A DNA stretch of 64,000 bases, taken from an uncultured Butyricicoccus sp. (GTDB taxonomy: Bacteria > Bacillota > Clostridia > Oscillospirales > Butyricicoccaceae). Numbering within the stretch: position 1 is the stretch's first letter; every line of letters begins with the position of its first letter. Below, piece by piece: positions 1 through 64,000 of the stretch. The DNA is taken from assembly GCF_944381005.1 (NCBI RefSeq), contig NZ_CALWJM010000007.1:1-64000 (forward strand), given 5' to 3'. A program made the translations under genes and the position numbers. The notes under the pieces were generated by a model that made no database searches, was not told the origin of the DNA, and saw only the letters and a program-made list of their open reading frames with translations.

Positions 1-15
1 TTTCCTTTTTGCCAT
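1..15 (-). CDS. Possible 5' end of a gene running off the left edge
   Basis: An ATG on the minus strand at position 15 opens a frame of five codons (MAKRK) before the window ends. A purine-rich AAGGGGTG sits eight bases upstream, a good ribosome binding site distance. A TATACT element lies at 40-45 but no clear -35 matches it. Too little is visible to suggest a product. Confidence 0.35.
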
Positions 16-105
16 AATAAAACACCCCTTTTGCTATTCAGTATAACATACTGTCTAACAAATGGGGTGCAATTCACCATTAACAATGGCAGGTTTTTTG
101 TGTTT

Positions 106-1431
106 TTATAAAATGGGTGTCCTAGAAGCAATCGCGCCCTCATACCAAGTGACGCGGAAGGGATAGTTATTTATGCGGACATCAATGCCAAGTTGAGATA
201 ATAGATTGCTGAAACCAACGGCAAGGTCTAAATCATGTGTGCGCTGTGCAATGGAAATTTTCATATTGCCATTGTAGGAGGAAATTAACATAGCACAGGG
301 CTGGCACGCACAAGGCAGGACAGCACCATAATCGAGCACATACGGCTTCATAGATTCCGGTACGCGGAATTCTCCCACATTGGTAATCAGGAAACTGTCT
401 TCAAGTACAAAGTTTTTGGACATTTTGCTTGCTTCGGCTATTTTTTCCATCAACGGGATGTCGCGTTCGTGCAGTTCGCGGCAGGCATCGCTGGCGCGTT
501 TGGCGCGGAACAACAGCAATTCAGGTGCCATTTGCTCTTTTAAGAATGCTTTGGTACGTTTGCACACCTCGTCCAGCGGCAGTTGGTCGTATTCTGTCTC
601 GTAGGGCAAGTCCAGAAAACAGATAAAATAGCGCGTGGTTGCGCTGGGGATATAGGGGCGCAGGTCAACCGGAATTTGGGAAATAACTGGCGCTTGACTG
701 TCCGCACCAAATTTACTGCGGAATGTGCGGCTGAACAGCGGAGCAATCACACTCAGGGGGCTTGCGCCCATCGACTTAGCGGCGCGGTGCAGCTGCTCGA
801 AGGGGAAGATGATTTCGCTGATAACTTCGGGGCGGTCGCCCAAATCAGTTAATGCGTCGGCGTGCAGAGCAGGGGGCTTTTGATAGATGCCCTGGCTGGA
901 GTAAGATTCGGCCAGATGTTGATAGGCGTCCTCGCTCTCACCAACCGTATACACCGAGTCCAAACCGCGTACTGTGCCGTCATTTTCGACCGGTTTGCCA
1001 CAGAGCTTTAAGTAGTTGAACAGCACACAGCGGATAAATTCTTCAAATCCGCGGCCATCAGAAGTGCTGTGTTGATATTCCATGTAAATTTTGTCGTCTT
1101 GGTAGCCGACCAGAAATAGATAGCCGTGCGTGTCAGAAGTGCCGATAACATAGCGCGTCCAAACGCCGTCAAAGGGGAGAACCACCGGTTCTTCTACATT
1201 GAGCCGGTAACGAAGCTGGGTTTCGGTTGCTTCAATGCGCAGCATCATGTGTGGAAAACGCAGCAAGGCGGTTTTGACCGCTTCTTTGAGCACATCTGGG
1301 CGTACCCGCTCGGACATCTGGATGGTGTGGCGCGGTACACAGGCGCAGTCGTTGGGGGTGCAATAGAGAAATATTTTTCCATAGCTATCCGTGCGAAGAT
1401 AGGGATGGTTGATAACATCATTTAATTCCAT
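106..1431 (-). CDS. Stand-alone condensation-fold acyltransferase (alcohol acetyltransferase-like)
   Basis: A 441-residue soluble protein of the CoA-dependent acyltransferase/condensation superfamily, which moves acyl groups onto hydroxyl or amine acceptors. The signature HxxxDG catalytic motif is seen as HSTSDG at residues 121-126, and a C-terminal LDYGAV resembles the family's DFG-type structural motif. There is no carrier-protein or adenylation domain, so it is not part of an NRPS module. The start at 1431 is chosen because AAGGAGG lies seven bases before it; the frame stays open 20 codons further upstream without a better site. It lies downstream of the glycolipid glycosyltransferase on the same strand but behind a terminator, so it is probably a separate unit. 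The substrate is unknown; lipid or glycolipid acylation is only a guess from the neighbour. Confidence 0.75.
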   Translation of the reverse strand: MELNDVINHPYLRTDSYGKIFLYCTPNDCACVPRHTIQMSERVRPDVLKEAVKTALLRFPHMMLRIEATETQLRYRLNVEEPVVLPFDGVWTRYVIGTSDTHGYLFLVGYQDDKIYMEYQHSTSDGRGFEEFIRCVLFNYLKLCGKPVENDGTVRGLDSVYTVGESEDAYQHLAESYSSQGIYQKPPALHADALTDLGDRPEVISEIIFPFEQLHRAAKSMGASPLSVIAPLFSRTFRSKFGADSQAPVISQIPVDLRPYIPSATTRYFICFLDLPYETEYDQLPLDEVCKRTKAFLKEQMAPELLLFRAKRASDACRELHERDIPLMEKIAEASKMSKNFVLEDSFLITNVGEFRVPESMKPYVLDYGAVLPCACQPCAMLISSYNGNMKISIAQRTHDLDLAVGFSNLLSQLGIDVRINNYPFRVTWYEGAIASRTPIL

Positions 1432-1591
1432 AGGGATGCCTCCTTGTGACATGTGGGTGCAACGTCCCACATTTGCAATCATCGGTTTCACCTGGCAGAT
1501 AATAAGAGCTGCCGGGGTAACAAAATTTTATTTGCTAATCTAATTATACTGCGTCTGAATGGGATGGTCAATCATGCAACACAGATGTGTG

Positions 1592-1622
1592 ATAAAAACA
1601 CCCGCCCACACAGGTGGGCGGG
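1592..1622 (-). terminator. Rho-independent terminator of the glycosyltransferase unit
   Basis: Nine-base-pair GC stem CCCGCCCAC/GTGGGCGGG with a four-base loop at 1601-1622. Read on the minus strand it is followed by TGTTTTTATC, a U-rich tail. It separates the glycosyltransferase from the acyltransferase gene. Confidence 0.8.
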
Positions 1623-1638
1623 AGAAAACAGGAAATCG

Positions 1639-2772
1639 TTACAGAACCAATTCGTTCAAGATGAAATTACAAAGCCGTTCGGTTGCATCAGGGTGCGCAA
1701 TCGCGTGCATGGTTTCACGGACTGTGCGCAGGCGCTGCGGGCTTTTAAACAGGTGATACACCGCTTCATCGACCGGAAAAGTCTTGGTTACAAGGCAAGC
1801 CATGCCATTATTGAGCAAAAATTCAACATTGCGTTCCTCATGGCCGGGAATGGGGTTGACCAGAATCATAGGCAGATTTTTTGCAAGTGCTTCGGATACG
1901 GTCAAGCCGCCGGGCTTGGTGATAATGCAGTCCGCTGCACTCATCATTTCCTCTACATTGGTTACAAAACCATAGGGATATAAGGTGCATGGGCCGTGCA
2001 GTTGCTCCTTCATATTGAGCATCTCGGCATACTGTTTTTTGTTGTTGCCGCAGACGACCATGAGCTGAAATGGCATGTTGCAAAGTTCAAGCTGTTGGAT
2101 TAGTTTTTTGTTGTCCGAGTACCCCATACTGCCGCCCATCATCAGGATAGTGGGGCGGTCGAGCGCCAGTCCAAGCCGGTTGCGTGCCTCTTCGGGGGAG
2201 ATGGGCTGGTTGAATTTGGGGTGAATGGGGATGCCGAACGGCAAAATACGCGAAGCGGCGATTCCTTTTTTCAGTGCGCGATGGGTCAGCAGTTCACTTG
2301 CCGTGACGATAAATTCAATTCGGGGCACTTCCTCCCAGTAGGGGTGCAGGGTATAGTCGGTGATGATGCCGATGGCAGGTGCGGACAGCAGATAGCGCTT
2401 TTTCAGGTCGTCCACAAGCTGTGCGGCAAACACATGGGTGCACACAATCGCATCGGGGGCGAAGTCGTTGACCACGCGCGCAAACTTGGTGGCGCCCAGC
2501 GCGTTTACAATATTGATGATGGACATACGGGTTGAGAAGTAACCCGTGCCACGGTTTTCGGCCAGCAGATAGGCAAGCCGGTACAGTTCCTGAGTGTGTT
2601 TGGAGGTGAACAGGTATCCTTTATCAATCGTTTCCTTGACAATCTTGCTGATATAGGCGTATACATCCACCGTTTCGACAACGGCTCCTCGTTCGCGCAG
2701 CATGTCGGACACTGCTTTTGCCGTTGCATGGTGACCAAATCCCGCAGTCACCGATAAAATCATAACACGCAT
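1639..2772 (-). CDS. Diacylglycerol glycosyltransferase (MGDG synthase/UgtP family)
   Basis: A 377-residue GT-B fold enzyme of the monogalactosyldiacylglycerol synthase family, which adds hexose from a UDP-sugar to diacylglycerol at the inner membrane face, giving glycolipids and lipoteichoic acid anchors. The N-terminal loop GFGHHATAKA (11-20) is the family's acceptor-site signature. The C-terminal half carries the nucleotide-sugar site, with a GGLTVSEAL stretch and an NPIPGHEERN stretch. No signal peptide or membrane helix is seen, as expected for a peripheral enzyme. AAGGAG lies nine bases before the ATG. SpoVG is 75 bases upstream on the same strand with no obvious terminator, so the two may be co-transcribed. 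MurG is a distant relative but the HHATAKA motif favours the lipid enzyme. Confidence 0.88.
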   Translation of the reverse strand: MRVMILSVTAGFGHHATAKAVSDMLRERGAVVETVDVYAYISKIVKETIDKGYLFTSKHTQELYRLAYLLAENRGTGYFSTRMSIINIVNALGATKFARVVNDFAPDAIVCTHVFAAQLVDDLKKRYLLSAPAIGIITDYTLHPYWEEVPRIEFIVTASELLTHRALKKGIAASRILPFGIPIHPKFNQPISPEEARNRLGLALDRPTILMMGGSMGYSDNKKLIQQLELCNMPFQLMVVCGNNKKQYAEMLNMKEQLHGPCTLYPYGFVTNVEEMMSAADCIITKPGGLTVSEALAKNLPMILVNPIPGHEERNVEFLLNNGMACLVTKTFPVDEAVYHLFKSPQRLRTVRETMHAIAHPDATERLCNFILNELVL

Positions 2773-2847
2773 TGCATTATACTCCTTTGATGATTCAAAA
2801 CAATTTCTATTCTATCGCATCTTGGAGTCGGTTGCAAGCGACAAACT

Positions 2848-3120
2848 TCACGAAACTGCGTGTGGTTGGGTAAGTCTATGGTATTCTGCCAGTACCCGCC
2901 GTTCCAGTTCTTCGCGCACCAGCGGGCCGACCGGATGCACGATATCATGATAACGGCCATCCGGCGTGCGGCGAGCCGGCATAGCAAGGAACAGGTGGTC
3001 GTCGCCTGCAATGACTTTGATATCATGCACAGCAAACACACCGTCAAAGGTAACCGATACCAGTGCGCGCAGACGACCCTGCGCGGGAAAGCGTCGGAAT
3101 TTAATCTCGGTAATCTCCAT
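2848..3120 (-). CDS. spoVG: SpoVG, RNA-binding sporulation/septation regulator
   Basis: A 90-residue protein matching SpoVG, a small, widely conserved nucleic-acid-binding regulator affecting septation, cortex formation and surface structures in Firmicutes. It begins MEITEIKFRR and carries the family's core (VSVTFDGVFAVHDIKVI) followed by the AMPARR segment. The start at 3120 is supported by AAAGGAGA eight bases upstream; the frame is open 32 codons further up but without a ribosome binding site and with atypical composition. Divergent to murC, whose promoter falls in the shared intergenic stretch. I could not identify a convincing sigma-H promoter for it. Confidence 0.92.
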   Translation of the reverse strand: MEITEIKFRRFPAQGRLRALVSVTFDGVFAVHDIKVIAGDDHLFLAMPARRTPDGRYHDIVHPVGPLVREELERRVLAEYHRLTQPHAVS

Positions 3121-3174
3121 AAAAGCTGTCTCCTTTTCTTGTCTGAGTTTTGGTTGCCAGAATGATGTTCCTGC

Positions 3175-3203
3175 TTGATATTCTGCCTGCTTTCTCATAT
3201 AAT
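3175..3203 (+). promoter_or_regulatory. Promoter of murC
   Basis: TTGATA at 3175-3180 and TATAAT at 3198-3203 are separated by exactly 17 bases and lie 40 bases before the murC start codon. Confidence 0.7.
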
Positions 3204-3242
3204 AATACATAGACAAAATTTAATTTATTGGAGGCTATACGA

Positions 3243-4616
3243 ATGGAATTGTCCATCAAGCCCTATATTCAAAATAAAAAAACCATTCATCTGGTCGGTA
3301 TCGGCGGCGTGTCGATGAACTCATTGGGCGAATTGTTGCTCAGTATGGGTGTGCCGGTGACCGGTTCCGACCGCGCCCATTCAGCCGTGACCGAGCGGCT
3401 GGAACGCTTGGGAGCGGTGATTCACTATGCACATGAAGCGTCAAACGTCGATGGCGCGGCGCTGGTCATTCGCACAGCGGCGGTACATGACGATAACCCC
3501 GAAATTGCCCGCGCGCATGAGCTGGGAATACCGGTCATGGAACGTGCACAGGCTTGGGGATGCCTGATGACCGATTATAAGGACGTTATCTGCCTGTCGG
3601 GTACACACGGCAAAACCACGACCACTTCTATGATGACGCTGATTGCCATGCAAGCGGCGCTTGACCCGACAGTTATGGTGGGCAGCAATTTGCCTGCGAT
3701 TGGTGGTACTCTGCGCATCGGGGGGCACGGCTGCTTTGTGGCCGAATCGTGTGAGTATTGCAACTCGTTTTTGTCGTTTGCTCCCACCATTGCGGTCGTG
3801 CTCAATGTCGAGGCCGACCACTTGGACTTCTTTAAAGATTTGGATGATATCATCCATTCGTTCCATGAATTTTGCCTGCTGACGCCGGAAAATGGATTGG
3901 TTGTTGTCAATGGCGATGATGAACACGCGCTCAAGGCCGTTGAGGGCGTGGAACGCAAGGTTTTGCGCTTTGGCGAATCGGAAGGCTGCAATGTTCGCCC
4001 GCAAAATATTACGGTCGATAACGGCTATTATCGGTTTGATGTTGAAGTGGATGGGCAATTCTATGCACATGTGGAATTATCGGTACCCGGACGGCATAAT
4101 ATGATGAATGCACTGGCTTGTTGTGCAGCTTCCTGGTTCCTTCATGTACCCGGACAACAGGCCGCCGCAGGGCTGAACCAGTTCAAGGGTTCGTCGCGCC
4201 GGTTTGAACTGACCGGCCGCATGGCAAGCGGAGCGCTGGTGGTAGACGATTACGCCCACCATCCCTCTGAAATGCGTGCGACACTGGATACCGCGCGGCA
4301 GATGAATTTTAAGCGCATTTTCTGTGCCTTCCAGCCGCACACCTACACGCGCACCAAGGCATTGTTTGATGAATTTGTGCAGGCGCTCAAGCTGTGCGAC
4401 CAAGCTGTTTTGGCACCTATTTATGCGGCACGCGAACAAAACACGATTGGGATTTACGCTTCGGATTTGGCAAAAGAAATTCCGGGAGCGCGTAGCTTTG
4501 AATCGTTCGAGCAGATTGCCGACTATTTGCGAAGCGAAGCAAAAGAAGGAGATTTGGTTCTGACGATGGGAGCCGGCGACATCTATCGCGTGGGAAAAAT
4601 GTTGATAGAATCATAA
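3243..4616 (+). CDS. murC: UDP-N-acetylmuramate-L-alanine ligase
   Basis: A 457-residue Mur ligase that couples L-alanine to UDP-MurNAc with ATP in the cytoplasmic stage of peptidoglycan synthesis. Seen: the N-terminal Rossmann motif HLVGIGGVSM (16-25), the P-loop SGTHGKTTTT (119-128), the central ESCEY segment, and the C-terminal VDDYAHHPSE motif shared by MurC enzymes. The length is normal. The start at 3243 has GGAGG eight bases upstream; a TTG five codons earlier overlaps that site and is rejected. It has its own promoter and is followed by a hairpin at 4640. It stands alone rather than in a dcw cluster. Confidence 0.97.
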   Translation: MELSIKPYIQNKKTIHLVGIGGVSMNSLGELLLSMGVPVTGSDRAHSAVTERLERLGAVIHYAHEASNVDGAALVIRTAAVHDDNPEIARAHELGIPVMERAQAWGCLMTDYKDVICLSGTHGKTTTTSMMTLIAMQAALDPTVMVGSNLPAIGGTLRIGGHGCFVAESCEYCNSFLSFAPTIAVVLNVEADHLDFFKDLDDIIHSFHEFCLLTPENGLVVVNGDDEHALKAVEGVERKVLRFGESEGCNVRPQNITVDNGYYRFDVEVDGQFYAHVELSVPGRHNMMNALACCAASWFLHVPGQQAAAGLNQFKGSSRRFELTGRMASGALVVDDYAHHPSEMRATLDTARQMNFKRIFCAFQPHTYTRTKALFDEFVQALKLCDQAVLAPIYAAREQNTIGIYASDLAKEIPGARSFESFEQIADYLRSEAKEGDLVLTMGAGDIYRVGKMLIES

Positions 4617-4639
4617 AAAATAGCACGATTTTTTGTTTT

Positions 4640-4680
4640 CACACGTCTGGATACGATACTGTCCGGCGTGTGAAAAATTT
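4640..4680 (+). terminator. Probable terminator of murC
   Basis: Hairpin CACACG(T)CTGGA paired with TCCGGCGTGTG, with one bulged base and a ten-base loop at 4640-4672. The tail is AAAAATTTT, so the U-run is short and displaced. Termination is likely but not certain. Confidence 0.45.
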
Positions 4681-4691
4681 TGCACGGATGG

Positions 4692-4720
4692 TTGACAATT
4701 TGCATAATCTGTGCCATAAT
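4692..4720 (+). promoter_or_regulatory. Promoter of the cytidylate-kinase-like gene
   Basis: A consensus TTGACA (4692-4697), a 17-base spacer and CATAAT (4715-4720), 48 bases before the start codon. Confidence 0.8.
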
Positions 4721-4767
4721 AGCCATAGAAACATTATGCAAGTTTCACATAGAATGGAGGGTTCCTT

Positions 4768-5379
4768 ATGGCAAGTAATCTCATCATTACCATCGGCAGA
4801 CAATATGGTTCGGGCGGTCGTGAAATTGGTCGAAAGCTCGCACTGCGTCTGGGAATCCCGTTCTATGACCGGGAACTGATTTCTCGTGCAGCAAAGAAAA
4901 CTGGTTTCAGCGAAGATTTGTTTGAGCAGCTTGATAAGCGTGCAACCAACAGCTTGCTGTATTCGCTCACCATGTTCGGCTCGACCGGACTGAACGGTAT
5001 GTCTTTGACCGACCAACTCTTTTTGGCACAGGCCAATATTATCCGCGAGATTGCCGACAGTGGCCCGGCCGTTTTAGTCGGACGCTGCGCCGACCATGTA
5101 CTGCGTGAGTACGATAACCGGTTTGATTTCTTTATTACAGGCTCGCTGGACGACCGCTTACAGCGCATCCAGACCCACGATGATTATGAGTTGTCGGGCA
5201 AGTCGCCGCGTGCCGCACTGGAAAAAATGGATAAACAGCGTTCTACCTATTATAATTATTATACAGGCAAGGTATGGGGCAAGAGCGACCACTATGATTT
5301 ATGTATCAATGCGGGTCGTCTGGGGGTCGATGGCGCGATGGAGGTTATTTTAACCTACGTCAACGCATTGAAAAAGTAA
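4768..5379 (+). CDS. Cytidylate kinase-like family protein
   Basis: A 203-residue P-loop kinase of the cytidylate kinase-like family found across Clostridia. The N-terminus ITIGRQYGSGGREIG carries the family's glycine-rich nucleotide loop, followed by the IPFYDRELI segment typical of this group. A second conserved stretch, VLVGRCADHVL, and a Tyr-rich segment (STYYNYYTGKVWG) complete the family pattern. It is distinct from the housekeeping Cmk, which starts IAIDGPAGSGKST. The true phosphate acceptor is not established for this family, so nucleotide specificity should be left open. Preceded by GGAGG and its own consensus promoter; monocistronic, with two terminators after it. Confidence 0.85.
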   Translation: MASNLIITIGRQYGSGGREIGRKLALRLGIPFYDRELISRAAKKTGFSEDLFEQLDKRATNSLLYSLTMFGSTGLNGMSLTDQLFLAQANIIREIADSGPAVLVGRCADHVLREYDNRFDFFITGSLDDRLQRIQTHDDYELSGKSPRAALEKMDKQRSTYYNYYTGKVWGKSDHYDLCINAGRLGVDGAMEVILTYVNALKK

Positions 5380-5420
5380 GCCGCATACCAAGAGGGAAAG
5401 AAAAAAGTGAGAGAAGGGGA

Positions 5421-5456
5421 AGCCGACACAGGATTCATTCTGTGTCGGCTTTTCGG
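5421..5456 (+). terminator. Terminator of the cytidylate-kinase-like gene
   Basis: Eleven-base-pair stem AGCCGACACAG/CTGTGTCGGCT with an eight-base loop, followed by TTTCGGTT. Confidence 0.8.
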
Positions 5457-5471
5457 TTATAGAGCAAAAAG

Positions 5472-5497
5472 AAAAGCCGGACAAATGTCCGGCTTTT
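5472..5497. terminator. Bidirectional terminator between convergent genes
   Basis: A near-perfect inverted repeat AAAAGCCGGACA/TGTCCGGCTTTT with a two-base loop gives a U-run on either strand. It serves the plus-strand kinase gene as backup and the minus-strand RpiR gene. Confidence 0.8.
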
Positions 5498-5516
5498 TGA
5501 TATCGGGTCAGTGGAG

Positions 5517-6380
5517 CTAGGATTCAGGGTTCTTTTTCAGCATTTTCAGCGTGTAATCGTGCAGTGTTTCCCGGCGCAATTCATCCAAAGAAAACAGTTC
5601 GGAAAACAGCACATCCACCATAACCAGAATCGGGAACTGGGGGGAGATGACCTTGCTGTGTTCTAAATATTCTTTGACCGAGAACAGCATGATTTCATCG
5701 CAGTAGTTGCGAAATTCCGGCTTGACGTGTGCGGTCATTAACATAGTAAAGGCACCGCATCGTTTGGCAGCAACCAGAGATTGCAGCACTTCTTTGGTTT
5801 TGGCACTGACGCTGATGCCAATAACCGCGCAGTCGGGATTGAGCAGTACCGAGTTCATCTGCATAATATGGGTGTCGGTAATGGCTTCGATGTTTAAGCC
5901 AATGCGCATAAATCGAATACGCATTTCCATCGCGACCAAGCCTGAACTGCCGCGCCCATAAACATAAATATGTTTTTTGTCCGCGAGTGTCTGTGCAATA
6001 CGCTGTACTTGTTGCTCGTCAATCAGGGAGTAGCTTTTGTTGAGTAATTCCTGATAGGTGTGCAGAACGGTGTTCATGTGCCCGCTGGTGGGCGTGCTGT
6101 GTGTGCTCAGACTGCCGTTTTTGTAGTAAATCAGAAATTCTCGATAGCCGGTATAGCCGCATTTTTGTGCAAAGCGGGACAAGGAAGCCTCAGAAACATA
6201 TAGTTGCTTAGCCACTGATTTGGCTGAAAGGTCACCGGTTGGGCGTTTGCGGATAAAAAAATCTGCAATATTTTTTTCAAGCGGGGTTAGATTTTCGTAG
6301 TTGGCTTCAATGCGGGGGATGATGTTGTTTTCGTGCCGTACGGGTTCTTGTGCCGTCAACGTGTGTTCCAGATGTTTCAT
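5517..6380 (-). CDS. RpiR/MurR-family transcriptional regulator (HTH + SIS)
   Basis: A 287-residue regulator with an N-terminal winged helix-turn-helix (about residues 20-95; AKQLYVSEASLSRFAQKCG is the recognition segment) and a C-terminal SIS sugar-phosphate isomerase-like domain (about 115-260; YGRGSSGLVAMEM is the phosphosugar loop). Proteins of this family sense phosphosugars and control their catabolic operons. The nearest candidates for control are the EIIA-nanE-EIICB genes about 800 bases upstream on the same strand, which would make ManNAc-6-P, GlcNAc-6-P or a related phosphosugar the effector. That link is inference. The ATG at 6380 follows an AAAGGGAAC site; it has its own promoter at 6499-6526. 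Confidence 0.88.
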   Translation of the reverse strand: MKHLEHTLTAQEPVRHENNIIPRIEANYENLTPLEKNIADFFIRKRPTGDLSAKSVAKQLYVSEASLSRFAQKCGYTGYREFLIYYKNGSLSTHSTPTSGHMNTVLHTYQELLNKSYSLIDEQQVQRIAQTLADKKHIYVYGRGSSGLVAMEMRIRFMRIGLNIEAITDTHIMQMNSVLLNPDCAVIGISVSAKTKEVLQSLVAAKRCGAFTMLMTAHVKPEFRNYCDEIMLFSVKEYLEHSKVISPQFPILVMVDVLFSELFSLDELRRETLHDYTLKMLKKNPES

Positions 6381-6498
6381 CTTTGTTCCCTTTCCCCGAG
6401 CCGAAATGCAATCCCGGCTGTGCCTGCACTCTAAAGGGAATCAGACAGGCGGCATAAAGGTCGCTTGTAATCCCTAATTTTTGGTAATTCTGTATTTA

Positions 6499-6526
6499 AG
6501 TATAACAGCTTCACACGCTATTTCAA
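6499..6526 (-). promoter_or_regulatory. Promoter of the RpiR regulator
   Basis: On the minus strand TTGAAA (6521-6526), a 16-base spacer and TATACT (6499-6504). The transcript would carry a leader of about 115 bases. The remainder of the 303-base stretch 6381-6683 holds this leader and the terminator of the RDD gene. Confidence 0.6.
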
Positions 6527-6603
6527 TGCTTTCACCGATTCTGAAAGGAATTTTAGAATGTTGGTCATTTTACACGGTTTTTAATGAGTTAAAACGGTGA
6601 TAC

Positions 6604-6652
6604 AGATAAAAAATCACGAGGAACATGAAAGTACTTTCGCGTTCCTCGTGAT
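6604..6652 (-). terminator. Terminator of the RDD gene
   Basis: Twelve-base-pair stem ATCACGAGGAAC/GTTCCTCGTGAT (6613-6652) with a 16-base loop. On the minus strand it runs into TTTTTTATC. Confidence 0.8.
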
Positions 6653-6683
6653 AGATTGAAATATTGAAAGTGGATGATTGATA

Positions 6684-7112
6684 CTATGCTGCAACCACGG
6701 TCGTTTTTAACAGTAGGTCGTGCGCCAATTCTCCATTGGGATTACGCTGGATGATGAGCAGATAAATCACATAGTAAACGATGGAAAATGGAATAAACAG
6801 CGGCGCAAAAGAAATTTTAACCAGACATTCCCGCAAAAAACTTTGCCAGTAAGTGCGGTTTTTCCCGCTTTTGTTGACAACACGCAGACGCATCAATTTT
6901 TGTCCAATGGTCTGACCGCCGCATTTGGTGGGAATGTAACAGGTGAGCAGGATGACCGTGATAAACGCGCACACCAGCATGAGGGTGGCTTGACTTTGCG
7001 TTTCCGGATTGAGGTAAAAGACATTGGCACAAAAGGCGTAGATACCGCCCAGACCAGCAACCAGTAGATAATCAATCGCGTAAGACACAATTTTTTTGAA
7101 TAGCAATTTCAT
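6684..7112 (-). CDS. RDD-family membrane protein
   Basis: A 142-residue integral membrane protein with three hydrophobic stretches (about residues 9-30, 42-62 and 102-121). The family pattern is visible as GGQTIGQKLMRLRVV (65-79) and the C-terminal HDLLLKTTVV (131-140); the leading Asp (residue 14) is kept but the preceding Arg of the name-giving R-D-D motif is not obvious. Members have been linked to ion transport, but no single function is agreed. The gene lies 78 bases after the PTS EIICB gene on the same strand, with a perfect hairpin between them, so it may be the last gene of that operon or be expressed from it at a lower level. Confidence 0.8.
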   Translation of the reverse strand: MKLLFKKIVSYAIDYLLVAGLGGIYAFCANVFYLNPETQSQATLMLVCAFITVILLTCYIPTKCGGQTIGQKLMRLRVVNKSGKNRTYWQSFLRECLVKISFAPLFIPFSIVYYVIYLLIIQRNPNGELAHDLLLKTTVVAA

Positions 7113-7153
7113 ATGTGTTTCCCCTCATGCAGTATGTTTACAGGAATGAAAGC

Positions 7154-7184
7154 GGGGATGCCGGATGATTTTTCCGGCATCCCC
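7154..7184 (-). other. Perfect intergenic hairpin between EIICB and the RDD gene
   Basis: Stem GGGGATGCCGGA/TCCGGCATCCCC, 12 perfect base pairs with a seven-base loop, directly after the EIICB stop codon. The minus-strand tail is GCTTTCATTCC, so the U-run is poor. It may be a weak terminator or a 3'-end stabiliser that sets the ratio of the flanking genes. Confidence 0.55.
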
Positions 7185-7190
7185 TGACCA

Positions 7191-8690
7191 TCAATCCGCT
7201 ACTCCAAGGATATCATTGATTTCGTTTTTATACAAGATGGCTTTTGCGCCATAGATGGCCTGAATACCGCCTTGTACATCGAGGACAGCGGTTGCGCCCA
7301 CTTTTTTGAGCGTCTCTTTATCGACCTTGCTGCTGTCCTTGACGGCAACACGCAAGCGGGTGATGCAGGCATCGACGTCTTCGATGTTTTCACGACCGCC
7401 CAGTGCTTCCAGAATAATGGCAGCGTCAGCGCGCAGAGACGACTTGGTTTCAACCTTGACTTCACCGTCTTCATCATCATCGCCGCGGCCAGGCGTTGCA
7501 ATGTTGAACTTGGTGATGGCAAAGCGGAACACGAAATAATACAGAACCGCCCAGACTGCGCCGACCGGAAGTTCCAGAATCCAGTTGGTCTTGTCATTGC
7601 CTTGCAGCACGCCAAACAGCAGGAAGTCGATGATACCGCCTGAGAACGTGTTGCCGATAGAAATGTTGAGCACGTCGGCTACGAAGAAGGACAGACCGTC
7701 CAGCAGCGAGTGAACCACATACAGCGGCGGGCATACGAACAGGAACATAAATTCACACGGCTCGGTGATACCGGTGATGAAGGAGGTCAGCGCAACGCCG
7801 AGGAAAATGCCTTTATATTTTTTCTTGTCCGGGTTGGTGACACAGTGGTACATTGCCAGACAAGCGGCCGGCAGACCAAACATCATGGTTGCAAAACGAC
7901 CGGCAAAGAAGCGGGTGCCTTCGGTGAACAGGCCGACGTGGTTGGGGTCTGCAAGCTGTGCAAAGAAGATTTTCTGTGCACCAACGACTTGAACGCCGTT
8001 GACCAGCTCGGTGCCGCCCAGTTCGGTGTACCAGAACATCGGGTAAATCATGTGGTGCAGGCCGACTGCGCCGCACAGACGCATCAGGAAGCCGTAGAAG
8101 AAGGTGCCGACCGCGCCAGCCGATGCAATCAGGTCACCGGTTTGTACGAGCAGTCCCTGAATGGGCGGCCAGATGATGTAGAATGCCGCGCCGACAAAGA
8201 TAGCCGAAACCGAAGTGACAATCGGCACAAAGCGCGAGCCGCCGAAAAAGCCCAATGTCTGCGGAAGCTGGATATTTTGATAACGGTTGTGCAGCGTGAC
8301 CGCAATCAGACCCATGACCAACGCGCCGATAACGCCGGTATCAATCGCATTGCCTTCGGGGTTGAAGATGGACAGCATGGCAGAGATGGTGCCATTCATA
8401 ACCAGGAAGCCGACGACACCGGCAAGCGCTGCGGTGCCTTTATCCTTCTTGGCAAGGCCGACACACAGACCGATACACAGCAGCAGCGACAGATTGCCAA
8501 AGATGACATTGCCGGCAGCCGACATGATTTGGAAAATCACTTGCAGGAAATAGACATCCAGCATGGGATAGGCCGCAATCGTGGCCTCACTGGAAAACGC
8601 ACCGCCGATACCAAGCAGCAGGCCGGCTGCTGGCAAAATGGCGATGGGCAGCATGAACGATTTACCGACTTTTTGCAGATATTTGAACAT
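7191..8690 (-). CDS. PTS glucose/N-acetylglucosamine-type EIICB permease
   Basis: A 499-residue phosphotransferase system permease. The EIIC domain (about 1-390) starts with the family signature KSFMLPIAILPAAGLLLGIG and spans the membrane several times; the GITEPCEFMF segment matches the substrate-site motif of the glucose/GlcNAc family. The C-terminal EIIB domain (about 425-495) carries the phosphorylated cysteine C442 in DACITRLRV. No EIIA is fused; a separate EIIA is encoded two genes upstream. The neighbouring nanE makes an amino sugar (ManNAc, GlcNAc or a muramic derivative) more likely than glucose as the substrate, but sequence alone cannot separate these. The start is six bases after the nanE stop with an AGAGGGG site, so the genes are tightly coupled. 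Confidence 0.92.
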   Translation of the reverse strand: MFKYLQKVGKSFMLPIAILPAAGLLLGIGGAFSSEATIAAYPMLDVYFLQVIFQIMSAAGNVIFGNLSLLLCIGLCVGLAKKDKGTAALAGVVGFLVMNGTISAMLSIFNPEGNAIDTGVIGALVMGLIAVTLHNRYQNIQLPQTLGFFGGSRFVPIVTSVSAIFVGAAFYIIWPPIQGLLVQTGDLIASAGAVGTFFYGFLMRLCGAVGLHHMIYPMFWYTELGGTELVNGVQVVGAQKIFFAQLADPNHVGLFTEGTRFFAGRFATMMFGLPAACLAMYHCVTNPDKKKYKGIFLGVALTSFITGITEPCEFMFLFVCPPLYVVHSLLDGLSFFVADVLNISIGNTFSGGIIDFLLFGVLQGNDKTNWILELPVGAVWAVLYYFVFRFAITKFNIATPGRGDDDEDGEVKVETKSSLRADAAIILEALGGRENIEDVDACITRLRVAVKDSSKVDKETLKKVGATAVLDVQGGIQAIYGAKAILYKNEINDILGVAD

Positions 8691-8696
8691 GTACGT

Positions 8697-9377
8697 TTAC
8701 CCCTCTTTCTTTAAAACCCCCACAAAGCGCGCGGTAATCTGCTGCGGACGGGTGATGGCACCGCCAACGACCGCACTGAATACCCCACATTCTTCATAGA
8801 CACGCCGCAAATCTTCGGGCGAGTTTATCTTGCCCTCTGCGATGACCGGAACCGTGAGCGTGTCCACGCACTGCTTGAGCAGCGCAAAATTCGGCCCGTC
8901 AATTTTTTTGGAGTACGGCGTGTAGCCGCACAGCGTCGTAGAAACCATGTCAAAGCCGATTTCCTGCGCCTTGACACATTCTTCATAGGTGGAACAGTCT
9001 GCCATCGCCAAACGGCCTGCCGCATGGATGAGCGCCACCAGTTCCTCAGTGGTTTCCCCATTGGGGCGCTTGCGGTCGGTTGCGTCGAGCGCGATGATTT
9101 GGCAGCCGGTGGTCAGCAATTCTTCCACTTCTTTTTTGCTGGCTGTGATGTAAATATCACTGTCCGGATAATTGCGCTTGATAATGCCAATCATGGGCAG
9201 GTCACATACTTCCATGATGGCGTTGATATCTTCGACCGACTGTGCGCGAATCCCGGCTGCACCGCCCTCTTTGGCGGCAACTGCCATGCGCGACATGATA
9301 TAACTGGAATGGAGCGGTTCTTCAGGCAGCGCCTGACAGGAAACAATGAGCTTGCCTTTTAGGTTGTCTAGTACCAT
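8697..9377 (-). CDS. nanE: N-acetylmannosamine-6-phosphate 2-epimerase
   Basis: A 226-residue TIM-barrel enzyme that converts ManNAc-6-P to GlcNAc-6-P in sialic acid and amino-sugar catabolism. It shows the family start KGKLIVSCQALPEEPL, the phosphate-binding GGAAGIRA, the catalytic region IIALDATDRKRP and the C-terminal VVGGAITRP. The start at 9377 has GGAAGGAG six bases upstream; the frame is open further but without support. It lies between the EIIA and EIICB genes of one PTS, with gaps of 20 and 6 bases. There is no nanA or nagA/nagB beside it, so a PTS delivering ManNAc-6-P directly is the simplest reading. Confidence 0.95.
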   Translation of the reverse strand: MVLDNLKGKLIVSCQALPEEPLHSSYIMSRMAVAAKEGGAAGIRAQSVEDINAIMEVCDLPMIGIIKRNYPDSDIYITASKKEVEELLTTGCQIIALDATDRKRPNGETTEELVALIHAAGRLAMADCSTYEECVKAQEIGFDMVSTTLCGYTPYSKKIDGPNFALLKQCVDTLTVPVIAEGKINSPEDLRRVYEECGVFSAVVGGAITRPQQITARFVGVLKKEG

Positions 9378-9397
9378 GATGTTCTCCTTCCTGTGCA

Positions 9398-9877
9398 TCA
9401 AAGCGTGATGGTTGCGATGTTGTCCTGTACGGCCTGTACCGAATCTTGTGCGGTAAAGGATATCTGGGGTTCTTTGGGTTCGGTGATACATAAAATAGCT
9501 GTGGTTTCCAGTCCCTTGCTGCGCAGGAAATCAAGGTCAGCAGACAGCAGCGGGTCACCAGCAGATACTTTTTGACCGTCCTGTACAAAGGCGGTGAACC
9601 CTTCACCTTTAAGGGCAACCGTGTCAATACCGATGTGCAGCAGGAGTTCCTGCCCATCCTCGCTTTTGAGACCAAGTGCATGTTTGGTCGGGAACAGCAT
9701 GGTAATCATACCATTGACCGGGCTGTAATACTTGCCGTCGTCCGATTCAATCGCAATGCCCGGCCCCATCAATCCGGCAGAGAACATTTCGTCTTTGACA
9801 TCCTTGAGCGCGATGACCTTACCGGTGGCAAACGCTTTGAGGATAGTCTCTTTCTTTTTCTTCTTGAAAAAGCCCAT
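9398..9877 (-). CDS. PTS glucose-family EIIA component
   Basis: A 159-residue cytoplasmic phosphocarrier of the EIIA-Glc fold that passes phosphate from HPr to an EIIB domain. The active-site histidine is H81 in ELLLHIGIDTV and the second conserved histidine is H66 in PTKHALGL. It begins with a short basic tail (FFKKKKKE). First gene of the EIIA-nanE-EIICB cluster, so it most likely phosphorylates C442 of the downstream permease. AAGGGGG precedes the start. A promoter candidate lies about 130 bases upstream. Confidence 0.92.
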   Translation of the reverse strand: MGFFKKKKKETILKAFATGKVIALKDVKDEMFSAGLMGPGIAIESDDGKYYSPVNGMITMLFPTKHALGLKSEDGQELLLHIGIDTVALKGEGFTAFVQDGQKVSAGDPLLSADLDFLRSKGLETTAILCITEPKEPQISFTAQDSVQAVQDNIATITL

Positions 9878-10006
9878 GGAAAAAAGCCCCCTTCTAAAAA
9901 TAGATTTTTTGTTGTGCGCCGCTGGCGCATTGGCTTCACATTAGGGTTTGGGCGCGCGCGTATTTCGATTGCAATCTTACTCGGCTTTTGTGAAGTAATT
10001 GACTAC

Positions 10007-10034
10007 ATTTTAACGCATATATAGCGAAAAGCAA
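10007..10034 (-). promoter_or_regulatory. Candidate promoter of the PTS-nanE operon
   Basis: On the minus strand TTGCTT (10029-10034), a 16-base spacer and TAAAAT (10007-10012). The match is fair. The 315-base gap 9878-10192 otherwise holds the operon leader and the niaX terminator; I see no gene in it. Confidence 0.4.
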
Positions 10035-10130
10035 GCGATTTTGAGCATTTAGAAAGCGGTTTCAAATTCCGCAGCTTTTTGACAGAAAAGGGAAAAAACT
10101 GAAAGTGCTTTCGGGTTGGGCGCATTAAAA

Positions 10131-10172
10131 AAGAACCGGCAAGGATGCGTGAACGCATCTTTGCCGGTTCTT
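10131..10172. terminator. Terminator of niaX
   Basis: Long stem AAGAACCGGCAA/TTTGCCGGTTCTT continuing as GATGCG/CGCATC with a four-base loop. The minus-strand tail is TTTTTTAATG; the other strand also ends in U residues. Confidence 0.8.
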
Positions 10173-10192
10173 TTGAAAGAAGTAGAAAGAAA

Positions 10193-10777
10193 TTATTTTT
10201 TAAGAACAGGGGTGGAAATGGGCTGTACCGCAACCGGGCGCATGACTTGACGAAGTGGTGCCCAGATGACCGAGGCAATGCCGAAATCGACCATAGAGTG
10301 AATGACCGTGCCAACGCCGACCAACAGAACGACGCTTACAAAGAAGCCCTTGGCTTCATAAGCCGCCATAGAGCCGCCGAAGTACAGCGGTACCACCACG
10401 AGCACTTCACATACGCCGTGTACAATACCAATCAAAAAGCTGAACAGCAGGTTTTGCGGCTTGGCAGGATGTAAAGCGGCTTCGGGGTGCTTTTGGATGT
10501 AGCACGCGCCGAGAACGGCAAATACAACTTGACTGGCTGCACGCAGCACAACCGGAAGCGTAAATCCGGCGAGGAAAAATCCGAGTGTCGTGCCGATGGA
10601 AACTGCAACGGCGACACCGGGAGAGACAAACATAGCAAGAAACAGTGCGACATGGCTGGCGAGTGTGAACGAAGCCGGGTCAAGCTGAATCTTGATGGGG
10701 GAGAACATGGGAATGAGGATGCCGACGGCGCACAACAGTGCGGCGACGACCATACGGTAAAGTTTTTGACTGGACAT
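10193..10777 (-). CDS. niaX: Niacin ECF transporter substrate-binding (S) component
   Basis: A 194-residue very hydrophobic protein with about five to six membrane helices, of the size and pattern of ECF-type S components, which capture a vitamin and hand it to the shared EcfA/EcfT module. The niacin assignment rests on context: it lies directly downstream of a 3H-domain NiaR regulator, and its promoter overlaps a NiaR-like operator. NiaX is a known member of NiaR regulons. The start at 10777 has AAAAGGAG upstream. No ecfA or ecfT is present in the window, as usual for group II ECF systems. Confidence 0.78.
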   Translation of the reverse strand: MSSQKLYRMVVAALLCAVGILIPMFSPIKIQLDPASFTLASHVALFLAMFVSPGVAVAVSIGTTLGFFLAGFTLPVVLRAASQVVFAVLGACYIQKHPEAALHPAKPQNLLFSFLIGIVHGVCEVLVVVPLYFGGSMAAYEAKGFFVSVVLLVGVGTVIHSMVDFGIASVIWAPLRQVMRPVAVQPISTPVLKK

Positions 10778-10837
10778 AATAGAGACTCCTTTTTCTGTAA
10801 GAACAACCAATCGGTGTCGGGCACCGAACTGTAAACT

Positions 10838-10866
10838 ATCATATCAGATATATAGATAGGTGTCAA
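10838..10866 (-). promoter_or_regulatory. Promoter of niaX
   Basis: Consensus TTGACA (minus strand, 10861-10866), a 17-base spacer and TATGAT (10838-10843). The -35 element lies inside the putative NiaR operator. Confidence 0.85.
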
Positions 10867-10870
10867 GACA
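10853..10870 (-). promoter_or_regulatory. Putative NiaR operator on the niaX promoter
   Basis: The minus strand reads TGTCTTGACACCTATCTA across the -35 element. From memory this resembles the TGTC/TTGACACCTGTC-type sites reported for NiaR (YrxA) in Bacilli and Clostridia. Its position would block RNA polymerase when NiaR binds nicotinate. Confidence 0.6.
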
Positions 10871-10884
10871 GAAAACCGGACAAT

Positions 10885-10911
10885 AAAACGCGGCCGTTTA
10901 TACGGCCGCGT
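10885..10911 (-). terminator. Terminator of niaR
   Basis: Stem ACGCGGCCGT/ACGGCCGCGT with a short TTAT loop, followed on the minus strand by TTTATTG. It lies immediately upstream of the niaX promoter, so niaR and niaX are separate units. Confidence 0.75.
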
Positions 10912-10918
10912 AAACATT

Positions 10919-11437
10919 TTATTTTGAGAGCAACAGCCCTTTTTCTTGTAATGCGGTTAAAATGCGGGCTTGTACCTGCTCATTGGGGCAGCGCAGGCGA
11001 TGCAGATGGATACCGCCGGTCAGGTTGCATAGTGGGCGCGCCTGTTCGGTTTGCAGTTTGTGCAAAAAGGCGTCGGCGTCAAATCGGGAAAAGATATGCA
11101 GCGGCGCGCAGATTTGCCCGTAAATCGAGTGCTCAACCGTTACATCAATCAACGCACCACCTAAATCCACAACCGTGTACAATTCTTCCGCCAAACGGTC
11201 GTCGCTGTGTTCACAGACAATGCTGGTTTCCAAATAAGTTTGTTTGGAGGGGCGCTCCAACACATAGCCGCGCGGGGTGGCTGTGATGGCAATGCCAGCC
11301 GCGCGCAACAGTGCAATATCGCCCACAATAATTTGACGGCTGACCGAGAACAGGGCAGCGAGTGCGGTTGCCGAAAGCGGCTTATCTGCCTGCTGTAATT
11401 GCTGCACAATTTTTTCACGCCGGGTGGCCGCATTCAT
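10919..11437 (-). CDS. niaR: NiaR, nicotinate-responsive repressor (HTH_11 + 3H domain)
   Basis: A 172-residue regulator with an N-terminal winged helix (about 5-60; FSVSRQIIVGDIALLR is the recognition region) and a C-terminal 3H domain named for its conserved histidines. Candidate metal/ligand residues are H77, E84/E85, H103, H144 and H146. NiaR proteins bind nicotinate and repress niacin uptake and NAD synthesis genes. The start at 11437 follows GAAAGGGAG; upstream in-frame codons lack a site. It is transcribed from its own promoter and ends in a terminator just before the niaX promoter. Confidence 0.92.
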   Translation of the reverse strand: MNAATRREKIVQQLQQADKPLSATALAALFSVSRQIIVGDIALLRAAGIAITATPRGYVLERPSKQTYLETSIVCEHSDDRLAEELYTVVDLGGALIDVTVEHSIYGQICAPLHIFSRFDADAFLHKLQTEQARPLCNLTGGIHLHRLRCPNEQVQARILTALQEKGLLLSK

Positions 11438-11474
11438 GTTCCATGTCTCCCTTTCGATAAAATAGTATAAAGAT

Positions 11475-11503
11475 ACTATAACAGAAATCCAGACCGGGTG
11501 CAA
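11475..11503 (-). promoter_or_regulatory. Promoter of niaR
   Basis: Minus strand TTGCAC (11498-11503), a 17-base spacer, TATAGT (11475-11480), 38 bases before the start codon. Confidence 0.65.
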
Positions 11504-11520
11504 GGTGAGGGGACAAAAGA

Positions 11521-11543
11521 AAAAAGGACGCAAGATGCGCCCT
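11521..11543 (-). terminator. Terminator of the first 3D-domain gene
   Basis: Stem AGGACGC/GCGCCCT with one mismatch and a five-base loop; the minus-strand tail is TTTTTTCTTTTG. Confidence 0.55.
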
Positions 11544-11569
11544 ATAAGAGTTTATATGTAAGAGTAGAA

Positions 11570-12166
11570 TTAACCAATCAAATAGACATCTGCGGTGTCA
11601 ATGCCGAGTGCGTATGCTTGGTCATGTTCACTAACCGCAATGTCGATTTTATTGCCCTTGATGGCACCGCCGATATCTTCGGCGACGAAAACACCGTAAC
11701 CATCAATATAAACACGGCTGCCCAGCGGGATAATGCTGGAGTCTACGGCAATGGTGCGGCCTTCGGTGACCGTTGTGCCCATCTTGGTCTTACCGGAAAA
11801 GCTCTCGCCGCAGCACTGTGCGCAAGGGCAGTAGAAGGACAGACGGAACGAACCGAGGTCTTTAAAGTTCTGCTGAATGGAAGCATCAGCCGCCAGCTCG
11901 GAGGATTTGGCAACCGTGCGCGGTATGATATCGCCCGACTTGATTTGCTCGATGCGGTTAGAAGCAACAGCCGTCGCAACGGGAGCCGAAGCAGCGATAG
12001 CCGAAGTGTTCTGGACGGTTGCAGAAGCGGTAGTTCTGGGGTCTGCTGCGGTGAAAGCAAGTTCAGGGTCGCCCGCATAAGCCAAGGCAGTACCAAGGCT
12101 GAGCGAAGCACAGAGCGCAAAGGCAGAAACGCCGCGCAGGATTGTTTTTACACTCAGAATTTTCAT
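11570..12166 (-). CDS. Secreted 3D-domain protein (cell-wall lytic enzyme-like), copy A
   Basis: A 198-residue exported protein with a signal peptide ending near ALAYA (about residues 1-31), an Ala/Thr-rich linker, and a C-terminal 3D domain (about 105-198), named for three conserved aspartates. The hallmarks are seen: FYCPCAQCCG, TEGRTIAVD, IIPLGSRVYIDG and GGAIKGNKIDI. The fold is the double-psi barrel of MltA-type lytic transglycosylases, and the domain occurs in wall enzymes such as YocH. No LysM or SH3 wall-binding domain is present. A close paralogue lies directly upstream on the same strand; the 3D domains are nearly identical while the linkers differ. AGGAGA precedes the ATG; it has its own promoter. 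Confidence 0.88.
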   Translation of the reverse strand: MKILSVKTILRGVSAFALCASLSLGTALAYAGDPELAFTAADPRTTASATVQNTSAIAASAPVATAVASNRIEQIKSGDIIPRTVAKSSELAADASIQQNFKDLGSFRLSFYCPCAQCCGESFSGKTKMGTTVTEGRTIAVDSSIIPLGSRVYIDGYGVFVAEDIGGAIKGNKIDIAVSEHDQAYALGIDTADVYLIG

Positions 12167-12250
12167 TCAAAATTTCTCCTCTTATATTTGGTGGGAAACG
12201 CCGCCTTGCGACGCTGGCAGCAGGCTGCCGTTTGCTTCACAATTGCATAT

Positions 12251-12279
12251 AGTATAGCATATAATTTTCAAAATTGCAA
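12251..12279 (-). promoter_or_regulatory. Promoter of 3D-domain gene A
   Basis: Minus strand TTGCAA (12274-12279), a 17-base spacer ending in TGC (extended -10) and TATACT (12251-12256). Confidence 0.75.
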
Positions 12280-12297
12280 GAATTTCCTTGCAAATAA

Positions 12298-12322
12298 ATA
12301 AAAAGGGCGTTTTTAACGCCCT
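12298..12322 (-). terminator. Terminator of 3D-domain gene B
   Basis: Six-base-pair stem AGGGCG/CGCCCT (12304-12322) followed on the minus strand by TTTTTATTT. Confidence 0.7.
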
Positions 12323-12355
12323 AAAAGTTCAAAATATATGAAAACGGCTCAGTTT

Positions 12356-12372
12356 TGTAACTTATTTGTAAC
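12356..12372 (+). promoter_or_regulatory. WalR-type direct repeat, site 1
   Basis: TGTAAC-TTATT-TGTAAC, a perfect match to the WalR (YycF) pattern of two TGTWAH hexamers five bases apart. It abuts the stop codon of 3D-domain gene B and lies about 77 bases upstream of the -35 element of gene A. Confidence 0.55.
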
Positions 12373-13047
12373 TTAACCGATTAAATAGACATCTGCATAA
12401 TCAATGCCCAACTCATAAGCGCGGCTATGATTTGCTACACATACATCAATGCGGTTTCCCTTAATTGCACCGCCGGTATCTTCTGCGATAAATACGCCGT
12501 AGCCGTCGATATAAACGCGGCTGCCCAGCGGGATAATACTGGAGTCAACTGCAATCGTGCGGCCCTCAGCCATGCGTGTGCCCAGCTTGGTTTTTGCATC
12601 CGAGCGACCGTTGCAGGTCGAGCACGGACAATAGAACGACAGACGATAATTGCCGAGCTTTTTAAAGTTGCTCTTAACCGTGCTGTCAGCGGCAAGGGAA
12701 CTGCTCTTGTAAATCGCGCGCGGTGTGACGGCACTGTTGGTCAGTTGGTTGAGACGGGCAGCCATAGCAGCCGCGGCCGCCGCCGCTGCGCGTGCCTGGC
12801 GTTCCTCCTCCTCCAACTGGTCTTGTACTGCCTGCATGTCTTCGGTTGCGTTGGCGGAATCGACAACGGTTTCAGCCGAAGCGGACAGAAAGCCGTAGGG
12901 CAGAGAAGCCATGACCGCATCGGTGGCGGGGGCGCTCTCGGAAATAGACGGCAGGGTATAAGCCATTGCGCTGCCAGCGCTCAGCACACAGCTCAGGGCG
13001 AGCATACTGGCAATGCGAGAAAGGTTCTTGCTACATCGGATTTTCAT
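12373..13047 (-). CDS. Secreted 3D-domain protein (cell-wall lytic enzyme-like), copy B
   Basis: A 224-residue paralogue of the preceding downstream gene: signal peptide (about 1-30, ending AMAYT), a linker with a short charged/alanine-rich helical run (EDMQAVQDQLEEEERQARAAA), then a 3D domain with FYCPCSTC, AEGRTIAVD, IIPLGSRVYIDG and GGAIKGNRID. Likely role: peptidoglycan remodelling outside the cell. The start at 13047 has GAGGAGA upstream, and the basic plus hydrophobic signal peptide begins there; the longer frame is rejected. It has a consensus promoter and a WalR-type box in its leader. A tandem duplication is the simplest origin of the pair. Confidence 0.88.
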   Translation of the reverse strand: MKIRCSKNLSRIASMLALSCVLSAGSAMAYTLPSISESAPATDAVMASLPYGFLSASAETVVDSANATEDMQAVQDQLEEEERQARAAAAAAAAMAARLNQLTNSAVTPRAIYKSSSLAADSTVKSNFKKLGNYRLSFYCPCSTCNGRSDAKTKLGTRMAEGRTIAVDSSIIPLGSRVYIDGYGVFIAEDTGGAIKGNRIDVCVANHSRAYELGIDYADVYLIG

Positions 13048-13115
13048 GTGAAAATTCTCCTCGTTTTTCTTGGTTTGTGCGTAAAAATACGCATAAATGG
13101 ACAAAAAACTTGGAT

Positions 13116-13132
13116 TGTAACCGCTTTGTTAC
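13116..13132 (+). promoter_or_regulatory. WalR-type direct repeat, site 2
   Basis: TGTAAC-CGCTT-TGTTAC fits the TGTWAH-N5-TGTWAH pattern. It lies 16 bases downstream of the -10 element of 3D-domain gene B, in its leader and on the opposite strand, a position suited to repression or fine tuning. Confidence 0.55.
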
Positions 13133-13147
13133 CAATCCGTAGGTGCT

Positions 13148-13176
13148 ATCATACCTGTTGCCCATCGCTTTGTCAA
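13148..13176 (-). promoter_or_regulatory. Promoter of 3D-domain gene B
   Basis: Minus strand consensus TTGACA (13171-13176), a 17-base spacer, TATGAT (13148-13153). Confidence 0.85.
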
Positions 13177-13338
13177 ATGATTTTTTAAAAAAATTGAAAT
13201 TTCAATTACAAATAGTAATATATGAATTTAATATAACCAAAATCGGGCGCAAATATCAAAAAATTTAACCATTCTGTAACTGGCTTTTTTGAAAATTTGT
13301 GCTTATCATGCGATAGAATAACAAAGTGAGGACAAAAT

Positions 13339-13503
13339 ATGCAGCAAAGACTGCGCACAGCAAGCCAATATGCAGGCATGGATGCGGTGAGCGCGGCGGC
13401 TGCCTACTGTACAAATACCCAAAAACGTGGTATAGTAAAAATAGTGTTTATTCCCACGGTGCGGAAGAGTGGGACGCGATGGCGTCCGCTCGAATGGGGA
13501 TAG
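13339..13503 (+). CDS. Possible small ORF in the RNase J leader region
   Basis: A 54-codon frame beginning MQQRLRTASQYAG with GTGAGGAC about seven bases before its ATG. TATCAT and TAGAAT elements lie upstream at about 13305-13319 but no strong -35. The product is basic and matches nothing I recognise; it is not like RpoY, the small protein gene that precedes rnjA in Bacillus. The putative RNase J promoter lies inside this frame, so either the ORF or that promoter may be spurious. Confidence 0.25.
   Translation: MQQRLRTASQYAGMDAVSAAAAYCTNTQKRGIVKIVFIPTVRKSGTRWRPLEWG
13408..13436 (+). promoter_or_regulatory. Candidate promoter of RNase J
   Basis: TGTACA (13408-13413), a 17-base spacer and TATAGT (13431-13436). 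The start would be near 13443, giving a leader of about 180 bases. Confidence 0.5.
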
Positions 13504-13624
13504 CTCGAAGCATAGAATGCAATTTGGAGGCGCTGAGGTGCGGCCTCGTACAGACAGAAAATCCGGAGAAAACCGGAATGAAATCTCTATTTTTGAAAAC
13601 GAAAAGGAAAGTGATATCGAAATT
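13443..13624 (+). other. Long, hairpin-rich leader of RNase J
   Basis: Contains several clean hairpins: GGACGC-GATG-GCGTCC (13471-13486), GAGG-TGCGG-CCTC (about 13535), and TCCGG-AGAAAA-CCGGA (about 13562-13577). With the divergent upstream stretch it makes up most of the 577-base gene-free interval 13048-13624. It may be a structured regulatory leader, possibly for autoregulation by the nuclease. It can also be read as an N-terminal extension of the RNase J frame back to a GTG at 13469. Confidence 0.4.
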
Positions 13625-15283
13625 ATGAAAGAAAAATTGAAGATTATACCGCTTGGCGGACTCAATGAGATTGGCAAAAACATGACGGTCATCGAGTACG
13701 GAAACGACATTGTTGTCATTGACTGCGGACTTGCGTTCCCAGATGATGACATGTTAGGCGTTGACCTTGTTATTCCGGATACCACCTATCTCAAGCGCAA
13801 TCAGCGCAAGGTGCGGGGCTATCTCATTACCCACGGGCATGAAGACCATATCGGCGCAATTCCGTATGTGCTGCGCGAGGTCAATGCCCCAATTTACGCC
13901 ACGCGCCTGACTTGTGGCATCATTGAGACCAAGTTGACCGAACACCGTATGCCGGAAAAGATTCGCATGAATACGGTGAAGGCAGGAGATGTCATCAAGC
14001 TGGGCTGCTTTACGGTAGAGTTCATCCATACCAACCATTCGATTGCCGATTCGGTTGCGCTTGCCATCCGTACACCGCTGGGCACCATCATTCACACCGG
14101 TGACTTTAAGGTGGATTTAACCCCGGTCAATGGCGAGATGATTGATTTAGCGCGTTTCGGTGAATTGGGACGGGAAGGCGTGCTGGCGCTGATGAGCGAT
14201 TCTACCAACGTCGAGCGCAGCGGCTACACACCCAGCGAAAAAGTGGTCGGACAGTCTATGGAGAATTTCTTTAAGAACTGTGACCAGCGCATCATCATTG
14301 CAACATTCGCTTCTAACGTCAGCCGCTTGCAGCAGATTCTGGACATTGCGGCGCGGTTTGGCCGCAAGGTAGCCGTATGCGGGCGCAGTATGGAGAAGAT
14401 TACACAGGTTGCGATGGAATTGGGTTATCTGCACGACGAAAACAAAGTGCTGATTGATGTCAACACCATTAACCGCTATCCGCGCAACAAGCTGTGCATT
14501 GTCTCGACCGGTTCGCAGGGTGAAACCATGTCGGCGCTGTATCGTATGGCGTATTCCAGTCACAAGCAGGTAGAAGTTGTGACCGGTGACCGCATTCTGA
14601 TTGCGGCTTCGGCCATCCCCGGCAATGAAAAGTCGGTGTCCAATATGGTCAACGAATTGTACCGCAAGGGTGCCGAAGTGATTTATGACCGCAATGCGGC
14701 TATCCATGTATCCGGTCACGCCTGCCAAGAGGAACAAAAGCTGATGATTGGTCTGTGCAGACCCAAGTATTTTATTCCTGTGCACGGAGAACACCGGATG
14801 CTGCAAAAACATGCGGCACTGGCTGAGGAGATGGGCGTAGACCCGCGGAATATTGTCGTCACAGAAATTGGCCGCCCGATTGAGTTGGATGAGCGCTCGG
14901 CACGTCTGTGCCCGATGGTGCCCGCAGGGCGTGTGCTGATTGACGGCTTGGGCGTGGGCGATGTGGGCGCAGCCGTCCTGCGCGACCGCAAACATTTGGC
15001 GGAAGATGGCCTGTTGGTGGTCGTTGTGACCATCGACCAGGAAAGCGGTGTGGTCATCGCTGGGCCGGATATCGTTTCCCGTGGTTTTATCTATGTGCGC
15101 GAAGCCGAAGATTTAATGGAAGATTTGCGCGTGCAGTCACAAATGGCGCTTGACCGCTGCATGGATGAAGGGGTGCGCGATTGGAACGGAATCAAGAGCG
15201 CACTGAAAAGTGTGTTGAGCAATTATCTGTTCAAAAAGACCAAGCGCAGTCCGATGATTTTGCCCATTATTATGGAAGTATAA
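13625..15283 (+). CDS. rnj: Ribonuclease J
   Basis: A 552-residue metallo-beta-lactamase/beta-CASP nuclease with 5'-3' exo- and endonuclease activity in mRNA turnover and rRNA maturation. The zinc motif HGHEDH is at 70-75; further metal residues are visible in the HTGDFK and HVSGHA segments, and the C-terminal domain carries GIKSALKSVLSNYLFKKTKRSP. The start at 13625 gives the standard family beginning MKEKLKIIPLGGLNEIGKN. The nearest site, AAAGGAAAG, is 13 bases away, rather far; an upstream GTG at 13469 would add 52 charged residues and remains possible. It ends in a bidirectional terminator shared with birA. Confidence 0.93.
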   Translation: MKEKLKIIPLGGLNEIGKNMTVIEYGNDIVVIDCGLAFPDDDMLGVDLVIPDTTYLKRNQRKVRGYLITHGHEDHIGAIPYVLREVNAPIYATRLTCGIIETKLTEHRMPEKIRMNTVKAGDVIKLGCFTVEFIHTNHSIADSVALAIRTPLGTIIHTGDFKVDLTPVNGEMIDLARFGELGREGVLALMSDSTNVERSGYTPSEKVVGQSMENFFKNCDQRIIIATFASNVSRLQQILDIAARFGRKVAVCGRSMEKITQVAMELGYLHDENKVLIDVNTINRYPRNKLCIVSTGSQGETMSALYRMAYSSHKQVEVVTGDRILIAASAIPGNEKSVSNMVNELYRKGAEVIYDRNAAIHVSGHACQEEQKLMIGLCRPKYFIPVHGEHRMLQKHAALAEEMGVDPRNIVVTEIGRPIELDERSARLCPMVPAGRVLIDGLGVGDVGAAVLRDRKHLAEDGLLVVVVTIDQESGVVIAGPDIVSRGFIYVREAEDLMEDLRVQSQMALDRCMDEGVRDWNGIKSALKSVLSNYLFKKTKRSPMILPIIMEV

Positions 15284-15300
15284 GCGCGTAAAGAAATATA

Positions 15301-15330
15301 AAAGCCCCATTCCAAAGAATGGGGCTTTTG
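15301..15330. terminator. Bidirectional terminator between rnj and birA
   Basis: Stem AAAGCCCCATTC/GAATGGGGCTTTT with a CAAA loop, giving a U-run in either direction. Confidence 0.85.
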
Positions 15331-15351
15331 CTTTGATTTTTACAGATTGGG

Positions 15352-16149
15352 TTATTCCAATCGAATCCGAATTTCTCCACTGCACAGCACCGATTGTTGC
15401 CCGTGTTCGTCGGTGACAATCAGGTTTCCTTCGTCGGTCAAACCGGTGCATATGGCTGGATATGTCGCGTCACCGCTTACCACTGTGATGGGTTTGTGCA
15501 GGCAATTTAGGCGGTTGCGATAGGCTTGCACCAGTTCATGCCCGTTTCCGGCAAGCAGTTGGTCGTACCATGGTTCAAACGCATTGAGAATGGCGGCGGC
15601 AAGCTGGGCGCGCGTGGGCAAAAGGATGTTTTCGTCTGCAAGTGCGCCCGCGATTTCGGCAAGTTCGGGATGGGCTGTGCGGTCAAGGTTCAAGTTGACC
15701 CCGATGCCAACCACCGAATAGTCAGGCTTTTCGGCAAACTGACCGAAAGCCGATTCGGTCAGGATACCGCATACCTTGCGATTGCCTAAAAATACATCGT
15801 TCACCCATTTGATTTGTGGGGGCAGGCCGCAAAGTTGTTCGACCGCTTGGCAGACCGCAACCGCAGCTAGTGGCGTGAGCAAAGATAGTTTGTCAAAAGG
15901 CAGGTCGGGATGCAGTAAAAGCGACAAATATAGACCGCCAGCCGGAGAAACAAACGTGCGGCCTTGCCGTCCGCGCCCGCTCGTCTGTTCTTCGGCCAGC
16001 AGGATAAAACCTTCAGGCTGTTCGCAGAATCGTTGTTTGATTTGGGTGTTTGTGGAATCTGTACAGGAAAGAATGTGCCCGCAATGCCCCAAGCGTTGGG
16101 TGTGCAGCTGGGCGGAGATGGCAGAAAGTGTCAAAGAAGTATCGTTCAT
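15352..16149 (-). CDS. birA: Biotin-[acetyl-CoA-carboxylase] ligase, class I
   Basis: A 265-residue biotin protein ligase that activates biotin to biotinyl-AMP and attaches it to carrier lysines. The biotinyl-adenylate loop SGRGRQGR is at 57-64, the KWVNDV motif at 114-119 and the following GILTE segment is intact; a small SH3-like C-terminal domain follows. The N-terminal helix-turn-helix of bifunctional BirA repressors is absent, so this is a pure ligase. The start at 16149 has GCGAGG upstream; a longer frame lacks support. Monocistronic and convergent with RNase J. Confidence 0.93.
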   Translation of the reverse strand: MNDTSLTLSAISAQLHTQRLGHCGHILSCTDSTNTQIKQRFCEQPEGFILLAEEQTSGRGRQGRTFVSPAGGLYLSLLLHPDLPFDKLSLLTPLAAVAVCQAVEQLCGLPPQIKWVNDVFLGNRKVCGILTESAFGQFAEKPDYSVVGIGVNLNLDRTAHPELAEIAGALADENILLPTRAQLAAAILNAFEPWYDQLLAGNGHELVQAYRNRLNCLHKPITVVSGDATYPAICTGLTDEGNLIVTDEHGQQSVLCSGEIRIRLE

Positions 16150-16332
16150 AGAAAAAACCTCGCATATCAAATGGCGTTTGGCAATTTCTATTATAGCGCA
16201 TGGATAAGAGAGCAAACAACCATTAGACCCAAATAGACAGCCTGATAGTGATAAAATGGAGAAACATCACATATAGAAAGAAAGCGTGCAATCCAAGTTG
16301 CCGCAGATGGAACCAACATACCGGAGGGATTT

Positions 16333-17136
16333 ATGAAAAGTCAGGATGAAGTGATTCGCGCATTGGCGCAGAACGGACAGGAAAAATTATTGTTACAACA
16401 GTTTTTTGACCAATACGAACGCAGTCAGCAGCGCAACTATTTAACGCATACGCGATTTTTAGACTTGCGGGAGCGCACCTTATGTGTACAGGCTGCCCAG
16501 CAGACCGGCGCACAAAACCATACCGTATTTTGGGGTGGATACGAACAGGCCGAACGTGTGGTGGCGCTGTGCTATCCGGACTATATGACGGCGCAACAGG
16601 CCATAGAGCCAGAGCAAAGTCCGTTCGTATTATTGCGCGCCTGCAAAAGCCCAACCGATACATTGAGTCATCGGGACTATTTGGGCGCGCTGATGGGCTT
16701 GGGCATTGAGCGGGCGGTGCTGGGCGATATTGTGCTGCACGAGGATGGTGCCGACTTGCTGGTGTTGGAGCAAATGGCAGAATTTATCTGTATGAATTTC
16801 TTGCGAGCGGGTCGCAAGCGTATTACATTGGAGCGATTGCCGTTGACCGAATTGCGCCTGCCGCAGATACAGGAGACGGTGGGGGAAGGTTCGGTGGCTT
16901 CATTGCGGCTAGACTGCGTTGCGGCGCTGATGTTCCGACAATCACGCGGGCAGATGCAGCAGGCCATTGAAAAAGGGCTGGTGTTTGTCAATCAAATGCA
17001 GTGCATGAAGCCCGATGCAGAGGTCATGCCGGGTGACCGTATCACGGTGCGCGGATTGGGACGTGGCCGCCTTATCGACTGCGGCGGCATCAGCCGCAAG
17101 GGGCGGCAGTTCGTGCAATATGCACGAACGGTCTGA
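16333..17136 (+). CDS. ylmH: YlmH-type S4-domain RNA-binding protein
   Basis: A 267-residue protein matching YlmH: an N-terminal region (1-75), a central RRM-like part (LGALMGLGIERAVLGDIVLHEDGA is characteristic) and a C-terminal S4 RNA-binding domain (about 190-255). YlmH binds peptidyl-tRNA-obstructed 50S subunits and supports ribosome quality control in Bacillus; in most Firmicutes it lies near ftsZ/divIVA, which is not the case here. A GGAGG site precedes the ATG. The last codons form a perfect hairpin (GTTCGTGCA/TGCACGAAC, 17110-17130), which lacks a U-run. Confidence 0.88.
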   Translation: MKSQDEVIRALAQNGQEKLLLQQFFDQYERSQQRNYLTHTRFLDLRERTLCVQAAQQTGAQNHTVFWGGYEQAERVVALCYPDYMTAQQAIEPEQSPFVLLRACKSPTDTLSHRDYLGALMGLGIERAVLGDIVLHEDGADLLVLEQMAEFICMNFLRAGRKRITLERLPLTELRLPQIQETVGEGSVASLRLDCVAALMFRQSRGQMQQAIEKGLVFVNQMQCMKPDAEVMPGDRITVRGLGRGRLIDCGGISRKGRQFVQYARTV

Positions 17137-17152
17137 AATTTGTCTTTTAGAC

Positions 17153-17181
17153 TGGAAAAAGTGCGAAAAATCTGATATAAT
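17153..17181 (+). promoter_or_regulatory. Promoter of the SLH protein
   Basis: TGGAAA (17153-17158), a 17-base spacer and a perfect TATAAT (17176-17181), 30 bases before the start codon. Confidence 0.6.
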
Positions 17182-17211
17182 AACTACCATGCACAAAGGG
17201 AGGGAACCCAT

Positions 17212-19071
17212 ATGAGGAAGAAACTCGCCGTCATTCTCTTGAGCTTGGTGCTCGCGGTGAGCGGTGTTTGTACGACTGCGTTTGCGCTGGAAGATGATAT
17301 CACCGGTCATTGGTCTGCGCCGTATTTTCAGTCGCTGAGCGCCCACGGCGTCATCAAAGCCAACGGAAAAGGGCAGTTCACCCCAGATACGAAAATCTCG
17401 CGCGCAGAATTTATGCGTTACATCAACCGTGCGTTTGGATTCACCGAAGAAGCAGATGTCAGCGCTTATAAAGATGTCGATTCCAGTCAATGGTATTACC
17501 AAAGCGTGCGGATTGCGGTCAAGTATGGCTATATTTCGGGCTTATCTGCCACGCAGATGGGGCCTGACCGCGAAATCACCCGCGAACAGGCGATTACCAT
17601 TTTGGGACGTCTGTGCAAAATAGAAGCCGGTTCGGTCACACCCAGTCAGCTTTCTTTCAGCGATAAATCTAAAATTGCAACTTGGAGTGCGCCTTATATC
17701 AAATGGGGCGTGGATAACGGTTATCTTACGGGCTACACCGATAACACATTCCAGCCGCAGCGCGGTGTGACGCGCGCCGAAGCAGCCAAACTGCTGTATT
17801 ACTTTACCGGCACGCTGCTTGACCAACAGGGTGCATCCTACAATAGTTCTTCGCTCAATGCAGATACCAAAAATGTAACGGTCAGCAGTTCGTGTACGCT
17901 GTCCAATCTGACCGTTCCGGGCAATCTGTATATCAGTGAAGGAATCAATCAGGCAACCGTTACGTTGTCAGATGTGACCGTGCAGGGCAGATTGATTGCC
18001 GCAGGCGGTACTGTGCAGCTCAACAACGTCAAAGCAAATGAACTCTACATCAGTTCTCCGTTTACTGGACGAGAAGTGCGCGTGACTTCAAACGGCACAA
18101 CCGCGGTCGAGCAGGTCACAGCCGTGAGCACAGCAACCCTAGTACAGAACGGTCTGCAAGCTGGTGCCGCAGGACTCAAACAGATTGAGGTCAACGGCGA
18201 TAAAAATGCGCCAGTTACGCTCGACGGACGTTTTGCCGCTGTGACATTGGCGGATAAGAACCGGTTGGTGATGTCGGCGGGTTCGTATATTGAACAGCTC
18301 ACGGTGCAGGATGCCGCGACGATAGAGGGAACGGGTACGATTGAAAAAGCGGTCTTTGAAGCCAGCGGCGCAGTGTGTGCTGTGGAACCGCAGATTTACT
18401 CATTCCACAAGGGTGCTTCGGCAACCATTCAAGGCACGGTGGTTTCGGTTGACCGCACCCAGCCCAATCACACCTTAACGCCGGCAACCGTCAATTTGCC
18501 GGTCGCAAGCGATGTGGTGTTTGGCATTGTGTCCGATGACACGGCAACGGTGCGTTCGGTGATGCTGGGCAACCGCGTATTGCAAAGCGGGACGCAGTAT
18601 ATTTACGACCCGGTCACCGGTTCGGTGCGCGTATTGTCGGCAGCCTTTAGCGGTTTGTCCAGTGGAACATATACCGTACAAGTCATCATGAGTACGGGTA
18701 TCAATCCGACCGCTGTGATTTATCTGAATAGCGGTTCTTCTGGTAGCTCGTCCAGTGGCAACACGACACAGACCACACCGGGCAGCGCATCTTTGCTCAC
18801 GCAGGCGGTGCAGTTTAGCAGCACGGCAGGCAATCCTGCCAACCAGAATGTAATTATCAGCCTGAATATTGACCAGAGTGTGGTTGTTCAGGCGGTCTTG
18901 CTGGACAATGCCCAGTTGTCCATGCCCACACAGTATACCATCAGTGGCAGTCAGATTATTTTGTACCGTGAGGCACTCAATACACTGACCGCAGGCAAGT
19001 CGGGCACCATCAATGTAGTGCTGATGCTGTCAAATGGCAGTCAGCTTACCGTGCCCATGACCTTGGTTTAA
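17212..19071 (+). CDS. Secreted protein with three SLH domains and a beta-rich stalk
   Basis: A 619-residue surface protein. A signal peptide (1-25, ending TTAFA) is followed by three S-layer homology domains: about 29-75 (HWSAPYFQSLSAHGVI), 84-135 (KDVDSSQWYYQSV) and 148-200 (WSAPYIKWGVDNGYLTG). These anchor proteins to pyruvylated wall polymers. Residues about 215-400 are rich in short Val/Leu/Asn turns typical of beta-helix or beta-solenoid stalks. The C-terminal 200 residues hold two related Ig-like modules separated by a Ser/Gly/Thr linker (SGSSGSSSSGNTTQTTPG). No catalytic motif is recognised, so an adhesive or structural role is likely. Own promoter, own strong terminator. Confidence 0.88.
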   Translation: MRKKLAVILLSLVLAVSGVCTTAFALEDDITGHWSAPYFQSLSAHGVIKANGKGQFTPDTKISRAEFMRYINRAFGFTEEADVSAYKDVDSSQWYYQSVRIAVKYGYISGLSATQMGPDREITREQAITILGRLCKIEAGSVTPSQLSFSDKSKIATWSAPYIKWGVDNGYLTGYTDNTFQPQRGVTRAEAAKLLYYFTGTLLDQQGASYNSSSLNADTKNVTVSSSCTLSNLTVPGNLYISEGINQATVTLSDVTVQGRLIAAGGTVQLNNVKANELYISSPFTGREVRVTSNGTTAVEQVTAVSTATLVQNGLQAGAAGLKQIEVNGDKNAPVTLDGRFAAVTLADKNRLVMSAGSYIEQLTVQDAATIEGTGTIEKAVFEASGAVCAVEPQIYSFHKGASATIQGTVVSVDRTQPNHTLTPATVNLPVASDVVFGIVSDDTATVRSVMLGNRVLQSGTQYIYDPVTGSVRVLSAAFSGLSSGTYTVQVIMSTGINPTAVIYLNSGSSGSSSSGNTTQTTPGSASLLTQAVQFSSTAGNPANQNVIISLNIDQSVVVQAVLLDNAQLSMPTQYTISGSQIILYREALNTLTAGKSGTINVVLMLSNGSQLTVPMTLV

Positions 19072-19077
19072 GCAATT

Positions 19078-19117
19078 TTTCCCCAAACAGGGTATGCCTG
19101 TTTGGGGAAATTTTTTT
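19078..19117 (+). terminator. Terminator of the SLH gene
   Basis: Stem TTTCCCCAAACAGG/CCTGTTTGGGGAAA with a short loop, followed by TTTTTTT. Confidence 0.9.
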
Positions 19118-19126
19118 GTGTCACGC

Positions 19127-19161
19127 TTTGGACAAAATTTGCCCGTCCATTCTGCTATGCT
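19127..19161 (+). promoter_or_regulatory. spoIIG-type, Spo0A-dependent promoter
   Basis: TTGGAC (19128-19133) and TATGCT (19156-19161) are separated by 22 bases, the unusual spacing known from the Bacillus spoIIG promoter. The complementary strand of 19127-19136 reads TTTGTCCAAA, one base from the Spo0A box core TTTGTCGAAA, and overlaps the -35 element. It lies 20 bases before spoIIGA. Confidence 0.65.
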
Positions 19162-19181
19162 AGAAAACAGGGAGGGACGGC

Positions 19182-20036
19182 ATGGTCATTTACTTGGATG
19201 TATTGGCGCTGGTCAATCTGGCCATGGATTACATCTTACTGCTCGCGACTGCAAGAATTGCCGGGGTGTTTGTGCCGCGCCGCCGGTTGCTGGCGGGCAG
19301 TGTGCTGGGAGCAGTCTATGCAGTCTTTGCCGTGCTCCCGGCAACCGCATTCCTGAAAGGAGGTGTGTGTGAGCTGGCCGCCGGATTGGGGCTGGTCGCA
19401 CTGGTGTTTGCGCCGTGCAAAGGACGACTGATACGGGTTGCCGTTGTGTTTGGACTGGTATCCTGTGCGTGTGCGGGCGCGGTCATGGCGTTGGGACAGG
19501 CAACCGGTGCCGTGTTTCGCGTGGATGGCGCATATTATCTGGATGTGCCGCTTCGCGTGGTGGCACCGGCCGCGCTGCTCTGTTGGTGTGCAAGTGGGTT
19601 TCTGTTTCGGGGCGCAGCCGGACAGAATGGACAGGAACGGGCAAGTGCAGCGGTCGAATTATGCTTTGCTGGCAAGTGTGAGCGGTTCCACCTGCTGTGC
19701 GATACGGGTAACACATTATATGAACCGGTCACAGGTCGTCCGGCTTTGCTGCTCGACCGCTATGCAGCGGCGCGACTGTTGCCAGCCGAGTTGGCGGGCA
19801 TTGTCAGTGGATTGCGCGCCGACAATGCGGGTGACCAGATGACCCGACTGCCGGAAACTTGGCGCACACGGTTTTGTTTGCTGCCTTATCGGGCGATTGG
19901 GCAGACCGGCGGCTTGTTGTTGGCATTTCGATTGGATGCGGTACACATGGAGGGCGGTCAAACCGCCTGTACACTGGCGGCAATCAGCGCCGAGCGGGTT
20001 GCCGGTGGACGGTACGACGGTTTGATTGGTGTGTGA
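19182..20036 (+). CDS. spoIIGA: SpoIIGA, pro-sigma-E processing aspartic protease
   Basis: A 284-residue membrane protease that cleaves the pro-sequence of sigma-E during asymmetric division. Five hydrophobic helices occupy residues 1-143, opening with the typical [18 protein letters not shown]. The C-terminal half (155-284) is a half-size aspartic protease domain with the catalytic DTGN at 174-177. The length is close to that of other SpoIIGA proteins. AGGGAGG precedes the ATG. The sigE gene follows after 16 bases, the conserved spoIIG operon order. Confidence 0.95.
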
Positions 20037-20052
20037 AAGGAGACGAACAGGA

Positions 20053-20760
20053 ATGGAATGGAAAAAATGGTTCAGACGGGTGCTGGTTCGTCTGCGTGCG
20101 CTGTGCAGTGGTGGTATCTATTACATAGGTGGTTCTGAGGTGCTGCCGCCGCCATTGGTCGGGCAGGAGGAAGCCGACTGCATTGCGCGGCTGATGGAGG
20201 GGGATGCCGCCGCACGCGATACGCTGGTTGAACACAATCTGCGGTTGGTGGTGTACATTGCGCGTAAGTTTGAAAATACCGGCGTAGGCGTAGAGGACTT
20301 GATTTCCATTGGAACCATTGGGCTGATGAAGGCGGTTGGGACATACAAAACCGATAAAAATGTAAAGCTGGCTACTTATGCGTCACGCTGTATTGAAAAT
20401 GAAATTTTGATGCACCTGCGCAAAGTGTCCGGCCATCGTGCCGAAGTTTCTTTTGATGAACCACTTTCTTCCGATTGGGATGGAAATGAATTGCTGCTTT
20501 CGGATATTCTGGGCACCGAACCGGATAGCGTGATTCGCCCGATTGAGGACGATGTAGACCGCCAGTTGCTGCGGCAGGCCTTGTCGCAACTACCGCCGCG
20601 CGAAAAGCAAATTATCTGCCTGCGGTTTGGACTGGGCGGCCGGCGCAGCCTGACCCAAAAGGAAGTTGCCGACTTGCTCGGCATTTCACAATCCTACATT
20701 TCACGGCTGGAAAAACGTATCATTTCACGCATGAAAAAGGATATTTTGCGCTGGGTATGA
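20053..20760 (+). CDS. sigE: RNA polymerase sporulation sigma factor sigma-E precursor
   Basis: A 235-residue sigma-70 family factor of the mother cell. The N-terminus is the basic/hydrophobic pro-sequence followed by the hallmark [13 protein letters not shown], near which SpoIIGA cuts. Region 2 ([28 protein letters not shown]) and region 4 ([21 protein letters not shown]) are intact and very close to the Bacillus protein. The start at 20053 follows AAGGAGACG; the frame is open nine codons earlier inside the spoIIGA end. In many Clostridia sigG follows directly; here an EamA transporter with its own promoter follows instead. Confidence 0.97.
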
Positions 20761-20761
20761 C

Positions 20762-20790
20762 TTGTGCGCGCTTTTGCACTCTGCTATAAT
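20762..20790 (+). promoter_or_regulatory. Promoter of the EamA transporter
   Basis: TTGTGC (20762-20767), a 17-base spacer and a perfect TATAAT (20785-20790), beginning right after the sigE stop codon. Confidence 0.7.
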
Positions 20791-20824
20791 AAAAAATACA
20801 GAGTGACAGAGGAGCGAAACAGGC

Positions 20825-21742
20825 ATGAAAAAATCTTATGTGAGAATTGCGGCGGCAGGCGCCTTGTGGGGCTTGCTGTCGCTGTTTTTTGGCGTACTGT
20901 CGGCGGCTGGTCTGACTTCGCCACAGGCAGTCGGAGTGCGGACGGTGTGCGCGGCAGTGGTATTATGGGTATGGCTGCTGGTGCGTAATCCCCGTGCGCT
21001 TCGGCTCAAAAGGCTTTCCCATCTATGGTATTTTGTCGGCACCGGTATGGTCAGTTTGGCGTTCTTTAATTCGTGCTATTTCATTTGTATTGAACGCTCG
21101 ACGATTGGACTTGCCGCGTTGCTGCTGTATACTGCACCGGTTTTTGTCATGCTGTTTTCGGCGGTGCTGTTTGGTGAGCACCTGACACGGCGTAAGCTGG
21201 TTGCTTTGGTATTGACCGTGTTGGGCTGTGGATTGGCAACGGGTGCCTTGACGGGCGGCTTGTCGGTTGCACCCAATGCGCTGGCATTTGGACTTGCTTC
21301 GGGTATTGGCTATGCGCTGTATACGATTTTTGGAAAGTTTGCCTTGCGCGACTACGATTCCCAAACGATTACAGCCTATACGATGCTGTTTGCTTCTCTG
21401 GGCATTTTGCCGCTTGCGCAGCCCATTGACGCGGCGCGGATTGTGTTTTCTTCGCCCAGTATGGCGGTGATGGCGATAAGCGGCGGCGTACTGTGTACCG
21501 TACTGCCATATCTGCTTTACACCAAAGGATTGGAACAGGTGGATGCAGGCCGCGCTTCCATTATTGCTTGTATCGAACCGGTCGTTGCCGCACTCGTTGG
21601 AATGGCGTGGTTTGGGGAACCGCTGGTATGGGGGCGGGTTGCTGGTATGGCGCTTGTGCTGTTGGCGATTGCACTTTTGAATCTTCCGGTTTCGTCCACT
21701 GCTGCACCTAAAGTTGTAAAGAAACAGAAAACCGTCCCTTGA
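20825..21742 (+). CDS. EamA/DMT-superfamily transporter
   Basis: A 305-residue drug/metabolite transporter with ten predicted membrane helices in two EamA repeats (about 5-140 and 152-290). The second repeat ends with the typical IIACIEPVVAALVGMAWFGEPL motif. Members export or import amino acids, nucleotides or other small metabolites; the substrate cannot be read from sequence. The basic tail APKVVKKQK ends the protein. Its last codons and stop lie inside the terminator stem at 21728-21756, an economical arrangement. Confidence 0.88.
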   Translation: MKKSYVRIAAAGALWGLLSLFFGVLSAAGLTSPQAVGVRTVCAAVVLWVWLLVRNPRALRLKRLSHLWYFVGTGMVSLAFFNSCYFICIERSTIGLAALLLYTAPVFVMLFSAVLFGEHLTRRKLVALVLTVLGCGLATGALTGGLSVAPNALAFGLASGIGYALYTIFGKFALRDYDSQTITAYTMLFASLGILPLAQPIDAARIVFSSPSMAVMAISGGVLCTVLPYLLYTKGLEQVDAGRASIIACIEPVVAALVGMAWFGEPLVWGRVAGMALVLLAIALLNLPVSSTAAPKVVKKQKTVP

Positions 21743-21757
21743 AAAGGGACGGTTTTT
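21728..21757. terminator. Terminator between EamA and lipoprotein genes
   Basis: Thirteen-base-pair stem AAAACCGTCCCTT/AAGGGACGGTTTT with a three-base loop, overlapping the EamA stop codon. U-runs exist on both sides. Confidence 0.85.
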
Positions 21758-21759
21758 AT

Positions 21760-22386
21760 TTATGCCCAAGCAAACGAAGAAACCATCGTTTGTGCTACGG
21801 TATCAGCCTGTTCGGAGCCTGTGAAATTGGTTTCTTGAATCAGACAGAATTTGTAATCACCTACAATATAATATTGTGTTGTGGTGATGCCGGTATCTTC
21901 TTCGGCAATCGTAAAGGTATATAAAGTATCACCGTTTTCCGTCATGGAACCGTCCCCCGTCAGCGAAATGCCCGACTGCCCGCCAATCTGCATGGACAGT
22001 TGCCGCAAAATCGCTTGCCGGAATGTATCGTGTTCTTCTGCGGCATAGGGGTTTGAGCCGACATTGATGGAAACATTATCCGGCTGCTCCTTTTGCTCAT
22101 CAGACTCTGAAATATAAAAATACATGCCTTGTGCGGATGTTTCTGCTTCTATCCAGCCTTGCGGCACGGTATAGGAACCGAAATCTTTTTCATAAGTCGT
22201 ATCGGTTTCCGCTGTTTGTTCGACTTCTTGGGCAGAAGGCTCTGTATCGGTGGGGGCAGTCTGGGTATTGGTTGTGACAGCGGTATCAGATGGGGTAGAA
22301 GCGGAGGGGGTATCTGTTTGACAGGCTGGTAGCAATGTCACAGAACATGCCATCAGAACAGATAGAAAAATAGAATGAAACGTCAT
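21760..22386 (-). CDS. Putative lipoprotein of unknown function
   Basis: A 208-residue exported lipoprotein. The signal peptide ends in the lipobox LLPAC with the lipidated cysteine C22. A Thr/Ser/Glu-rich linker (about 23-65) precedes a globular domain (about 70-208) beginning YTVPQGWIEAE and containing the pattern of small PsbP/DcrB-like alpha/beta domains, but I cannot assign a family with confidence. AAGGAGG precedes the ATG and there is a dedicated promoter. Similar in plan to the lipoprotein at 50745-51383, though not evidently homologous in the globular part. Confidence 0.8.
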   Translation of the reverse strand: MTFHSIFLSVLMACSVTLLPACQTDTPSASTPSDTAVTTNTQTAPTDTEPSAQEVEQTAETDTTYEKDFGSYTVPQGWIEAETSAQGMYFYISESDEQKEQPDNVSINVGSNPYAAEEHDTFRQAILRQLSMQIGGQSGISLTGDGSMTENGDTLYTFTIAEEDTGITTTQYYIVGDYKFCLIQETNFTGSEQADTVAQTMVSSFAWA

Positions 22387-22424
22387 TATTTTGCCTCCTT
22401 TTTTATGTTTCAGAGTGTACCTTT

Positions 22425-22454
22425 ATTATAGCATAAGTACTGGAGGGGTTACAA
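22425..22454 (-). promoter_or_regulatory. Promoter of the lipoprotein gene
   Basis: Minus strand TTGTAA (22449-22454), an 18-base spacer ending in TGC, and TATAAT (22425-22430). Confidence 0.7.
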
Positions 22455-22478
22455 TATAGTTGGATGATTTGACAGCCC

Positions 22479-22508
22479 TTGTCAGCCGGGCGCGTTGTGT
22501 GCTATCAT
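22479..22508 (+). promoter_or_regulatory. Promoter of the mtaD-punA unit
   Basis: TTGTCA (22479-22484), an 18-base spacer and TATCAT (22503-22508), 19 bases before the first ATG. A better TTGACA at 22469 is too far from the -10. Confidence 0.5.
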
Positions 22509-22527
22509 AAGAGAAAGAAAGGATTTG

Positions 22528-23820
22528 ATGTCAATGCTTTTTGAAAACATTTCAGTTTTAACCCCTGATTTTACCGTAGTATCCGGCCAATATGTTGGCG
22601 TAAAAGCCGATAAAATTGCGTATGTGGGCGATAAAAAGCCCGAAGGGGATTGGGGAGAGTGCTATAACGGGGCAGGAAAGCTGCTTATGCCCGGTCTGGT
22701 CAATTCTCACTCCCATGCGCCTATGACGCTGCTGCGCGGTTACGGGGAAAACCTGGAATTGCAGCGCTGGCTCAATGAACGTATTTTCCCGTTTGAGGAT
22801 AAACTCAGCGATGCGGCAGTTGCGCCGTCTACTCGTCTGGCTATCGCAGAAATGCTGCGTTTTGGTACGGTGTCGTTTAGTGATATGTACTTTTTTAGTC
22901 AGACAATGGCAGATGCGATTTTGGAATCGGGTATTAAGTGCAATTTAAGCCGTGGCCTGACCGTATTTGATGACAGTGATTATGAACAGACAGCCGCTTA
23001 TCGGGATAACTGTGATTTGTTGGAACGGTATCAGGGCGCAGGAGACGGACGGCTTAAAATTGATTTGTGTATTCACGGAGAATATACGACCACGCCTAAG
23101 GTAGTCAAGGCGGTTGCCGCACACGCAAAAGAACAAGATGTGCGTGTACACATCCATCTTTCGGAAACGCAGAGCGAACATGAGGACTGCAAAAAGCGGC
23201 ATGGCATGACCCCGGCGGCATATTTTGAGGCGATGGGACTGTTTGACCAGCCCGCAACGGCGGCGCACTGTGTCTGGCTGGAGCAGAGCGACTTTGATAT
23301 TTTGAAGCGCAAGGGTGTGACGGTTGCATCGTGTCCGGTCAGCAATATGAAGCTTGCCAGCGGTTTTGCGCCCATTCCCGAATTGATGCGGCAGGGCATT
23401 CGCGTTGCGCTGGGCACAGACAGTGTTGCATCTAACAATAGCCTGAATTTGTTCAAAGAGATGTTCCTGTTTGCCAATGTTTATAAGGGTGCATCCCATG
23501 ACCCGACCGTTGTAACCCCTGCACAGGCGCTGGCGGCAGCAACTGTAAACGGTATGCACGCACAGGGACGTATGAACAGCGGCGCGATTGTCGAGGGCAA
23601 TCAGGCAGATTTGATTGTTTTGGATACCGCTGTACCGTGGATGGTGCCTGTGCATGACTGGACAACCAATCTGGTTTACTCGGCACAGGGCAGCGATGTT
23701 TGTCTGACTATGGTAGACGGCAAGGTACTGTATGAGAACGGAGAATATCGCACGATTGATATTGAAAAAGTACAGTATGAATCCCAGCGCGCAACCGACG
23801 CAATTCTTGCACAGCTTTAA
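22528..23820 (+). CDS. mtaD: 5-methylthioadenosine/S-adenosylhomocysteine deaminase-type amidohydrolase
   Basis: A 430-residue metal-dependent amidohydrolase of the MTA/SAH deaminase/TrzN group. Metal ligands are H61 and H63 in VNSHSHAPM, further histidines in HIHLSE and AAHCVW, and the aspartate in LGTDSVASNN. It would deaminate the adenine ring of SAH or methylthioadenosine to the inosine form. The purine nucleoside phosphorylase gene follows after 41 bases, which fits a two-step salvage route. Two ATG codons, 22528 and 22534, compete; AAAGGA lies 4 and 10 bases away respectively. Related enzymes act on guanine or triazines, so the substrate is a family-level inference. Confidence 0.88.
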   Translation: MSMLFENISVLTPDFTVVSGQYVGVKADKIAYVGDKKPEGDWGECYNGAGKLLMPGLVNSHSHAPMTLLRGYGENLELQRWLNERIFPFEDKLSDAAVAPSTRLAIAEMLRFGTVSFSDMYFFSQTMADAILESGIKCNLSRGLTVFDDSDYEQTAAYRDNCDLLERYQGAGDGRLKIDLCIHGEYTTTPKVVKAVAAHAKEQDVRVHIHLSETQSEHEDCKKRHGMTPAAYFEAMGLFDQPATAAHCVWLEQSDFDILKRKGVTVASCPVSNMKLASGFAPIPELMRQGIRVALGTDSVASNNSLNLFKEMFLFANVYKGASHDPTVVTPAQALAAATVNGMHAQGRMNSGAIVEGNQADLIVLDTAVPWMVPVHDWTTNLVYSAQGSDVCLTMVDGKVLYENGEYRTIDIEKVQYESQRATDAILAQL

Positions 23821-23861
23821 GGTGATATAAGATACACAACAGATAAAAGGAGTGAGCCGGT

Positions 23862-24677
23862 ATGTATGAAAAACTCCATGAAAGTGCTGTATTTCTCAGA
23901 CAAGCCTTTGCAGGGCAGGTGCCACAAACTGCGCTGGTGTTGGGTTCTGGTTTAGGGCCGTTGGCAGATGAACTGGAACAGGCGGTTGCAGTTCCTTTTG
24001 GTGACGTGCCCCACTTCTGTCAATCTACTGCACCCGACCATGCGGGACGCTTGGTTTGTGGTCAGCTTGCGGGTAAAACCGTGTTGTGTATGCAAGGGCG
24101 CTTGCACGGCTATGAGGGCTATACGCCCGCCCAAGTTGCCTATCCGATTGTCGTATTCCGCGCACTTGGGATGCGGCAGGTGATTTTGACCAATGCCGCG
24201 GGCGGCATCAATGAACAATTTGCCGTGGGCGATTTTATGGTGGTGGATGACCACATCAATTTCACTGGAAAAAGTCCGCTGACTGGGCCGAATGATGCGC
24301 GCATTGGCCCGCGGTTTAATGACATGTGCCATGTATATCCAAAAGCATTGCGGCAAGTTGCCGATGATGCTGCGCGTGCGTGCGGGATATCGCTGCAACA
24401 TGGGGTATATGTCGGGGTGAATGGGCCGCAGTACGAGACACCAGCCGAAATCCGTATGTTCCGTACAATGGGCGGGGATGCGGTTGGTATGTCCACAGTA
24501 TTTGAAAGCATTGCGGCTGCACATTGCGGTTTGCCAGTGCTGGCGATTTCTATGATTACCAATCTGGCAGCCGGTATCACTGGACAGGCGCTGTCCGATG
24601 AGGAAGTCAAAGAGATGGCACAAAAGCGCGGGGAAGTATTCCGTATGTTGATGAAAGAAATAGTCAAGCGCTTATAA
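23862..24677 (+). CDS. punA: Purine nucleoside phosphorylase (trimeric type)
   Basis: A 271-residue phosphorylase that splits purine nucleosides with phosphate into base and ribose-1-phosphate. It shows the phosphate loop LVLGSGLGPLAD, the GRLHGYEGY and TNAAGGIN segments, and the base-site motifs GPQYETPAEI and GGDAVGMST, all typical of the PunA/DeoD-like trimeric family with guanosine/inosine preference. AAAAGGAG precedes the ATG. It follows the mtaD-like deaminase, so deaminated nucleosides such as methylthioinosine may be natural substrates. Strong shared terminator with lysA. Confidence 0.96.
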   Translation: MYEKLHESAVFLRQAFAGQVPQTALVLGSGLGPLADELEQAVAVPFGDVPHFCQSTAPDHAGRLVCGQLAGKTVLCMQGRLHGYEGYTPAQVAYPIVVFRALGMRQVILTNAAGGINEQFAVGDFMVVDDHINFTGKSPLTGPNDARIGPRFNDMCHVYPKALRQVADDAARACGISLQHGVYVGVNGPQYETPAEIRMFRTMGGDAVGMSTVFESIAAAHCGLPVLAISMITNLAAGITGQALSDEEVKEMAQKRGEVFRMLMKEIVKRL

Positions 24678-24682
24678 AGAGC

Positions 24683-24713
24683 AAAAGAGGGACGCATAAA
24701 GCGTCCCTCTTTT
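24683..24713. terminator. Bidirectional terminator between punA and lysA
   Basis: Thirteen-base-pair perfect stem AAAAGAGGGACGC/GCGTCCCTCTTTT with a five-base loop. Confidence 0.9.
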
Positions 24714-24720
24714 GACAGGT

Positions 24721-25986
24721 TTACTTTTGATTGAATACGCCGGTCACATCCAGCGTTGCAAAGTAATCTTCCGGTGTCTCAGCGCGGCGAATCAGTTCGG
24801 TCGTGCCGTCCTCATGCAGCAGGACTTCGGCCGAACGCAATTTACCGTTGTAGTTGTAACCCATTGCAAAGCCATGTGCGCCGGTGTCGTGGATGACCAG
24901 ATAATCCCCGTCATTGATTTCAGGCAGCATACGGTCAATGGCAAACTTATCGTTGTTTTCGCACAGACCGCCGGTTACATCATACTTGTGGTCACAGGGG
25001 GCGTCCTCTTTGCCCAGAACGGTGATGTGATGGTAAGCGCCGTACATGGCGGGGCGCATCAGATTGGCAGCACAGGCATCCAAGCCGACATATTCCTTAT
25101 GGGTGTGCTTGTGGTGCAGGCACTGCGTTACCAGACAGCCGTAAGGCCCAAGGATGAAGCGGCCCATTTCGGTATAAATGGCAACATCGCCCATGCCAGC
25201 CGGAACCAGAACTTCTTCGTATGCCTTGCGCACGCCTTCACCGATAGCCATAATATCATTGGGCTGCTGTTCGGGGCGATACGGGATGCCGACACCGCCG
25301 GACAGATTGATAAAGGCAATGTGTGCGCCGGTTTCCTGATGCAGTTCAACAGCGGTTTGGAACAGAATACGCGCCAGTACCGGATAGTATTCGTTTGCAA
25401 CCGTGTTGGATGCAAGGAACGCGTGCAGACCAAAGTGCTTGACGCCCTTTGCCATCAGCTTGCGGTATGCTTCGGTCAACTGCGGGCGGGTCATGCCGTA
25501 CTTGGCATCCTGCGGGGTGTCCATGATTTCGTTTTCAATCTTGAAATCACCGCCCGGATTGAAGCGGCAAGACATGGTTTCCGGGAAGGGTGCGATTTTT
25601 TCAAAGAAATCAATGTGCGTGATATCATCAAAGTTGATGATGGCGCCCAGCTTGGCGGCAAGTGCAAAATCTTCTGCCGGTGTAACGTTGGAGGAGAACA
25701 TGATGTTCTCACCGGTCTGACCGACCGCTTCACTCATCAGCAGTTCGGTGTAGCTGGAGCAGTCACAGCCGAAGCCTTCTTCTTTCAGGATTTGCAGAAG
25801 GCGCGGATTGGGGCAGGCTTTGACCGCAAAATATTCATGGAATCCGGGGTTCCAGGCAAATGCAGCCTTGACGCGGCGTGCATTTTCGCGGATGCCCTTT
25901 TCGTCGTACAGGTGGAATGGGGTGGGGTACTGCTTGACCATTTCCTGCACCTGTTCGAGCGTGACAAACGGCTTTTTCTGATTCAT
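24721..25986 (-). CDS. lysA: Diaminopimelate decarboxylase
   Basis: A 421-residue PLP enzyme of the fold-type III (alanine racemase-like) family that decarboxylates meso-diaminopimelate to L-lysine. The PLP lysine is K56 in YFAVKACPNP; the glycine-rich phosphate site (NLSGGVGIPY) and the GPYGCLVTQ and GLCENNDKF segments are present. It belongs to the longer clostridial-type LysA lineage rather than the Bacillus one. The ATG at 25986 lies nine bases after AAAGGA; an ATG three codons earlier overlaps that site. Last gene of an operon with the DUF3006 and MBL genes (27-base gap). Confidence 0.93.
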   Translation of the reverse strand: MNQKKPFVTLEQVQEMVKQYPTPFHLYDEKGIRENARRVKAAFAWNPGFHEYFAVKACPNPRLLQILKEEGFGCDCSSYTELLMSEAVGQTGENIMFSSNVTPAEDFALAAKLGAIINFDDITHIDFFEKIAPFPETMSCRFNPGGDFKIENEIMDTPQDAKYGMTRPQLTEAYRKLMAKGVKHFGLHAFLASNTVANEYYPVLARILFQTAVELHQETGAHIAFINLSGGVGIPYRPEQQPNDIMAIGEGVRKAYEEVLVPAGMGDVAIYTEMGRFILGPYGCLVTQCLHHKHTHKEYVGLDACAANLMRPAMYGAYHHITVLGKEDAPCDHKYDVTGGLCENNDKFAIDRMLPEINDGDYLVIHDTGAHGFAMGYNYNGKLRSAEVLLHEDGTTELIRRAETPEDYFATLDVTGVFNQK

Positions 25987-26013
25987 GGGACTCATTCCTT
26001 TGCGACAAATAGA

Positions 26014-26238
26014 TTATTTATTTCCGAGGATGCGTTCAAAACGGCGGCGAACCATCGCGTCACGGCGGCTGGTTTCTTCCTCGTCGATTTCCAGAATACG
26101 GTCGCCCTCATACCAGACGACCAGACCTTCTGCAACCATAGCAGGAGCATGATTGCGGGGAATTTGAATGGTACCGTGTTCGGTTTCCAGAATGATAAAA
26201 TCGCCCTCGAACCGGTCAATGATTGCCTGTTCTCTCAT
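26014..26238 (-). CDS. DUF3006 small protein
   Basis: A 74-residue acidic protein of the DUF3006 family: it starts EQAIIDRFEGDFIILETEHG and has the typical small beta-barrel pattern ending in an EEETSRRDAMVRRRFERI helix. Genes of this family are repeatedly found beside ComEC-like metallo-beta-lactamase proteins, as here, where its ATG overlaps the MBL stop by four bases (ATGA). Function unknown; translational coupling suggests it works with the MBL protein. Confidence 0.85.
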   Translation of the reverse strand: MREQAIIDRFEGDFIILETEHGTIQIPRNHAPAMVAEGLVVWYEGDRILEIDEEETSRRDAMVRRRFERILGNK

Positions 26239-27134
26239 GCGGCGTTCTCTCCTTTGTAATCGCTGTGGGGGATGGAATAAACGAAGGTGCCTTCTTGGGC
26301 GGTGACATGGATTTGAGCACCGTGTGCGCGCAGTCGCTCCAAGGTTTCTTCATGTGGATGCCCATATTCATTGTATCGGCCGCAGGAGATGACCGCAATA
26401 GACGGCGCAGCGGCGGTCAAAAATGCGTCGGTAGACGAAGTATTGCTGCCGTGGTGCCCGACTTTGAGCACATCGCATGAAAGCGATACACCAGTTTGGA
26501 GCAAATCTTGTTCGGCTTGCGCTTCGGCATCGCCGGTAAACAAAACACGGTGTCCATCTGCGTTTAGAAGGCAGATAATAGAAATATTGTTTGTGTTGTC
26601 GTAAGAAGCATCCAGCGCTGGTGCCAAAAACGTAAGCGACGCATTTTGTCCAAAGGACAGCGTTTGCGCTGGGGTCGGCACCTCAACCGAAACGTTTGTC
26701 TGCTCGGCTGCTTGCAGCAGGGCTTCATAAGATGGCGTCAGTGCGGTCTGGTTTGGCAGGTATAATGTGTCTGTCTCGAATGCGTACAGTACTGCGGGTA
26801 AACCGCCGATGTGGTCTTCGTGCGGATGGGTGGCAACGACAGCGGTGAGTTTGGTCACGCCCGCCGCGGTTAAATATTTTACAACCGTGTCACCCATGTC
26901 GGTGATACCTGCGTCAATCAGAACAGCATCTGCACCAGAACGGATTAGCGTGCAATCGCCTTGTCCGACGTCGATGAAATGAACTGTGGTCTGTGCTTGC
27001 ATGGCATCTGAACCGATGCGCGGCTGCAAAAACAGAAACAACTCATAAATTGCGACAACAATCGACAACACAATTAGGAAAATGATGGATTTTCTGCCCG
27101 GTTTGCGCCGGGAATTGGTTGAAATGTGTGACAA
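26235..27134 (-). CDS. Membrane-anchored ComEC-like metallo-beta-lactamase protein
   Basis: A 299-residue protein with one N-terminal membrane helix (about 15-37) and an extracytoplasmic MBL domain like the C-terminal part of ComEC. Metal ligands are H103, H105, D107 and H108 in THPHEDHIG, D in LFTGDAE, and H in KVGHHGSNTSS. The ComEC channel part is missing, so a phosphodiesterase or nuclease acting outside the membrane is more likely than DNA uptake itself. The start is a TTG at 27134 five bases after GAGGTG. First gene of the MBL-DUF3006-lysA operon. Confidence 0.87.
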   Translation of the reverse strand: MSHISTNSRRKPGRKSIIFLIVLSIVVAIYELFLFLQPRIGSDAMQAQTTVHFIDVGQGDCTLIRSGADAVLIDAGITDMGDTVVKYLTAAGVTKLTAVVATHPHEDHIGGLPAVLYAFETDTLYLPNQTALTPSYEALLQAAEQTNVSVEVPTPAQTLSFGQNASLTFLAPALDASYDNTNNISIICLLNADGHRVLFTGDAEAQAEQDLLQTGVSLSCDVLKVGHHGSNTSSTDAFLTAAAPSIAVISCGRYNEYGHPHEETLERLRAHGAQIHVTAQEGTFVYSIPHSDYKGENAA

Positions 27135-27181
27135 AATGCACCTCGCAATCGGGTGTCAGGGCATGTCCATTTCACGCAATC

Positions 27182-27210
27182 ATTATACAATGATATGGCG
27201 GAAACTGCAA
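27182..27210 (-). promoter_or_regulatory. Promoter of the MBL-DUF3006-lysA operon
   Basis: Minus strand TTGCAG (27205-27210), a 17-base spacer and TATAAT (27182-27187), about 48 bases before the TTG start codon. Confidence 0.75.
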
Positions 27211-27249
27211 GAAAAACGGTAAGCTCCTGCAAACTTTTGCGTTCTTGCC

Positions 27250-27289
27250 CAAAAGTGTACGATTTTTGGAGAATATTTTTACACTTTTG
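27250..27289 (-). terminator. Possible terminator overlapping the CYTH stop codon
   Basis: AT-rich ten-base-pair stem CAAAAGTGTA/TACACTTTTG with a 20-base loop; the 5' arm overlaps the CYTH stop codon. The tail is only TTTTGGG, so efficiency is doubtful. Confidence 0.35.
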
Positions 27290-27875
27290 ACAACGAAAGT
27301 GCGCGGGCGAGTTTGGACAGCGGTTCAGGGGTGAGTGCCAAGCGTGCGGCTTGTGTCTGGCAAGCCGATTGAAAGGCCGTGTAATCACCGCTCTTATATT
27401 CACATTCGATTTCACAAAAATCGGTTTGGTTGGTCTGGCTGCCCAGTGTGCCAGTGTCCAGACTCAACTCAGCTGTAAATCCATCTTGTATCCAGAGAAC
27501 CGGTTGCCGAACAAATTGCACATGGGCAATCGGGATAAGCGGCACTTGCATCAGTTGCGCACACAAATCGGCCGGGGCGCCCTGTGCGGGCAGGTCGCGC
27601 AGTCCTTGCGCCAGTGTATCTGCTGCACACTCATATTCGGCATGAACATGCAAGCCGTTCTGTTCGGTGTTGCGCAGTTTCATGCAGCACACCGACTGCA
27701 CATTCTCGCGGCGCAGACGTAAGCCGATTTTGTGGGCGCGAAGCAAACTGTCTGGCGTGTCGTAATAGGTGGCATCCATTTGAATGGTTGCCTGTGCATT
27801 GGGAACCAGTTTTAACCCATCGCACAGGGTTTCAAACTGTTCCGGACGGGCACGCCACTTAAATTCCTGTTCCAT
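27279..27875 (-). CDS. CYTH-domain protein
   Basis: A 198-residue protein of the CYTH (CyaB/thiamine triphosphatase) superfamily, which forms a triphosphate tunnel. The start EQEFKWR is the family's ExExK-type element, and alternating charged strands follow (LRLRREN, CCMKLRN, EIECEY). Known members cleave inorganic triphosphate or thiamine triphosphate. Its ATG overlaps the proA stop by one base (TAATG), so it is the third gene of the proB-proA operon. The link to proline synthesis is not explained by family knowledge. Confidence 0.85.
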   Translation of the reverse strand: MEQEFKWRARPEQFETLCDGLKLVPNAQATIQMDATYYDTPDSLLRAHKIGLRLRRENVQSVCCMKLRNTEQNGLHVHAEYECAADTLAQGLRDLPAQGAPADLCAQLMQVPLIPIAHVQFVRQPVLWIQDGFTAELSLDTGTLGSQTNQTDFCEIECEYKSGDYTAFQSACQTQAARLALTPEPLSKLARALSLSKV

Positions 27876-29122
27876 TATCGCACCTGCCCGTTTCCAAAGA
27901 TGACGTATTTTTGGGAGGTCAGCGCTTCCAATCCCATAGGGCCGCGTGCGTGCAGTTTTTGGGTCGAGATACCAATTTCGGCACCGAATCCAAATTCAAA
28001 CCCGTCGGTGAAGCGAGTGGAGGCATTGACATAGACCGCAGCCGCGTCCACCTCATCGGTAAAGCGCTGGGCAGCAGAATAGGATTCGGTCACAATACAT
28101 TCGGAATGACCGGTGTTGTAACGGTTGATGTGGTCAATGGCTTGTTCCAGAGAATCGACGACTTTAACCGAGATTTCATACGCCAAATATTCTTTTGCGT
28201 AGTCCTCCTCGGTTGCAGGTACGATAGCATCTCCCAAAAGTTCCATTGTACGCGGGCAGCCGTGCAAAATCACATGGTCGGCAGCCAGCGCCGTTTGTGC
28301 CATCGGCAAAAACGCGGCGGCAACATCGCGGTGTACCAGCAGGCTTTCGGCGGCATTGCACACCGAAATGCGCTGACATTTTGCGTTTACCAGAATACGG
28401 GTGGCCATGTCGAGGTCGGCGGCGGCATCGACATAGATATGACAGTTGCCGGTGCCGGTTTCGATGACCGGAACGGTTGCATTCTGCACCACTGCGCGAA
28501 TCAGTCCGGCACCACCGCGCGGAATGAGCACATCCAGATACCCGTTGAGTTTCATCATTTGATTGGCGCTTTCGCGTGTCGTGTCCTCGACCAGATTGAT
28601 GGCATCTTTTGGTAAGCCGCAGGCATCGAGCGCATTGCGCATGAGGTCTGCCAGACACTTGGACGAGTGAAACGCCTCTTTGCCGCCACGCAGGATGCAG
28701 GCAGAACCAGCCTTAAAGCACAAAGCGGCGGCATCTACCGTGACATTGGGACGCGCTTCATAAATAATGCCGATAACGCCCATAGGCACGCGGCGCAAGC
28801 CGATGCGCAAACCATTGGGGCGGGTGCGTTGCCACAGCACTTCCCCAATGGGGTCGGGCAGGGTAGCCACTTGCCGACAACCCTCCGCAATGCCCTTGAT
28901 GCGGTCGGCGGTTAGAGTCAGGCGGTCTAACAAGCCGTCATTGAGTCCGTTGGCGCGTCCGGCATCCAGGTCGAGTTGATTTGCAGCTAGAATTTCCGCA
29001 GTATGTTCGATAAGCGCGTCGGCGATGGCGTGCAGTCCAGCGTTTTTTGCGTTGGTATCCAGACGTGCGACGGCAGCTTTTGCCGCGCGCGCATCCACAG
29101 CGATGGTCATAAGCTCGCGCAT
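27875..29122 (-). CDS. proA: Gamma-glutamyl phosphate reductase
   Basis: A 415-residue NADPH-dependent aldehyde-dehydrogenase-fold enzyme, the second step of proline synthesis from glutamate. The catalytic cysteine is C227 in [10 protein letters not shown]; the [30 protein letters not shown] and [10 protein letters not shown] segments are typical. The start at 29122 has AGAAGG ten bases upstream and sits five bases after the proB stop; an earlier ATG at 29149 would overlap proB and lacks a site. Co-transcribed with proB. Confidence 0.96.
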
Positions 29123-29127
29123 GGGAA

Positions 29128-29943
29128 TCAAACCTTCTTTCGTTTCCATTTTCGTTTGAATAGGGTGCCTACTTTTTTGCCGTCTACGATATCATACAGT
29201 ACTTCGGCGCGGTCGCCCTTGGTGATGAGCATAGAAACCCCGTTTTCCATGCAGATTTCGGCGGCTGAAAGCTTGGTAGCCATACCACCAGTACCACCCT
29301 TGGTGCCCGGCCCGCCGGCAATTTTGCGTAGGTCGTCATTGATGGCTTCTACGCGCGAAATCAGTTGCGCGTCAGGATTTTCACGCGGGTTGTCATTATA
29401 CAGACCGTCGATGTCAGTAAAGATAATCAGCAGGTCGGCGCGGCACAGCTGGGCGACGACTGCCGACAGGGTATCGTTGTCGCCAAAGGTTTCGACACGG
29501 CTGAGTTCTTCGGTCGAAACCACGTCATTTTCGTTGACGATGGGCACAACACCCGATTGCAGCAAGGCTTCAAATGTGCCTTCGACATTGGCGTAATGTT
29601 CGGGGGAAGAAACGTTGTGACGTGTCAGCAATACTTGTGCGACGGTGACACCATATTCTAAAAACATCTTATCGTAAATGTGCATCAGCTCGCACTGGCC
29701 AACCGCAGCAGCGGCCTGTTTCAGACGCATATCGCTGGGGCGTTCGGTAATTCCGAGTTTGTTCAGGCCGACACCAACTGCGCCGGACGAGACCAGAACC
29801 AGTTCAAAGCCCCGGTTGTGCAGGTCGGAGATGACGCGCACCAGATGTTCGATGCAGCGAATGTTTAGTTTGCCATTGGAATAGGTCAGGGAAGAAGTGC
29901 CAACCTTGAGCACCAAACGGCGCGCATCCGAACGAATGGACAT
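29128..29943 (-). CDS. proB: Glutamate 5-kinase
   Basis: A 271-residue amino acid kinase that phosphorylates glutamate, the first and feedback-controlled step of proline synthesis. It shows [11 protein letters not shown], the [10 protein letters not shown] loop, [18 protein letters not shown] and [12 protein letters not shown]. The usual C-terminal PUA domain is missing, giving a short form found in many Firmicutes. The start at 29943 has AAAGGAGAC upstream; the open frame extends 130 codons further but is not coding-like. Promoter at 29984-30012. Confidence 0.95.
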
Positions 29944-29983
29944 GAGAAAAGTCTCCTTTGAGAAAGAATAAATCGTTTGCTTC

Positions 29984-30012
29984 ATTTTATCATATGCAGG
30001 CGGCGGAAACAA
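29984..30012 (-). promoter_or_regulatory. Promoter of the proB-proA-CYTH operon
   Basis: Minus strand TTGTTT (30007-30012), a 17-base spacer and TAAAAT (29984-29989). Confidence 0.55.
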
Positions 30013-30121
30013 GAGAGCAGATAGCCGGATAAAAGCGGCTTGTGGATATTGCCGCATCGTGGCGGGTTGACGCGGCAGCCTGCGTACACAATCACAAATT
30101 CTCGCAATTTCGTCGAAATAT

Positions 30122-30152
30122 TTGTGCGGAGTGTGTAAAATTATGCTATAAT
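30122..30152 (+). promoter_or_regulatory. Promoter of the zapA-U32 unit
   Basis: TTGTGC (30122-30127) lies 19 bases before a perfect TATAAT (30147-30152) preceded by an extended -10 TGC. Confidence 0.55.
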
Positions 30153-30194
30153 AAAATACCGTATACCAATGCGACGAACAGGGAGGAAGAGCGG

Positions 30195-31817
30195 ATGCAA
30201 AACCGTCTGACCGTAACCATCGCAGGCCAGAAATTTTCGCTGGTCGCGGATGAATCCGAAGCATATATGAAAGAGATTGCGGCCTTGGCCGATAGAAAAA
30301 TTGAAGAAGCAAAAAAACTGGTGGGCAACACCGCATTTTCTACCGGTGTACTTGCCACGCTCAACATGGCAGACGAGGCGGTAAAACTGCGGCATCAGTG
30401 TGAGGACTATCGCAAGAAATCCAAAGCCCAGCAGCAAGAAATTACACGGCAAAAGGATGAACTGAAACAGATAAAGGAAGAACTGGACACCATGCGCTGT
30501 GCCCGGCCGGACGAAGACCCGGCGGTTTTGCTGGCTGAAATCAAACGGCTAGAAAAAGAACTGGAGGAAGTGCGCGGGCTGCATGATACGGTGTGTGCCG
30601 AATCGGATGCAGAGATGGCGCGGCTCAATGCGCAAATAGAAGAACTCAATCAAACCTATCAGCAAGCGCAGACCAAATTGTCCGAGGTCAAGCCGCTGGA
30701 AGATAAGGTCCAGGCGTTGACCCGGCAAGCCGAAGAATTGCGCGAGGCACTCAAGCGCGCCCATGAAGAAAAAAAAGCTGCTGTACATGAGCAGGAAAAT
30801 TCTTTACAAAGCGAAATCGACCAACTCAATGCCGCGCTGGATGCGCTGCATGTGCAGGAGTCGGCCAAAACCGCGCAGGCACAGCAGAAAATTCAGAATT
30901 TGGAGCGGGAAGTAAAGGAACTGCGCACGACGCGCGTAGACCCCGAACCGCTTTATGCAGAGATTAAAAATCTTCAGACCGCGCTTGATGCGAAAGAAGA
31001 ACAGGTCAGCGAGAATATAGAGTTAAAAGCCCAAGTGGAGGATTTAAAAAAGCAGATTGAACAGTTAGACCCCGCACCGCTGCATGCAAAGATTGAGCGC
31101 TTGCAAAAAGAAGTGGACGAGGGCGAAAAGACATTGGCCGAAAATGCCAAACTCAAGGTGCAGCTCGACGACCTCAAAGAGCGGTTAAAACGCAATGACC
31201 CGGCACCGCTGTATGCCGAAATTCGCCAGTTACAAGCCGCGCTCGACGAGCGCCGCAGTCAGGCAGAAGAAAACAATCGCTTGCGCGAGGAAATGCGTAA
31301 ATTGCGCGAATCGTACCACGATGTGCGCCCGGCGGTCGAGTATGACCAGCTCAGTCAGAAATTTGAGGAGGTCAACCGCGAACTGTCCAAGGCAAAAATT
31401 CAACTGGCGGGGCGTGAAATCGGAGAAATCGGAGAGCTACGCCGTGAGTTGACGCGCCTGCGCGAATTGGAACAGGAATATAACAATATGGAAGACCCCG
31501 AACCGCTACACAGTGAAATCGACCGCCTAGAGCAAGAATTGCGCCAGATGCGTTTGCAAAAGCAAGAGGCAGAGCAGCAGGCGGCACAAAAGGATGGTGC
31601 ACAGCAGCATCATAAGCAGGATTTGGAACAAATTGAGCAGCTCAAGCAGGAACTGGCACAGCTCAAACAGGCACAGGCGGCACAAGCTGCTCCGGCATCA
31701 GAGGAAGTCGAGACGCTGCGCGCCCAACTGAAACAGGTGAAAGCCGAACTGAACCGTCAAATCCAAATCAACCAGTCGCAGGAACAGCGGGGAAGAAAGA
31801 AGAAAGGCGGAAAGTAA
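30195..31817 (+). CDS. zapA: ZapA-type division protein with a long repeat-bearing coiled coil
   Basis: A 540-residue protein. The first ~95 residues match ZapA (RLTVTIAGQKFSLVADESEAYMKEIAALADRKI...), the small FtsZ-bundling protein that is normally about 80-130 residues. The remaining ~445 residues are heptad-rich coiled coil, highly charged and without signal peptide or membrane helix. Four consecutive 43-residue units start at residues 249, 292, 335 and 378; the first three open with DPxPL(Y/H)A(E/K)I and carry a Glu-Asn pair near position 25, and the fourth is diverged. Related openings occur at 108 and 434. A basic tail (RGRKKKGGK) ends the protein. The start at 30195 has GGGAGG. The U32 gene overlaps its stop by one base. 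It may act as a spacer or cross-linker at the Z-ring. Confidence 0.85.
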   Translation: MQNRLTVTIAGQKFSLVADESEAYMKEIAALADRKIEEAKKLVGNTAFSTGVLATLNMADEAVKLRHQCEDYRKKSKAQQQEITRQKDELKQIKEELDTMRCARPDEDPAVLLAEIKRLEKELEEVRGLHDTVCAESDAEMARLNAQIEELNQTYQQAQTKLSEVKPLEDKVQALTRQAEELREALKRAHEEKKAAVHEQENSLQSEIDQLNAALDALHVQESAKTAQAQQKIQNLEREVKELRTTRVDPEPLYAEIKNLQTALDAKEEQVSENIELKAQVEDLKKQIEQLDPAPLHAKIERLQKEVDEGEKTLAENAKLKVQLDDLKERLKRNDPAPLYAEIRQLQAALDERRSQAEENNRLREEMRKLRESYHDVRPAVEYDQLSQKFEEVNRELSKAKIQLAGREIGEIGELRRELTRLRELEQEYNNMEDPEPLHSEIDRLEQELRQMRLQKQEAEQQAAQKDGAQQHHKQDLEQIEQLKQELAQLKQAQAAQAAPASEEVETLRAQLKQVKAELNRQIQINQSQEQRGRKKKGGK

Positions 31818-33925
31818 TGCCCGAATTATTGGCACCAGCCGGTTCATTTGAGGGTGTGCGCGCGGCTGTACAGAGCGGCGCGAATGCAGTTTACATGGGC
31901 TTTGGCACGTTTAATGCCCGGCGCGGTGCAAAAAATTTTTCACGCAAGGAAATGGCACAAGCTATTGCCTATTGCCGCACACGCGGCGTAAAAACCAACA
32001 TTACATTTAATATTGTGGCGCTTGACCGTGAACTAGAGCAGGCCATGCAGGATGTTCAGTTTTTATATCAAGCGGGAGCCGATGCGCTGATTGTGCAGGA
32101 TTTGGGGTTAGCGCGGCTGATTCGGGAACATGCGCCCCAAATAGAATTACATGCGTCTACCCAGATGACCATTCACACGCTGGATGGTGCGCGTGCAGCA
32201 AAAGAACTGGGATTTTCCCGCGTGGTACTGTCGCGCGAGTGTACGCTGGACGAGATTGAAAAGATTACACGCGAAGCCGGTGTGGAAACCGAAGTGTTTG
32301 TACACGGCGCACTGTGCATGTGTTATTCCGGACAGTGCTATATGTCCTCAGTTATCGGTCAGCGTTCGGGCAACCGCGGTCTGTGTGCGCAGCCTTGCCG
32401 CTTGCCCTACACCTATGCGGACGGCAAAAAAGGATATCCGCTGTCGCTCAAAGATTTGTGTGCAGCCAAATGGATTCCTACCCTTACAAAAATGGGTGTG
32501 ACTTCGTTTAAGATTGAAGGGCGCATGAAGCGACCGGAATACAGCGCGGTCGTGACCAAGATTTATGCCGATTTGCTGCGCGAGCAGCGCGGCCCGACCA
32601 AAGAAGAAAATGAAACATTGCGCAAGGTGTTTTCGCGTGATGGCTTTACCGACGGCTATTTGACCGGTCATGTAGATGAAAAAATGTTTGGAACCAAGAC
32701 CGACTTGCCCATGCAGGAGGTCAAGCCGCTTTATGATGAAGCGGCGCGCCGGTTTGCGGAGGGCAAGGAGGCGCCTTTGGTACCTGTCGAGATAAGCTGT
32801 ACGGTCACGCCGGAGGGAATTTCGGTGCAAGCCTGTGATATGTTCGGGCATGGAGCGCAGGCGGCTGACCATGAACCGGTCGAGCGGGCGAACAACCGAC
32901 CGACAACCCGTGAAATGCTGGTAAAGAATCTGATAAAAACCGGTGGCACACCGTTTTTTGTGCGCGATGTCGAGCGGGATGTACAAATTGAACTGCCAGA
33001 AGGGTATATGGTTCCGGCATCCCGCATCAATGCCCTGCGGCGTACAGCACTCAATACCATTGAAAAACTGCGCGGCATACCGCCCAAGCGCAATTGGATA
33101 CCGTATCAAAATTCACACAATCGTCACGCAAATGTCGCATTTCAGGGGTATACTTTAGAGATACGCAAGTTGGAGCAACTCACACAGGAGATGCAGCAAA
33201 AGCCGCCGTGTATGGTGTATGTGCCGCTGACCGAACTGGACGCACATCCACAGGCTGTGCATGATTTGTGTGCGCGTGACATACCGCTGGCGGTACAAAT
33301 GCCGCGTATCTACACCGATGCCGAACAGCCTGAAATTGAGCGGATGTTGAAAACGGCATGGGAAAATGGCGTGCGCACGGCGTGCGCCATGAATTTGGGA
33401 CAATTGCCGCTGCTCAAACGCTTGGGCTTTGTGATTCATGGCGGGTTTGGGCTGAATGTGTGCAATGGTGCAGCACTGGACGCACTTGCAGCACTTGGTG
33501 TGCGCCGCCAGACTCTGTCGTTTGAGTTGCGCACGGCGCAATTGCGCGACGTAGACAAGCCGATAGAGACCGAATTGTTGGTTTATGGTTATCTGCCACT
33601 GATGGTTTTTGAAAACTGCGCCATTCGTCGGCGTACCGGTCAATGCACCTGTCAAAAAGGAATTACCACACTGACCGACCGCAAAGGGCAAACCTTTGGG
33701 CTGCTGCCTGAATTTGGGTGCCGCAACACACTTTTGAACAGTAAGCCGCTCTATCTGGCAGATAAGGATGATTGGAAACAGGTAGGCGCACCGTTCGGGC
33801 GCATCTGCCTGACGACCGAATCACCCGAACGGGCACAGGCGGTCTGGCGTGCATATACCGAGCAAATGCCGCTGGAATTTTGCGATGGATTTACACGCGG
33901 CCTATACCAGCGCGGTGTAGAATAA
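31817..33925 (+). CDS. Peptidase U32 family protein (RlhA/TrhP-like)
   Basis: A 702-residue U32 protein. The N-terminal TIM barrel (about 1-330) has PELLAPAGSFEGVRAAVQSGANAVYMG, the HASTQMTIH segment, and the cysteine-bearing GALCMCYSGQCYMSS and GLCAQPCRLPY stretches that bind an iron-sulfur cluster in related enzymes; a C-terminal collagenase-like domain adds more cysteines (CAIRRRTGQCTC). Despite the name, well-studied relatives hydroxylate 23S rRNA (RlhA) or tRNA uridine (TrhP). Its ATG overlaps the zapA stop (TAATG), and maf follows after 41 bases. An RNA-modification role is inference from homologues. Confidence 0.9.
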   Translation: MPELLAPAGSFEGVRAAVQSGANAVYMGFGTFNARRGAKNFSRKEMAQAIAYCRTRGVKTNITFNIVALDRELEQAMQDVQFLYQAGADALIVQDLGLARLIREHAPQIELHASTQMTIHTLDGARAAKELGFSRVVLSRECTLDEIEKITREAGVETEVFVHGALCMCYSGQCYMSSVIGQRSGNRGLCAQPCRLPYTYADGKKGYPLSLKDLCAAKWIPTLTKMGVTSFKIEGRMKRPEYSAVVTKIYADLLREQRGPTKEENETLRKVFSRDGFTDGYLTGHVDEKMFGTKTDLPMQEVKPLYDEAARRFAEGKEAPLVPVEISCTVTPEGISVQACDMFGHGAQAADHEPVERANNRPTTREMLVKNLIKTGGTPFFVRDVERDVQIELPEGYMVPASRINALRRTALNTIEKLRGIPPKRNWIPYQNSHNRHANVAFQGYTLEIRKLEQLTQEMQQKPPCMVYVPLTELDAHPQAVHDLCARDIPLAVQMPRIYTDAEQPEIERMLKTAWENGVRTACAMNLGQLPLLKRLGFVIHGGFGLNVCNGAALDALAALGVRRQTLSFELRTAQLRDVDKPIETELLVYGYLPLMVFENCAIRRRTGQCTCQKGITTLTDRKGQTFGLLPEFGCRNTLLNSKPLYLADKDDWKQVGAPFGRICLTTESPERAQAVWRAYTEQMPLEFCDGFTRGLYQRGVE

Positions 33926-33966
33926 ACTGGATTGACGCAAAGAAAAAAAGGAGCCGATTATAAAAA

Positions 33967-34530
33967 ATGCAACTGATTTTAGCTTCACAGTCTCCGCGTA
34001 GACGGGAACTGCTTGGGCTGATTGTGCCGGACTTTTGTGTATGTCCGGCAGAGATAGAAGAAGAACTGATACCGGGGGCTGACCTTGGTGCCGAAGTTGC
34101 CCGACTGGCCGCTGGCAAAGCGCGAGTCGTGGCGGACACCCATCCACAAGCCGCGGTTATCGGTTCGGATACTTTGGTGGTTTGTGATGGACAGGCATTG
34201 GGTAAACCAAAAGATGCAGACGACGCATACAGGATGCTCAGTTTGTTATCCGGGCGAAGCCATGAAGTGATGACTGGATTGGCGCTTTGGGTGCCGGGGC
34301 AGACCATGCGCACCGACACCATTGTGACGCAGGTACGCTTTGCCGCCCTGGGTGAAGGCGAAATAAAAGCGTATATCGCCAGCGGTGAACCGATGGATAA
34401 GGCGGGCGCATATGGGATTCAGGGCTTAGGTGCACGCTTTATTGAGGGCATTGAAGGCGATTATTACAGTGTAATGGGACTACCGGTACGCCGCCTGTAT
34501 GAACGGCTGCGTGAAACCGGTCTAGCGTGA
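33967..34530 (+). CDS. maf: Maf nucleoside triphosphate pyrophosphatase
   Basis: A 187-residue Maf/YhdE-family pyrophosphatase that hydrolyses dTTP, UTP and modified nucleotides; linked historically to septum inhibition. It starts LILASQSPRRRELLGLI, with the substrate loop SPRR, and has GSDTLVVCDGQALGKPKD and KAGAYGIQGLGARFIEGIEGDYYSVMGLP. The site GGAG is 13 bases upstream, somewhat long. It precedes mreC by 22 bases, the classical Firmicute maf-mre order. Confidence 0.95.
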   Translation: MQLILASQSPRRRELLGLIVPDFCVCPAEIEEELIPGADLGAEVARLAAGKARVVADTHPQAAVIGSDTLVVCDGQALGKPKDADDAYRMLSLLSGRSHEVMTGLALWVPGQTMRTDTIVTQVRFAALGEGEIKAYIASGEPMDKAGAYGIQGLGARFIEGIEGDYYSVMGLPVRRLYERLRETGLA

Positions 34531-34552
34531 TGGGAGAAGAGGGGATATCAAC

Positions 34553-35443
34553 TTGCGAAATATCTTTACCACAAGGCTTTTGACCGTGATTCTGTTGATT
34601 GCCGCGGCTTGTTTGGGGCTGGCGGCTTACACAGGGGCGGCCGGACAGGATTCACCCGTGTCGGCAGCGGTCGGCACCGTGATTTCACCGATTCAGAAAG
34701 GTGTGTCCTCTATCAGTAATAAGGTGGAACACTTTGTCAGTCATTTTCAAAATTATGACCAGATGGAGGCGGAGAACAAAGAACTGCGCGAGAAAGTTGC
34801 CGAACTGGAACAGCAAGTACGCGATGCACAGGTCGCGATTGATGAAAATGAGCGGCTGCGCGTGCTGACCGGTCTGGTCAAGAACAACCCAACGTTTCAC
34901 TATGACATGGCCGAGGTCATTGCACGTTCCCCCGGTCAGTGGGCAACCACCATTTCGATTGACAAAGGCTCAATGGATGGCGTGGAGAAAAATGATTTGG
35001 TTGTGACAGCCGAAGGCATGGTGGGCTATGTGTCGTTGGTTGCGCCCACTTACAGCAAGGTTACAACCGTGCTCGATACCAATATGCAGGCCGGTGCGCT
35101 GGTGACCCGTACACGCGAAAGCGGTGTGGCACAGGGCGACTATGAGCTGATGGGCGACGGGATGCTGCGCTTGTCCTATCTGAGCAAGGATAGCGATGTG
35201 GTTATTGGCGATACCATTCAGACATCAGGTGAAGGTGGGATTTTCCCCAAGGGCATTATGATTGGCACGGTGGAGCGCGTGATGATTGAGGAAAACGGAA
35301 TGAACAATTATGCCGTGATTCGCCCGTTTGTAGACCCGGCAACGGTCACAGACGTGTATGTTATCACCGATGTGACCAGCGGTCAGGTGACTCAGCAGAC
35401 GCAGACCAGTGACGATGCGGCAGCCGATGCCGCGGCGGAGTGA
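34553..35443 (+). CDS. mreC: Rod shape-determining protein MreC
   Basis: A 296-residue bitopic protein of the elongasome. It has an N-terminal membrane helix (about 8-28), a coiled coil (about 65-105; ENKELREKVAELEQQVRDAQ) and two beta-barrel domains (about 110-275) with DKGSMDGVEKNDLVV. The tail is Thr/Ala/Asp rich. The start is a TTG at 34553 after GAGGGG. No mreB lies upstream; maf is the direct neighbour. Followed by mreD with six bases between stop and start. Confidence 0.95.
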   Translation: MRNIFTTRLLTVILLIAAACLGLAAYTGAAGQDSPVSAAVGTVISPIQKGVSSISNKVEHFVSHFQNYDQMEAENKELREKVAELEQQVRDAQVAIDENERLRVLTGLVKNNPTFHYDMAEVIARSPGQWATTISIDKGSMDGVEKNDLVVTAEGMVGYVSLVAPTYSKVTTVLDTNMQAGALVTRTRESGVAQGDYELMGDGMLRLSYLSKDSDVVIGDTIQTSGEGGIFPKGIMIGTVERVMIEENGMNNYAVIRPFVDPATVTDVYVITDVTSGQVTQQTQTSDDAAADAAAE

Positions 35444-35449
35444 TGTGCC

Positions 35450-35965
35450 ATGCAGAGAGACCGCACTACGACCTATAAGGTCGTCTTTTATCTGTTATTT
35501 GTACTCATCGTGTATTTGCTGGAAACTGCGACCGGTTTAGGCTCGCTCAATCTATTTGGAGCACGACTGGATTTGCTGTTCAGTGTACCGGTTGCGGTGG
35601 CGCTGATGGAAAATCCGGCGATTGGTGCAGCCGCGGGTCTGTTTACCGGTATCCTGTATGACCTTTCGGGCACCGGCGTGGAGGGAATCCTCCCGCTCTA
35701 CTTTATGCTGTTTGCCACATTTGCCGGTGCAATCAGCGGCCGTTATCTGCGCCGTATCTGGCCGTCGCATCTGTTGCTCACAGCAGGGGGCATGTTGCTG
35801 CTGCGCGGCTTGCAATTTGTGTTTGCGGCATTGGCAGGACGCACCTACCCCATGATTCCTTTCCTGCAATCTATGTACGGCGAAATTTTGGCCGCCGTTG
35901 TGTTGTCTCCATTCATCTACCTGCCGACGCTGCTTTTGGCGCGTCGTTTTGACCGCATGAAATGA
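35450..35965 (+). CDS. mreD: Rod shape-determining protein MreD
   Basis: A 171-residue membrane protein with five or six helices that links MreC to the wall synthesis machinery. The sequence starts with a short basic cytoplasmic tail, and the conserved GLFTGILYDLSGTG loop, the best signature of MreD, is present at about residues 63-76. It lies between mreC and the class B PBP gene, with gaps of 6 and 10 bases, the standard elongasome operon order. Confidence 0.93.
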   Translation: MQRDRTTTYKVVFYLLFVLIVYLLETATGLGSLNLFGARLDLLFSVPVAVALMENPAIGAAAGLFTGILYDLSGTGVEGILPLYFMLFATFAGAISGRYLRRIWPSHLLLTAGGMLLLRGLQFVFAALAGRTYPMIPFLQSMYGEILAAVVLSPFIYLPTLLLARRFDRMK

Positions 35966-35975
35966 GGTTTGACGT

Positions 35976-38075
35976 ATGGACAATAAAACAAAACTGTTAC
36001 ACCGATTGATTGCACTGTTTGTCGTGCTTGCCTTGCTGTGCGGGGTGTCAGCCGCCGGACTGTATTCGCTTCAGGTCATCAATGGCGAAGCGTATCGCTT
36101 GCAGGCCGAACGACATTTGACTTCGACCAGCGTGGTGTCGGCGGCGCGCGGAGAAATCCTTGACCGATATGGCCGCCCGCTTGTCACAAACGAATCCATT
36201 TATTCCATTCGCTTTGACTATGCGTACTGGGACCATACCAACCAGAATGATATTTTATTGCAGTTGGTGCAGTTGGTCATTTCGGCTGGGGTTGAGGTGC
36301 CGACCATTCTGCCCATTACCCAGCAAGCGCCCTACACCTTTACCTGCGACGCAGAGGACAAAGTATACACGTCCCTCATAGAGTTTATTGACAGCAAGAA
36401 CGGCACAGAGAACGGAAAAGATACTTTGGGACTCAAAGCGCAATATGGAGCCAATTCGGCTAAGGATTTGGATGCGGAAAGCGTGCTCAAAGTGCTCAAA
36501 GCGTATTATGGTATCAATGAAGGGTATACCGAATCCAACGCGCGCTGGATTTTGGAACAGCGCTACCGTATGACCACTTCTGGCTTCTCGCGCAACAATC
36601 CATTTATCTTTGTAAAAGATGTGCCGATGAACTTGATTGCCGAAATCAAAGAGCGGCATGAGCTGTTCAAGGGTGTCAATGTCGAAGCATCCACCGAGCG
36701 CAAGTATGAGACAGACTATGCAGCGCAGATTTTGGGCCGCACCGATATCATCTATGCCGAAGATTGGGATGTTTATAAAGAAAAAGGATATTCCATGACC
36801 GATATTGTCGGCAAGAGTGGTTTGGAACGCTCGATGGAAGAATATTTACGTGGCAAGAGCGGCAGCCAAATGGTAGACACCGATATTTCCGGCGAAGTCA
36901 CCGGCACAATGGAACCGTCCTCGCCGCAGCCGGGCGACAACGTGATTACAACGCTTGATATTGAACTGCAAAAAGTCACCGAAGAATCACTGGCGCGTGT
37001 TATCTCAGCGATTGAGGGTGCACGCGGCGGTGCAGCCGTTGTGGTAAAGGTGGATACGGGCGAAGTGTTGGCGGCGGGCAACTATCCAACATACAGTCAG
37101 GCAACGTTTTTGGAAGATGCCGCGGCTATCAATAACAATCCGCTTGAGCCAACGCGCAGCCGCGCATTCCAGATGGCCTATGCTCCGGGGTCAACTTTTA
37201 AGCCAATGATTGCATTAGCCGGTTTAGAGGAAGGCGTTATTAACTTGCAAACTACAATGGTTTGTAATCATTACTATACACGTTTTCAATCGCGAACTTT
37301 TAAATGCTTGGGATGGCATGGCACGGTAGACTTGAATCAGGCAATTAAAAAGTCGTGTAATATTTATTTCTATGAAACCGGCTATCTGTTGGGCGGCGCT
37401 ACGATTGAAAAGTGGTCAAAAATGTTTGGCTTTGGACAAAAAACCGGAATTGAAGTCGGTGAAATCGCCGGTTCGGCGGCTGGTCCGAGCTATCGAGCAA
37501 AGATGCTGGAGAATAATCCGTTATTTAACAAATGGCAGCCGGGCGATGTGGTACAGGCAGCGATTGGACAGAGTGATAACACCATCACGCCGTTACAGCT
37601 TGCGGTCTATGCGGCAACGCTGGCAAATGGCGGAACCCGTTATCAGCCGACCTTGATTAAAAGCGTGAAATCGTACGATTACAGCCGTACGATTATCGAC
37701 AATGAACCCAAAGTGGCGCAGAAAATTCATTTAAATCCGGAAAACCTTAAGGCAGTCACCGATGCCATGCAGTCGGTTGCCGATGAAGGCGGTACTGCCG
37801 CGAAAACCTTTGCCAATTATCCTATTCCTATTGCGATTAAGACCGGTACATCGCAACATAATGGAGGTAAAGATTTTGATGGGAATGATACTGACCACGG
37901 TGTTCTGGTTGCCTATGCGCCTGCCGATGACCCCGAAATTGCGGTGGCGGTTGTAGGTGAATGTGCCGGACATGGTTCGGCCGTGGCACCGGTTGCGCGT
38001 GATATTTTCGACGCCTACTTCCAAGGGGAAAGTGCAATGGACCAAGCACCGGTCGAGCAGACATTGCAAAAATAA
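35976..38075 (+). CDS. mrdA: Class B penicillin-binding protein 2 (elongasome transpeptidase)
   Basis: A 699-residue membrane-anchored peptidoglycan transpeptidase. An N-terminal helix (about 10-30) is followed by the dimerisation domain (RGEILDRYGRPL, 58-69) and the transpeptidase domain (about 325-680). Active-site motifs are S406-TFK (SxxK), S460-C-N462 (SxN) and K622-TG. The gap between SxxK and SxN is short, as normal for PBP2. Bases from about 37180 to 37460, covering the SxxK-SxN region, look clearly more AT-rich than the flanks. It is the last gene of the maf-mreC-mreD unit and ends in a terminator. Confidence 0.95.
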   Translation: MDNKTKLLHRLIALFVVLALLCGVSAAGLYSLQVINGEAYRLQAERHLTSTSVVSAARGEILDRYGRPLVTNESIYSIRFDYAYWDHTNQNDILLQLVQLVISAGVEVPTILPITQQAPYTFTCDAEDKVYTSLIEFIDSKNGTENGKDTLGLKAQYGANSAKDLDAESVLKVLKAYYGINEGYTESNARWILEQRYRMTTSGFSRNNPFIFVKDVPMNLIAEIKERHELFKGVNVEASTERKYETDYAAQILGRTDIIYAEDWDVYKEKGYSMTDIVGKSGLERSMEEYLRGKSGSQMVDTDISGEVTGTMEPSSPQPGDNVITTLDIELQKVTEESLARVISAIEGARGGAAVVVKVDTGEVLAAGNYPTYSQATFLEDAAAINNNPLEPTRSRAFQMAYAPGSTFKPMIALAGLEEGVINLQTTMVCNHYYTRFQSRTFKCLGWHGTVDLNQAIKKSCNIYFYETGYLLGGATIEKWSKMFGFGQKTGIEVGEIAGSAAGPSYRAKMLENNPLFNKWQPGDVVQAAIGQSDNTITPLQLAVYAATLANGGTRYQPTLIKSVKSYDYSRTIIDNEPKVAQKIHLNPENLKAVTDAMQSVADEGGTAAKTFANYPIPIAIKTGTSQHNGGKDFDGNDTDHGVLVAYAPADDPEIAVAVVGECAGHGSAVAPVARDIFDAYFQGESAMDQAPVEQTLQK

Positions 38076-38111
38076 CGTGATACTTGCAATCAACGTATGA
38101 CCGAAAATCAC

Positions 38112-38152
38112 AAAGGCACCTGTAAAATCTTTTGATTTTGCAGGTGCCTTTT
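38112..38152 (+). terminator. Terminator of the mre-PBP2 operon
   Basis: Long stem AAAGGCACCTGTAAAATC/GATTTTGCAGGTGCCTT with one mismatch, followed by TTTTCG. Confidence 0.85.
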
Positions 38153-38236
38153 CGCAAGGTCTATCTTTATACAGCTTGACCGATGCGTGGATAGAAGAAA
38201 AAATCAAACCTGCCGCAAAAAAACCAGTTCTTGGAC

Positions 38237-38265
38237 TTGTCACCGACGATTTTTTGCTTTATACT
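38237..38265 (+). promoter_or_regulatory. Promoter of minD
   Basis: TTGTCA (38237-38242), a 17-base spacer and TATACT (38260-38265), 33 bases before the ATG. Confidence 0.7.
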
Positions 38266-38297
38266 GAAAGCAAGGTGTGAAATCATTGGGAGGAAAT

Positions 38298-39038
38298 ATG
38301 CGCAAGGTTATTTTAGTCGCGTCCGGTAAGGGCGGCACAGGAAAAACCTCTTTGACCGCAGCGGTTGGAACATCGCTGGCCGAGATGGGGAAAAAAGTGC
38401 TTGTCGTGGATGGAGACTGCGGTTTGCGCAACTTGGACTTGATTTTAGGCATGAGTGATATGGCGGTTTTTACATTTGCCGATGTGGCGCGTGAAACCGT
38501 ATCGCTTGCCCGTGCAGCAGCGGCGCATCCGGTTACGGATGGCTTGTTTTTGTTGACCGCACCGCCCGAACCACCTGCTTTGACGGCAGCACAGATGTGC
38601 TATCTGGCTGACCAGACCTTGCAGGCAGGTTTCGACTATGTCATCATTGATGGCCCGGCCGGTTTGCCGGAGGAACTTTCCCTCTATGCGCAAATCGCAA
38701 CACAGGGGATTGTCGTCACAATGCCCGATTCGGCTTCCATTCGAGGCGCGGAACGTGTTGCACGCCGTATGGAAGAACAATGTATTATGCGGATTCGGTT
38801 GGTTGTCAACCGCGTGCGCCCACGACTGATACGCTATGGCGTTGCGGCAAATATTGACGATGCCATTGATATTTCTGGTTTACAACTGCTTGGTGTCATT
38901 CCAGAAGATGAAGATGTGATTGCCTGTGCTGGCAGCGGCAAAAGTGTTGTAAGGTATAAAAAATCGGGCGCGGCTCAGGCGTATCGCAATATTGCGCGCC
39001 GCCTGGAAGGAGAGCGCCTGCCGCTGATGCGGGTATAG
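38298..39038 (+). CDS. minD: MinD-type septum-site ATPase
   Basis: A 246-residue deviant Walker ATPase: KGGTGKTS near residues 10-17, switch I region VVDGDCGLRNLDLILG and switch II DYVIIDGPAG. MinD dimerises on the membrane with ATP and positions the division septum with MinC. Normal MinD ends in an amphipathic membrane-targeting helix; this protein stops at IARRLEGERLPLMRV and seems to lack it. No minC or minE is adjacent. The start at 38298 has GGGAGG. It is followed closely by mgsA (28 bases), a neighbour seen in other Clostridia. An alternative is a MinD/ParA-like relative with another cargo. Confidence 0.87.
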   Translation: MRKVILVASGKGGTGKTSLTAAVGTSLAEMGKKVLVVDGDCGLRNLDLILGMSDMAVFTFADVARETVSLARAAAAHPVTDGLFLLTAPPEPPALTAAQMCYLADQTLQAGFDYVIIDGPAGLPEELSLYAQIATQGIVVTMPDSASIRGAERVARRMEEQCIMRIRLVVNRVRPRLIRYGVAANIDDAIDISGLQLLGVIPEDEDVIACAGSGKSVVRYKKSGAAQAYRNIARRLEGERLPLMRV

Positions 39039-39066
39039 CGGAAGATTGAAAGGAGACCAACAGGGT

Positions 39067-39474
39067 ATGAATATCGCTTTAATCGCGCACGACCGTAAAA
39101 AAGAGCTGATGGTACAGTTCTGTATGGCATATTGCGGCATTTTGGCAAAGCATAATCTGTGCGCAACTGGCACAACGGGAAAGCTCGTTGCCGAAGCGAC
39201 CGGTCTAAAGATTGAAAGATATTTGCCGGGAATGCAGGGCGGAGAGGAACAGATTTCCGCGCGCGTTTCCTATAATGAGATAGACTTGGTTCTGTTTTTC
39301 CGGGACCCCATGTCAAACAGTCAATATGAACCCGATGTTCATGTTTTGGCTCGTCTGTGTGACATGCACAACATTCCGATTGCGACCAATGCCGCAACTG
39401 CGGAAATGCTGATTCTCGGTCTGGATCGCGGCGACCTGGATTGGAGAAATATTGTAAACCCCAAGTCGCGCTGA
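39067..39474 (+). CDS. mgsA: Methylglyoxal synthase
   Basis: A 135-residue enzyme that converts dihydroxyacetone phosphate to methylglyoxal and phosphate, an overflow bypass of lower glycolysis. It begins MNIALIAHDRKKELM and has the phosphate-binding TGTTGKLV and the catalytic GGEEQISARV and FFRDPMSNS segments; the aspartates and histidine of the active site are in place. The start at 39067 lies about 11 bases after AAAGGAGA. It likely shares the minD transcript and is followed by two terminators. Confidence 0.95.
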   Translation: MNIALIAHDRKKELMVQFCMAYCGILAKHNLCATGTTGKLVAEATGLKIERYLPGMQGGEEQISARVSYNEIDLVLFFRDPMSNSQYEPDVHVLARLCDMHNIPIATNAATAEMLILGLDRGDLDWRNIVNPKSR

Positions 39475-39494
39475 CTCAACTGGACGCAAAACGG

Positions 39495-39530
39495 CGTACC
39501 CACCCCGCACGGGCGGGTTGGGTACGTTTT
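39495..39530 (+). terminator. Terminator after mgsA, first hairpin
   Basis: Stem CGTACCCACCCCGC/GCGGGTTGGGTACG with one mismatch and an ACGG loop, followed by TTTTCCTTT. Confidence 0.8.
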
Positions 39531-39537
39531 CCTTTGT

Positions 39538-39560
39538 ATGCCGCGTTTCGCGGCATTTTT
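39538..39560 (+). terminator. Terminator after mgsA, second hairpin
   Basis: Stem ATGCCGCG/CGCGGCAT with a TTT loop, followed by TTTT. It lies just 39 bases before hisS, so it might also act as a leader hairpin. Confidence 0.65.
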
Positions 39561-39598
39561 ATATCTGTGAAACACAAATCAAAAGGAGTTTTAGACGG

Positions 39599-40963
39599 AT
39601 GGAAAAAATCAAACCCAGAACCCTGTCGGGCTTTATGGAACTTTTGCCCGCTGCACAGGAGCAAATGGAGCGCATGATGCAGATACTGCGCGAAACGTAT
39701 GCCCTTTATGGCTTTTATCCGCTGGATACGCCGGTATTGGAGGCATCCGATGTATTGCTGGCAAAAGGCGGCGGCGAAACCGAAAAGCAGATTTACCGCT
39801 TTCAAAAGGGTGACAGTGACCTGTCCATGCGTTTTGACCTGACCGTACCGCTGGCGAAATATGTCGCGCTCAACTATGGTCAGTTGGCTTTCCCGTTCCG
39901 CCGCTACCAAATCGGCAAGGTTTACCGTGGAGAACGCGCCCAGCGTGGCCGATTCCGCGAATTTTATCAGGCTGATATTGATATTATTGGCGATGGTCAA
40001 CTGGATATCATCAATGAAGCGGAAATCCCCTCGATTATCTATAAAACCTTTACCCGACTGGGGCTGAATCGGTTTAAAATTCGCCTGAACAATCGCAAGG
40101 TGCTCAATGGATTTTTTGCTATGCTGGGTTTGGATACACAGGCAGGCGATGTGATGCGCACGATTGACAAGCTGGAAAAAATCGGTGCAGACAAGGTGCG
40201 TGAAATCCTGATAGATGACTGCGGCACGACCAGCGAGCAGGCAGATGAAATTTTGAAATTCATCACCATTGAGGGCAATACATCGGATATTTTGCAGGCA
40301 CTGGAAGGCTATCGCGGCAAAAATGAAATGCTCGATTGTGGTCTGGAAGAATTGTCAACCGTGGTGAAGTATCTGGAAAGCTTCGGTGTGCCGTCAGACT
40401 ATTTTGAGATTGACTTGACCATTGCCCGCGGCTTGGACTACTATACTGGCACGGTTTACGAGACGACCATGATTGACCATCCTGAAATTGGTTCTATCTG
40501 TTCGGGCGGACGGTATGACAACTTGGCTGAGTATTACACCGATAAAAAGTTGCCCGGCGTGGGTATTTCTATCGGACTGACCCGCCTGTTTTTTGTGTTG
40601 CAGGATAAGAATTACCTCAATCAGAATCCGCCACCGGCTCCGGCTGATGTGTTGGTTCTGCCCATGACCGAGGATATTACACCGGCTATCACGTTGGCAA
40701 CCCGTCTGCGCGAACAGGGCGTGCGTGTACAGCTGCACTCAGAAAAGAAGAAATTTAAGGCCAAAATTACCTATGCCGATAAACTGGCCATTCCATATGT
40801 CATTTTTGTAGGCGAAGATGAAGTCAAAAATGATGTTGTGGCGCTCAAGGAGCTGGCGACCGGTGAGCAGACCAATACCAATTTTGCTCATGCACTCACG
40901 CGCATCCGGCAGGGGCTTGCCGCACGCGCAGCGGGCAAGGTCATTCTGGACAGTGAGCTGTAA
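39599..40963 (+). CDS. hisS: Histidyl-tRNA synthetase
   Basis: A 454-residue class II synthetase. Motif 2 (FRRYQIGKVYRGERAQRGRFREFYQADID), the histidine-specific motifs LDYYTGTVYE and SGGRYDNL, and motif 3 (GVGISIGLTRL) are all present; the C-terminal anticodon-binding domain follows (about 360-454). The start at 39599 has AAAAGGAG; an in-frame GTG-type start upstream has no support and overlaps a terminator. It precedes aspS by 32 bases; hisS-aspS is a common Firmicute pair. Confidence 0.96.
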   Translation: MEKIKPRTLSGFMELLPAAQEQMERMMQILRETYALYGFYPLDTPVLEASDVLLAKGGGETEKQIYRFQKGDSDLSMRFDLTVPLAKYVALNYGQLAFPFRRYQIGKVYRGERAQRGRFREFYQADIDIIGDGQLDIINEAEIPSIIYKTFTRLGLNRFKIRLNNRKVLNGFFAMLGLDTQAGDVMRTIDKLEKIGADKVREILIDDCGTTSEQADEILKFITIEGNTSDILQALEGYRGKNEMLDCGLEELSTVVKYLESFGVPSDYFEIDLTIARGLDYYTGTVYETTMIDHPEIGSICSGGRYDNLAEYYTDKKLPGVGISIGLTRLFFVLQDKNYLNQNPPPAPADVLVLPMTEDITPAITLATRLREQGVRVQLHSEKKKFKAKITYADKLAIPYVIFVGEDEVKNDVVALKELATGEQTNTNFAHALTRIRQGLAARAAGKVILDSEL

Positions 40964-40995
40964 GGATAGAACTTAAATAAAAGGATTGATTTGAA

Positions 40996-42804
40996 ATGAA
41001 TAATACTTCGATTGCAAATATGAAGCGCACCGACATGTGCGGCGTATTGCGTACCGCTGATGTTGGACGTGAAGTCATCGTCAACGGTTGGGTTGACCGC
41101 GTGCGTGACAATGGCGGCGTACTGTTTTTGCTGGTGCGTGACCGTTCGGGCATTATCCAGTGTACGTTCGATAAGAGCGTAGACGCCGAACTGTTCAATA
41201 TTGCGTTTACCTGCCGCACCGAGTTTGTAGTAGCCGTCAAGGGTAAGTTGGTTGCGCGTGATGCCGCAGCCATCAACAAGAAAATGCCCACCGGTGAAGT
41301 GGAAGTGGTTGCATCTGAACTGCGCATCCTTTCCAGAGCCGAGACGACACCGTTTGAAATTTCCGATGATAAGGAAGTTGGTGACGCTATCCGCCTGAAA
41401 TATCGCTATCTGGACTTGCGCCGCCCGTCCATGCAGCGCAACATGATGCTGCGCCATCGTGTAACGCAGGTTGCGCGCAACTATTTCGATGAACAGGGAT
41501 TCCTCGAAATCGAGACCCCCATGCTGACCAAGTCCACCCCTGAGGGCGCACGCGATTATCTGGTGCCGTCCCGCGTGCATCCGGGCAAGTTCTATGCCCT
41601 GCCGCAGTCGCCCCAGCAGTATAAGCAATTGTTGATGCTGGCTGGTATGGACCGCTATATTCAGATTACGCGCTGCTTCCGTGACGAGGACTTGCGCGCA
41701 GACCGTCAGCCCGAATTTACCCAGATTGACCTTGAAATGTCCTTTGTAGAGCAGGACGACGTGATTGCGGTCAATGAAGGGTTCTTGCAGCGCGTCTTTA
41801 AGGAAGTGCTGAATGTCGATATCCCGCTGCCGCTGCCGCGCATGACTTGGCAGGATGCCATGAACCGCTTTGGTTCGGACAAGCCCGACCTGCGCTTCGG
41901 CTTTGAAATCAAGGATATTTCGGATATTGCGGCAAAGTGCTCGTTTAAGGTGTTCCATGACACGGTAGAGAATGGCGGTTCGGTGCGCCTGATTAACGTA
42001 AACGGCTATGCGGATAAGTTCCCGCGCAAGGAGATTGACAAGTTGGGTGAATTTGTCAAGACCTACCGTGCAAAGGGATTGGCATGGCTCAAGCTGGCGG
42101 CTGACGGCTCGATGACTTCGTCGTTTGCCAAGTTCCTGAGTGAAGAGGAAATCGAAGCCATCAAGCAGCGCGCAGACGCAAAGCCCAACGATTTATTGTT
42201 TGTGGTTGCAGATGCTGATTGGGAAACGGCTGTGACCGCGCTGGGTGCGCTGCGCTGTGAATTGGCTAAGCGTCTGGGACTGGCCAAGAAGGACGATTAC
42301 AAGCTGGTATGGATTGTAGAATTCCCGCAGTTCGAGTACTCCGAGGAGGAGGACAGACTGGTTGCCAAGCACCATCCGTTCACCGCACCGATGGATGAAG
42401 ATATTGCCCTGCTCGAAACCGACCCGCGCAAGGTGCGCGCAAAGGCGTATGATATCGTGCTGAATGGCTGTGAGCTGGGCGGCGGTTCCATTCGTATTCA
42501 CGACCCCGAATTGCAAACCAAGATGTTCCGCGCACTGGGCTTCACCGAAGAAAAGGCAAAGGAACAGTTTGGCCATCTGATTACTGCATTCCAGTACGGT
42601 GCACCGCCGCATGGTGGTCTGGCATATGGTCTTGACCGTCTGTGCATGTTGCTGGCTGGTCTGGATTCGATTCGTGATATGATTGCATTCCCCAAGGTAC
42701 AGAACGCATCCGACTTGATGATGCAGTGCCCCGATGTGGTGGACGCAAAGCAGCTCGATGACCTGTCGATTGCCGTCACTCGTGTGGAAAAGACTGAGGA
42801 ATAA
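40996..42804 (+). CDS. aspS: Aspartyl-tRNA synthetase (bacterial type)
   Basis: A 602-residue class IIb synthetase with an N-terminal OB-fold anticodon domain (about 15-110), the catalytic core (QSPQQYKQLLMLAGMDRYIQI and motif 2 FRDEDLRADRQPEFTQIDLEMSF), the bacterial insertion domain (about 290-420) and motif 3 (GLAYGLDRLCMLLAG). The length is typical of the bacterial, discriminating or tRNA-Asp/Asn type; which one cannot be told here. The start has AAAAGGAT about nine bases upstream. It ends with a strong terminator. Confidence 0.96.
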   Translation: MNNTSIANMKRTDMCGVLRTADVGREVIVNGWVDRVRDNGGVLFLLVRDRSGIIQCTFDKSVDAELFNIAFTCRTEFVVAVKGKLVARDAAAINKKMPTGEVEVVASELRILSRAETTPFEISDDKEVGDAIRLKYRYLDLRRPSMQRNMMLRHRVTQVARNYFDEQGFLEIETPMLTKSTPEGARDYLVPSRVHPGKFYALPQSPQQYKQLLMLAGMDRYIQITRCFRDEDLRADRQPEFTQIDLEMSFVEQDDVIAVNEGFLQRVFKEVLNVDIPLPLPRMTWQDAMNRFGSDKPDLRFGFEIKDISDIAAKCSFKVFHDTVENGGSVRLINVNGYADKFPRKEIDKLGEFVKTYRAKGLAWLKLAADGSMTSSFAKFLSEEEIEAIKQRADAKPNDLLFVVADADWETAVTALGALRCELAKRLGLAKKDDYKLVWIVEFPQFEYSEEEDRLVAKHHPFTAPMDEDIALLETDPRKVRAKAYDIVLNGCELGGGSIRIHDPELQTKMFRALGFTEEKAKEQFGHLITAFQYGAPPHGGLAYGLDRLCMLLAGLDSIRDMIAFPKVQNASDLMMQCPDVVDAKQLDDLSIAVTRVEKTEE

Positions 42805-42816
42805 AGGTAACTGCAC

Positions 42817-42857
42817 AAAGCGCACATCTGGAACATGTTCCGGATGTGCGCTTTTTT
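42817..42857 (+). terminator. Terminator of hisS-aspS
   Basis: A long near-palindrome AAAGCGCACATCTGGAAC/GTTCCGGATGTGCGCTTT ending in TTTTTT. Confidence 0.85.
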
Positions 42858-42898
42858 GCTATGCACCATATCGTCAGATTGACAAGGCAGAAACTCAT

Positions 42899-42927
42899 TT
42901 TACAAGCGTTTATAAGTGTGATACAAT
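42899..42927 (+). promoter_or_regulatory. Promoter of the VOC protein gene
   Basis: TTTACA (42899-42904), a 17-base spacer and TACAAT (42922-42927), 34 bases before the ATG. Confidence 0.7.
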
Positions 42928-42961
42928 AAGAAAAAACAAAAGTTTAGGAAGGAATCCGACC

Positions 42962-43390
42962 ATGAAAAGCTATTTAAGATTGGCACATATCGCCATCTAT
43001 ACAACCGATATGGAACGCTCCATTGCCTTTTATGAGACGCTGGGAGCCGAGTGCACCATGCGCGGTAGGGTACAAAAACCCAATGGGGTCAATCAGCTCG
43101 CAATGATGACACTGACGAATTTTGAGATTGAGTTGATTGAACCCGGAGATGGAACTCCAGTGGACGCGCAAGGTGGCGTTATCCCGCATTTTGCGATTGA
43201 AGTGGAGGATTTGCCGCTTCTGGTCAACGAGATGCGCGTGATGGGTTTTGAAACGTTCTGCACCGAACAGCCGATTGAACTGCCCGAATTGTTTGGCGGT
43301 CTGCGTAATATCTTTTTCAAAGGGCCAAGCGGTGAGATGATTGAACTGATTGAACATTTTGATGAAAACGAGCATCACAAAAGACTGTAA
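42962..43390 (+). CDS. VOC-family (glyoxalase/dioxygenase fold) protein
   Basis: A 142-residue vicinal-oxygen-chelate protein with two beta-alpha-beta-beta-beta modules: LRLAHIAIYTTDMERSIAFYETLGAE at the start and PHFAIEVEDLPLLVNEM in the second half, ending in KGPSGEMIELIEH. Metal-ligand candidates are H9, H73 and the C-terminal E in MIELIE. Lactoylglutathione lyase-like proteins of this size may detoxify methylglyoxal, and mgsA lies 3.5 kb upstream, but the substrate is not defined by sequence. The start at 42962 has AGGAAGGA. Monocistronic. Confidence 0.85.
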   Translation: MKSYLRLAHIAIYTTDMERSIAFYETLGAECTMRGRVQKPNGVNQLAMMTLTNFEIELIEPGDGTPVDAQGGVIPHFAIEVEDLPLLVNEMRVMGFETFCTEQPIELPELFGGLRNIFFKGPSGEMIELIEHFDENEHHKRL

Positions 43391-43392
43391 GC

Positions 43393-43425
43393 AAAACGAG
43401 CGTGCAAAAAGCACGCTCGTTTTTT
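43393..43425 (+). terminator. Terminator of the VOC gene
   Basis: Thirteen-base-pair stem AAAACGAGCGTGC/GCACGCTCGTTTT with a five-A loop, followed by further U residues. Confidence 0.9.
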
Positions 43426-43446
43426 GCAGTAGAACATAGAGAAGAT

Positions 43447-43481
43447 AGAAAAACAGCGCAGGCATTTTGCCTGCGCTGTTT
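43447..43481 (-). terminator. Terminator of the iolB-iolD unit
   Basis: Thirteen-base-pair stem AAACAGCGCAGGC/GCCTGCGCTGTTT with a five-base loop; the minus-strand tail is TTTTTCTATC. Confidence 0.9.
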
Positions 43482-43501
43482 GCGTGGATATTCGTTTTAA
43501 A

Positions 43502-45472
43502 TCAATAGTGACGAGCTTCCCACAGATGGTCTTCAATTGCCTTGCGAGCTGCCTGTACTTCGGGCTTGGTGGAAACTTCGGCAACGCCGACACGCCACCA
43601 GTTTTCATAGCCAGCCGACATGGTCTTGGGCAGAACCTTCATGTCAATGAGAGTGGAAACGGTCTGCTTCTTGGCATCCTCGATTGCAGCTTCCAGTTCT
43701 TCCTGTGTCTTAACCGTGTAGGTCTTGCAGCCGTAAGCCGCCGCGATAGCAGCGTAATCGACCTGAATAACCTTGCCCTTGTGAATACCGTTGGTTACAC
43801 CCGGCTCCAGCATGTTCTTCTCGGTGCAGATGCAAGCGTTGCCTTGACCAACTTCCAGGTTGTTGATGCAGCCAAAGGAAGCGTTGTCGAACAGCATTAC
43901 ATTGATTTTGTGACCGGTCTGAACCGAGGTAATCAGTTCGGAGTGCAGCATATCGAACGAGCCGTCGCCGCACATCGAGTACACTTCCTGATTCGGGCAA
44001 GCCATCTTTGCGCCCAGTGCAGCGGCAACTTCGTAGCCCATGCAGGAGTAACCGTATTCCATATGATAGGTGTTGGTCTTGCGGGCACGCCACAGACCCT
44101 GCATGTCGCCGGGCAGCGAGCCAGCAGCCGCAACAACAATGGCATCATCGTCAATCATGCGATTGATGGTGCCCAGAACAGCGGTCTGGCACAGCTTGCA
44201 GCCGGTGTCCTCAATGTACTTTTCAACGCACTCGCGGTTTGCGTCGTTGATTTCGGGGGTAAAGGAATCCTTGTCGGTGTAAACGACATGGTCAAGGCGG
44301 TCAACCTCGTCGAACCATTCCTTGCGGTATGCCTTGACAGCTTCAGCGTAAGCGGCATCGGTGTGATAGCCAATCTTCTTGAGTTCTGCGCCGATTGCGG
44401 TCAGAGCTTCGTTGGCGTCTGCAACGACCGGTGTAGCGTCCATCTTATATGCCTGGAATTCCGAGGGATTGATGTTGACGAACTTGGCATCGGTGCGGTA
44501 CAGCCACTTGGAAGCGGTGGTAAAGTCGGTGTAACGGGTGCCGACACCGATAACGACATCGGCTTCATGTGCCAGCTTGTTTGCTGCAATGCCGCCGGTG
44601 GTGCCCAAGCCGCCCAGATTCAGTTCATGTGTCCATTCGATAGCGGACTTGCCGGCCTGTGTTTCGCCGAATGCAATGCCGAAATCTTCTGCGAACTGCT
44701 TAAATACCTTGTGTGCCTCAGCATAGCGAACGCCGCCGCCGCAGATAAGCAAAGGCTTCTTTGCGTTCTTGATGACCTCAACCGCCTGTTCCAGTGCATA
44801 CTTGGTAATCGGGCGGCGGTCAACACGCCATACACGCTTCTTAAAGAAGTCAACCGGATAATCATAGGCTTCTGCCTGTACGTCCTGCGGCAGCGAAATT
44901 GCAACAGCACCGGTGTTTGCGGTGTCGGTCAGAACGCGCATTGCAGAAATCATGTCGGTCATAATCTGCTCGGGACGGTTGATGCGGCCCCAGTACTTGG
45001 TAACAGCCTGAAAAGCGTCGTGTGCCGAGATGGTCAGGTTGTGCGGCTGCTCCATCTGCTGAAGCACCGGGTCAGGCTGACGGGAAGCATAAATGTCGCC
45101 CGGCAGAAGCAGAACCGGAATGTTGTTTGCGGTTGCGGTTGCGGCTGCGGTTACCATGTTGCAGGCGCCGGGGCCGACCGAAGAGGTGCAGGCAAAGATT
45201 TGCTTGCGGCGGAGCTGCTTGGCGTAGCCGATAGCAGCCAGTGCCATGCCCTGCTCGTTCTTGCCCTGATAGACAACCATGTCTTTCAGTTCCTGCTCGA
45301 CACCGTTTGCGAAGCCGACAACATTGCCGTGACCGGGCAGCATGAAGATGCCCTTGACGAACTTGTGCTCTACTTCGTTGCCGTCCATGTCAATATAGCT
45401 GATGTACTGATTCTCGAGAAAGCGAACCAGCGCTTGGCTCGCCGTCAGGCGAACGGTTTCCATGTGCTTCAT
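43502..45472 (-). CDS. iolD: 3D-(3,5/4)-trihydroxycyclohexane-1,2-dione hydrolase
   Basis: A 656-residue thiamin-diphosphate enzyme that opens the inositol-derived ring diketone to 5-deoxyglucuronate. It starts [19 protein letters not shown] and has the N-terminal ThDP pyrimidine domain, a central domain (about 200-370; [13 protein letters not shown]) and the C-terminal cofactor domain with [20 protein letters not shown]. The full family length and IolD-specific features distinguish it from acetolactate synthase. An ATG at 45472 lies 11 bases after AGGAGG; a TTG at 45478 is 5 bases after the same site and remains possible. It follows iolB by about 40 bases. Confidence 0.95.
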
Positions 45473-45512
45473 AGCCAAATATTCCTCCTAGATATGTTAA
45501 AGTAAAAAGGCA

Positions 45513-46319
45513 TTAGTTACCGGTCGGGCAGTGCCAAATGTGGTCGTTGGCGTCTTCCTCCAGCAGCCACAGATGTTCTTCGTCATCAATGCGGGTCTTA
45601 TCCCACGGGTCGCCCGGCAGATGGCGGATACCCCAAGCATAGCAGCAGGAGTAGCCGGGGGCGGTTACCTGAGAGTGCATTTTGTCGGTGATGATGGCAA
45701 GACCGTTGTGGTGGGTTTCATAGATTTCACCGTTGCCCCAACCAGCGCCGAAGCCCATGGGCTTATCATAGCGGTAGAAGTAGCATTCGGGCTGCGGGTG
45801 ATGGTGCGGCGGATAGGACGACCACTTGCCCGGCAGATTAACCACTTCGCCCAGTACCATGTTGGAGTAAGGCGCGTTGTCCAGGTCGAAGCAGGTGCGC
45901 ACATCGCGCTTGATGCAGCCCATCAGTTCTCCCTTGTTGCCGCGTGCCCAAGTGTCGGTATCTTCGGGCTTGTACATTTTGCTGGGGAAGGTCTTTTCGT
46001 TGAGTGTTTTCTGCACATAGATGTTGCACGGGCCGTGCGCCGTGATTTTGACTGTAATACCTTTGCAGACGTGCAGACAGGAGGGATTGTAGTCGAACGG
46101 ATTGGGACGGTCAACGTCATAGGACTGGTCTTCCCATTCGATGGTGCATTTGCCGTCGAACACAAGGCAGGCCAACTCTTTTTCGGACTCATGGAATGAA
46201 TAGGTGTCGCCGTCCTCCATGACGAGCAGTGCAACATCCATCATGGCATCTTTGCCGATGCCCTCGTCGAGATGAATATACTCGTTGTAGCCACGTTTGA
46301 CTTGCTTATCAATGTACAT
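45513..46319 (-). CDS. iolB: 5-deoxy-glucuronate isomerase
   Basis: A 268-residue bicupin that isomerises 5-deoxyglucuronate to 2-deoxy-5-keto-gluconate in myo-inositol breakdown. The metal-binding cluster YPPHHHPQPECYFYR carries H172-H174 and E178; the later ETHHNG and C-terminal HLPGDPWDKTR motif are typical of IolB. Normal length. First gene of the minus-strand iolB-iolD operon, with GGAGG before the ATG, divergent from an AraC regulator with a palindrome next to the promoter. Confidence 0.96.
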   Translation of the reverse strand: MYIDKQVKRGYNEYIHLDEGIGKDAMMDVALLVMEDGDTYSFHESEKELACLVFDGKCTIEWEDQSYDVDRPNPFDYNPSCLHVCKGITVKITAHGPCNIYVQKTLNEKTFPSKMYKPEDTDTWARGNKGELMGCIKRDVRTCFDLDNAPYSNMVLGEVVNLPGKWSSYPPHHHPQPECYFYRYDKPMGFGAGWGNGEIYETHHNGLAIITDKMHSQVTAPGYSCCYAWGIRHLPGDPWDKTRIDDEEHLWLLEEDANDHIWHCPTGN

Positions 46320-46391
46320 AGCACATACCTCCAGAAAAATTTACCCCGCGCATTTTATGAAAAAAGTGGTCAAAATAGACCGGCGGGATGG

Positions 46392-46409
46392 GAGTATTTG
46401 GGAATACTC
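46392..46409. promoter_or_regulatory. Candidate operator palindrome downstream of the iolB promoter
   Basis: GAGTATT-TGGG-AATACTC, two perfect seven-base arms around a four-base centre, starting about 10 bases after the -10 element of iolB. A site for the neighbouring DeoR or AraC regulator is plausible. Confidence 0.5.
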
Positions 46410-46419
46410 GTTTGGGATT

Positions 46420-46448
46420 ATTATAGCATAATGGCCAAAAACCATCAA
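46420..46448 (-). promoter_or_regulatory. Promoter of iolB-iolD
   Basis: Minus strand TTGATG (46443-46448), a 17-base spacer ending in TGC and a perfect TATAAT (46420-46425). It lies in the 446-base divergent region 46320-46765, which otherwise contains the operator palindrome and the AraC promoter and no gene I can support. Confidence 0.75.
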
Positions 46449-46628
46449 CTATATTGTGTGGTTTTGGAGAAAACGTGAAATATTTTTGGCGCTTTGCACA
46501 GACAATGCCACAAAATTCCGTACAATCTTCCGAATCACACCGCATGACGGCTGTTGGAAAATTATGGGGGAGAGGAGTAGGAAAAGAGGTGAGAAGGGAG
46601 GAAATGTGACAAAAATCTGGCTGCAATC

Positions 46629-46657
46629 TTGTATTCTCCAGTTATTCTGGATATAAT
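46629..46657 (+). promoter_or_regulatory. Promoter of the AraC regulator with an inverted repeat in the spacer
   Basis: TTGTAT (46629-46634), a 17-base spacer and TATAAT (46652-46657). The spacer contains TCCAG-TTATT-CTGGA (46637-46651), an inverted repeat that could bind a regulator. Confidence 0.65.
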
Positions 46658-46765
46658 TATAAGAGAAAAGAATAAATTGTGCTTGCAATATCTTCCTGAA
46701 TGATAACACGATTTTCAGGTTTTTGCTGATTGCAGCAATCATTTGAAAAAAAGGGGTAAATTTGG

Positions 46766-47638
46766 ATGGACGCTTCCAAAAGAGAAAAGCGTGCCCACGG
46801 CACGCAAGGATTTCCGTTTCAAATCTATTCGGCACCAGAAGCGCAGGATTCTGACCTAGTGCCATATCACTGGCACCCAGAAGTCGAGATTATCACCGTT
46901 CTACGCGGTACGGTCAGGGTTACGATTGCCGAACGGCAGTATGAGGGACGGGAAGGCGATGTATTTTTTGTGAATGTGGGGGAATTGCATGAGATTCGCG
47001 GCGGAGTAGATAATTTATTTCGCGCCTTTGTATTCCCGTTGGATTTTTTGCAGTTTCGGCGGGTGGATTTGGCACAAAGCGAACTGTTGGCGCCGTTGGA
47101 ACAAGGGTTATTGCGCCTGCCCGCCTATGTGCCGCGGCAAACTGAGGTGGGGCAGGAACTTTTTCGCGGGCTAAAAAAAATGATTCGCATTTGTGCGAAT
47201 CAACCGTTTGGATATCAACTTTTTGTGAAATCTGCATTGCTCTATCTCATCAGTCAGTTGGCAGCGGCTGGTTTGCTGGAGCAAACCCCACAGCAGCCAA
47301 GAGAGGAGTACAAGGTGCAGTTGCTGCGGCACATGGTCGAATATTTGGGGGAACATTGTACCGAGCGCCTGCGGCTTTCCGATGTCGCGGCAAGATTTGG
47401 ACTTTCACCGCAGTATTTTTGCAGTTTTTTCAAAGAAAACTTTGGGCGTACCCTGATACAACATGTCAATTTTTTGCGTATTGAACGGGCTTCGCGCTTG
47501 TTGCGTGAAACTGGCTTGCCGATTCTGGAAATTAGCCTAAGCGTGGGGTTCGACAACGTGAGTTATTTTATCAAGCGGTTTCGCGAAGTCTACGGCTGCA
47601 CGCCCACCGATTACCGTCGGTCGGTGTGCAGCCGATGA
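46766..47638 (+). CDS. AraC-family transcriptional regulator (cupin + AraC HTH)
   Basis: A 290-residue regulator with an N-terminal sugar-sensing cupin (about 15-150; VPYHWHPEVEIITVLRGTVRVTI) and a C-terminal pair of helix-turn-helix motifs (about 190-285; LSDVAARFGLSPQYFCSFFKENFG and ILEISLSVGFDNVSYFIKRF). AraC proteins of this build activate sugar or polyol operons. Divergent from iolB-iolD, which makes it the likely activator of that operon; the effector may be inositol or a degradation product. AAGGGG precedes the ATG. It is convergent with the DeoR gene, with only eight bases between the stops. Confidence 0.88.
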   Translation: MDASKREKRAHGTQGFPFQIYSAPEAQDSDLVPYHWHPEVEIITVLRGTVRVTIAERQYEGREGDVFFVNVGELHEIRGGVDNLFRAFVFPLDFLQFRRVDLAQSELLAPLEQGLLRLPAYVPRQTEVGQELFRGLKKMIRICANQPFGYQLFVKSALLYLISQLAAAGLLEQTPQQPREEYKVQLLRHMVEYLGEHCTERLRLSDVAARFGLSPQYFCSFFKENFGRTLIQHVNFLRIERASRLLRETGLPILEISLSVGFDNVSYFIKRFREVYGCTPTDYRRSVCSR

Positions 47639-47646
47639 AAGCTGCA

Positions 47647-48405
47647 TCAGCGGTCATAACGCACGCGAATATTGTTTTCTGAGAAATAATGCAGATATTT
47701 TTCCGGCGGGCGGCGGTCGGTGATGAACGCGCTCAGTTCCTTGAGTTGGCAGAACGAGATGACCGCAGATTTGTCCAGTTTAGAGGAATCGGCCATCAGG
47801 TAAATGGCACCCGCACGCTGGACAACGCCGCGCTTGATTTCGGCTTCCAAAAAGGTCGTGTTGGTCATGCCGCTTTCCAGAGAAACGCCGGTGGCTGCCA
47901 TAAAGGCTTTGTTGATGGTCATGCCGGACAGCATTTCAAAGGTAGATAATCCGGTAAACGAATCGGTGGCACTATTGTAGATGCCGCCGAGTGAAATTAA
48001 GCTGAGATTCTCGTATTTAGCGGCTTCGCTCATGGCACCAAGCGAATGAGTGATAACGGTCACACGCTTGCGGCTGGACAGATAGCGCAGCAGACAAACG
48101 GTGGTGGAGCCGGAGTCAATAAAGATGGTGTCGCCGTCCTGCACTTCTCCGGCGGCAAGCATACCGATTTGATTTTTGTCCGAAGAATTGAGACTGGAAC
48201 GAACCGGCATGGGGACGGCGCCGGGTGAGCCGACGGTGGTGACACCGCCGTAAACTTTTGCGATATGTCCGCGCGCTTCGAGGTCATTGAGGTCACGGCG
48301 GATTGTATTTTTGGATACGCCAAAAACTTCGCAAAGCTCGTCGATTGAAACGGTTTCTTTGGAAATGACGTATTGTTCGATAGAGTTCAGACGACTGATT
48401 TTCAT
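47647..48405 (-). CDS. DeoR/GlpR-family regulator, IolR candidate
   Basis: A 252-residue repressor with an N-terminal HTH (about 5-60; VSIDELCEVFGVSKNTIRRDLNDLEARG) and a C-terminal DeoR sensor domain (about 75-235; DGDTIFIDSGSTT and GGIYNSATDSFTG). The Bacillus inositol repressor IolR is a DeoR protein of almost the same length, and this gene sits in the middle of the iol island, so it is a good candidate for the same job. The start at 48405 has AAAAGGGAG; the frame is open much further but composition changes. The 445-base stretch 48406-48850 holds its leader and the transketolase promoter. Confidence 0.87.
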   Translation of the reverse strand: MKISRLNSIEQYVISKETVSIDELCEVFGVSKNTIRRDLNDLEARGHIAKVYGGVTTVGSPGAVPMPVRSSLNSSDKNQIGMLAAGEVQDGDTIFIDSGSTTVCLLRYLSSRKRVTVITHSLGAMSEAAKYENLSLISLGGIYNSATDSFTGLSTFEMLSGMTINKAFMAATGVSLESGMTNTTFLEAEIKRGVVQRAGAIYLMADSSKLDKSAVISFCQLKELSAFITDRRPPEKYLHYFSENNIRVRYDR

Positions 48406-48740
48406 GGTTCTCCCTTTTCTTCCTAAAAGCACTTCTTTTCCATATAATACCATTAAACACGAACTGCTTGGTGTTCCGGCAGGTAACAAAGAACAGGCCG
48501 GTACACATAAAAGCAGAGTGGCTCTCCTTTTTAATTTTATCAGAAAATACTGAAAAAGCAACCGGAAACAAGATGAAAATGGGTACATTTTCCAAAGTGT
48601 TTTCAGGGCGATAAAAGATTGGGCAAAAAAAGGTGGAAATTGGGTACATGTACCCGCCGTGTACCGAGATGTATCAAACACTTAACAAACAATCCAACGA
48701 AATACCAAAAAAATTTTTCCGACAAATCCCCATATCGGCA

Positions 48741-48769
48741 TTGAAATTTACTTAAAACGATGATAGACT
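48741..48769 (+). promoter_or_regulatory. Promoter of the split transketolase operon
   Basis: TTGAAA (48741-48746), a 17-base spacer and TAGACT (48764-48769). Confidence 0.6.
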
Positions 48770-48786
48770 ACAAGTAGTGAGAAGGG

Positions 48787-48823
48787 GAAAACGGCCAATC
48801 TCTCTTTGGTTCGGCCGGTTTTC
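48787..48823 (+). other. Inverted repeat in the transketolase leader
   Basis: GAAAAC.GGCCAA pairs with TTGG...GGCC.GTTTTC around a seven-base loop, just after the expected transcription start. It could be an operator or an mRNA hairpin; it has no U-run right behind it. Confidence 0.4.
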
Positions 48824-48859
48824 ACATGAATTTTCTTAGAATATAGGCAGGTGTATGCA

Positions 48860-49711
48860 ATGCAGAAAGCAGAAAAAATGAAGGAACTGCGCGTATTTGC
48901 CCAGGAAATCAGATTGGAAGCACTGAAAACGATTGGCTCCCTCGGTTTTGGCCATGTCGGCGGTTCCATGTCGGTGGTAGAAGCACTGGCTGTCCTGTAC
49001 GGCGATGTGATGAAGATTGACCCCAAGAACCCGCGTTGGGAAGACCGCGACTGGTGCGTTATGTCCAAGGGACATGCAGGCCCGTCCATGTATGCCACCC
49101 TCGGCCTGAAGGGCTTCTATCCGCTCGAGCAGGCTTATACCCTGAATCAGCCCCATACCAATTTCCCGTCCCATACCGACCGCACCAAAACACCCGGTAT
49201 TGACCTGACTACCGGTTCTCTGGGTCAGGGTATGTCTACCGCTGTCGGCGCTGCGCTGGCAAATAAAGTGGACGGCCGCGATAACCATGTATTCGTTTTT
49301 GTCGGCGACGGCGAATGCGATGAAGGTCAGGTTTGGGAGGCTGCACAGTTTGCAGCGCATTATAAACTCGACCACCTGATTTGCTTTGTAGACTCCAACA
49401 AGCGTCAGCTCGATGGTGCGGTTGATGATATCATGAGCCACGGCAAGGGCATTGGTGCCAAGTTCGACGCTTTCGGCTGGCATGTCATCGAAGTTGCGGA
49501 CGGCAACGACGTAGAGCAGATTTATGACGCGGTACAGGCCGCTTATGCCGTATCGGGCAAGCCCACCTGCATTGTGCTCAACACCATCAAGGGCAAGGGC
49601 TGCACCTTTGCAGAACCGTCTGGCGCTCACTCCTCGCAGCCGAGCAAGGAACAGTGGGACGAGGCGATTGCATTCGCAGAGGCCGAACTCGCCAAGGTCA
49701 AGGCACAGTAA
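48860..49711 (+). CDS. Transketolase, N-terminal subunit
   Basis: A 283-residue subunit of a split transketolase. It contains the ThDP diphosphate and metal domain: SKGHAGPSMYATL, the histidine in NQPHTNFPSH, TTGSLGQGMSTAVG and GDGECDEGQVWEAAQFA. It transfers two-carbon ketol units together with the C-terminal subunit encoded 15 bases downstream. Split forms occur in Firmicutes next to sugar, polyol and sulfosugar operons and are often not the housekeeping enzyme. The ATG at 48860 is preferred over a GTG at 48851 that overlaps the AGGCAGG site. Confidence 0.93.
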   Translation: MQKAEKMKELRVFAQEIRLEALKTIGSLGFGHVGGSMSVVEALAVLYGDVMKIDPKNPRWEDRDWCVMSKGHAGPSMYATLGLKGFYPLEQAYTLNQPHTNFPSHTDRTKTPGIDLTTGSLGQGMSTAVGAALANKVDGRDNHVFVFVGDGECDEGQVWEAAQFAAHYKLDHLICFVDSNKRQLDGAVDDIMSHGKGIGAKFDAFGWHVIEVADGNDVEQIYDAVQAAYAVSGKPTCIVLNTIKGKGCTFAEPSGAHSSQPSKEQWDEAIAFAEAELAKVKAQ

Positions 49712-49726
49712 GGAGGGTATCGAACA

Positions 49727-50692
49727 ATGAGCTTTACTTTGATTGGCAAGCACGAAAAGGACTCCCGTGCAAACCGTGACGGTTATGTAACCGCACTGGA
49801 AGAAATGATGCAGGCAGACCGCAATGTCGTACATATCGACTGCGACCTGTACAACTGCATCAACACCGCAAAGCTGGAGAAGGAATTCCCCGGTCAGTGC
49901 TTTAATGCAGGTATTGCGGAAGCCGACGCAATGGGCATTGCTGCTGGTATGACAGCGGCTGGCAAGACTGCGTTTGTACACTCGTTCGGCTGCTTCGCTT
50001 CCCGCCGCGCATTCGACCAGGCATTTATGTCGGCTGCTTATGCAAAGCTGCCCGTTCATGTCATCGGTTCTGACCCCGGTGTTTGTGCAGCTTACAATGG
50101 CGGTACACACATGCCGTTTGAGGACTGCGCACTTTATATGTCCATTCCGGATGCGGTTGTCATCGACCCGACCGATTATGCGATGATTCACTGCCTGACC
50201 AAGAAGCTGGCAGCTTCCAAAAAGTTCTCTTATATGCGCATGGTTCGTAAGGGCATCGTTAAGGTGTATGACGACGGCGCAGACTTCGAGATTGGTAAGG
50301 GCGTAACGCTCAAGGAAGGCAAGGACGTGACCATTATTGCTTCGGGCATCATGGTAGACGAGGCACTGAAGGCACAGGAGACACTGGCAGCAGAGGGTAT
50401 TTCGGCTAAGGTTGTGGACATGTTCACTTGGAAGCCGATTGACGAAGAACTGATTGTCGCTTCGGCAAAGGAAACTGGCGCAATCGTAACCGCTGAGAAC
50501 CATCAGGTAAATTGTGGTCTGGGTTCGGCTGTCGCACAGGTTGTTGCAAAGAACTGCCCGGTACCGATGGAAATGATTGGTGTGCAAAACCGCTTTGGTC
50601 AGGTTGGCGCACAGAATTTCTTGCAGGAGGAATACAACCTCACCGCAGCCAACATTGTAGCGGCAGCGAAAAAGGCGATTTCCCGAAAGTAA
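49727..50692 (+). CDS. Transketolase, C-terminal subunit
   Basis: A 321-residue subunit with the pyrimidine-binding domain (about 15-180: NAGIAEADAMGIAAGMTAAGK carries the ThDP-activating glutamate, then FASRRAFDQ) and the C-terminal transketolase domain (about 195-315; VTIIASGIMVDEAL). It completes the enzyme with the preceding gene. AAGGAGG precedes the ATG. Codon choice in both subunits is dominated by C-ending preferred codons, like that of the synthetases and iolE in this window, hinting at high expression. Ends in a terminator. Confidence 0.94.
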   Translation: MSFTLIGKHEKDSRANRDGYVTALEEMMQADRNVVHIDCDLYNCINTAKLEKEFPGQCFNAGIAEADAMGIAAGMTAAGKTAFVHSFGCFASRRAFDQAFMSAAYAKLPVHVIGSDPGVCAAYNGGTHMPFEDCALYMSIPDAVVIDPTDYAMIHCLTKKLAASKKFSYMRMVRKGIVKVYDDGADFEIGKGVTLKEGKDVTIIASGIMVDEALKAQETLAAEGISAKVVDMFTWKPIDEELIVASAKETGAIVTAENHQVNCGLGSAVAQVVAKNCPVPMEMIGVQNRFGQVGAQNFLQEEYNLTAANIVAAAKKAISRK

Positions 50693-50710
50693 TAAAATAT
50701 GAGACAATAA

Positions 50711-50743
50711 GAAGAAGGTTCCCAAAATGGGAACCTTCTTCTT
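50711..50743. terminator. Terminator between transketolase and lipoprotein genes
   Basis: Fourteen-base-pair stem GAAGAAGGTTCCCA/TGGGAACCTTCTTC with a three-base loop; U-rich on the plus side. Confidence 0.8.
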
Positions 50744-50744
50744 G

Positions 50745-51383
50745 TTATGCGTCGGTCAACGGCTCGCGGAACAGCGTGCAGACATCTGTTCCATCAGGGG
50801 TGTCGCTTGTGACCGCGCCTTCGTCCAGATTGGTCAAACGAAAGACCTGATACAGGGTGTCATTGCTGGTCGTCTCGGTGATGACCAGACGCTTCCAAGT
50901 CGTTTCGGTGACGCCGCGATTGTCTTGAGCGGCAAACGCATCGGCAGTGTTATCCACCTTGAGCGTATAGGCTCCGTTATCATAAGATAGCGTGGATACG
51001 ATGGGGTCACCTTCGGTGGTGTACTGTGTAATCTGAATGGTAGCAGAAGTGCCGACACCGGTGATGTTGAGAAATTCTTCAAAGTTCTCCCGGCCGGTTT
51101 GTTCACCGCTATGGGATAGTTCCAGTGTACCACAGTCAAAAAATGTGATGGCATTGGGGTCTGGTGGTGTTTGGTCAGACGGCTGTGTTGTCTGCGGTGT
51201 TTCATTGGTATCGGGTGTATTAGTAGGGGATTGTGGCTGCGTATCTTCGGGTACCGTGTCATTGGGCTGCGTTTGCGTCGGGGGTGGGGAATCGGTGGTT
51301 TGTTTGGGGCCGCAGGCCGATAACATGCCCAATAAAGCGGTCAGACTCAGCGCATAGAGCGCCCAGCGGAATACACGTTTCAT
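50745..51383 (-). CDS. Putative lipoprotein of unknown function
   Basis: A 212-residue lipoprotein with a basic signal peptide and the lipobox LLGMLSAC (lipidated C24). A long Pro/Thr/Gln/Asp-rich linker (about 25-78) leads to a beta-rich domain (about 80-212) that starts ITFFDCGTLELSHSG and matches no family I recognise. AAAGGAG precedes the ATG. It sits in the middle of the catabolic island but on the opposite strand, so a functional link is not evident. The plan resembles the lipoprotein at 21760-22386. Confidence 0.78.
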   Translation of the reverse strand: MKRVFRWALYALSLTALLGMLSACGPKQTTDSPPPTQTQPNDTVPEDTQPQSPTNTPDTNETPQTTQPSDQTPPDPNAITFFDCGTLELSHSGEQTGRENFEEFLNITGVGTSATIQITQYTTEGDPIVSTLSYDNGAYTLKVDNTADAFAAQDNRGVTETTWKRLVITETTSNDTLYQVFRLTNLDEGAVTSDTPDGTDVCTLFREPLTDA

Positions 51384-51593
51384 CGTGTGTCATCTCCTTT
51401 CCATCTGATAGACGGAGGGGAACACAAAACGTTCCCTTTTTTTCATTGTAGCAGACCGGTGAATTTTGTGCAATGCGGCAAGGGGTGACAAAGCGGGGAA
51501 AATGGATTCTGTCGGAATTTCTCTAGGCAAATCGGTGTGGGTGCGGTAAAATAAAAACATCAATATTAAAACGCAAAACGGAGGTTTTCGCAA

Positions 51594-52766
51594 ATGGATG
51601 CAAAGGAACGCGCACTGCTCGCGCATGAAAAATGGGGCGGAAAGATTGAGGTCATTGCGCGCTGTGAGGTGGCAAACCGGGATGACCTGTCGATTGCCTA
51701 TACGCCCGGAGTGGCCGAGCCATGTCTGAAAATCAAAGAGGACGTATCCGATAGTTATCGGTATACCCGCCGGCACAATCTGGTCGCGGTCATCACCGAC
51801 GGCACGGCGGTTTTGGGACTGGGCGACATTGGCCCCGAAGCGGGTATGCCGGTTATGGAGGGAAAATGCGCACTGTTTAAAGCGTTTGCCGATGTCGATG
51901 CCTTTCCGCTTTGCGTCAAGAGTAAGGATGTCGATGAGATTGTGCGCACGATTGAATTAATTTCGGGTTCATTCGGCGGCATCAATCTGGAGGATATCTC
52001 GGCACCGCGTTGCTTTGAGATTGAGCGCCGTCTGAAAGAAGTGTGCGACATTCCGATTTTTCACGACGACCAGCACGGTACAGCGGTTTGCTGTGCGGCG
52101 GCGATGATTAACGCCTGTCGGTTGACCGGTCGAGAGCTGAAAAATATTAAGCTGGTGGTCAATGGCTGTGGTGCGGCCGCGATTGCTGTTACCAAGTTTT
52201 TGATGTTCTTGGGCGTGCAGGATGTGACCATGTGCGAACGATTCGGCATTGTGTGCGAAGGCGATGAGCGCCTGAACCCAGCACAAGCAGAGATGGCAAA
52301 AATCACCAACCGCAGTCATCAGACCGGCACATTGGCCGATGCGGTCAAGGGTGCCGATGTATTCTTTGGTCTATCTGCGCCCGGCGTGCTGACGGCAGAG
52401 ATGGTTGCCACAATGGCGAAAGACCCGATGGTCTTTGCAATGGCAAATCCGGTGCCTGAAATCTGGCCGGATGAAGCCAAGAAGGGCGGAGCAGCCGTTG
52501 TAGGCACAGGCCGTTCGGACTACCCCAACCAAATCAACAACGTATTGGCGTTTCCGGGCATCTTCCGCGGCGCATTGGATGTGCGGGCATCGGACATCAA
52601 CGAAGAAATGAAGATGGCGGCGGCTTATGCGATTGCGCATGTAATTTCGGATGAAGAATTGTCATCCGATAACATTATGCCGCTGGCGTTTGATGAGCGT
52701 GTGACCGGTGCGGTTGCCAAAGCGGTGGCAGAAGCTGCTGTTCGCACAGGAGTTGCGCGGATTTGA
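51594..52766 (+). CDS. Malic enzyme (malate dehydrogenase, oxaloacetate-decarboxylating)
   Basis: A 390-residue short-type malic enzyme that decarboxylates malate to pyruvate with NAD(P). It shows the family's SIAYTPGVAEPCL, the catalytic KAFADVDAFPLCV/KSKDVDEIV region, FHDDQHGTAV with metal-binding aspartates, and the Rossmann motif NGCGAAAIAV, followed by a second signature AMANPVPEIWPDEA. NAD is likely the cofactor in this short group but the specificity is not proven by sequence. GGAGG precedes the ATG. It lies between the transketolase and iolE genes, each with separate transcription signals. Confidence 0.93.
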   Translation: MDAKERALLAHEKWGGKIEVIARCEVANRDDLSIAYTPGVAEPCLKIKEDVSDSYRYTRRHNLVAVITDGTAVLGLGDIGPEAGMPVMEGKCALFKAFADVDAFPLCVKSKDVDEIVRTIELISGSFGGINLEDISAPRCFEIERRLKEVCDIPIFHDDQHGTAVCCAAAMINACRLTGRELKNIKLVVNGCGAAAIAVTKFLMFLGVQDVTMCERFGIVCEGDERLNPAQAEMAKITNRSHQTGTLADAVKGADVFFGLSAPGVLTAEMVATMAKDPMVFAMANPVPEIWPDEAKKGGAAVVGTGRSDYPNQINNVLAFPGIFRGALDVRASDINEEMKMAAAYAIAHVISDEELSSDNIMPLAFDERVTGAVAKAVAEAAVRTGVARI

Positions 52767-52818
52767 GTATTCCGGTTGAAAACTGGGAGAAAATTTGGTG
52801 AACTTTGATACATTTTGG

Positions 52819-52847
52819 TTGACTTTTTACAACTTCTCTTATACAAT
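52819..52847 (+). promoter_or_regulatory. Promoter of iolE
   Basis: TTGACT (52819-52824), a 17-base spacer and TACAAT (52842-52847); the leader to the ATG is about 66 bases. Confidence 0.75.
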
Positions 52848-52919
52848 AAAGACAGGAAAAATGGCACTGTGTTCCAAGTAGTGCAGTGATTTCAATATTT
52901 CATTACGGAGGTATGCAAT

Positions 52920-53831
52920 ATGTTAGACCCCAAGAAAGTAAAACTCGGTATGTGCCCTATCGGTTGGTCCAACGATGATATGTGGGACTTGGGCGACGAG
53001 AACACTTTCCAGCAGTGCGTTTCTGAGATGGCACTGGCTGGTTTCACCGGTTCGGAAGTTGGCCATAAATATCCGGAGGATAAGGCTGTTCTCAAGCACA
53101 TGCTGGATGTGCGCGGCATGACCATCGCATCCAAGTGGTTCTCCTCTTTCCTGGTAGACAAGCCGTATGAAGAGGTTGAGGCTGAGTTCATCAAGGAACT
53201 GGAATACCTGTCTTATGTTGGCGCTTCGGCTATCAACATTTCGGAACAGTCCGGTTCGATTCAGGGCAAGACCGATGTTGCAGTACTGGACATGCAGAAC
53301 AAGCGTGTATTGACCGATGAAGAATGGGACCGCCTGTGCACCGGCCTGAATAAGCTGGGCAAGCTGTCGCTGGAGAAGTATGGTATTCGCTCCTGCTTCC
53401 ATCATCACATGGGCACCGTGGTACAGACCGTTGAGGAGACCACCCGCCTGATGGAGAACACTGACCCCAAGTATGTGTTCCTGTGCTTTGATACCGGTCA
53501 CTTTACCTTCGCTGGCGAAGACCCGGTTAAGATGCTGGAGAAGTTTGCAGACCGTGTGGGTCATGTACACCTCAAGAACATGCGTATGCCCATCGTAGAA
53601 AAGGTTCGTGCAGAGCACTGGTCTTTCCTCGATGCCGTTCGCAATGGCGCATTCACCGTACCGGGTGACCCGGATGGCTGCGTACAGTTCGACGATGTAT
53701 TTGCACTGCTGGATAAGGCTGGCTACGAAGGCTGGATTATGGTTGAGGCCGAGCAGGACCCGGCAAAGGCAAATCCGTTTGAGTATGCTAAGATGGCACG
53801 CGCTTACATCAAGGAGCACACCGGTCTTTAA
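52920..53831 (+). CDS. iolE: Myo-inosose-2 dehydratase
   Basis: A 303-residue TIM-barrel protein of the AP-endonuclease/xylose-isomerase-like family matching IolE, which dehydrates 2-keto-myo-inositol to the ring diketone that IolD then opens. Family features: KLGMCPIGWSNDDMWDLG at the N-terminus, SCFHHHMGT, CFDTGHFTFAGEDP and a metal-site glutamate in WIMVEAEQDPAKANP. Preceded by GGAGG and its own good promoter, followed by a terminator, so it is a single-gene unit rather than part of the iolB-iolD operon. Confidence 0.94.
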   Translation: MLDPKKVKLGMCPIGWSNDDMWDLGDENTFQQCVSEMALAGFTGSEVGHKYPEDKAVLKHMLDVRGMTIASKWFSSFLVDKPYEEVEAEFIKELEYLSYVGASAINISEQSGSIQGKTDVAVLDMQNKRVLTDEEWDRLCTGLNKLGKLSLEKYGIRSCFHHHMGTVVQTVEETTRLMENTDPKYVFLCFDTGHFTFAGEDPVKMLEKFADRVGHVHLKNMRMPIVEKVRAEHWSFLDAVRNGAFTVPGDPDGCVQFDDVFALLDKAGYEGWIMVEAEQDPAKANPFEYAKMARAYIKEHTGL

Positions 53832-53866
53832 TTGACGGGTACATACCGAGAGAATATCGCAATCAG

Positions 53867-53894
53867 GAGCCGACCGTAAAGGTCGGCTCTTTTT
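53867..53894 (+). terminator. Terminator of iolE
   Basis: Nine-base-pair stem GAGCCGACC/GGTCGGCTC with a GTAAA loop, followed by TTTTT. Confidence 0.9.
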
Positions 53895-53896
53895 CG

Positions 53897-53925
53897 TTGC
53901 ATCCCTGCTTTGGCTATGGTATCAT
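53897..53925 (+). promoter_or_regulatory. Promoter of the YcxB-like pair
   Basis: TTGCAT (53897-53902), a 17-base spacer and TATCAT (53920-53925), immediately after the iolE terminator. Confidence 0.65.
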
Positions 53926-53969
53926 AGGAAGCAGAACCCCAATGGAACTATAACAAGGAGGAAATCCCT

Positions 53970-54512
53970 GTGCTTCAACAGTATCGGTATCAAATGGGGC
54001 CGCAAGAGTATCTGGCGTATCAAAAATATCATCTGGCGCATGACAAGGCGGCTCGCGGACGCATTGCTGCAATGCGTTTGATTGCAAGCGTTGGCATGTT
54101 GGTCATCGGCTTGCTGCTGCATGTTGTCGGGCGGGTCAATTTGGTGGTGGTCGGCGTGTTTGCAGTGTTGGCTGTGTGTGCATGGGTGCTTGTGCCGCAA
54201 TGGGTGCGGGATAGTATGTACAAAACGGCGGAACAGCGCTACGCCCCCAAGATTGAGCCTTATACCGCCGTAACGACGATGGAGGAGGACGGCCTGCATA
54301 TTTTTGACGGCGAAGAAGAACAGGTTCTGTTGTATGACAGCATTGAGCAAATCATAGACGAGGACGGCTACCTGTTTTTAGGATATGGCGACCGGCAAAC
54401 CGTGGTTATCCCACCGGCGGCCTTTGTACAGGGAGCGAACGAGCGGGCGGATTTTTTATCCGAACTGCGGCATATGGTACACAAACGAAGAAGTGGAGTG
54501 GCACAAAAGTAA
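53970..54512 (+). CDS. YcxB-like membrane protein, first of a pair
   Basis: A 180-residue protein with two membrane helices (about 32-70, MRLIASVGMLVIGLLLHV and the following VVVGVFAVLAVCAWV) flanked by a cytoplasmic N-terminus starting QYRYQMGPQEYLAYQKYHLAHDK and a C-terminal domain (about 85-175) with GLHIFDGEEEQVLLYDSIEQIIDEDGYLFL, the YcxB-like signature. Function of the family is unknown. The start is a GTG at 53970 preceded by AAGGAGG. One base separates its stop from the next start. Confidence 0.78.
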   Translation: MLQQYRYQMGPQEYLAYQKYHLAHDKAARGRIAAMRLIASVGMLVIGLLLHVVGRVNLVVVGVFAVLAVCAWVLVPQWVRDSMYKTAEQRYAPKIEPYTAVTTMEEDGLHIFDGEEEQVLLYDSIEQIIDEDGYLFLGYGDRQTVVIPPAAFVQGANERADFLSELRHMVHKRRSGVAQK

Positions 54513-54513
54513 T

Positions 54514-55086
54514 ATGGATTTGATGGAACTGCAATATCATATCACCGAACAGGATTTCGTGGATTATAACATGTATTTTATTGAACACGATGCCCTGACG
54601 CAAAAAACCATGCGCAAATTAAGTTTGATGCTGGCTGGATTGGTGGTCGTGGGCGGTACTGCGCTGATGTATGTCATGGATTCGCTGTCACCGGTCAGCA
54701 TTGCGGTGTATTTGCTGCTGGCAGTCGTGTGTTTTTTCTATGGCCCTGTGTGGTTTAAGCGCAAAGCCCGAAAAAATGTACACCGCACCATTCAGCACGC
54801 GGTCAATAAACACATTTGCGGCCCCAAAACGCTGAAACTGACCGAACAGGGGGTGCAGCTTGTGGGGGAGAGCGAGGACAGCCTGCACCCATACAGCGCA
54901 TTTAAGCGGGTCACGATGGCAAGCAATCAGGTGTATTTGTATCTGGACGATATTTCGGCACTGATTGTGCCGAATCATGCTTTTGAGCAGGAGGCAGACC
55001 GGCAGGCATTCGTCAAGCTGTTGGAAGAGAAGATTGCACAGGCAAAACAACAAGAAGAACAGGATACAGAACATTCGGATGATTAA
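54514..55086 (+). CDS. YcxB-like membrane protein, second of a pair
   Basis: A 190-residue protein with the same plan as its neighbour: an N-terminal segment (LQYHITEQDFVDYNMYFIEHDA), two membrane helices (about 35-80), and a C-terminal domain with GVQLVGESEDSLHPYSAFKRVTMASNQVYLYLDDISALIVP. It ends in a Gln/Glu/Asp-rich tail. No strong ribosome binding site lies before the ATG, so translation is probably coupled to the upstream gene. The two proteins share the fold but limited identity, which suggests an old duplication and possibly a heteromer. Confidence 0.78.
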   Translation: MDLMELQYHITEQDFVDYNMYFIEHDALTQKTMRKLSLMLAGLVVVGGTALMYVMDSLSPVSIAVYLLLAVVCFFYGPVWFKRKARKNVHRTIQHAVNKHICGPKTLKLTEQGVQLVGESEDSLHPYSAFKRVTMASNQVYLYLDDISALIVPNHAFEQEADRQAFVKLLEEKIAQAKQQEEQDTEHSDD

Positions 55087-55120
55087 AATAAATTTATGTT
55101 GTGGGAGAGTATAAGAACGG

Positions 55121-56146
55121 ATGGCGGTTACACTCAAACAGATTGCTGAAATTGCTGGGGTATCTCGCGGAACGGTTGACCGTGCCTTGCACAATCGCGG
55201 GCGCGTCAGTCCGGAAGTGGCCGAGCGGGTACGGCAGATTGCGCAGGAACTTGGATATCAACCCAATGAGGTGGGGCAGGCCTTGGCGCGCAGCCGCCGT
55301 CAGATAAAACTCGGTGTTGTGTTGCAATCAGCCGAAACGCCTACGATGAAGATTGTGGCACAGGGGGTCAGACAGGCGGCGCAGACGCTGGAAAAGCAGG
55401 GAATAGAAGTGCTGTTCCGACCCATCGAATCGGTCGATGCAATGCGTGAGTTGGAATGTTTGGATGAACTGTTGACGGCAGGTATTCACGGATTGGCGAT
55501 TGCTCCGGCAGATGACCCATCTGTCTGTGAACGGCTGGGGCAGATTGCCGAACGGGACATTCCGATTATTACATTTAACGCCGATTTGCCGCAGTCTAAG
55601 CGCATGTGTTTTGTGGGGCAGGATAATGACCGCGCCGGTCGAACGGCGGCCGGATTGATGGCGATGATGGTGCCGCAAAATGGAACGGTTGCGGCTATCA
55701 CCGGCCACTTGTGCAACGACGGACACCGCGCACGCTGTGGCAGTTTTGCAGATGAATTGAGCCGGATTGCACCGGGTATCACGCTGTTACCCGTACAGCC
55801 CTGTTCTGACCGGGACGATTGCGCCTATGAGTTGACCTGCAACTTGTTAAGGGAGCATCCCGGATTGTCGGCAATTTATGTCGCGGCCAATGGGCAGCAT
55901 GGAGTGTGTGAGGCGCTGCGCGCAGCCGAGCTGGATGGAACCTTACGGGTCATCGCATACGACGTGACCCGACAAAATATAGATGACCTCAAACAGGGCG
56001 CCATCAGTATTTTGATTGACCAAAAGGCACAGGAACAGGGATACCGCCCACTGATGCTGCTGCGGGACTATCTGTTTTCCGGGACGCTGCCAAACAGCGA
56101 ATTTTATTATACAGGTATCACGCTCAAAACACGCTACAATCTGTAA
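55121..56146 (+). CDS. LacI-family transcriptional regulator
   Basis: A 341-residue regulator with the N-terminal LacI HTH (VTLKQIAEIAGVSRGTVDRALHNRGRVSPEVAERV, 3-37) and hinge, followed by a periplasmic-binding-protein-like sensor domain (about 62-335) of the type that binds sugars such as ribose. Key ligand-site segments are FRPIESVDAM and FNADLPQSKRMCFVGQDN. No sugar operon lies directly beside it; the nearest are the YcxB pair upstream and thrS downstream. A regulator of the catabolic island 2-12 kb upstream is possible but unsupported. GGGAGAG precedes the ATG. Confidence 0.9.
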   Translation: MAVTLKQIAEIAGVSRGTVDRALHNRGRVSPEVAERVRQIAQELGYQPNEVGQALARSRRQIKLGVVLQSAETPTMKIVAQGVRQAAQTLEKQGIEVLFRPIESVDAMRELECLDELLTAGIHGLAIAPADDPSVCERLGQIAERDIPIITFNADLPQSKRMCFVGQDNDRAGRTAAGLMAMMVPQNGTVAAITGHLCNDGHRARCGSFADELSRIAPGITLLPVQPCSDRDDCAYELTCNLLREHPGLSAIYVAANGQHGVCEALRAAELDGTLRVIAYDVTRQNIDDLKQGAISILIDQKAQEQGYRPLMLLRDYLFSGTLPNSEFYYTGITLKTRYNL

Positions 56147-56208
56147 ATTTGTGAAAAAAACAGCGCACAAACACAAAAATTTCCGACAGTTTTTCATGTA
56201 TTGTGCGG

Positions 56209-56237
56209 TTGACAAAGGCACACCACTGGTGTATCAT
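56209..56237 (+). promoter_or_regulatory. Promoter of the thrS T-box leader
   Basis: Consensus TTGACA (56209-56214), a 17-base spacer and TATCAT (56232-56237). The spacer holds the palindrome ACACCA-C-TGGTGT (56220-56232). Confidence 0.8.
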
Positions 56238-56254
56238 CATTATAAGATTTTATA

Positions 56255-56527
56255 CTACAAAGGCTTTGAAGGAAATCGCCTATTTCTCAATGGCAGCCTG
56301 ACAGAGAGCGTCCGCCTTGGCTGGAAGCGGATGCCAGACTGGAGAACTTGGCGTACCGGTTCCTGAGCCGCACAGGGGAATTCTTTAGTATCCTGTGCCG
56401 AGTCGCCCTCGTTACGGGCTCCGAGCGGCAGCCCCCGCACTTTTTGCATGGCTGCAAGCAGGGTGGAACCGTGGGTTTTATCAGCTCACCCCTGAAATCA
56501 ATTAGGATTTGGGGGTGGGCTTTTTGT
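56255..56527 (+). promoter_or_regulatory. T-box riboswitch, tRNA-Thr type
   Basis: A leader with T-box architecture. Stem I closes with GGCT...AGGAA (from 56263) against TTCCTGAGCC (to 56369). On its 3' strand lies an ACC threonine codon (56355-56357), the likely specifier. The distal AGAGAG and GGCTGGAA loops are present. The T-box core CAGGGTGGAACCGTGGG is at 56459-56475; its TGGA pairs with an NCCA end having discriminator U, right for Firmicute tRNA-Thr. The terminator is GCTCACCCC...GGGGGTGGGC with TTTTTG (56484-56525). Uncharged tRNA-Thr would favour readthrough into thrS. Confidence 0.9.
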
Positions 56528-56560
56528 TCGCCCCAAAGATGCAGAAAGGATGGAACCATT

Positions 56561-58348
56561 ATGTCCGACAATCAGTATACGTTTGAAAACCCGGTTTACC
56601 GTGACACCTACCGTCATACGGTATCGCACATTCTGGCACAGGCAGTCAAGCGCCTGTACCCCGAAGTCAAGCTGGCCATTGGCCCGGCGATTGAAACCGG
56701 TTTTTACTATGACTTCGACGCGCCGTTCTCGTTCACACAGGAGCATTTGGACGCGCTCGAAGCCGAGATGAAGAAAATTTGCAAGGAAAAATTGCCGCTT
56801 GAGCGCTTTGAACTGCCGCGTGCCGAGGCGCGCAAGCTGATGGAAGAAAAGCAGGAGCCGTACAAGGTAGAATTGATTGACGACCTGCCCGAAGATGCAG
56901 TAATTTCGTTCTACAAGCAGGGCGAATTTACCGATTTGTGCGCCGGCCCGCATCTGGATTCGACCGGCCGTGTCAAGGGCAACGCCATCAAGTTGACCTC
57001 TGCAACTGGTGCTTACTGGCGCGGCGATGCCAACCGCAAAATGCTTCAGCGCATTTATGGTACGGCATTCCCCAAAAAAGAGGAACTCGACGCTTATTTG
57101 GCACAAGTTGAGGAAGCGCGCAAGCGTGACCATAACAAGCTCGGTCGTGAATTAGAGTATTTCACAACGGTCGATGTCATTGGTCAAGGTCTGCCCATTC
57201 TGCTGCCCAAGGGTGCGCGCGTCATTCAGCTGCTTCAGCGTTGGGTCGAGGATGAGGAGCAGAAGCGCGGCTATCTGCTGACCAAGACCCCGTTGATGGC
57301 AAAACGCGATTTGTACCGCATTTCCGGTCACTGGGACCACTATCTGGACGGTATGTTCATCATGGGCGACCCGCACGATGAGGAAAGCGAGTGCTTTGCC
57401 CTGCGTCCGATGACCTGCCCGTTCCAGTATCAGGTTTATCTCAACCGTCAGCGCTCTTACCGTGATTTGCCCATGCGCTTGGCTGAAACCTCCACGCTGT
57501 TCCGCAATGAGGATTCGGGCGAGATGCACGGCCTGATTCGTGTGCGTCAGTTCACCATCTCGGAAGGGCATTTGGTATTGCGCCCCGACCAGTTGGAAGA
57601 AGAGTTCCGTGGCTGCTTCGAGTTGGCACGCGACATGCTGCAAACGGTTGGTCTGTGGGAGGACTGCTCGTTCCGCTTCTCCCAGTGGGACCCGGCAAAC
57701 CCGGACAACAAGTACGAGGGCACCAAAGAACAGTGGGATGAAGCACAGGGCGTTATGGGTCGTATTCTCGACCATCTGGGCATTCACTATGAAGTTGGTA
57801 TTGACGAAGCCGCTTTCTATGGCCCCAAGCTGGATATCCAGATTAAGAACGTATTCGGCAAGGAAGATACCCTCATCACCATTCAGATTGATATGCTGCT
57901 GGCGCAGAAGTTCGGCATGGAATATGTCGATAAGGATGGCGAGAAAAAGATACCGTATATTATTCACCGTACCTCTATCGGCTGCTACGAACGCACGCTT
58001 GCCCTGCTGATTGAAAAGTATGCGGGCGCGCTACCCACATGGCTGGCACCGGAGCAGGTACGCATCATGCCGATGACCGACCGCAATGCTGACTATGCAA
58101 CCGAAATTCGCGCAGAATTGGAAAAGAATGGTTTCCGCGTAGAAGTCGATTACCGCAGTGAGAAAATCGGCAAGAAGATTCGCGAAGCACAGCTCGAAAA
58201 GGTTCCGTATATGTTGGTTTTGGGCGACAAGGAACAGGAAGCTGGTTCGGTTGCCGTGCGTAACCGCCGCGACGGCAATACGACTGTGATGCCGCTGGCA
58301 GAGTTTGTGGACAAGCTGCAATATGAGGTTGCAAATAAGCTGAAATAA
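56561..58348 (+). CDS. thrS: Threonyl-tRNA synthetase lacking the TGS domain
   Basis: A 595-residue class II synthetase. The usual N-terminal TGS domain (about 60 residues) is absent: the protein starts directly before the editing domain (HTVSHILAQAVKRLYP, and DLCAGPHL with the editing cysteine). The catalytic domain has MTCPFQYQVY with the zinc-site cysteine, motif 2 (AETSTLFRNEDSGEMHGLIRVRQF) and motif 3 near HRTSIGCYERTLALLIEKY; the anticodon domain fills 490-595. The start at 56561 has GAAAGGA after the T-box terminator. The proS gene follows after 53 bases with no clear terminator. Confidence 0.95.
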   Translation: MSDNQYTFENPVYRDTYRHTVSHILAQAVKRLYPEVKLAIGPAIETGFYYDFDAPFSFTQEHLDALEAEMKKICKEKLPLERFELPRAEARKLMEEKQEPYKVELIDDLPEDAVISFYKQGEFTDLCAGPHLDSTGRVKGNAIKLTSATGAYWRGDANRKMLQRIYGTAFPKKEELDAYLAQVEEARKRDHNKLGRELEYFTTVDVIGQGLPILLPKGARVIQLLQRWVEDEEQKRGYLLTKTPLMAKRDLYRISGHWDHYLDGMFIMGDPHDEESECFALRPMTCPFQYQVYLNRQRSYRDLPMRLAETSTLFRNEDSGEMHGLIRVRQFTISEGHLVLRPDQLEEEFRGCFELARDMLQTVGLWEDCSFRFSQWDPANPDNKYEGTKEQWDEAQGVMGRILDHLGIHYEVGIDEAAFYGPKLDIQIKNVFGKEDTLITIQIDMLLAQKFGMEYVDKDGEKKIPYIIHRTSIGCYERTLALLIEKYAGALPTWLAPEQVRIMPMTDRNADYATEIRAELEKNGFRVEVDYRSEKIGKKIREAQLEKVPYMLVLGDKEQEAGSVAVRNRRDGNTTVMPLAEFVDKLQYEVANKLK

Positions 58349-58360
58349 TATAATATTTGT

Positions 58361-58379
58361 GGGCAAGCGTCCCTTGCCC
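58361..58379 (+). other. Small hairpin between thrS and proS
   Basis: Perfect stem GGGCAAG/CTTGCCC with a CGTCC loop, followed by GGACATAAAG and not by a U-run, so not a normal terminator. It may be a processing or stabilising element. Confidence 0.45.
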
Positions 58380-58401
58380 GGACATAAAGAGAGGATACAA
58401 A

Positions 58402-59841
58402 ATGGCAGAGAAGAAAAAATTGGTGTCTGAAATCACGTCGATGGACGTAGATTTTGCCCAGTGGTATACCGACATCGTGAAAAAGGCCGAAATGATTGAC
58501 TATTCTTCGGTCAAAGGCTGTGTCATTATGCGCCCCTATGCACAGGCGCTGTGGGAGAACATCCAAAAGACCCTTGATGGCATGTTCAAGGAAACCGGGC
58601 ATGAGAACGTGGCAATGCCGCTGTTTATCCCCGAATCCCTGCTGCTCAAAGAGGCTGACCATGTAGAGGGCTTTGCACCTGAATGTGCATGGGTCACACA
58701 TGGCGGTTCGGAAAAGCTGGAGGAACGCCTTTGCGTGCGCCCCACATCCGAAACCCTGTTCTGTGAGCATTATGCCAAAATCGTTCGCTCTTGGCGCGAC
58801 CTGCCCAAGCTCTACAATCAGTGGTGCTCGGTCGTGCGCTGGGAAAAGACCACCCGCCCGTTCCTGCGTTCGCGTGAGTTCTGGTGGCAGGAGGGTCACA
58901 CCGTACACGCAACCGAACAGGAAGCGCGTGAGGAAACCATGCGCATGTTGAACACTTATGCAACATTCTGTGAAGAGTATCTTGCCATTCCGGTGCTCAA
59001 GGGACAAAAGACCGACAAGGAACGCTTTGCAGGCGCAGAGGATACCTACACCATCGAAGCCATGATGCACGACGGCAAGGCGCTTCAGTCGGGCACATCG
59101 CATTACTTCGGTGATGGTTTTGCCCGCGCATTCAACATGCAGTTCACCGACAAAAACAACACCCTTCAGTATATGTATCAGACCTCTTGGGGTGTATCCA
59201 CTCGTCTGATTGGCGCGATTATTATGACGCACGGTGATAACGAAGGTTTGGTGCTGCCGCCCAAGATTGCGCCGTTCCAGCTCGTTGTCATTCCGGTCGC
59301 TTCGCACAAGCCTGGCGTCACCGAGAAGGCAACCGAGCTGTATGAGATGCTCAAGCAGTCGGGTATTCGCACAAAAATTGACCTGAGCGAAAACAGCCCC
59401 GGCTGGAAGTTTGCCGAGTATGAAATGAAGGGCTTCCCGCTGCGTCTGGAGGTTGGCCCGCGCGATATTGAGAACGGTCAGTGCGTGCTGGTGCGCCGTG
59501 ACAACCGCGAAAAGACCGTGGTGAAGTTTGAAGATTTGACCACGACAGTGCCCAAGTTACTGGACGAAGTACAGCAGGCGCTGTTTGATAAGGCACTGAA
59601 AAACCGTGAGGAGCACACCTATGTGGCACATTCGCTGGATGATATGAAGAATATCGTCAAGGAGCACAACGGCTTTGTCAAGTCGATGTGGTGTGGCGAC
59701 TTGGCCTGTGAAGAAAAGGTCAAGGAAGAAACCGGTATGCCTTCTCGCTGTATGCCGTTTGAGCAGGAACATCTGGACGATGTTTGCCCGATTTGCGGCA
59801 AGCCGGCAAAGAAGATGATTGTCTGGGGTATCGCATACTAA
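58402..59841 (+). CDS. proS: Prolyl-tRNA synthetase, eukaryote/archaea-like type
   Basis: A 479-residue class II synthetase of the short ProS type without the bacterial editing insertion. It has [20 protein letters not shown], the motif 2 region [31 protein letters not shown], and motif 3 region [16 protein letters not shown]; the C-terminal zinc-type domain carries cysteines CGDLACEEK and [11 protein letters not shown] and ends in a tyrosine (VWGIAY), a mark of this class. Such enzymes occur in many Clostridia. The start at 58402 has GAGAGGAT. With no terminator after thrS, it may be partly under the threonine T-box. Confidence 0.96.
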
Positions 59842-59937
59842 AATAAAAATTACAATCCGGATGGTCTGATTTATTGTGAGGGGGTCGCGCAGACAATGCG
59901 CGACCCTCTGTGCCATCGAGAGAAAAGGAGGAAAAGA

Positions 59938-60897
59938 ATGGACCAGGCGACAACCACATTACCAGATGCGGCTGGCGCAGTCACCGACGTGGCAGAAGAA
60001 GCGGCTTCCGCGATTTTGCCTACCCATTGGTGGCGAGCAATCTGGAATTTTTTTCACACGTCTGAATTGGGGCCATTTTTGGGAAAAGTCTTGCTGATTG
60101 CCGCTACGCTGGTCATTATGCTGGTTGCGGTCAAAGTGACCAACCGCATCTTTCGCAAAGTTATCGACCACATGAAACAGGTCAACAAATCGGGCGCGAC
60201 GCTTGCTGCTTTTCTGCGGTATCCGGTGCTGTTTTTGATTTACTTTGCCGCGTTTGCCATCATCGTATCCAGTATTCCGGGGTTAAGTCAGGCCATGAAT
60301 ACATTGCTTGCAACCGGTGGTGTGTTGGCAGTCGTGTTCGGCTTGGCTGGTCAGGAAGCATTGGGCTCGATTGCCAGCGGTATGATGATTTTGGCGTTTC
60401 GGCCGTTTGTGATTGGCGACGTGGTCAACGTGGTGTCACAGGGCGTGACCGGAACGGTTGAGGAAATCAATTTGCGGCACACCGTTTTGCGCACGATTGA
60501 AAACAAGCGTGTGATTATTCCAAACAGTACCATGAACGCCGCGATTGTCGAAAACGCCGATTATGGAGACAAAAATGTTTGTTTGACGCTTGATGTGGGT
60601 ATCACCTATGAATCCGATATTGACCACGCGCTGGAAGTGCTGGCCAAGGTGGTCGGGGAACACCCCGATTATTTGGATTTGCGCACAGAGGAAGCCAAAG
60701 CAAACGGAGCGCCGCGTGTCGTCGTGCGCGTGTCCGAACTGGCAGATTCGGCTGTTGTATTGCGTGCACTGTTGTGGGGCAAGGACAACGGCACAACCTT
60801 TGCCATGCGTGCCGACCTCATGCGCCAGATAAAAAAGCGGTTTGACAAGGAAGGCATTGACATTGCCTATCCGCATCTTGTGGTGATGAACAAATGA
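59938..60897 (+). CDS. Small-conductance mechanosensitive channel, MscS family
   Basis: A 319-residue channel protein. Three hydrophobic helices span about 48-75, 95-120 and 127-155; the third holds the pore-lining GVLAVVFGLAGQEALGSIASGMMILAFRPFVIGD segment, with the conserved glycine/alanine pattern of MscS. The cytoplasmic vestibule follows, including RHTVLRTIENKRVIIPNSTM and a C-terminal beta-barrel part. It releases solutes on hypo-osmotic shock. The start at 59938 has AAGGAGG. It precedes an SLH protein gene by 13 bases and is probably co-transcribed with it. Confidence 0.92.
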   Translation: MDQATTTLPDAAGAVTDVAEEAASAILPTHWWRAIWNFFHTSELGPFLGKVLLIAATLVIMLVAVKVTNRIFRKVIDHMKQVNKSGATLAAFLRYPVLFLIYFAAFAIIVSSIPGLSQAMNTLLATGGVLAVVFGLAGQEALGSIASGMMILAFRPFVIGDVVNVVSQGVTGTVEEINLRHTVLRTIENKRVIIPNSTMNAAIVENADYGDKNVCLTLDVGITYESDIDHALEVLAKVVGEHPDYLDLRTEEAKANGAPRVVVRVSELADSAVVLRALLWGKDNGTTFAMRADLMRQIKKRFDKEGIDIAYPHLVVMNK

Positions 60898-60910
60898 CAG
60901 GAGGAGAAAC

Positions 60911-62164
60911 ATGAAACGATTGGTTGCCGGTGCTTGTGTAGCCGGTCTGCTTATCGGTTCGGCTGGTGCGGTGGTATCCGAAATGACCCCGCCGCCCGTC
61001 GAGGAAGTGATGCCGGAGGGCACACCGTCGGTGGATTACAAGGCAAGCGCGGATGTGCTGTATCAGTTGGGATTGTTCCAAGGGTCGGGAACAGACCGGT
61101 TCGGTCAGCCGGTCTACGAGTTGGAATTGCCTTGTACACGCGCTGAAGCGGCAGTCATGCTGGTGCGGCTTTTGGGACTGGAGGAGGAAGCCAAGAATGC
61201 TTCTGCGACCCCATTTGTTGATTTGCAGGACTGGCAGGCACCCTATGTGAATCTGCTGTATCATCGTGGCATGGTCAAAGGGGCAAGCTATGACCGGTTT
61301 GAGCCGGAATCCCCCTGCACGGCGCAAATGTATACAGCATTGATGCTGCGCGCGCTGGGATACTCCGACCAGCAAGGCGATTTTACTTACGATAACGCCA
61401 TTTTGAAAGCCATGCAGATTGGGCTGATTGACAGTTTTTCCTGTGATGTGGAAGACTTCCGGCGCGACGATGCGGCACAAATGAGCCGCATGGCACTCGA
61501 ACTCACGCCCAAGGGAAGCAACATCACGCTATTGGATAAACTGGTCGATGATGGCATTGTAGATGCGGATAAAGCACAGATGGTCGAACAGGAGAGCCGT
61601 CAGGTAGTGTCATTGCGCGAACAAATTCAAATGGCACAGCCCTATGAAGCCGATGTTTTTGGCGCGCTGCTGGACAACGTCAGTGGTAATAGCATTAGTT
61701 TGCACGGTACGTTGACCGAGGAGGGCAAACGGGCACGTTTAGATGGCGTTTTGTCGGTTGCACTGGCCGATGGCCATTCGGTTTCCCAACAGGTCATTGT
61801 ACTGCGCGATAGCAGCGGCATCTCGCTTTCACCGCTCAAAAGTGAGGGATACCGGGATGACCAGATTGCCGCACTGTTGCGCCAGACCAATTTCTTGTCT
61901 GTGGTCATGTCTGCCGTGCCTGCGCGCAGCTTGATTACAGATGTTCGATTGAATGGGGAAGGGTATGAGATGCCGCTGTTAAACGGAACGGCTGCGCTCA
62001 CGGTGAATCAAACGGGTGTGCCCCAAACACGGACGCTAGATATGACGCTGCACGATATGATGTACAGCGTGACCGCGCAGACAACCCGTTCTGACTCAGA
62101 ATTGCGCATTTCTGTGCCGGATGGATACTCCAGTTATATTAAAATTTCCAACACCCCCGGATAA
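60911..62164 (+). CDS. Secreted SLH-type protein, paralogue 1
   Basis: A 417-residue exported protein. A signal peptide (1-20, ending GSAGA) precedes two S-layer homology-type units: about 45-95 (ADVLYQLGLFQGS...TRAEAAVMLVRLLG) and 100-160 (FVDLQDWQAPYVNLLYHRGMVKGASY...LMLRALGYSDQQGDFTY). A C-terminal part (about 225-417) is beta-rich with repeated Val/Leu/Ser strands and no recognisable catalytic motif. It shares this plan with the next gene. AGGAGGAG precedes the ATG, 13 bases after mscS. Likely a wall-bound protein; the C-terminal part is of unknown function. Confidence 0.85.
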   Translation: MKRLVAGACVAGLLIGSAGAVVSEMTPPPVEEVMPEGTPSVDYKASADVLYQLGLFQGSGTDRFGQPVYELELPCTRAEAAVMLVRLLGLEEEAKNASATPFVDLQDWQAPYVNLLYHRGMVKGASYDRFEPESPCTAQMYTALMLRALGYSDQQGDFTYDNAILKAMQIGLIDSFSCDVEDFRRDDAAQMSRMALELTPKGSNITLLDKLVDDGIVDADKAQMVEQESRQVVSLREQIQMAQPYEADVFGALLDNVSGNSISLHGTLTEEGKRARLDGVLSVALADGHSVSQQVIVLRDSSGISLSPLKSEGYRDDQIAALLRQTNFLSVVMSAVPARSLITDVRLNGEGYEMPLLNGTAALTVNQTGVPQTRTLDMTLHDMMYSVTAQTTRSDSELRISVPDGYSSYIKISNTPG

Positions 62165-62199
62165 GCGCATACCCAATCAAAAAGTTATCGCAGAATATC

Positions 62200-62250
62200 A
62201 AACAGGGATACCACTTTCGACAAAAGGATGGTGGATTATCCCTGTTTTAT
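62200..62250 (+). terminator. Terminator of mscS-SLH unit
   Basis: Eleven-base-pair outer stem AAACAGGGATA/TATCCCTGTTT, an inner CCAC/GTGG pair, and a TTTTATTG tail. Confidence 0.75.
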
Positions 62251-62294
62251 TGTAAAAAATTGGTGAACAATCCAAGCAAAAGACAAAAATATCC

Positions 62295-62322
62295 TTGCTT
62301 TCTTTGGGTAAAGTGTTATAAT
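62295..62322 (+). promoter_or_regulatory. Promoter of SLH paralogue 2
   Basis: TTGCTT (62295-62300), a 16-base spacer and a perfect TATAAT (62317-62322), 37 bases before the ATG. Confidence 0.7.
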
Positions 62323-62359
62323 ATCCCATAAGGTATCCGAATAAGGAGGATGATTGGAA

Positions 62360-63859
62360 ATGAAAAAAGTAATGAAATCAATGGTCGTTGGTTCGCTCGC
62401 CGCGGCTATGTTGGCTTCGGGCGCAGGTGCCGCCGATTTTACATCGAATGCAGATGTGCTCAATTCTCTGGGTCTGTTCCAGGGTTCGGAGGCTGGCTAT
62501 GACCTCGACCGTGCGCCCGACCGTGCAGAATCTGCGACAATGCTGGTTCGTCTGCTTGGCAAGGAAGCCGAGGCAAAGGCTTACTATGAAAGCAAGTCGT
62601 CCGAGCAGTTTACAGATATGGACGGTACATACGAGTGGGCAAAGCCTTATGTTGAATGGCTGTACAGTCAGGGCTTGACTTCGGGTGCAACGGCTACCAC
62701 CTTTGAGCCGGGCAACAAGTGCACCGCACAGCAGTATGCGACCTTCCTGATGCGTGCGCTGGGCTACTCTGACGCACAGGGCGGCGACTTCACCTACGCA
62801 AATGTTTTTGACTTTGCAAAGGAAAAAGGCGTTGTAGACGCATTTAACATGGATGCAGATAACTTCCTGCGCGATGATTTGGTTGCAATGAGCTATACCG
62901 CACTGTCTACTGCGCCCAAGACTGGCGAAGCAGACCTGCTGACCAAGCTGGTCAACGATAAGGCTGTTGACGCAACCAAGGCTGCACCGGTACAAAAGAC
63001 CTTTGAAACCCTGCGCAACTTCAACGAAGCATACAAGACAGTTGCGGCAACCACTTCGGCAGATGCAACCGCAGATTTCACCATGAATATGAAGGCGGCT
63101 GATACCTCGATTGACGCATCGGGCAAGTTTGATGTTCAGGTCAAGATTGACCCTGCCAAGCTGGAAGAAATGCAGATGGCAATGAAGGGTAGCCTGTCCA
63201 TCAGCGTTCCGGATGCTGAGGGCGCAAGTGTGAAGCTGGATATCCCGATGGAACTGTATGTCAAGGATGGTGTGGCTTACACCAATGTAATGGACCAGAA
63301 GGTCAAGCAGGACTTGGATTTGGATACGGCGCTTAAGGGTGTAGATATCCAGTCTATGGCAGGCATGACCACTGTGCCGCTGTGCATGGTAGACAGCATC
63401 TCTCAGGATGGCAACACCTATAAGATGACCTACAATTCCGATGTATTCAACGGCATGTTTGCAGAAATCTTCAATCAGATGGCGCTTCAGGTAAATGTTA
63501 CCGATGAGATGAAGGCGCAGGGCATCACCGAAGATATGTTCAAGGTCAGCATGGATTTGAGCAAGGCTGACATTGAAATCACCTTCAAGGATGGTGGTCT
63601 GTACGACGAGAAGGCTGATATGGCAATGACCATGGAAATGATGGGTCAGAAGATTGAAGCCACCATCAATATGAACATGTCTGCCACCAAGGTAGGCGAT
63701 GCCGTAACCGTTACCTATCCGTCTGACTTGGATACTTATAAGACACTGGAAGAAGTGACCACTGAATCTGCTACGGCAACCGAAGTGACTACCGAAAACA
63801 AGGCAGCCGAGGAAGAGACAACTACCGATACAGCTGAAACTACTCCGGCAGCAGAATAA
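62360..63859 (+). CDS. Secreted SLH-type protein, paralogue 2
   Basis: A 499-residue exported protein: signal peptide (about 1-24, ending GAGAA), SLH-type units (about 28-70, ADVLNSLGLFQGS...RAESATMLVRLLG; about 84-150, YVEWLYSQGLTSGATA...RALGYSDAQGGDFTY), a long beta-rich domain (about 225-460) rich in Met, Lys and Asp, and a Thr/Glu/Ala tail (TTESATATEVTTENKAAEEE). The middle part resembles lipoprotein-like carrier folds in pattern only (DASGKFDVQVKIDP, LYVKDGVAYTNV). Codon use suggests high expression. The ATG at 62360 is 10 bases after GGAGG; a TTG at 62354 is nearer but less likely. Separate transcript from paralogue 1. Confidence 0.85.
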   Translation: MKKVMKSMVVGSLAAAMLASGAGAADFTSNADVLNSLGLFQGSEAGYDLDRAPDRAESATMLVRLLGKEAEAKAYYESKSSEQFTDMDGTYEWAKPYVEWLYSQGLTSGATATTFEPGNKCTAQQYATFLMRALGYSDAQGGDFTYANVFDFAKEKGVVDAFNMDADNFLRDDLVAMSYTALSTAPKTGEADLLTKLVNDKAVDATKAAPVQKTFETLRNFNEAYKTVAATTSADATADFTMNMKAADTSIDASGKFDVQVKIDPAKLEEMQMAMKGSLSISVPDAEGASVKLDIPMELYVKDGVAYTNVMDQKVKQDLDLDTALKGVDIQSMAGMTTVPLCMVDSISQDGNTYKMTYNSDVFNGMFAEIFNQMALQVNVTDEMKAQGITEDMFKVSMDLSKADIEITFKDGGLYDEKADMAMTMEMMGQKIEATINMNMSATKVGDAVTVTYPSDLDTYKTLEEVTTESATATEVTTENKAAEEETTTDTAETTPAAE

Positions 63860-63874
63860 GTTCGGTTTACCAAT

Positions 63875-63903
63875 CAAAAGACCGCCTGTAAGGCGGTCTT
63901 TTT
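63875..63903. terminator. Bidirectional terminator after SLH paralogue 2
   Basis: Eleven-base-pair stem AAAAGACCGCC/GGCGGTCTTTT with a five-base loop; serves both converging genes. Confidence 0.9.
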
Positions 63904-63906
63904 GCG

Positions 63907-64000
63907 TTATAGGCTCATTTCGTCGAGCAGCGCACGCAGTTTGGCGGCGGAAGATTCCAGCCGTTTTTTCTCTTCATAGCTAAGCGGTAAATCCAAAACC
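63907..64000 (-). CDS. 3' end of a probable L-lactate/malate dehydrogenase (partial)
   Basis: Thirty C-terminal codons are visible on the minus strand, reading VLDLPLSYEEKKRLESSAA and then KLRALLDEMSL before a TAA. The LPLSxEEKxxLxxSAAxLR ending is the usual C-terminal helix of the lactate/malate dehydrogenase family. The catalytic part lies outside the window, so substrate specificity cannot be judged. Confidence 0.6.
   Translation of the reverse strand, partial: VLDLPLSYEEKKRLESSAAKLRALLDEMSL

Follow-up and report, generated by a model that had tools for sequence, protein, structure and literature searches.

The locus studied here raises the question of why a ZapA, a protein hitherto viewed as a short and rigid cross-linker, should be drawn out to several hundred residues, and whether the tail so formed is in use. 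The gene, here called zapA-long, occupies 30195..31817 on the forward strand (as do all features given below) of the window, a stretch of 64,000 nucleotides from an uncultured Butyricicoccus sp., a gut bacterium whose genome comprises 2.17 Mb in 37 contigs, and its intact reading frame encodes 540 aa. In Klebsiella, the ZapA heads grip the N-terminal tail of FtsZ via Phe2, and this hook needs an FtsZ Phe that is Phe2 in Gram-negatives and lies at position 4 in Gram-positives (PMC12216130). The contacts between ZapA and the FtsZ tail in E. coli are consistent with the Klebsiella picture (PMC12754632), and bundling by E. coli ZapA requires tetramer formation through the coiled coil (PMC6917738). 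Among the matches listed in a literature search for ZapA with Butyricicoccus there were only microbiome and nutrition papers, none of them on a long ZapA.

The N-terminus had been assigned to ZapA from the sequence alone, and the Pfam profile PF05164 bears this out, matching residues 6-89 (30210..30461) with 46.9 bits (E 3.6e-12) against a curated cut-off of 23.8; by profile search, zapA-long is the sole ZapA in its genome. In alignment, its Asn57 falls on Asn60 of E. coli ZapA, a residue that contacts FtsZ; the other contact positions named in PMC12754632 (R16, N18, R44 and Q52) are not kept, neither here nor in the ordinary clostridial ZapAs of the same alignment. The FtsZ encoded in this genome begins MGFQFE, with a Phe near the start, an N-terminus recorded for genomes G000, G003 and G005. 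In a PDB search, plausible relatives of the domain were limited to ZapA (2mmv) and, weakly matched, the uncharacterised protein 3hnw; the eukaryotic matches AIP3, WTAP and BLOC1_2 were set aside as low-complexity coiled-coil matches. Compared with the ZapAs of E. coli and Klebsiella, zapA-long has the same N-terminal domain, the Asn that in E. coli contacts the FtsZ tail, a predicted coiled coil directly after the domain and an FtsZ with N-terminal Phe in its genome, but it is 540 rather than about 110 aa long, some five times the usual size, and its tail of about 440 residues contains proline joints and a 43-residue repeat. Judged from its sequence, the product is a genuine ZapA whose tail is an extension of the existing coiled coil. 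The sequence-only reading, which spoke of a ZapA fused to a coiled coil, was right about the head and the long tail and not about a fusion; "extended" is the fitter word, since the tail prolongs the coiled coil common to all ZapAs.

The start codon at 30195 is preceded by a good ribosome-binding site read from the sequence, GGGAGGA (30181..30187), and the stop codon overlaps the start of the next gene in a TAATG (31815..31819), the latter in agreement with the translational coupling proposed earlier. A like overlap, TAATG or TGATG, joins the two genes in the three other long-tailed species. The downstream neighbour (31817..33925) encodes a U32 peptidase-family protein with DUF3656 according to Pfam; it is followed by what we take to be a Maf-like protein, MreC-like and MreD-like frames and a penicillin-binding protein, and the divergent neighbour upstream is presumably a glutamate 5-kinase-like frame. 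A U32 gene also stands 3' of short zapA genes in the family, which indicates that the link between zapA and U32 is old and unconnected with the long tail, so that the coupling loses its standing as a special feature of this locus.

Six genomes of the genus were compared, one of which (G001) is uninformative for zapA; a loss of the gene there was considered and rejected, because the contig starts within the U32 gene and zapA is unassembled. The long form is present in four of the five readable genomes, window included, with translated lengths of 500 aa in Candidatus B. avicola, 552 aa in B. pullicaecorum DSM 23266 and 461 aa in a strain labelled B. pullicaecorum ET57, and the ZapA of the remaining congener (G004) has only 143 aa. 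D-P motifs stand at residues 108, 249, 292, 335 and 434 of zapA-long, which gives a spacing of 141-43-43-99 in the window and likewise in Candidatus B. avicola, where about 40 residues are missing near the end of ZapA. The spacing is 148-43-43-99 in DSM 23266, with an upstream insertion of exactly 7 residues (one heptad), and 56-82-99 in ET57, where the DPxPL motif and the interval of 99 are preserved and two 43-residue units are absent. The homologues were thus found neither to end near residue 120 nor to be devoid of the repeat, two outcomes that had been named as fatal to the first description: the long form prevails in the readable genomes, and the 43-43-99 spacing recurs in two further species. 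The gene is real, conserved in the genus and unusual, a lengthened member of a known family.

In self-comparison of the tail, a lag of 43 residues gives the strongest match, scoring 194, where the maxima of class-preserving shuffles, taken over all lags tested, are 118-129; the lag-43 scores in two other species are 208 and 218, against shuffle maxima of 96 and 99. The proposed repeat therefore stands for the units at residues 249-291 (30939..31067), 292-334 (31068..31196) and 335-377 (31197..31325), which have Glu-Asn at equal offset. The fourth unit proposed at residue 378 does not: residues 378-433 (31326..31493), with the conserved stretch GREIGEIGELRRELTRLR, hold no sequence copy of the unit, identity to the three window units being 9-19% and only P379 and a Tyr/Phe region recurring, although Pro379 is nevertheless invariant in all four long proteins. 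That 43 is a multiple of neither the heptad nor the hendecad is correct as arithmetic and fails as a sign of an odd period, since 43 = 3x7+2x11 (also 42+1); each joint probably restarts the heptad/hendecad register, and the period calls for no particular explanation.

The repeat units provide a measure of both age and constraint. Unit 1 has 65-67% identity to its counterpart in two species, unit 2 was delimited by the same lag and by cross-species comparison, and unit 3, where conservation of the tail is highest, reaches 84-86% when the window is set against the two species and 84-91% across all three (window, Candidatus B. avicola and DSM 23266), whereas identity among units inside one protein is 33-65%, and 37-42% among those of the window. 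Orthologous units being closer than paralogous ones, the duplication is older than the split of the three species, and a recent local duplication was rejected. Unit 3 even tops the ZapA domain itself (77-81% in the same window comparisons), so that it is under selection. At the two ends of the tail, the first DP motif DPAVLLAEIKRL (residues 108-119, 30516..30551) includes a DEDPA invariant in four species; the last one, DPEPLHSEIDRL (residues 434-445, 31494..31529), lies 99 residues past the preceding unit in four species; and the C-terminal helix with its basic end (residues 507-540, 31713..31814, ...AELNRQIQIN...KKKGGK) is 68-82% identical across four species, KKKGGK being invariant. The least conserved large blocks are residues 434-506 and 131-248, the latter with 37-60% identity and falling largely in a weakly constrained coil that is modelled as one long unbroken helix (residues 109-244, 30519..30926). 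Since unit 3, the joints and the C-terminus are conserved, the tail appears to be in use.

Two AlphaFold2 models, one of the full length (four sequences) and one of residues 224-440 (three sequences), were used for helix boundaries alone, their confidence (pLDDT 68-70, pTM 0.21 and 0.26) being too low to tell a rod from a folded-back bundle. In the full-length model, helix is predicted from residue 49 onward, and the helices of the tail span residues 109-244, 253-289, 293-333, 336-376, 379-430, 436-494 and 502-532. Both models interrupt the helix at or beside every DP, the helix after the first motif restarting at residue 109, and the model of residues 224-440 has an extra break near Gly310, a residue not common to the relatives. 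The sequence DPxP suits a helix N-cap, with Asp as N-cap and Pro at N1, and in the light of these low-confidence models the DPxP joints read as Pro-capped helix starts with Pro at N1 and N3. The proline-marked breaks at regular spacing that had been suggested are hence supported by the models as helix breaks, and by three species in the conservation of their spacing. The tail is rich in charge and prone to form helix, with the composition usual for coiled coils (E 16%, Q 12%, L 12%, G 1.9%). Clean heptad periodicity is found only in residues 108-248 (3.54) and 434-540 (3.50), and each repeat unit has a periodicity of 3.41-3.44, which leaves an ordinary two-stranded coil in the repeat region unproven.

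The explanation we favour, to which we give about an even chance, is that zapA-long is a ZapA with a jointed tail of stiff helices, conserved joints and a basic C-terminus, which serves as a long-reach cross-linker or tether of FtsZ. The domain, the repeat, the joint motifs with their spacing and the C-terminus are features of the sequence itself; for the helical nature of the joints, oligomeric state, reach and FtsZ cross-linking we infer the following scheme. In the Butyricicoccus lineage, the coiled coil of ZapA would have been lengthened into stiff helices of about 136, 37, 41, 41, 52, 59 and 31 residues, linked by short Pro-capped joints, an old tandem duplication of the 43-residue helix unit having enlarged part of the tail. 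The N-terminal heads would form dimers and take hold of FtsZ by its N-terminal "hook", as ZapAs do elsewhere, and the jointed tail, as a dimer or a larger assembly, would cross-link or tether FtsZ filaments, reaching further and yielding more readily than the short, rigid tetramer of ZapA. With its helices in one line, the helical part would come to about 70 nm (484 residues at 0.15 nm each), every 43-residue unit contributing 6.4 nm, and the tail probably lets the protein extend further from the division ring. The basic conserved C-terminus would be the likeliest second contact, made in tail-tail assembly or with a partner. As a counterpoint to this long-reach reading, G004 and nearly all of the family have much shorter ZapAs, mostly of 85-180 aa.

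Its chief rival is that the basic C-terminus ties the Z-ring to a further partner, be it the nucleoid, the envelope or the elongation machinery, one protein thus doing the job that ZapA and ZapB or ZauP share in Proteobacteria; we regard this as possible but rather unlikely. ZapB and ZauP, as separate coiled-coil partners of ZapA, likewise place a long coiled coil beside a ZapA head, but in zapA-long the coil is covalent. The invariant KKKGGK end and the conserved final helix would suit such a tether, as would a genome in which SepF is present and neither ZapB nor EzrA has a match, and other long-tailed ZapAs of the order carry conserved end motifs of their own, e.g. EGFMSFFEK. In E. coli and Caulobacter, ZapA is known to be linked to the terminus through a partner (PMC7188993). 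However, about half of the ZapAs sampled also end basic (38 of 74 carry a net charge of at least +3 over their last 12 residues), which makes a basic end alone weak evidence. Five Butyricicoccus genomes gave no match to the ZapB profile PF06005 at E 0.001, but bacteria other than enterics normally lack ZapB.

How unusual a long ZapA is was judged from ZapAs elsewhere. Most ZapA frames have 85-180 aa, both among 87 genomes of the family and among 157 sampled from the order; elsewhere in the order ZapA has about 110 aa, and the median is 112 aa in a sample enriched for long forms, so that the length of about 100 residues ascribed to ZapA at the outset is typical rather than family-defining. Frame lengths as reported include the upstream open frame, and inspection struck off many seemingly long ZapAs: frames of 350-690 aa in several genomes of the phylum proved either to hold a short ZapA of 93-118 aa within a longer open frame or to have been opened upstream. 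True long forms, of 236-320 aa, occur in a sister genus (g10); one other family has them at 247-331 aa, and elsewhere they turn up singly (275 aa). Butyricicoccus has the extreme tail length among the genomes surveyed, the phylum being compared among the best-scoring matches listed. These proteins of other Clostridia (236-331 aa; G014, G088, G580 and others) likewise carry an elongated coiled tail behind a ZapA head, in some cases with repeats inside it, but they are shorter than the Butyricicoccus form, the DPxPL motif is in none of those examined, and their repeats are of 22 residues (2x11, G014) or 28 residues (4x7, G088), both above shuffled controls. Repeats of 22, 28 and 43 residues in separate lineages indicate that ZapA tails were lengthened by duplication more than once.

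Such unrelated long tails, together with total lengths of 461-552 aa within one genus and 143 aa in a congener, would fit a tail length that is mostly evolutionary drift, in which tails grow and shrink by in-phase tandem duplication almost without consequence and the DPxPL joints are by-products that the protein tolerates. Against drift, unit 3 and the C-terminus match or exceed the conservation of the ZapA domain and the joint spacing is identical in three species, and we regard drift, too, as possible but rather unlikely. A broader proposal, which we offer only tentatively, is that clostridial ZapA tails are fast-evolving built-in tethers, each arising by lineage-specific duplication of helix units and bearing its own docking motif, and that the Butyricicoccus chain, up to about 70 nm long and basic at its end, would link the Z-ring to a partner in one polypeptide, in place of a ZapB/ZauP-type protein.

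It is quite doubtful that the helices of 41 residues instead double back at each DP joint and pack into antiparallel bundles of the spectrin or EzrA kind, forming a compact body. The joints are short and the helix lengths near equal (37, 41, 41), and EzrA, the FtsZ regulator of Bacilli, is made of triple-helix repeats (PMC4243239); however, large hydrophobics make up only about a quarter of each 43-residue unit, few for a three-helix bundle. Long helical repeats and a putative action on FtsZ are common to both proteins, but zapA-long is built on a ZapA head, and the EzrA profile PF06160 has no match in the seven genomes searched. A precise molecular ruler, in which the unit fixes the distance between FtsZ filaments or from ring to partner as first suggested, is very improbable in spite of the conserved 43-43-99 spacing, because total length differs among all four long proteins, ET57 lacks two units, a congener is short-tailed, and flexible joints are ill suited to a ruler.

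If this lineage did make ZapA long and jointed, the natural variants of one genus (143, 461, 500, 540 and 552 aa) allow a direct test of the effect of cross-linker reach on Z-ring architecture. The tail length of ZapA is evolutionarily free, which bears on how the spacing of the Z-ring is set.

Some further observations concern ZapA in the order. A ZapA match is absent in 36 of the 157 order-sample genomes, several of them nearly complete (families f16, f19 and f20), and in these ZapA is either lost or highly diverged. The 320-aa ZapA of G014 (L039, complement of 2586-3548) has an Ala/Glu-rich, two-hendecad form of its 22-residue repeat, its congeners having about 236 aa, and represents an independent expansion. 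Genus g324 (family f25; L067, L071 and L074) has coiled-tail ZapAs of 247-331 aa with a lineage-specific end, QM(T/R)IC or QMTL. In family f23 (L069, L072, L075, L076, L080 and L081), a Pro/Ala-rich or charged linker leads to a conserved end, (E)EGFMSFFEK or a variant of it, which by its sequence resembles a docking peptide for some partner.
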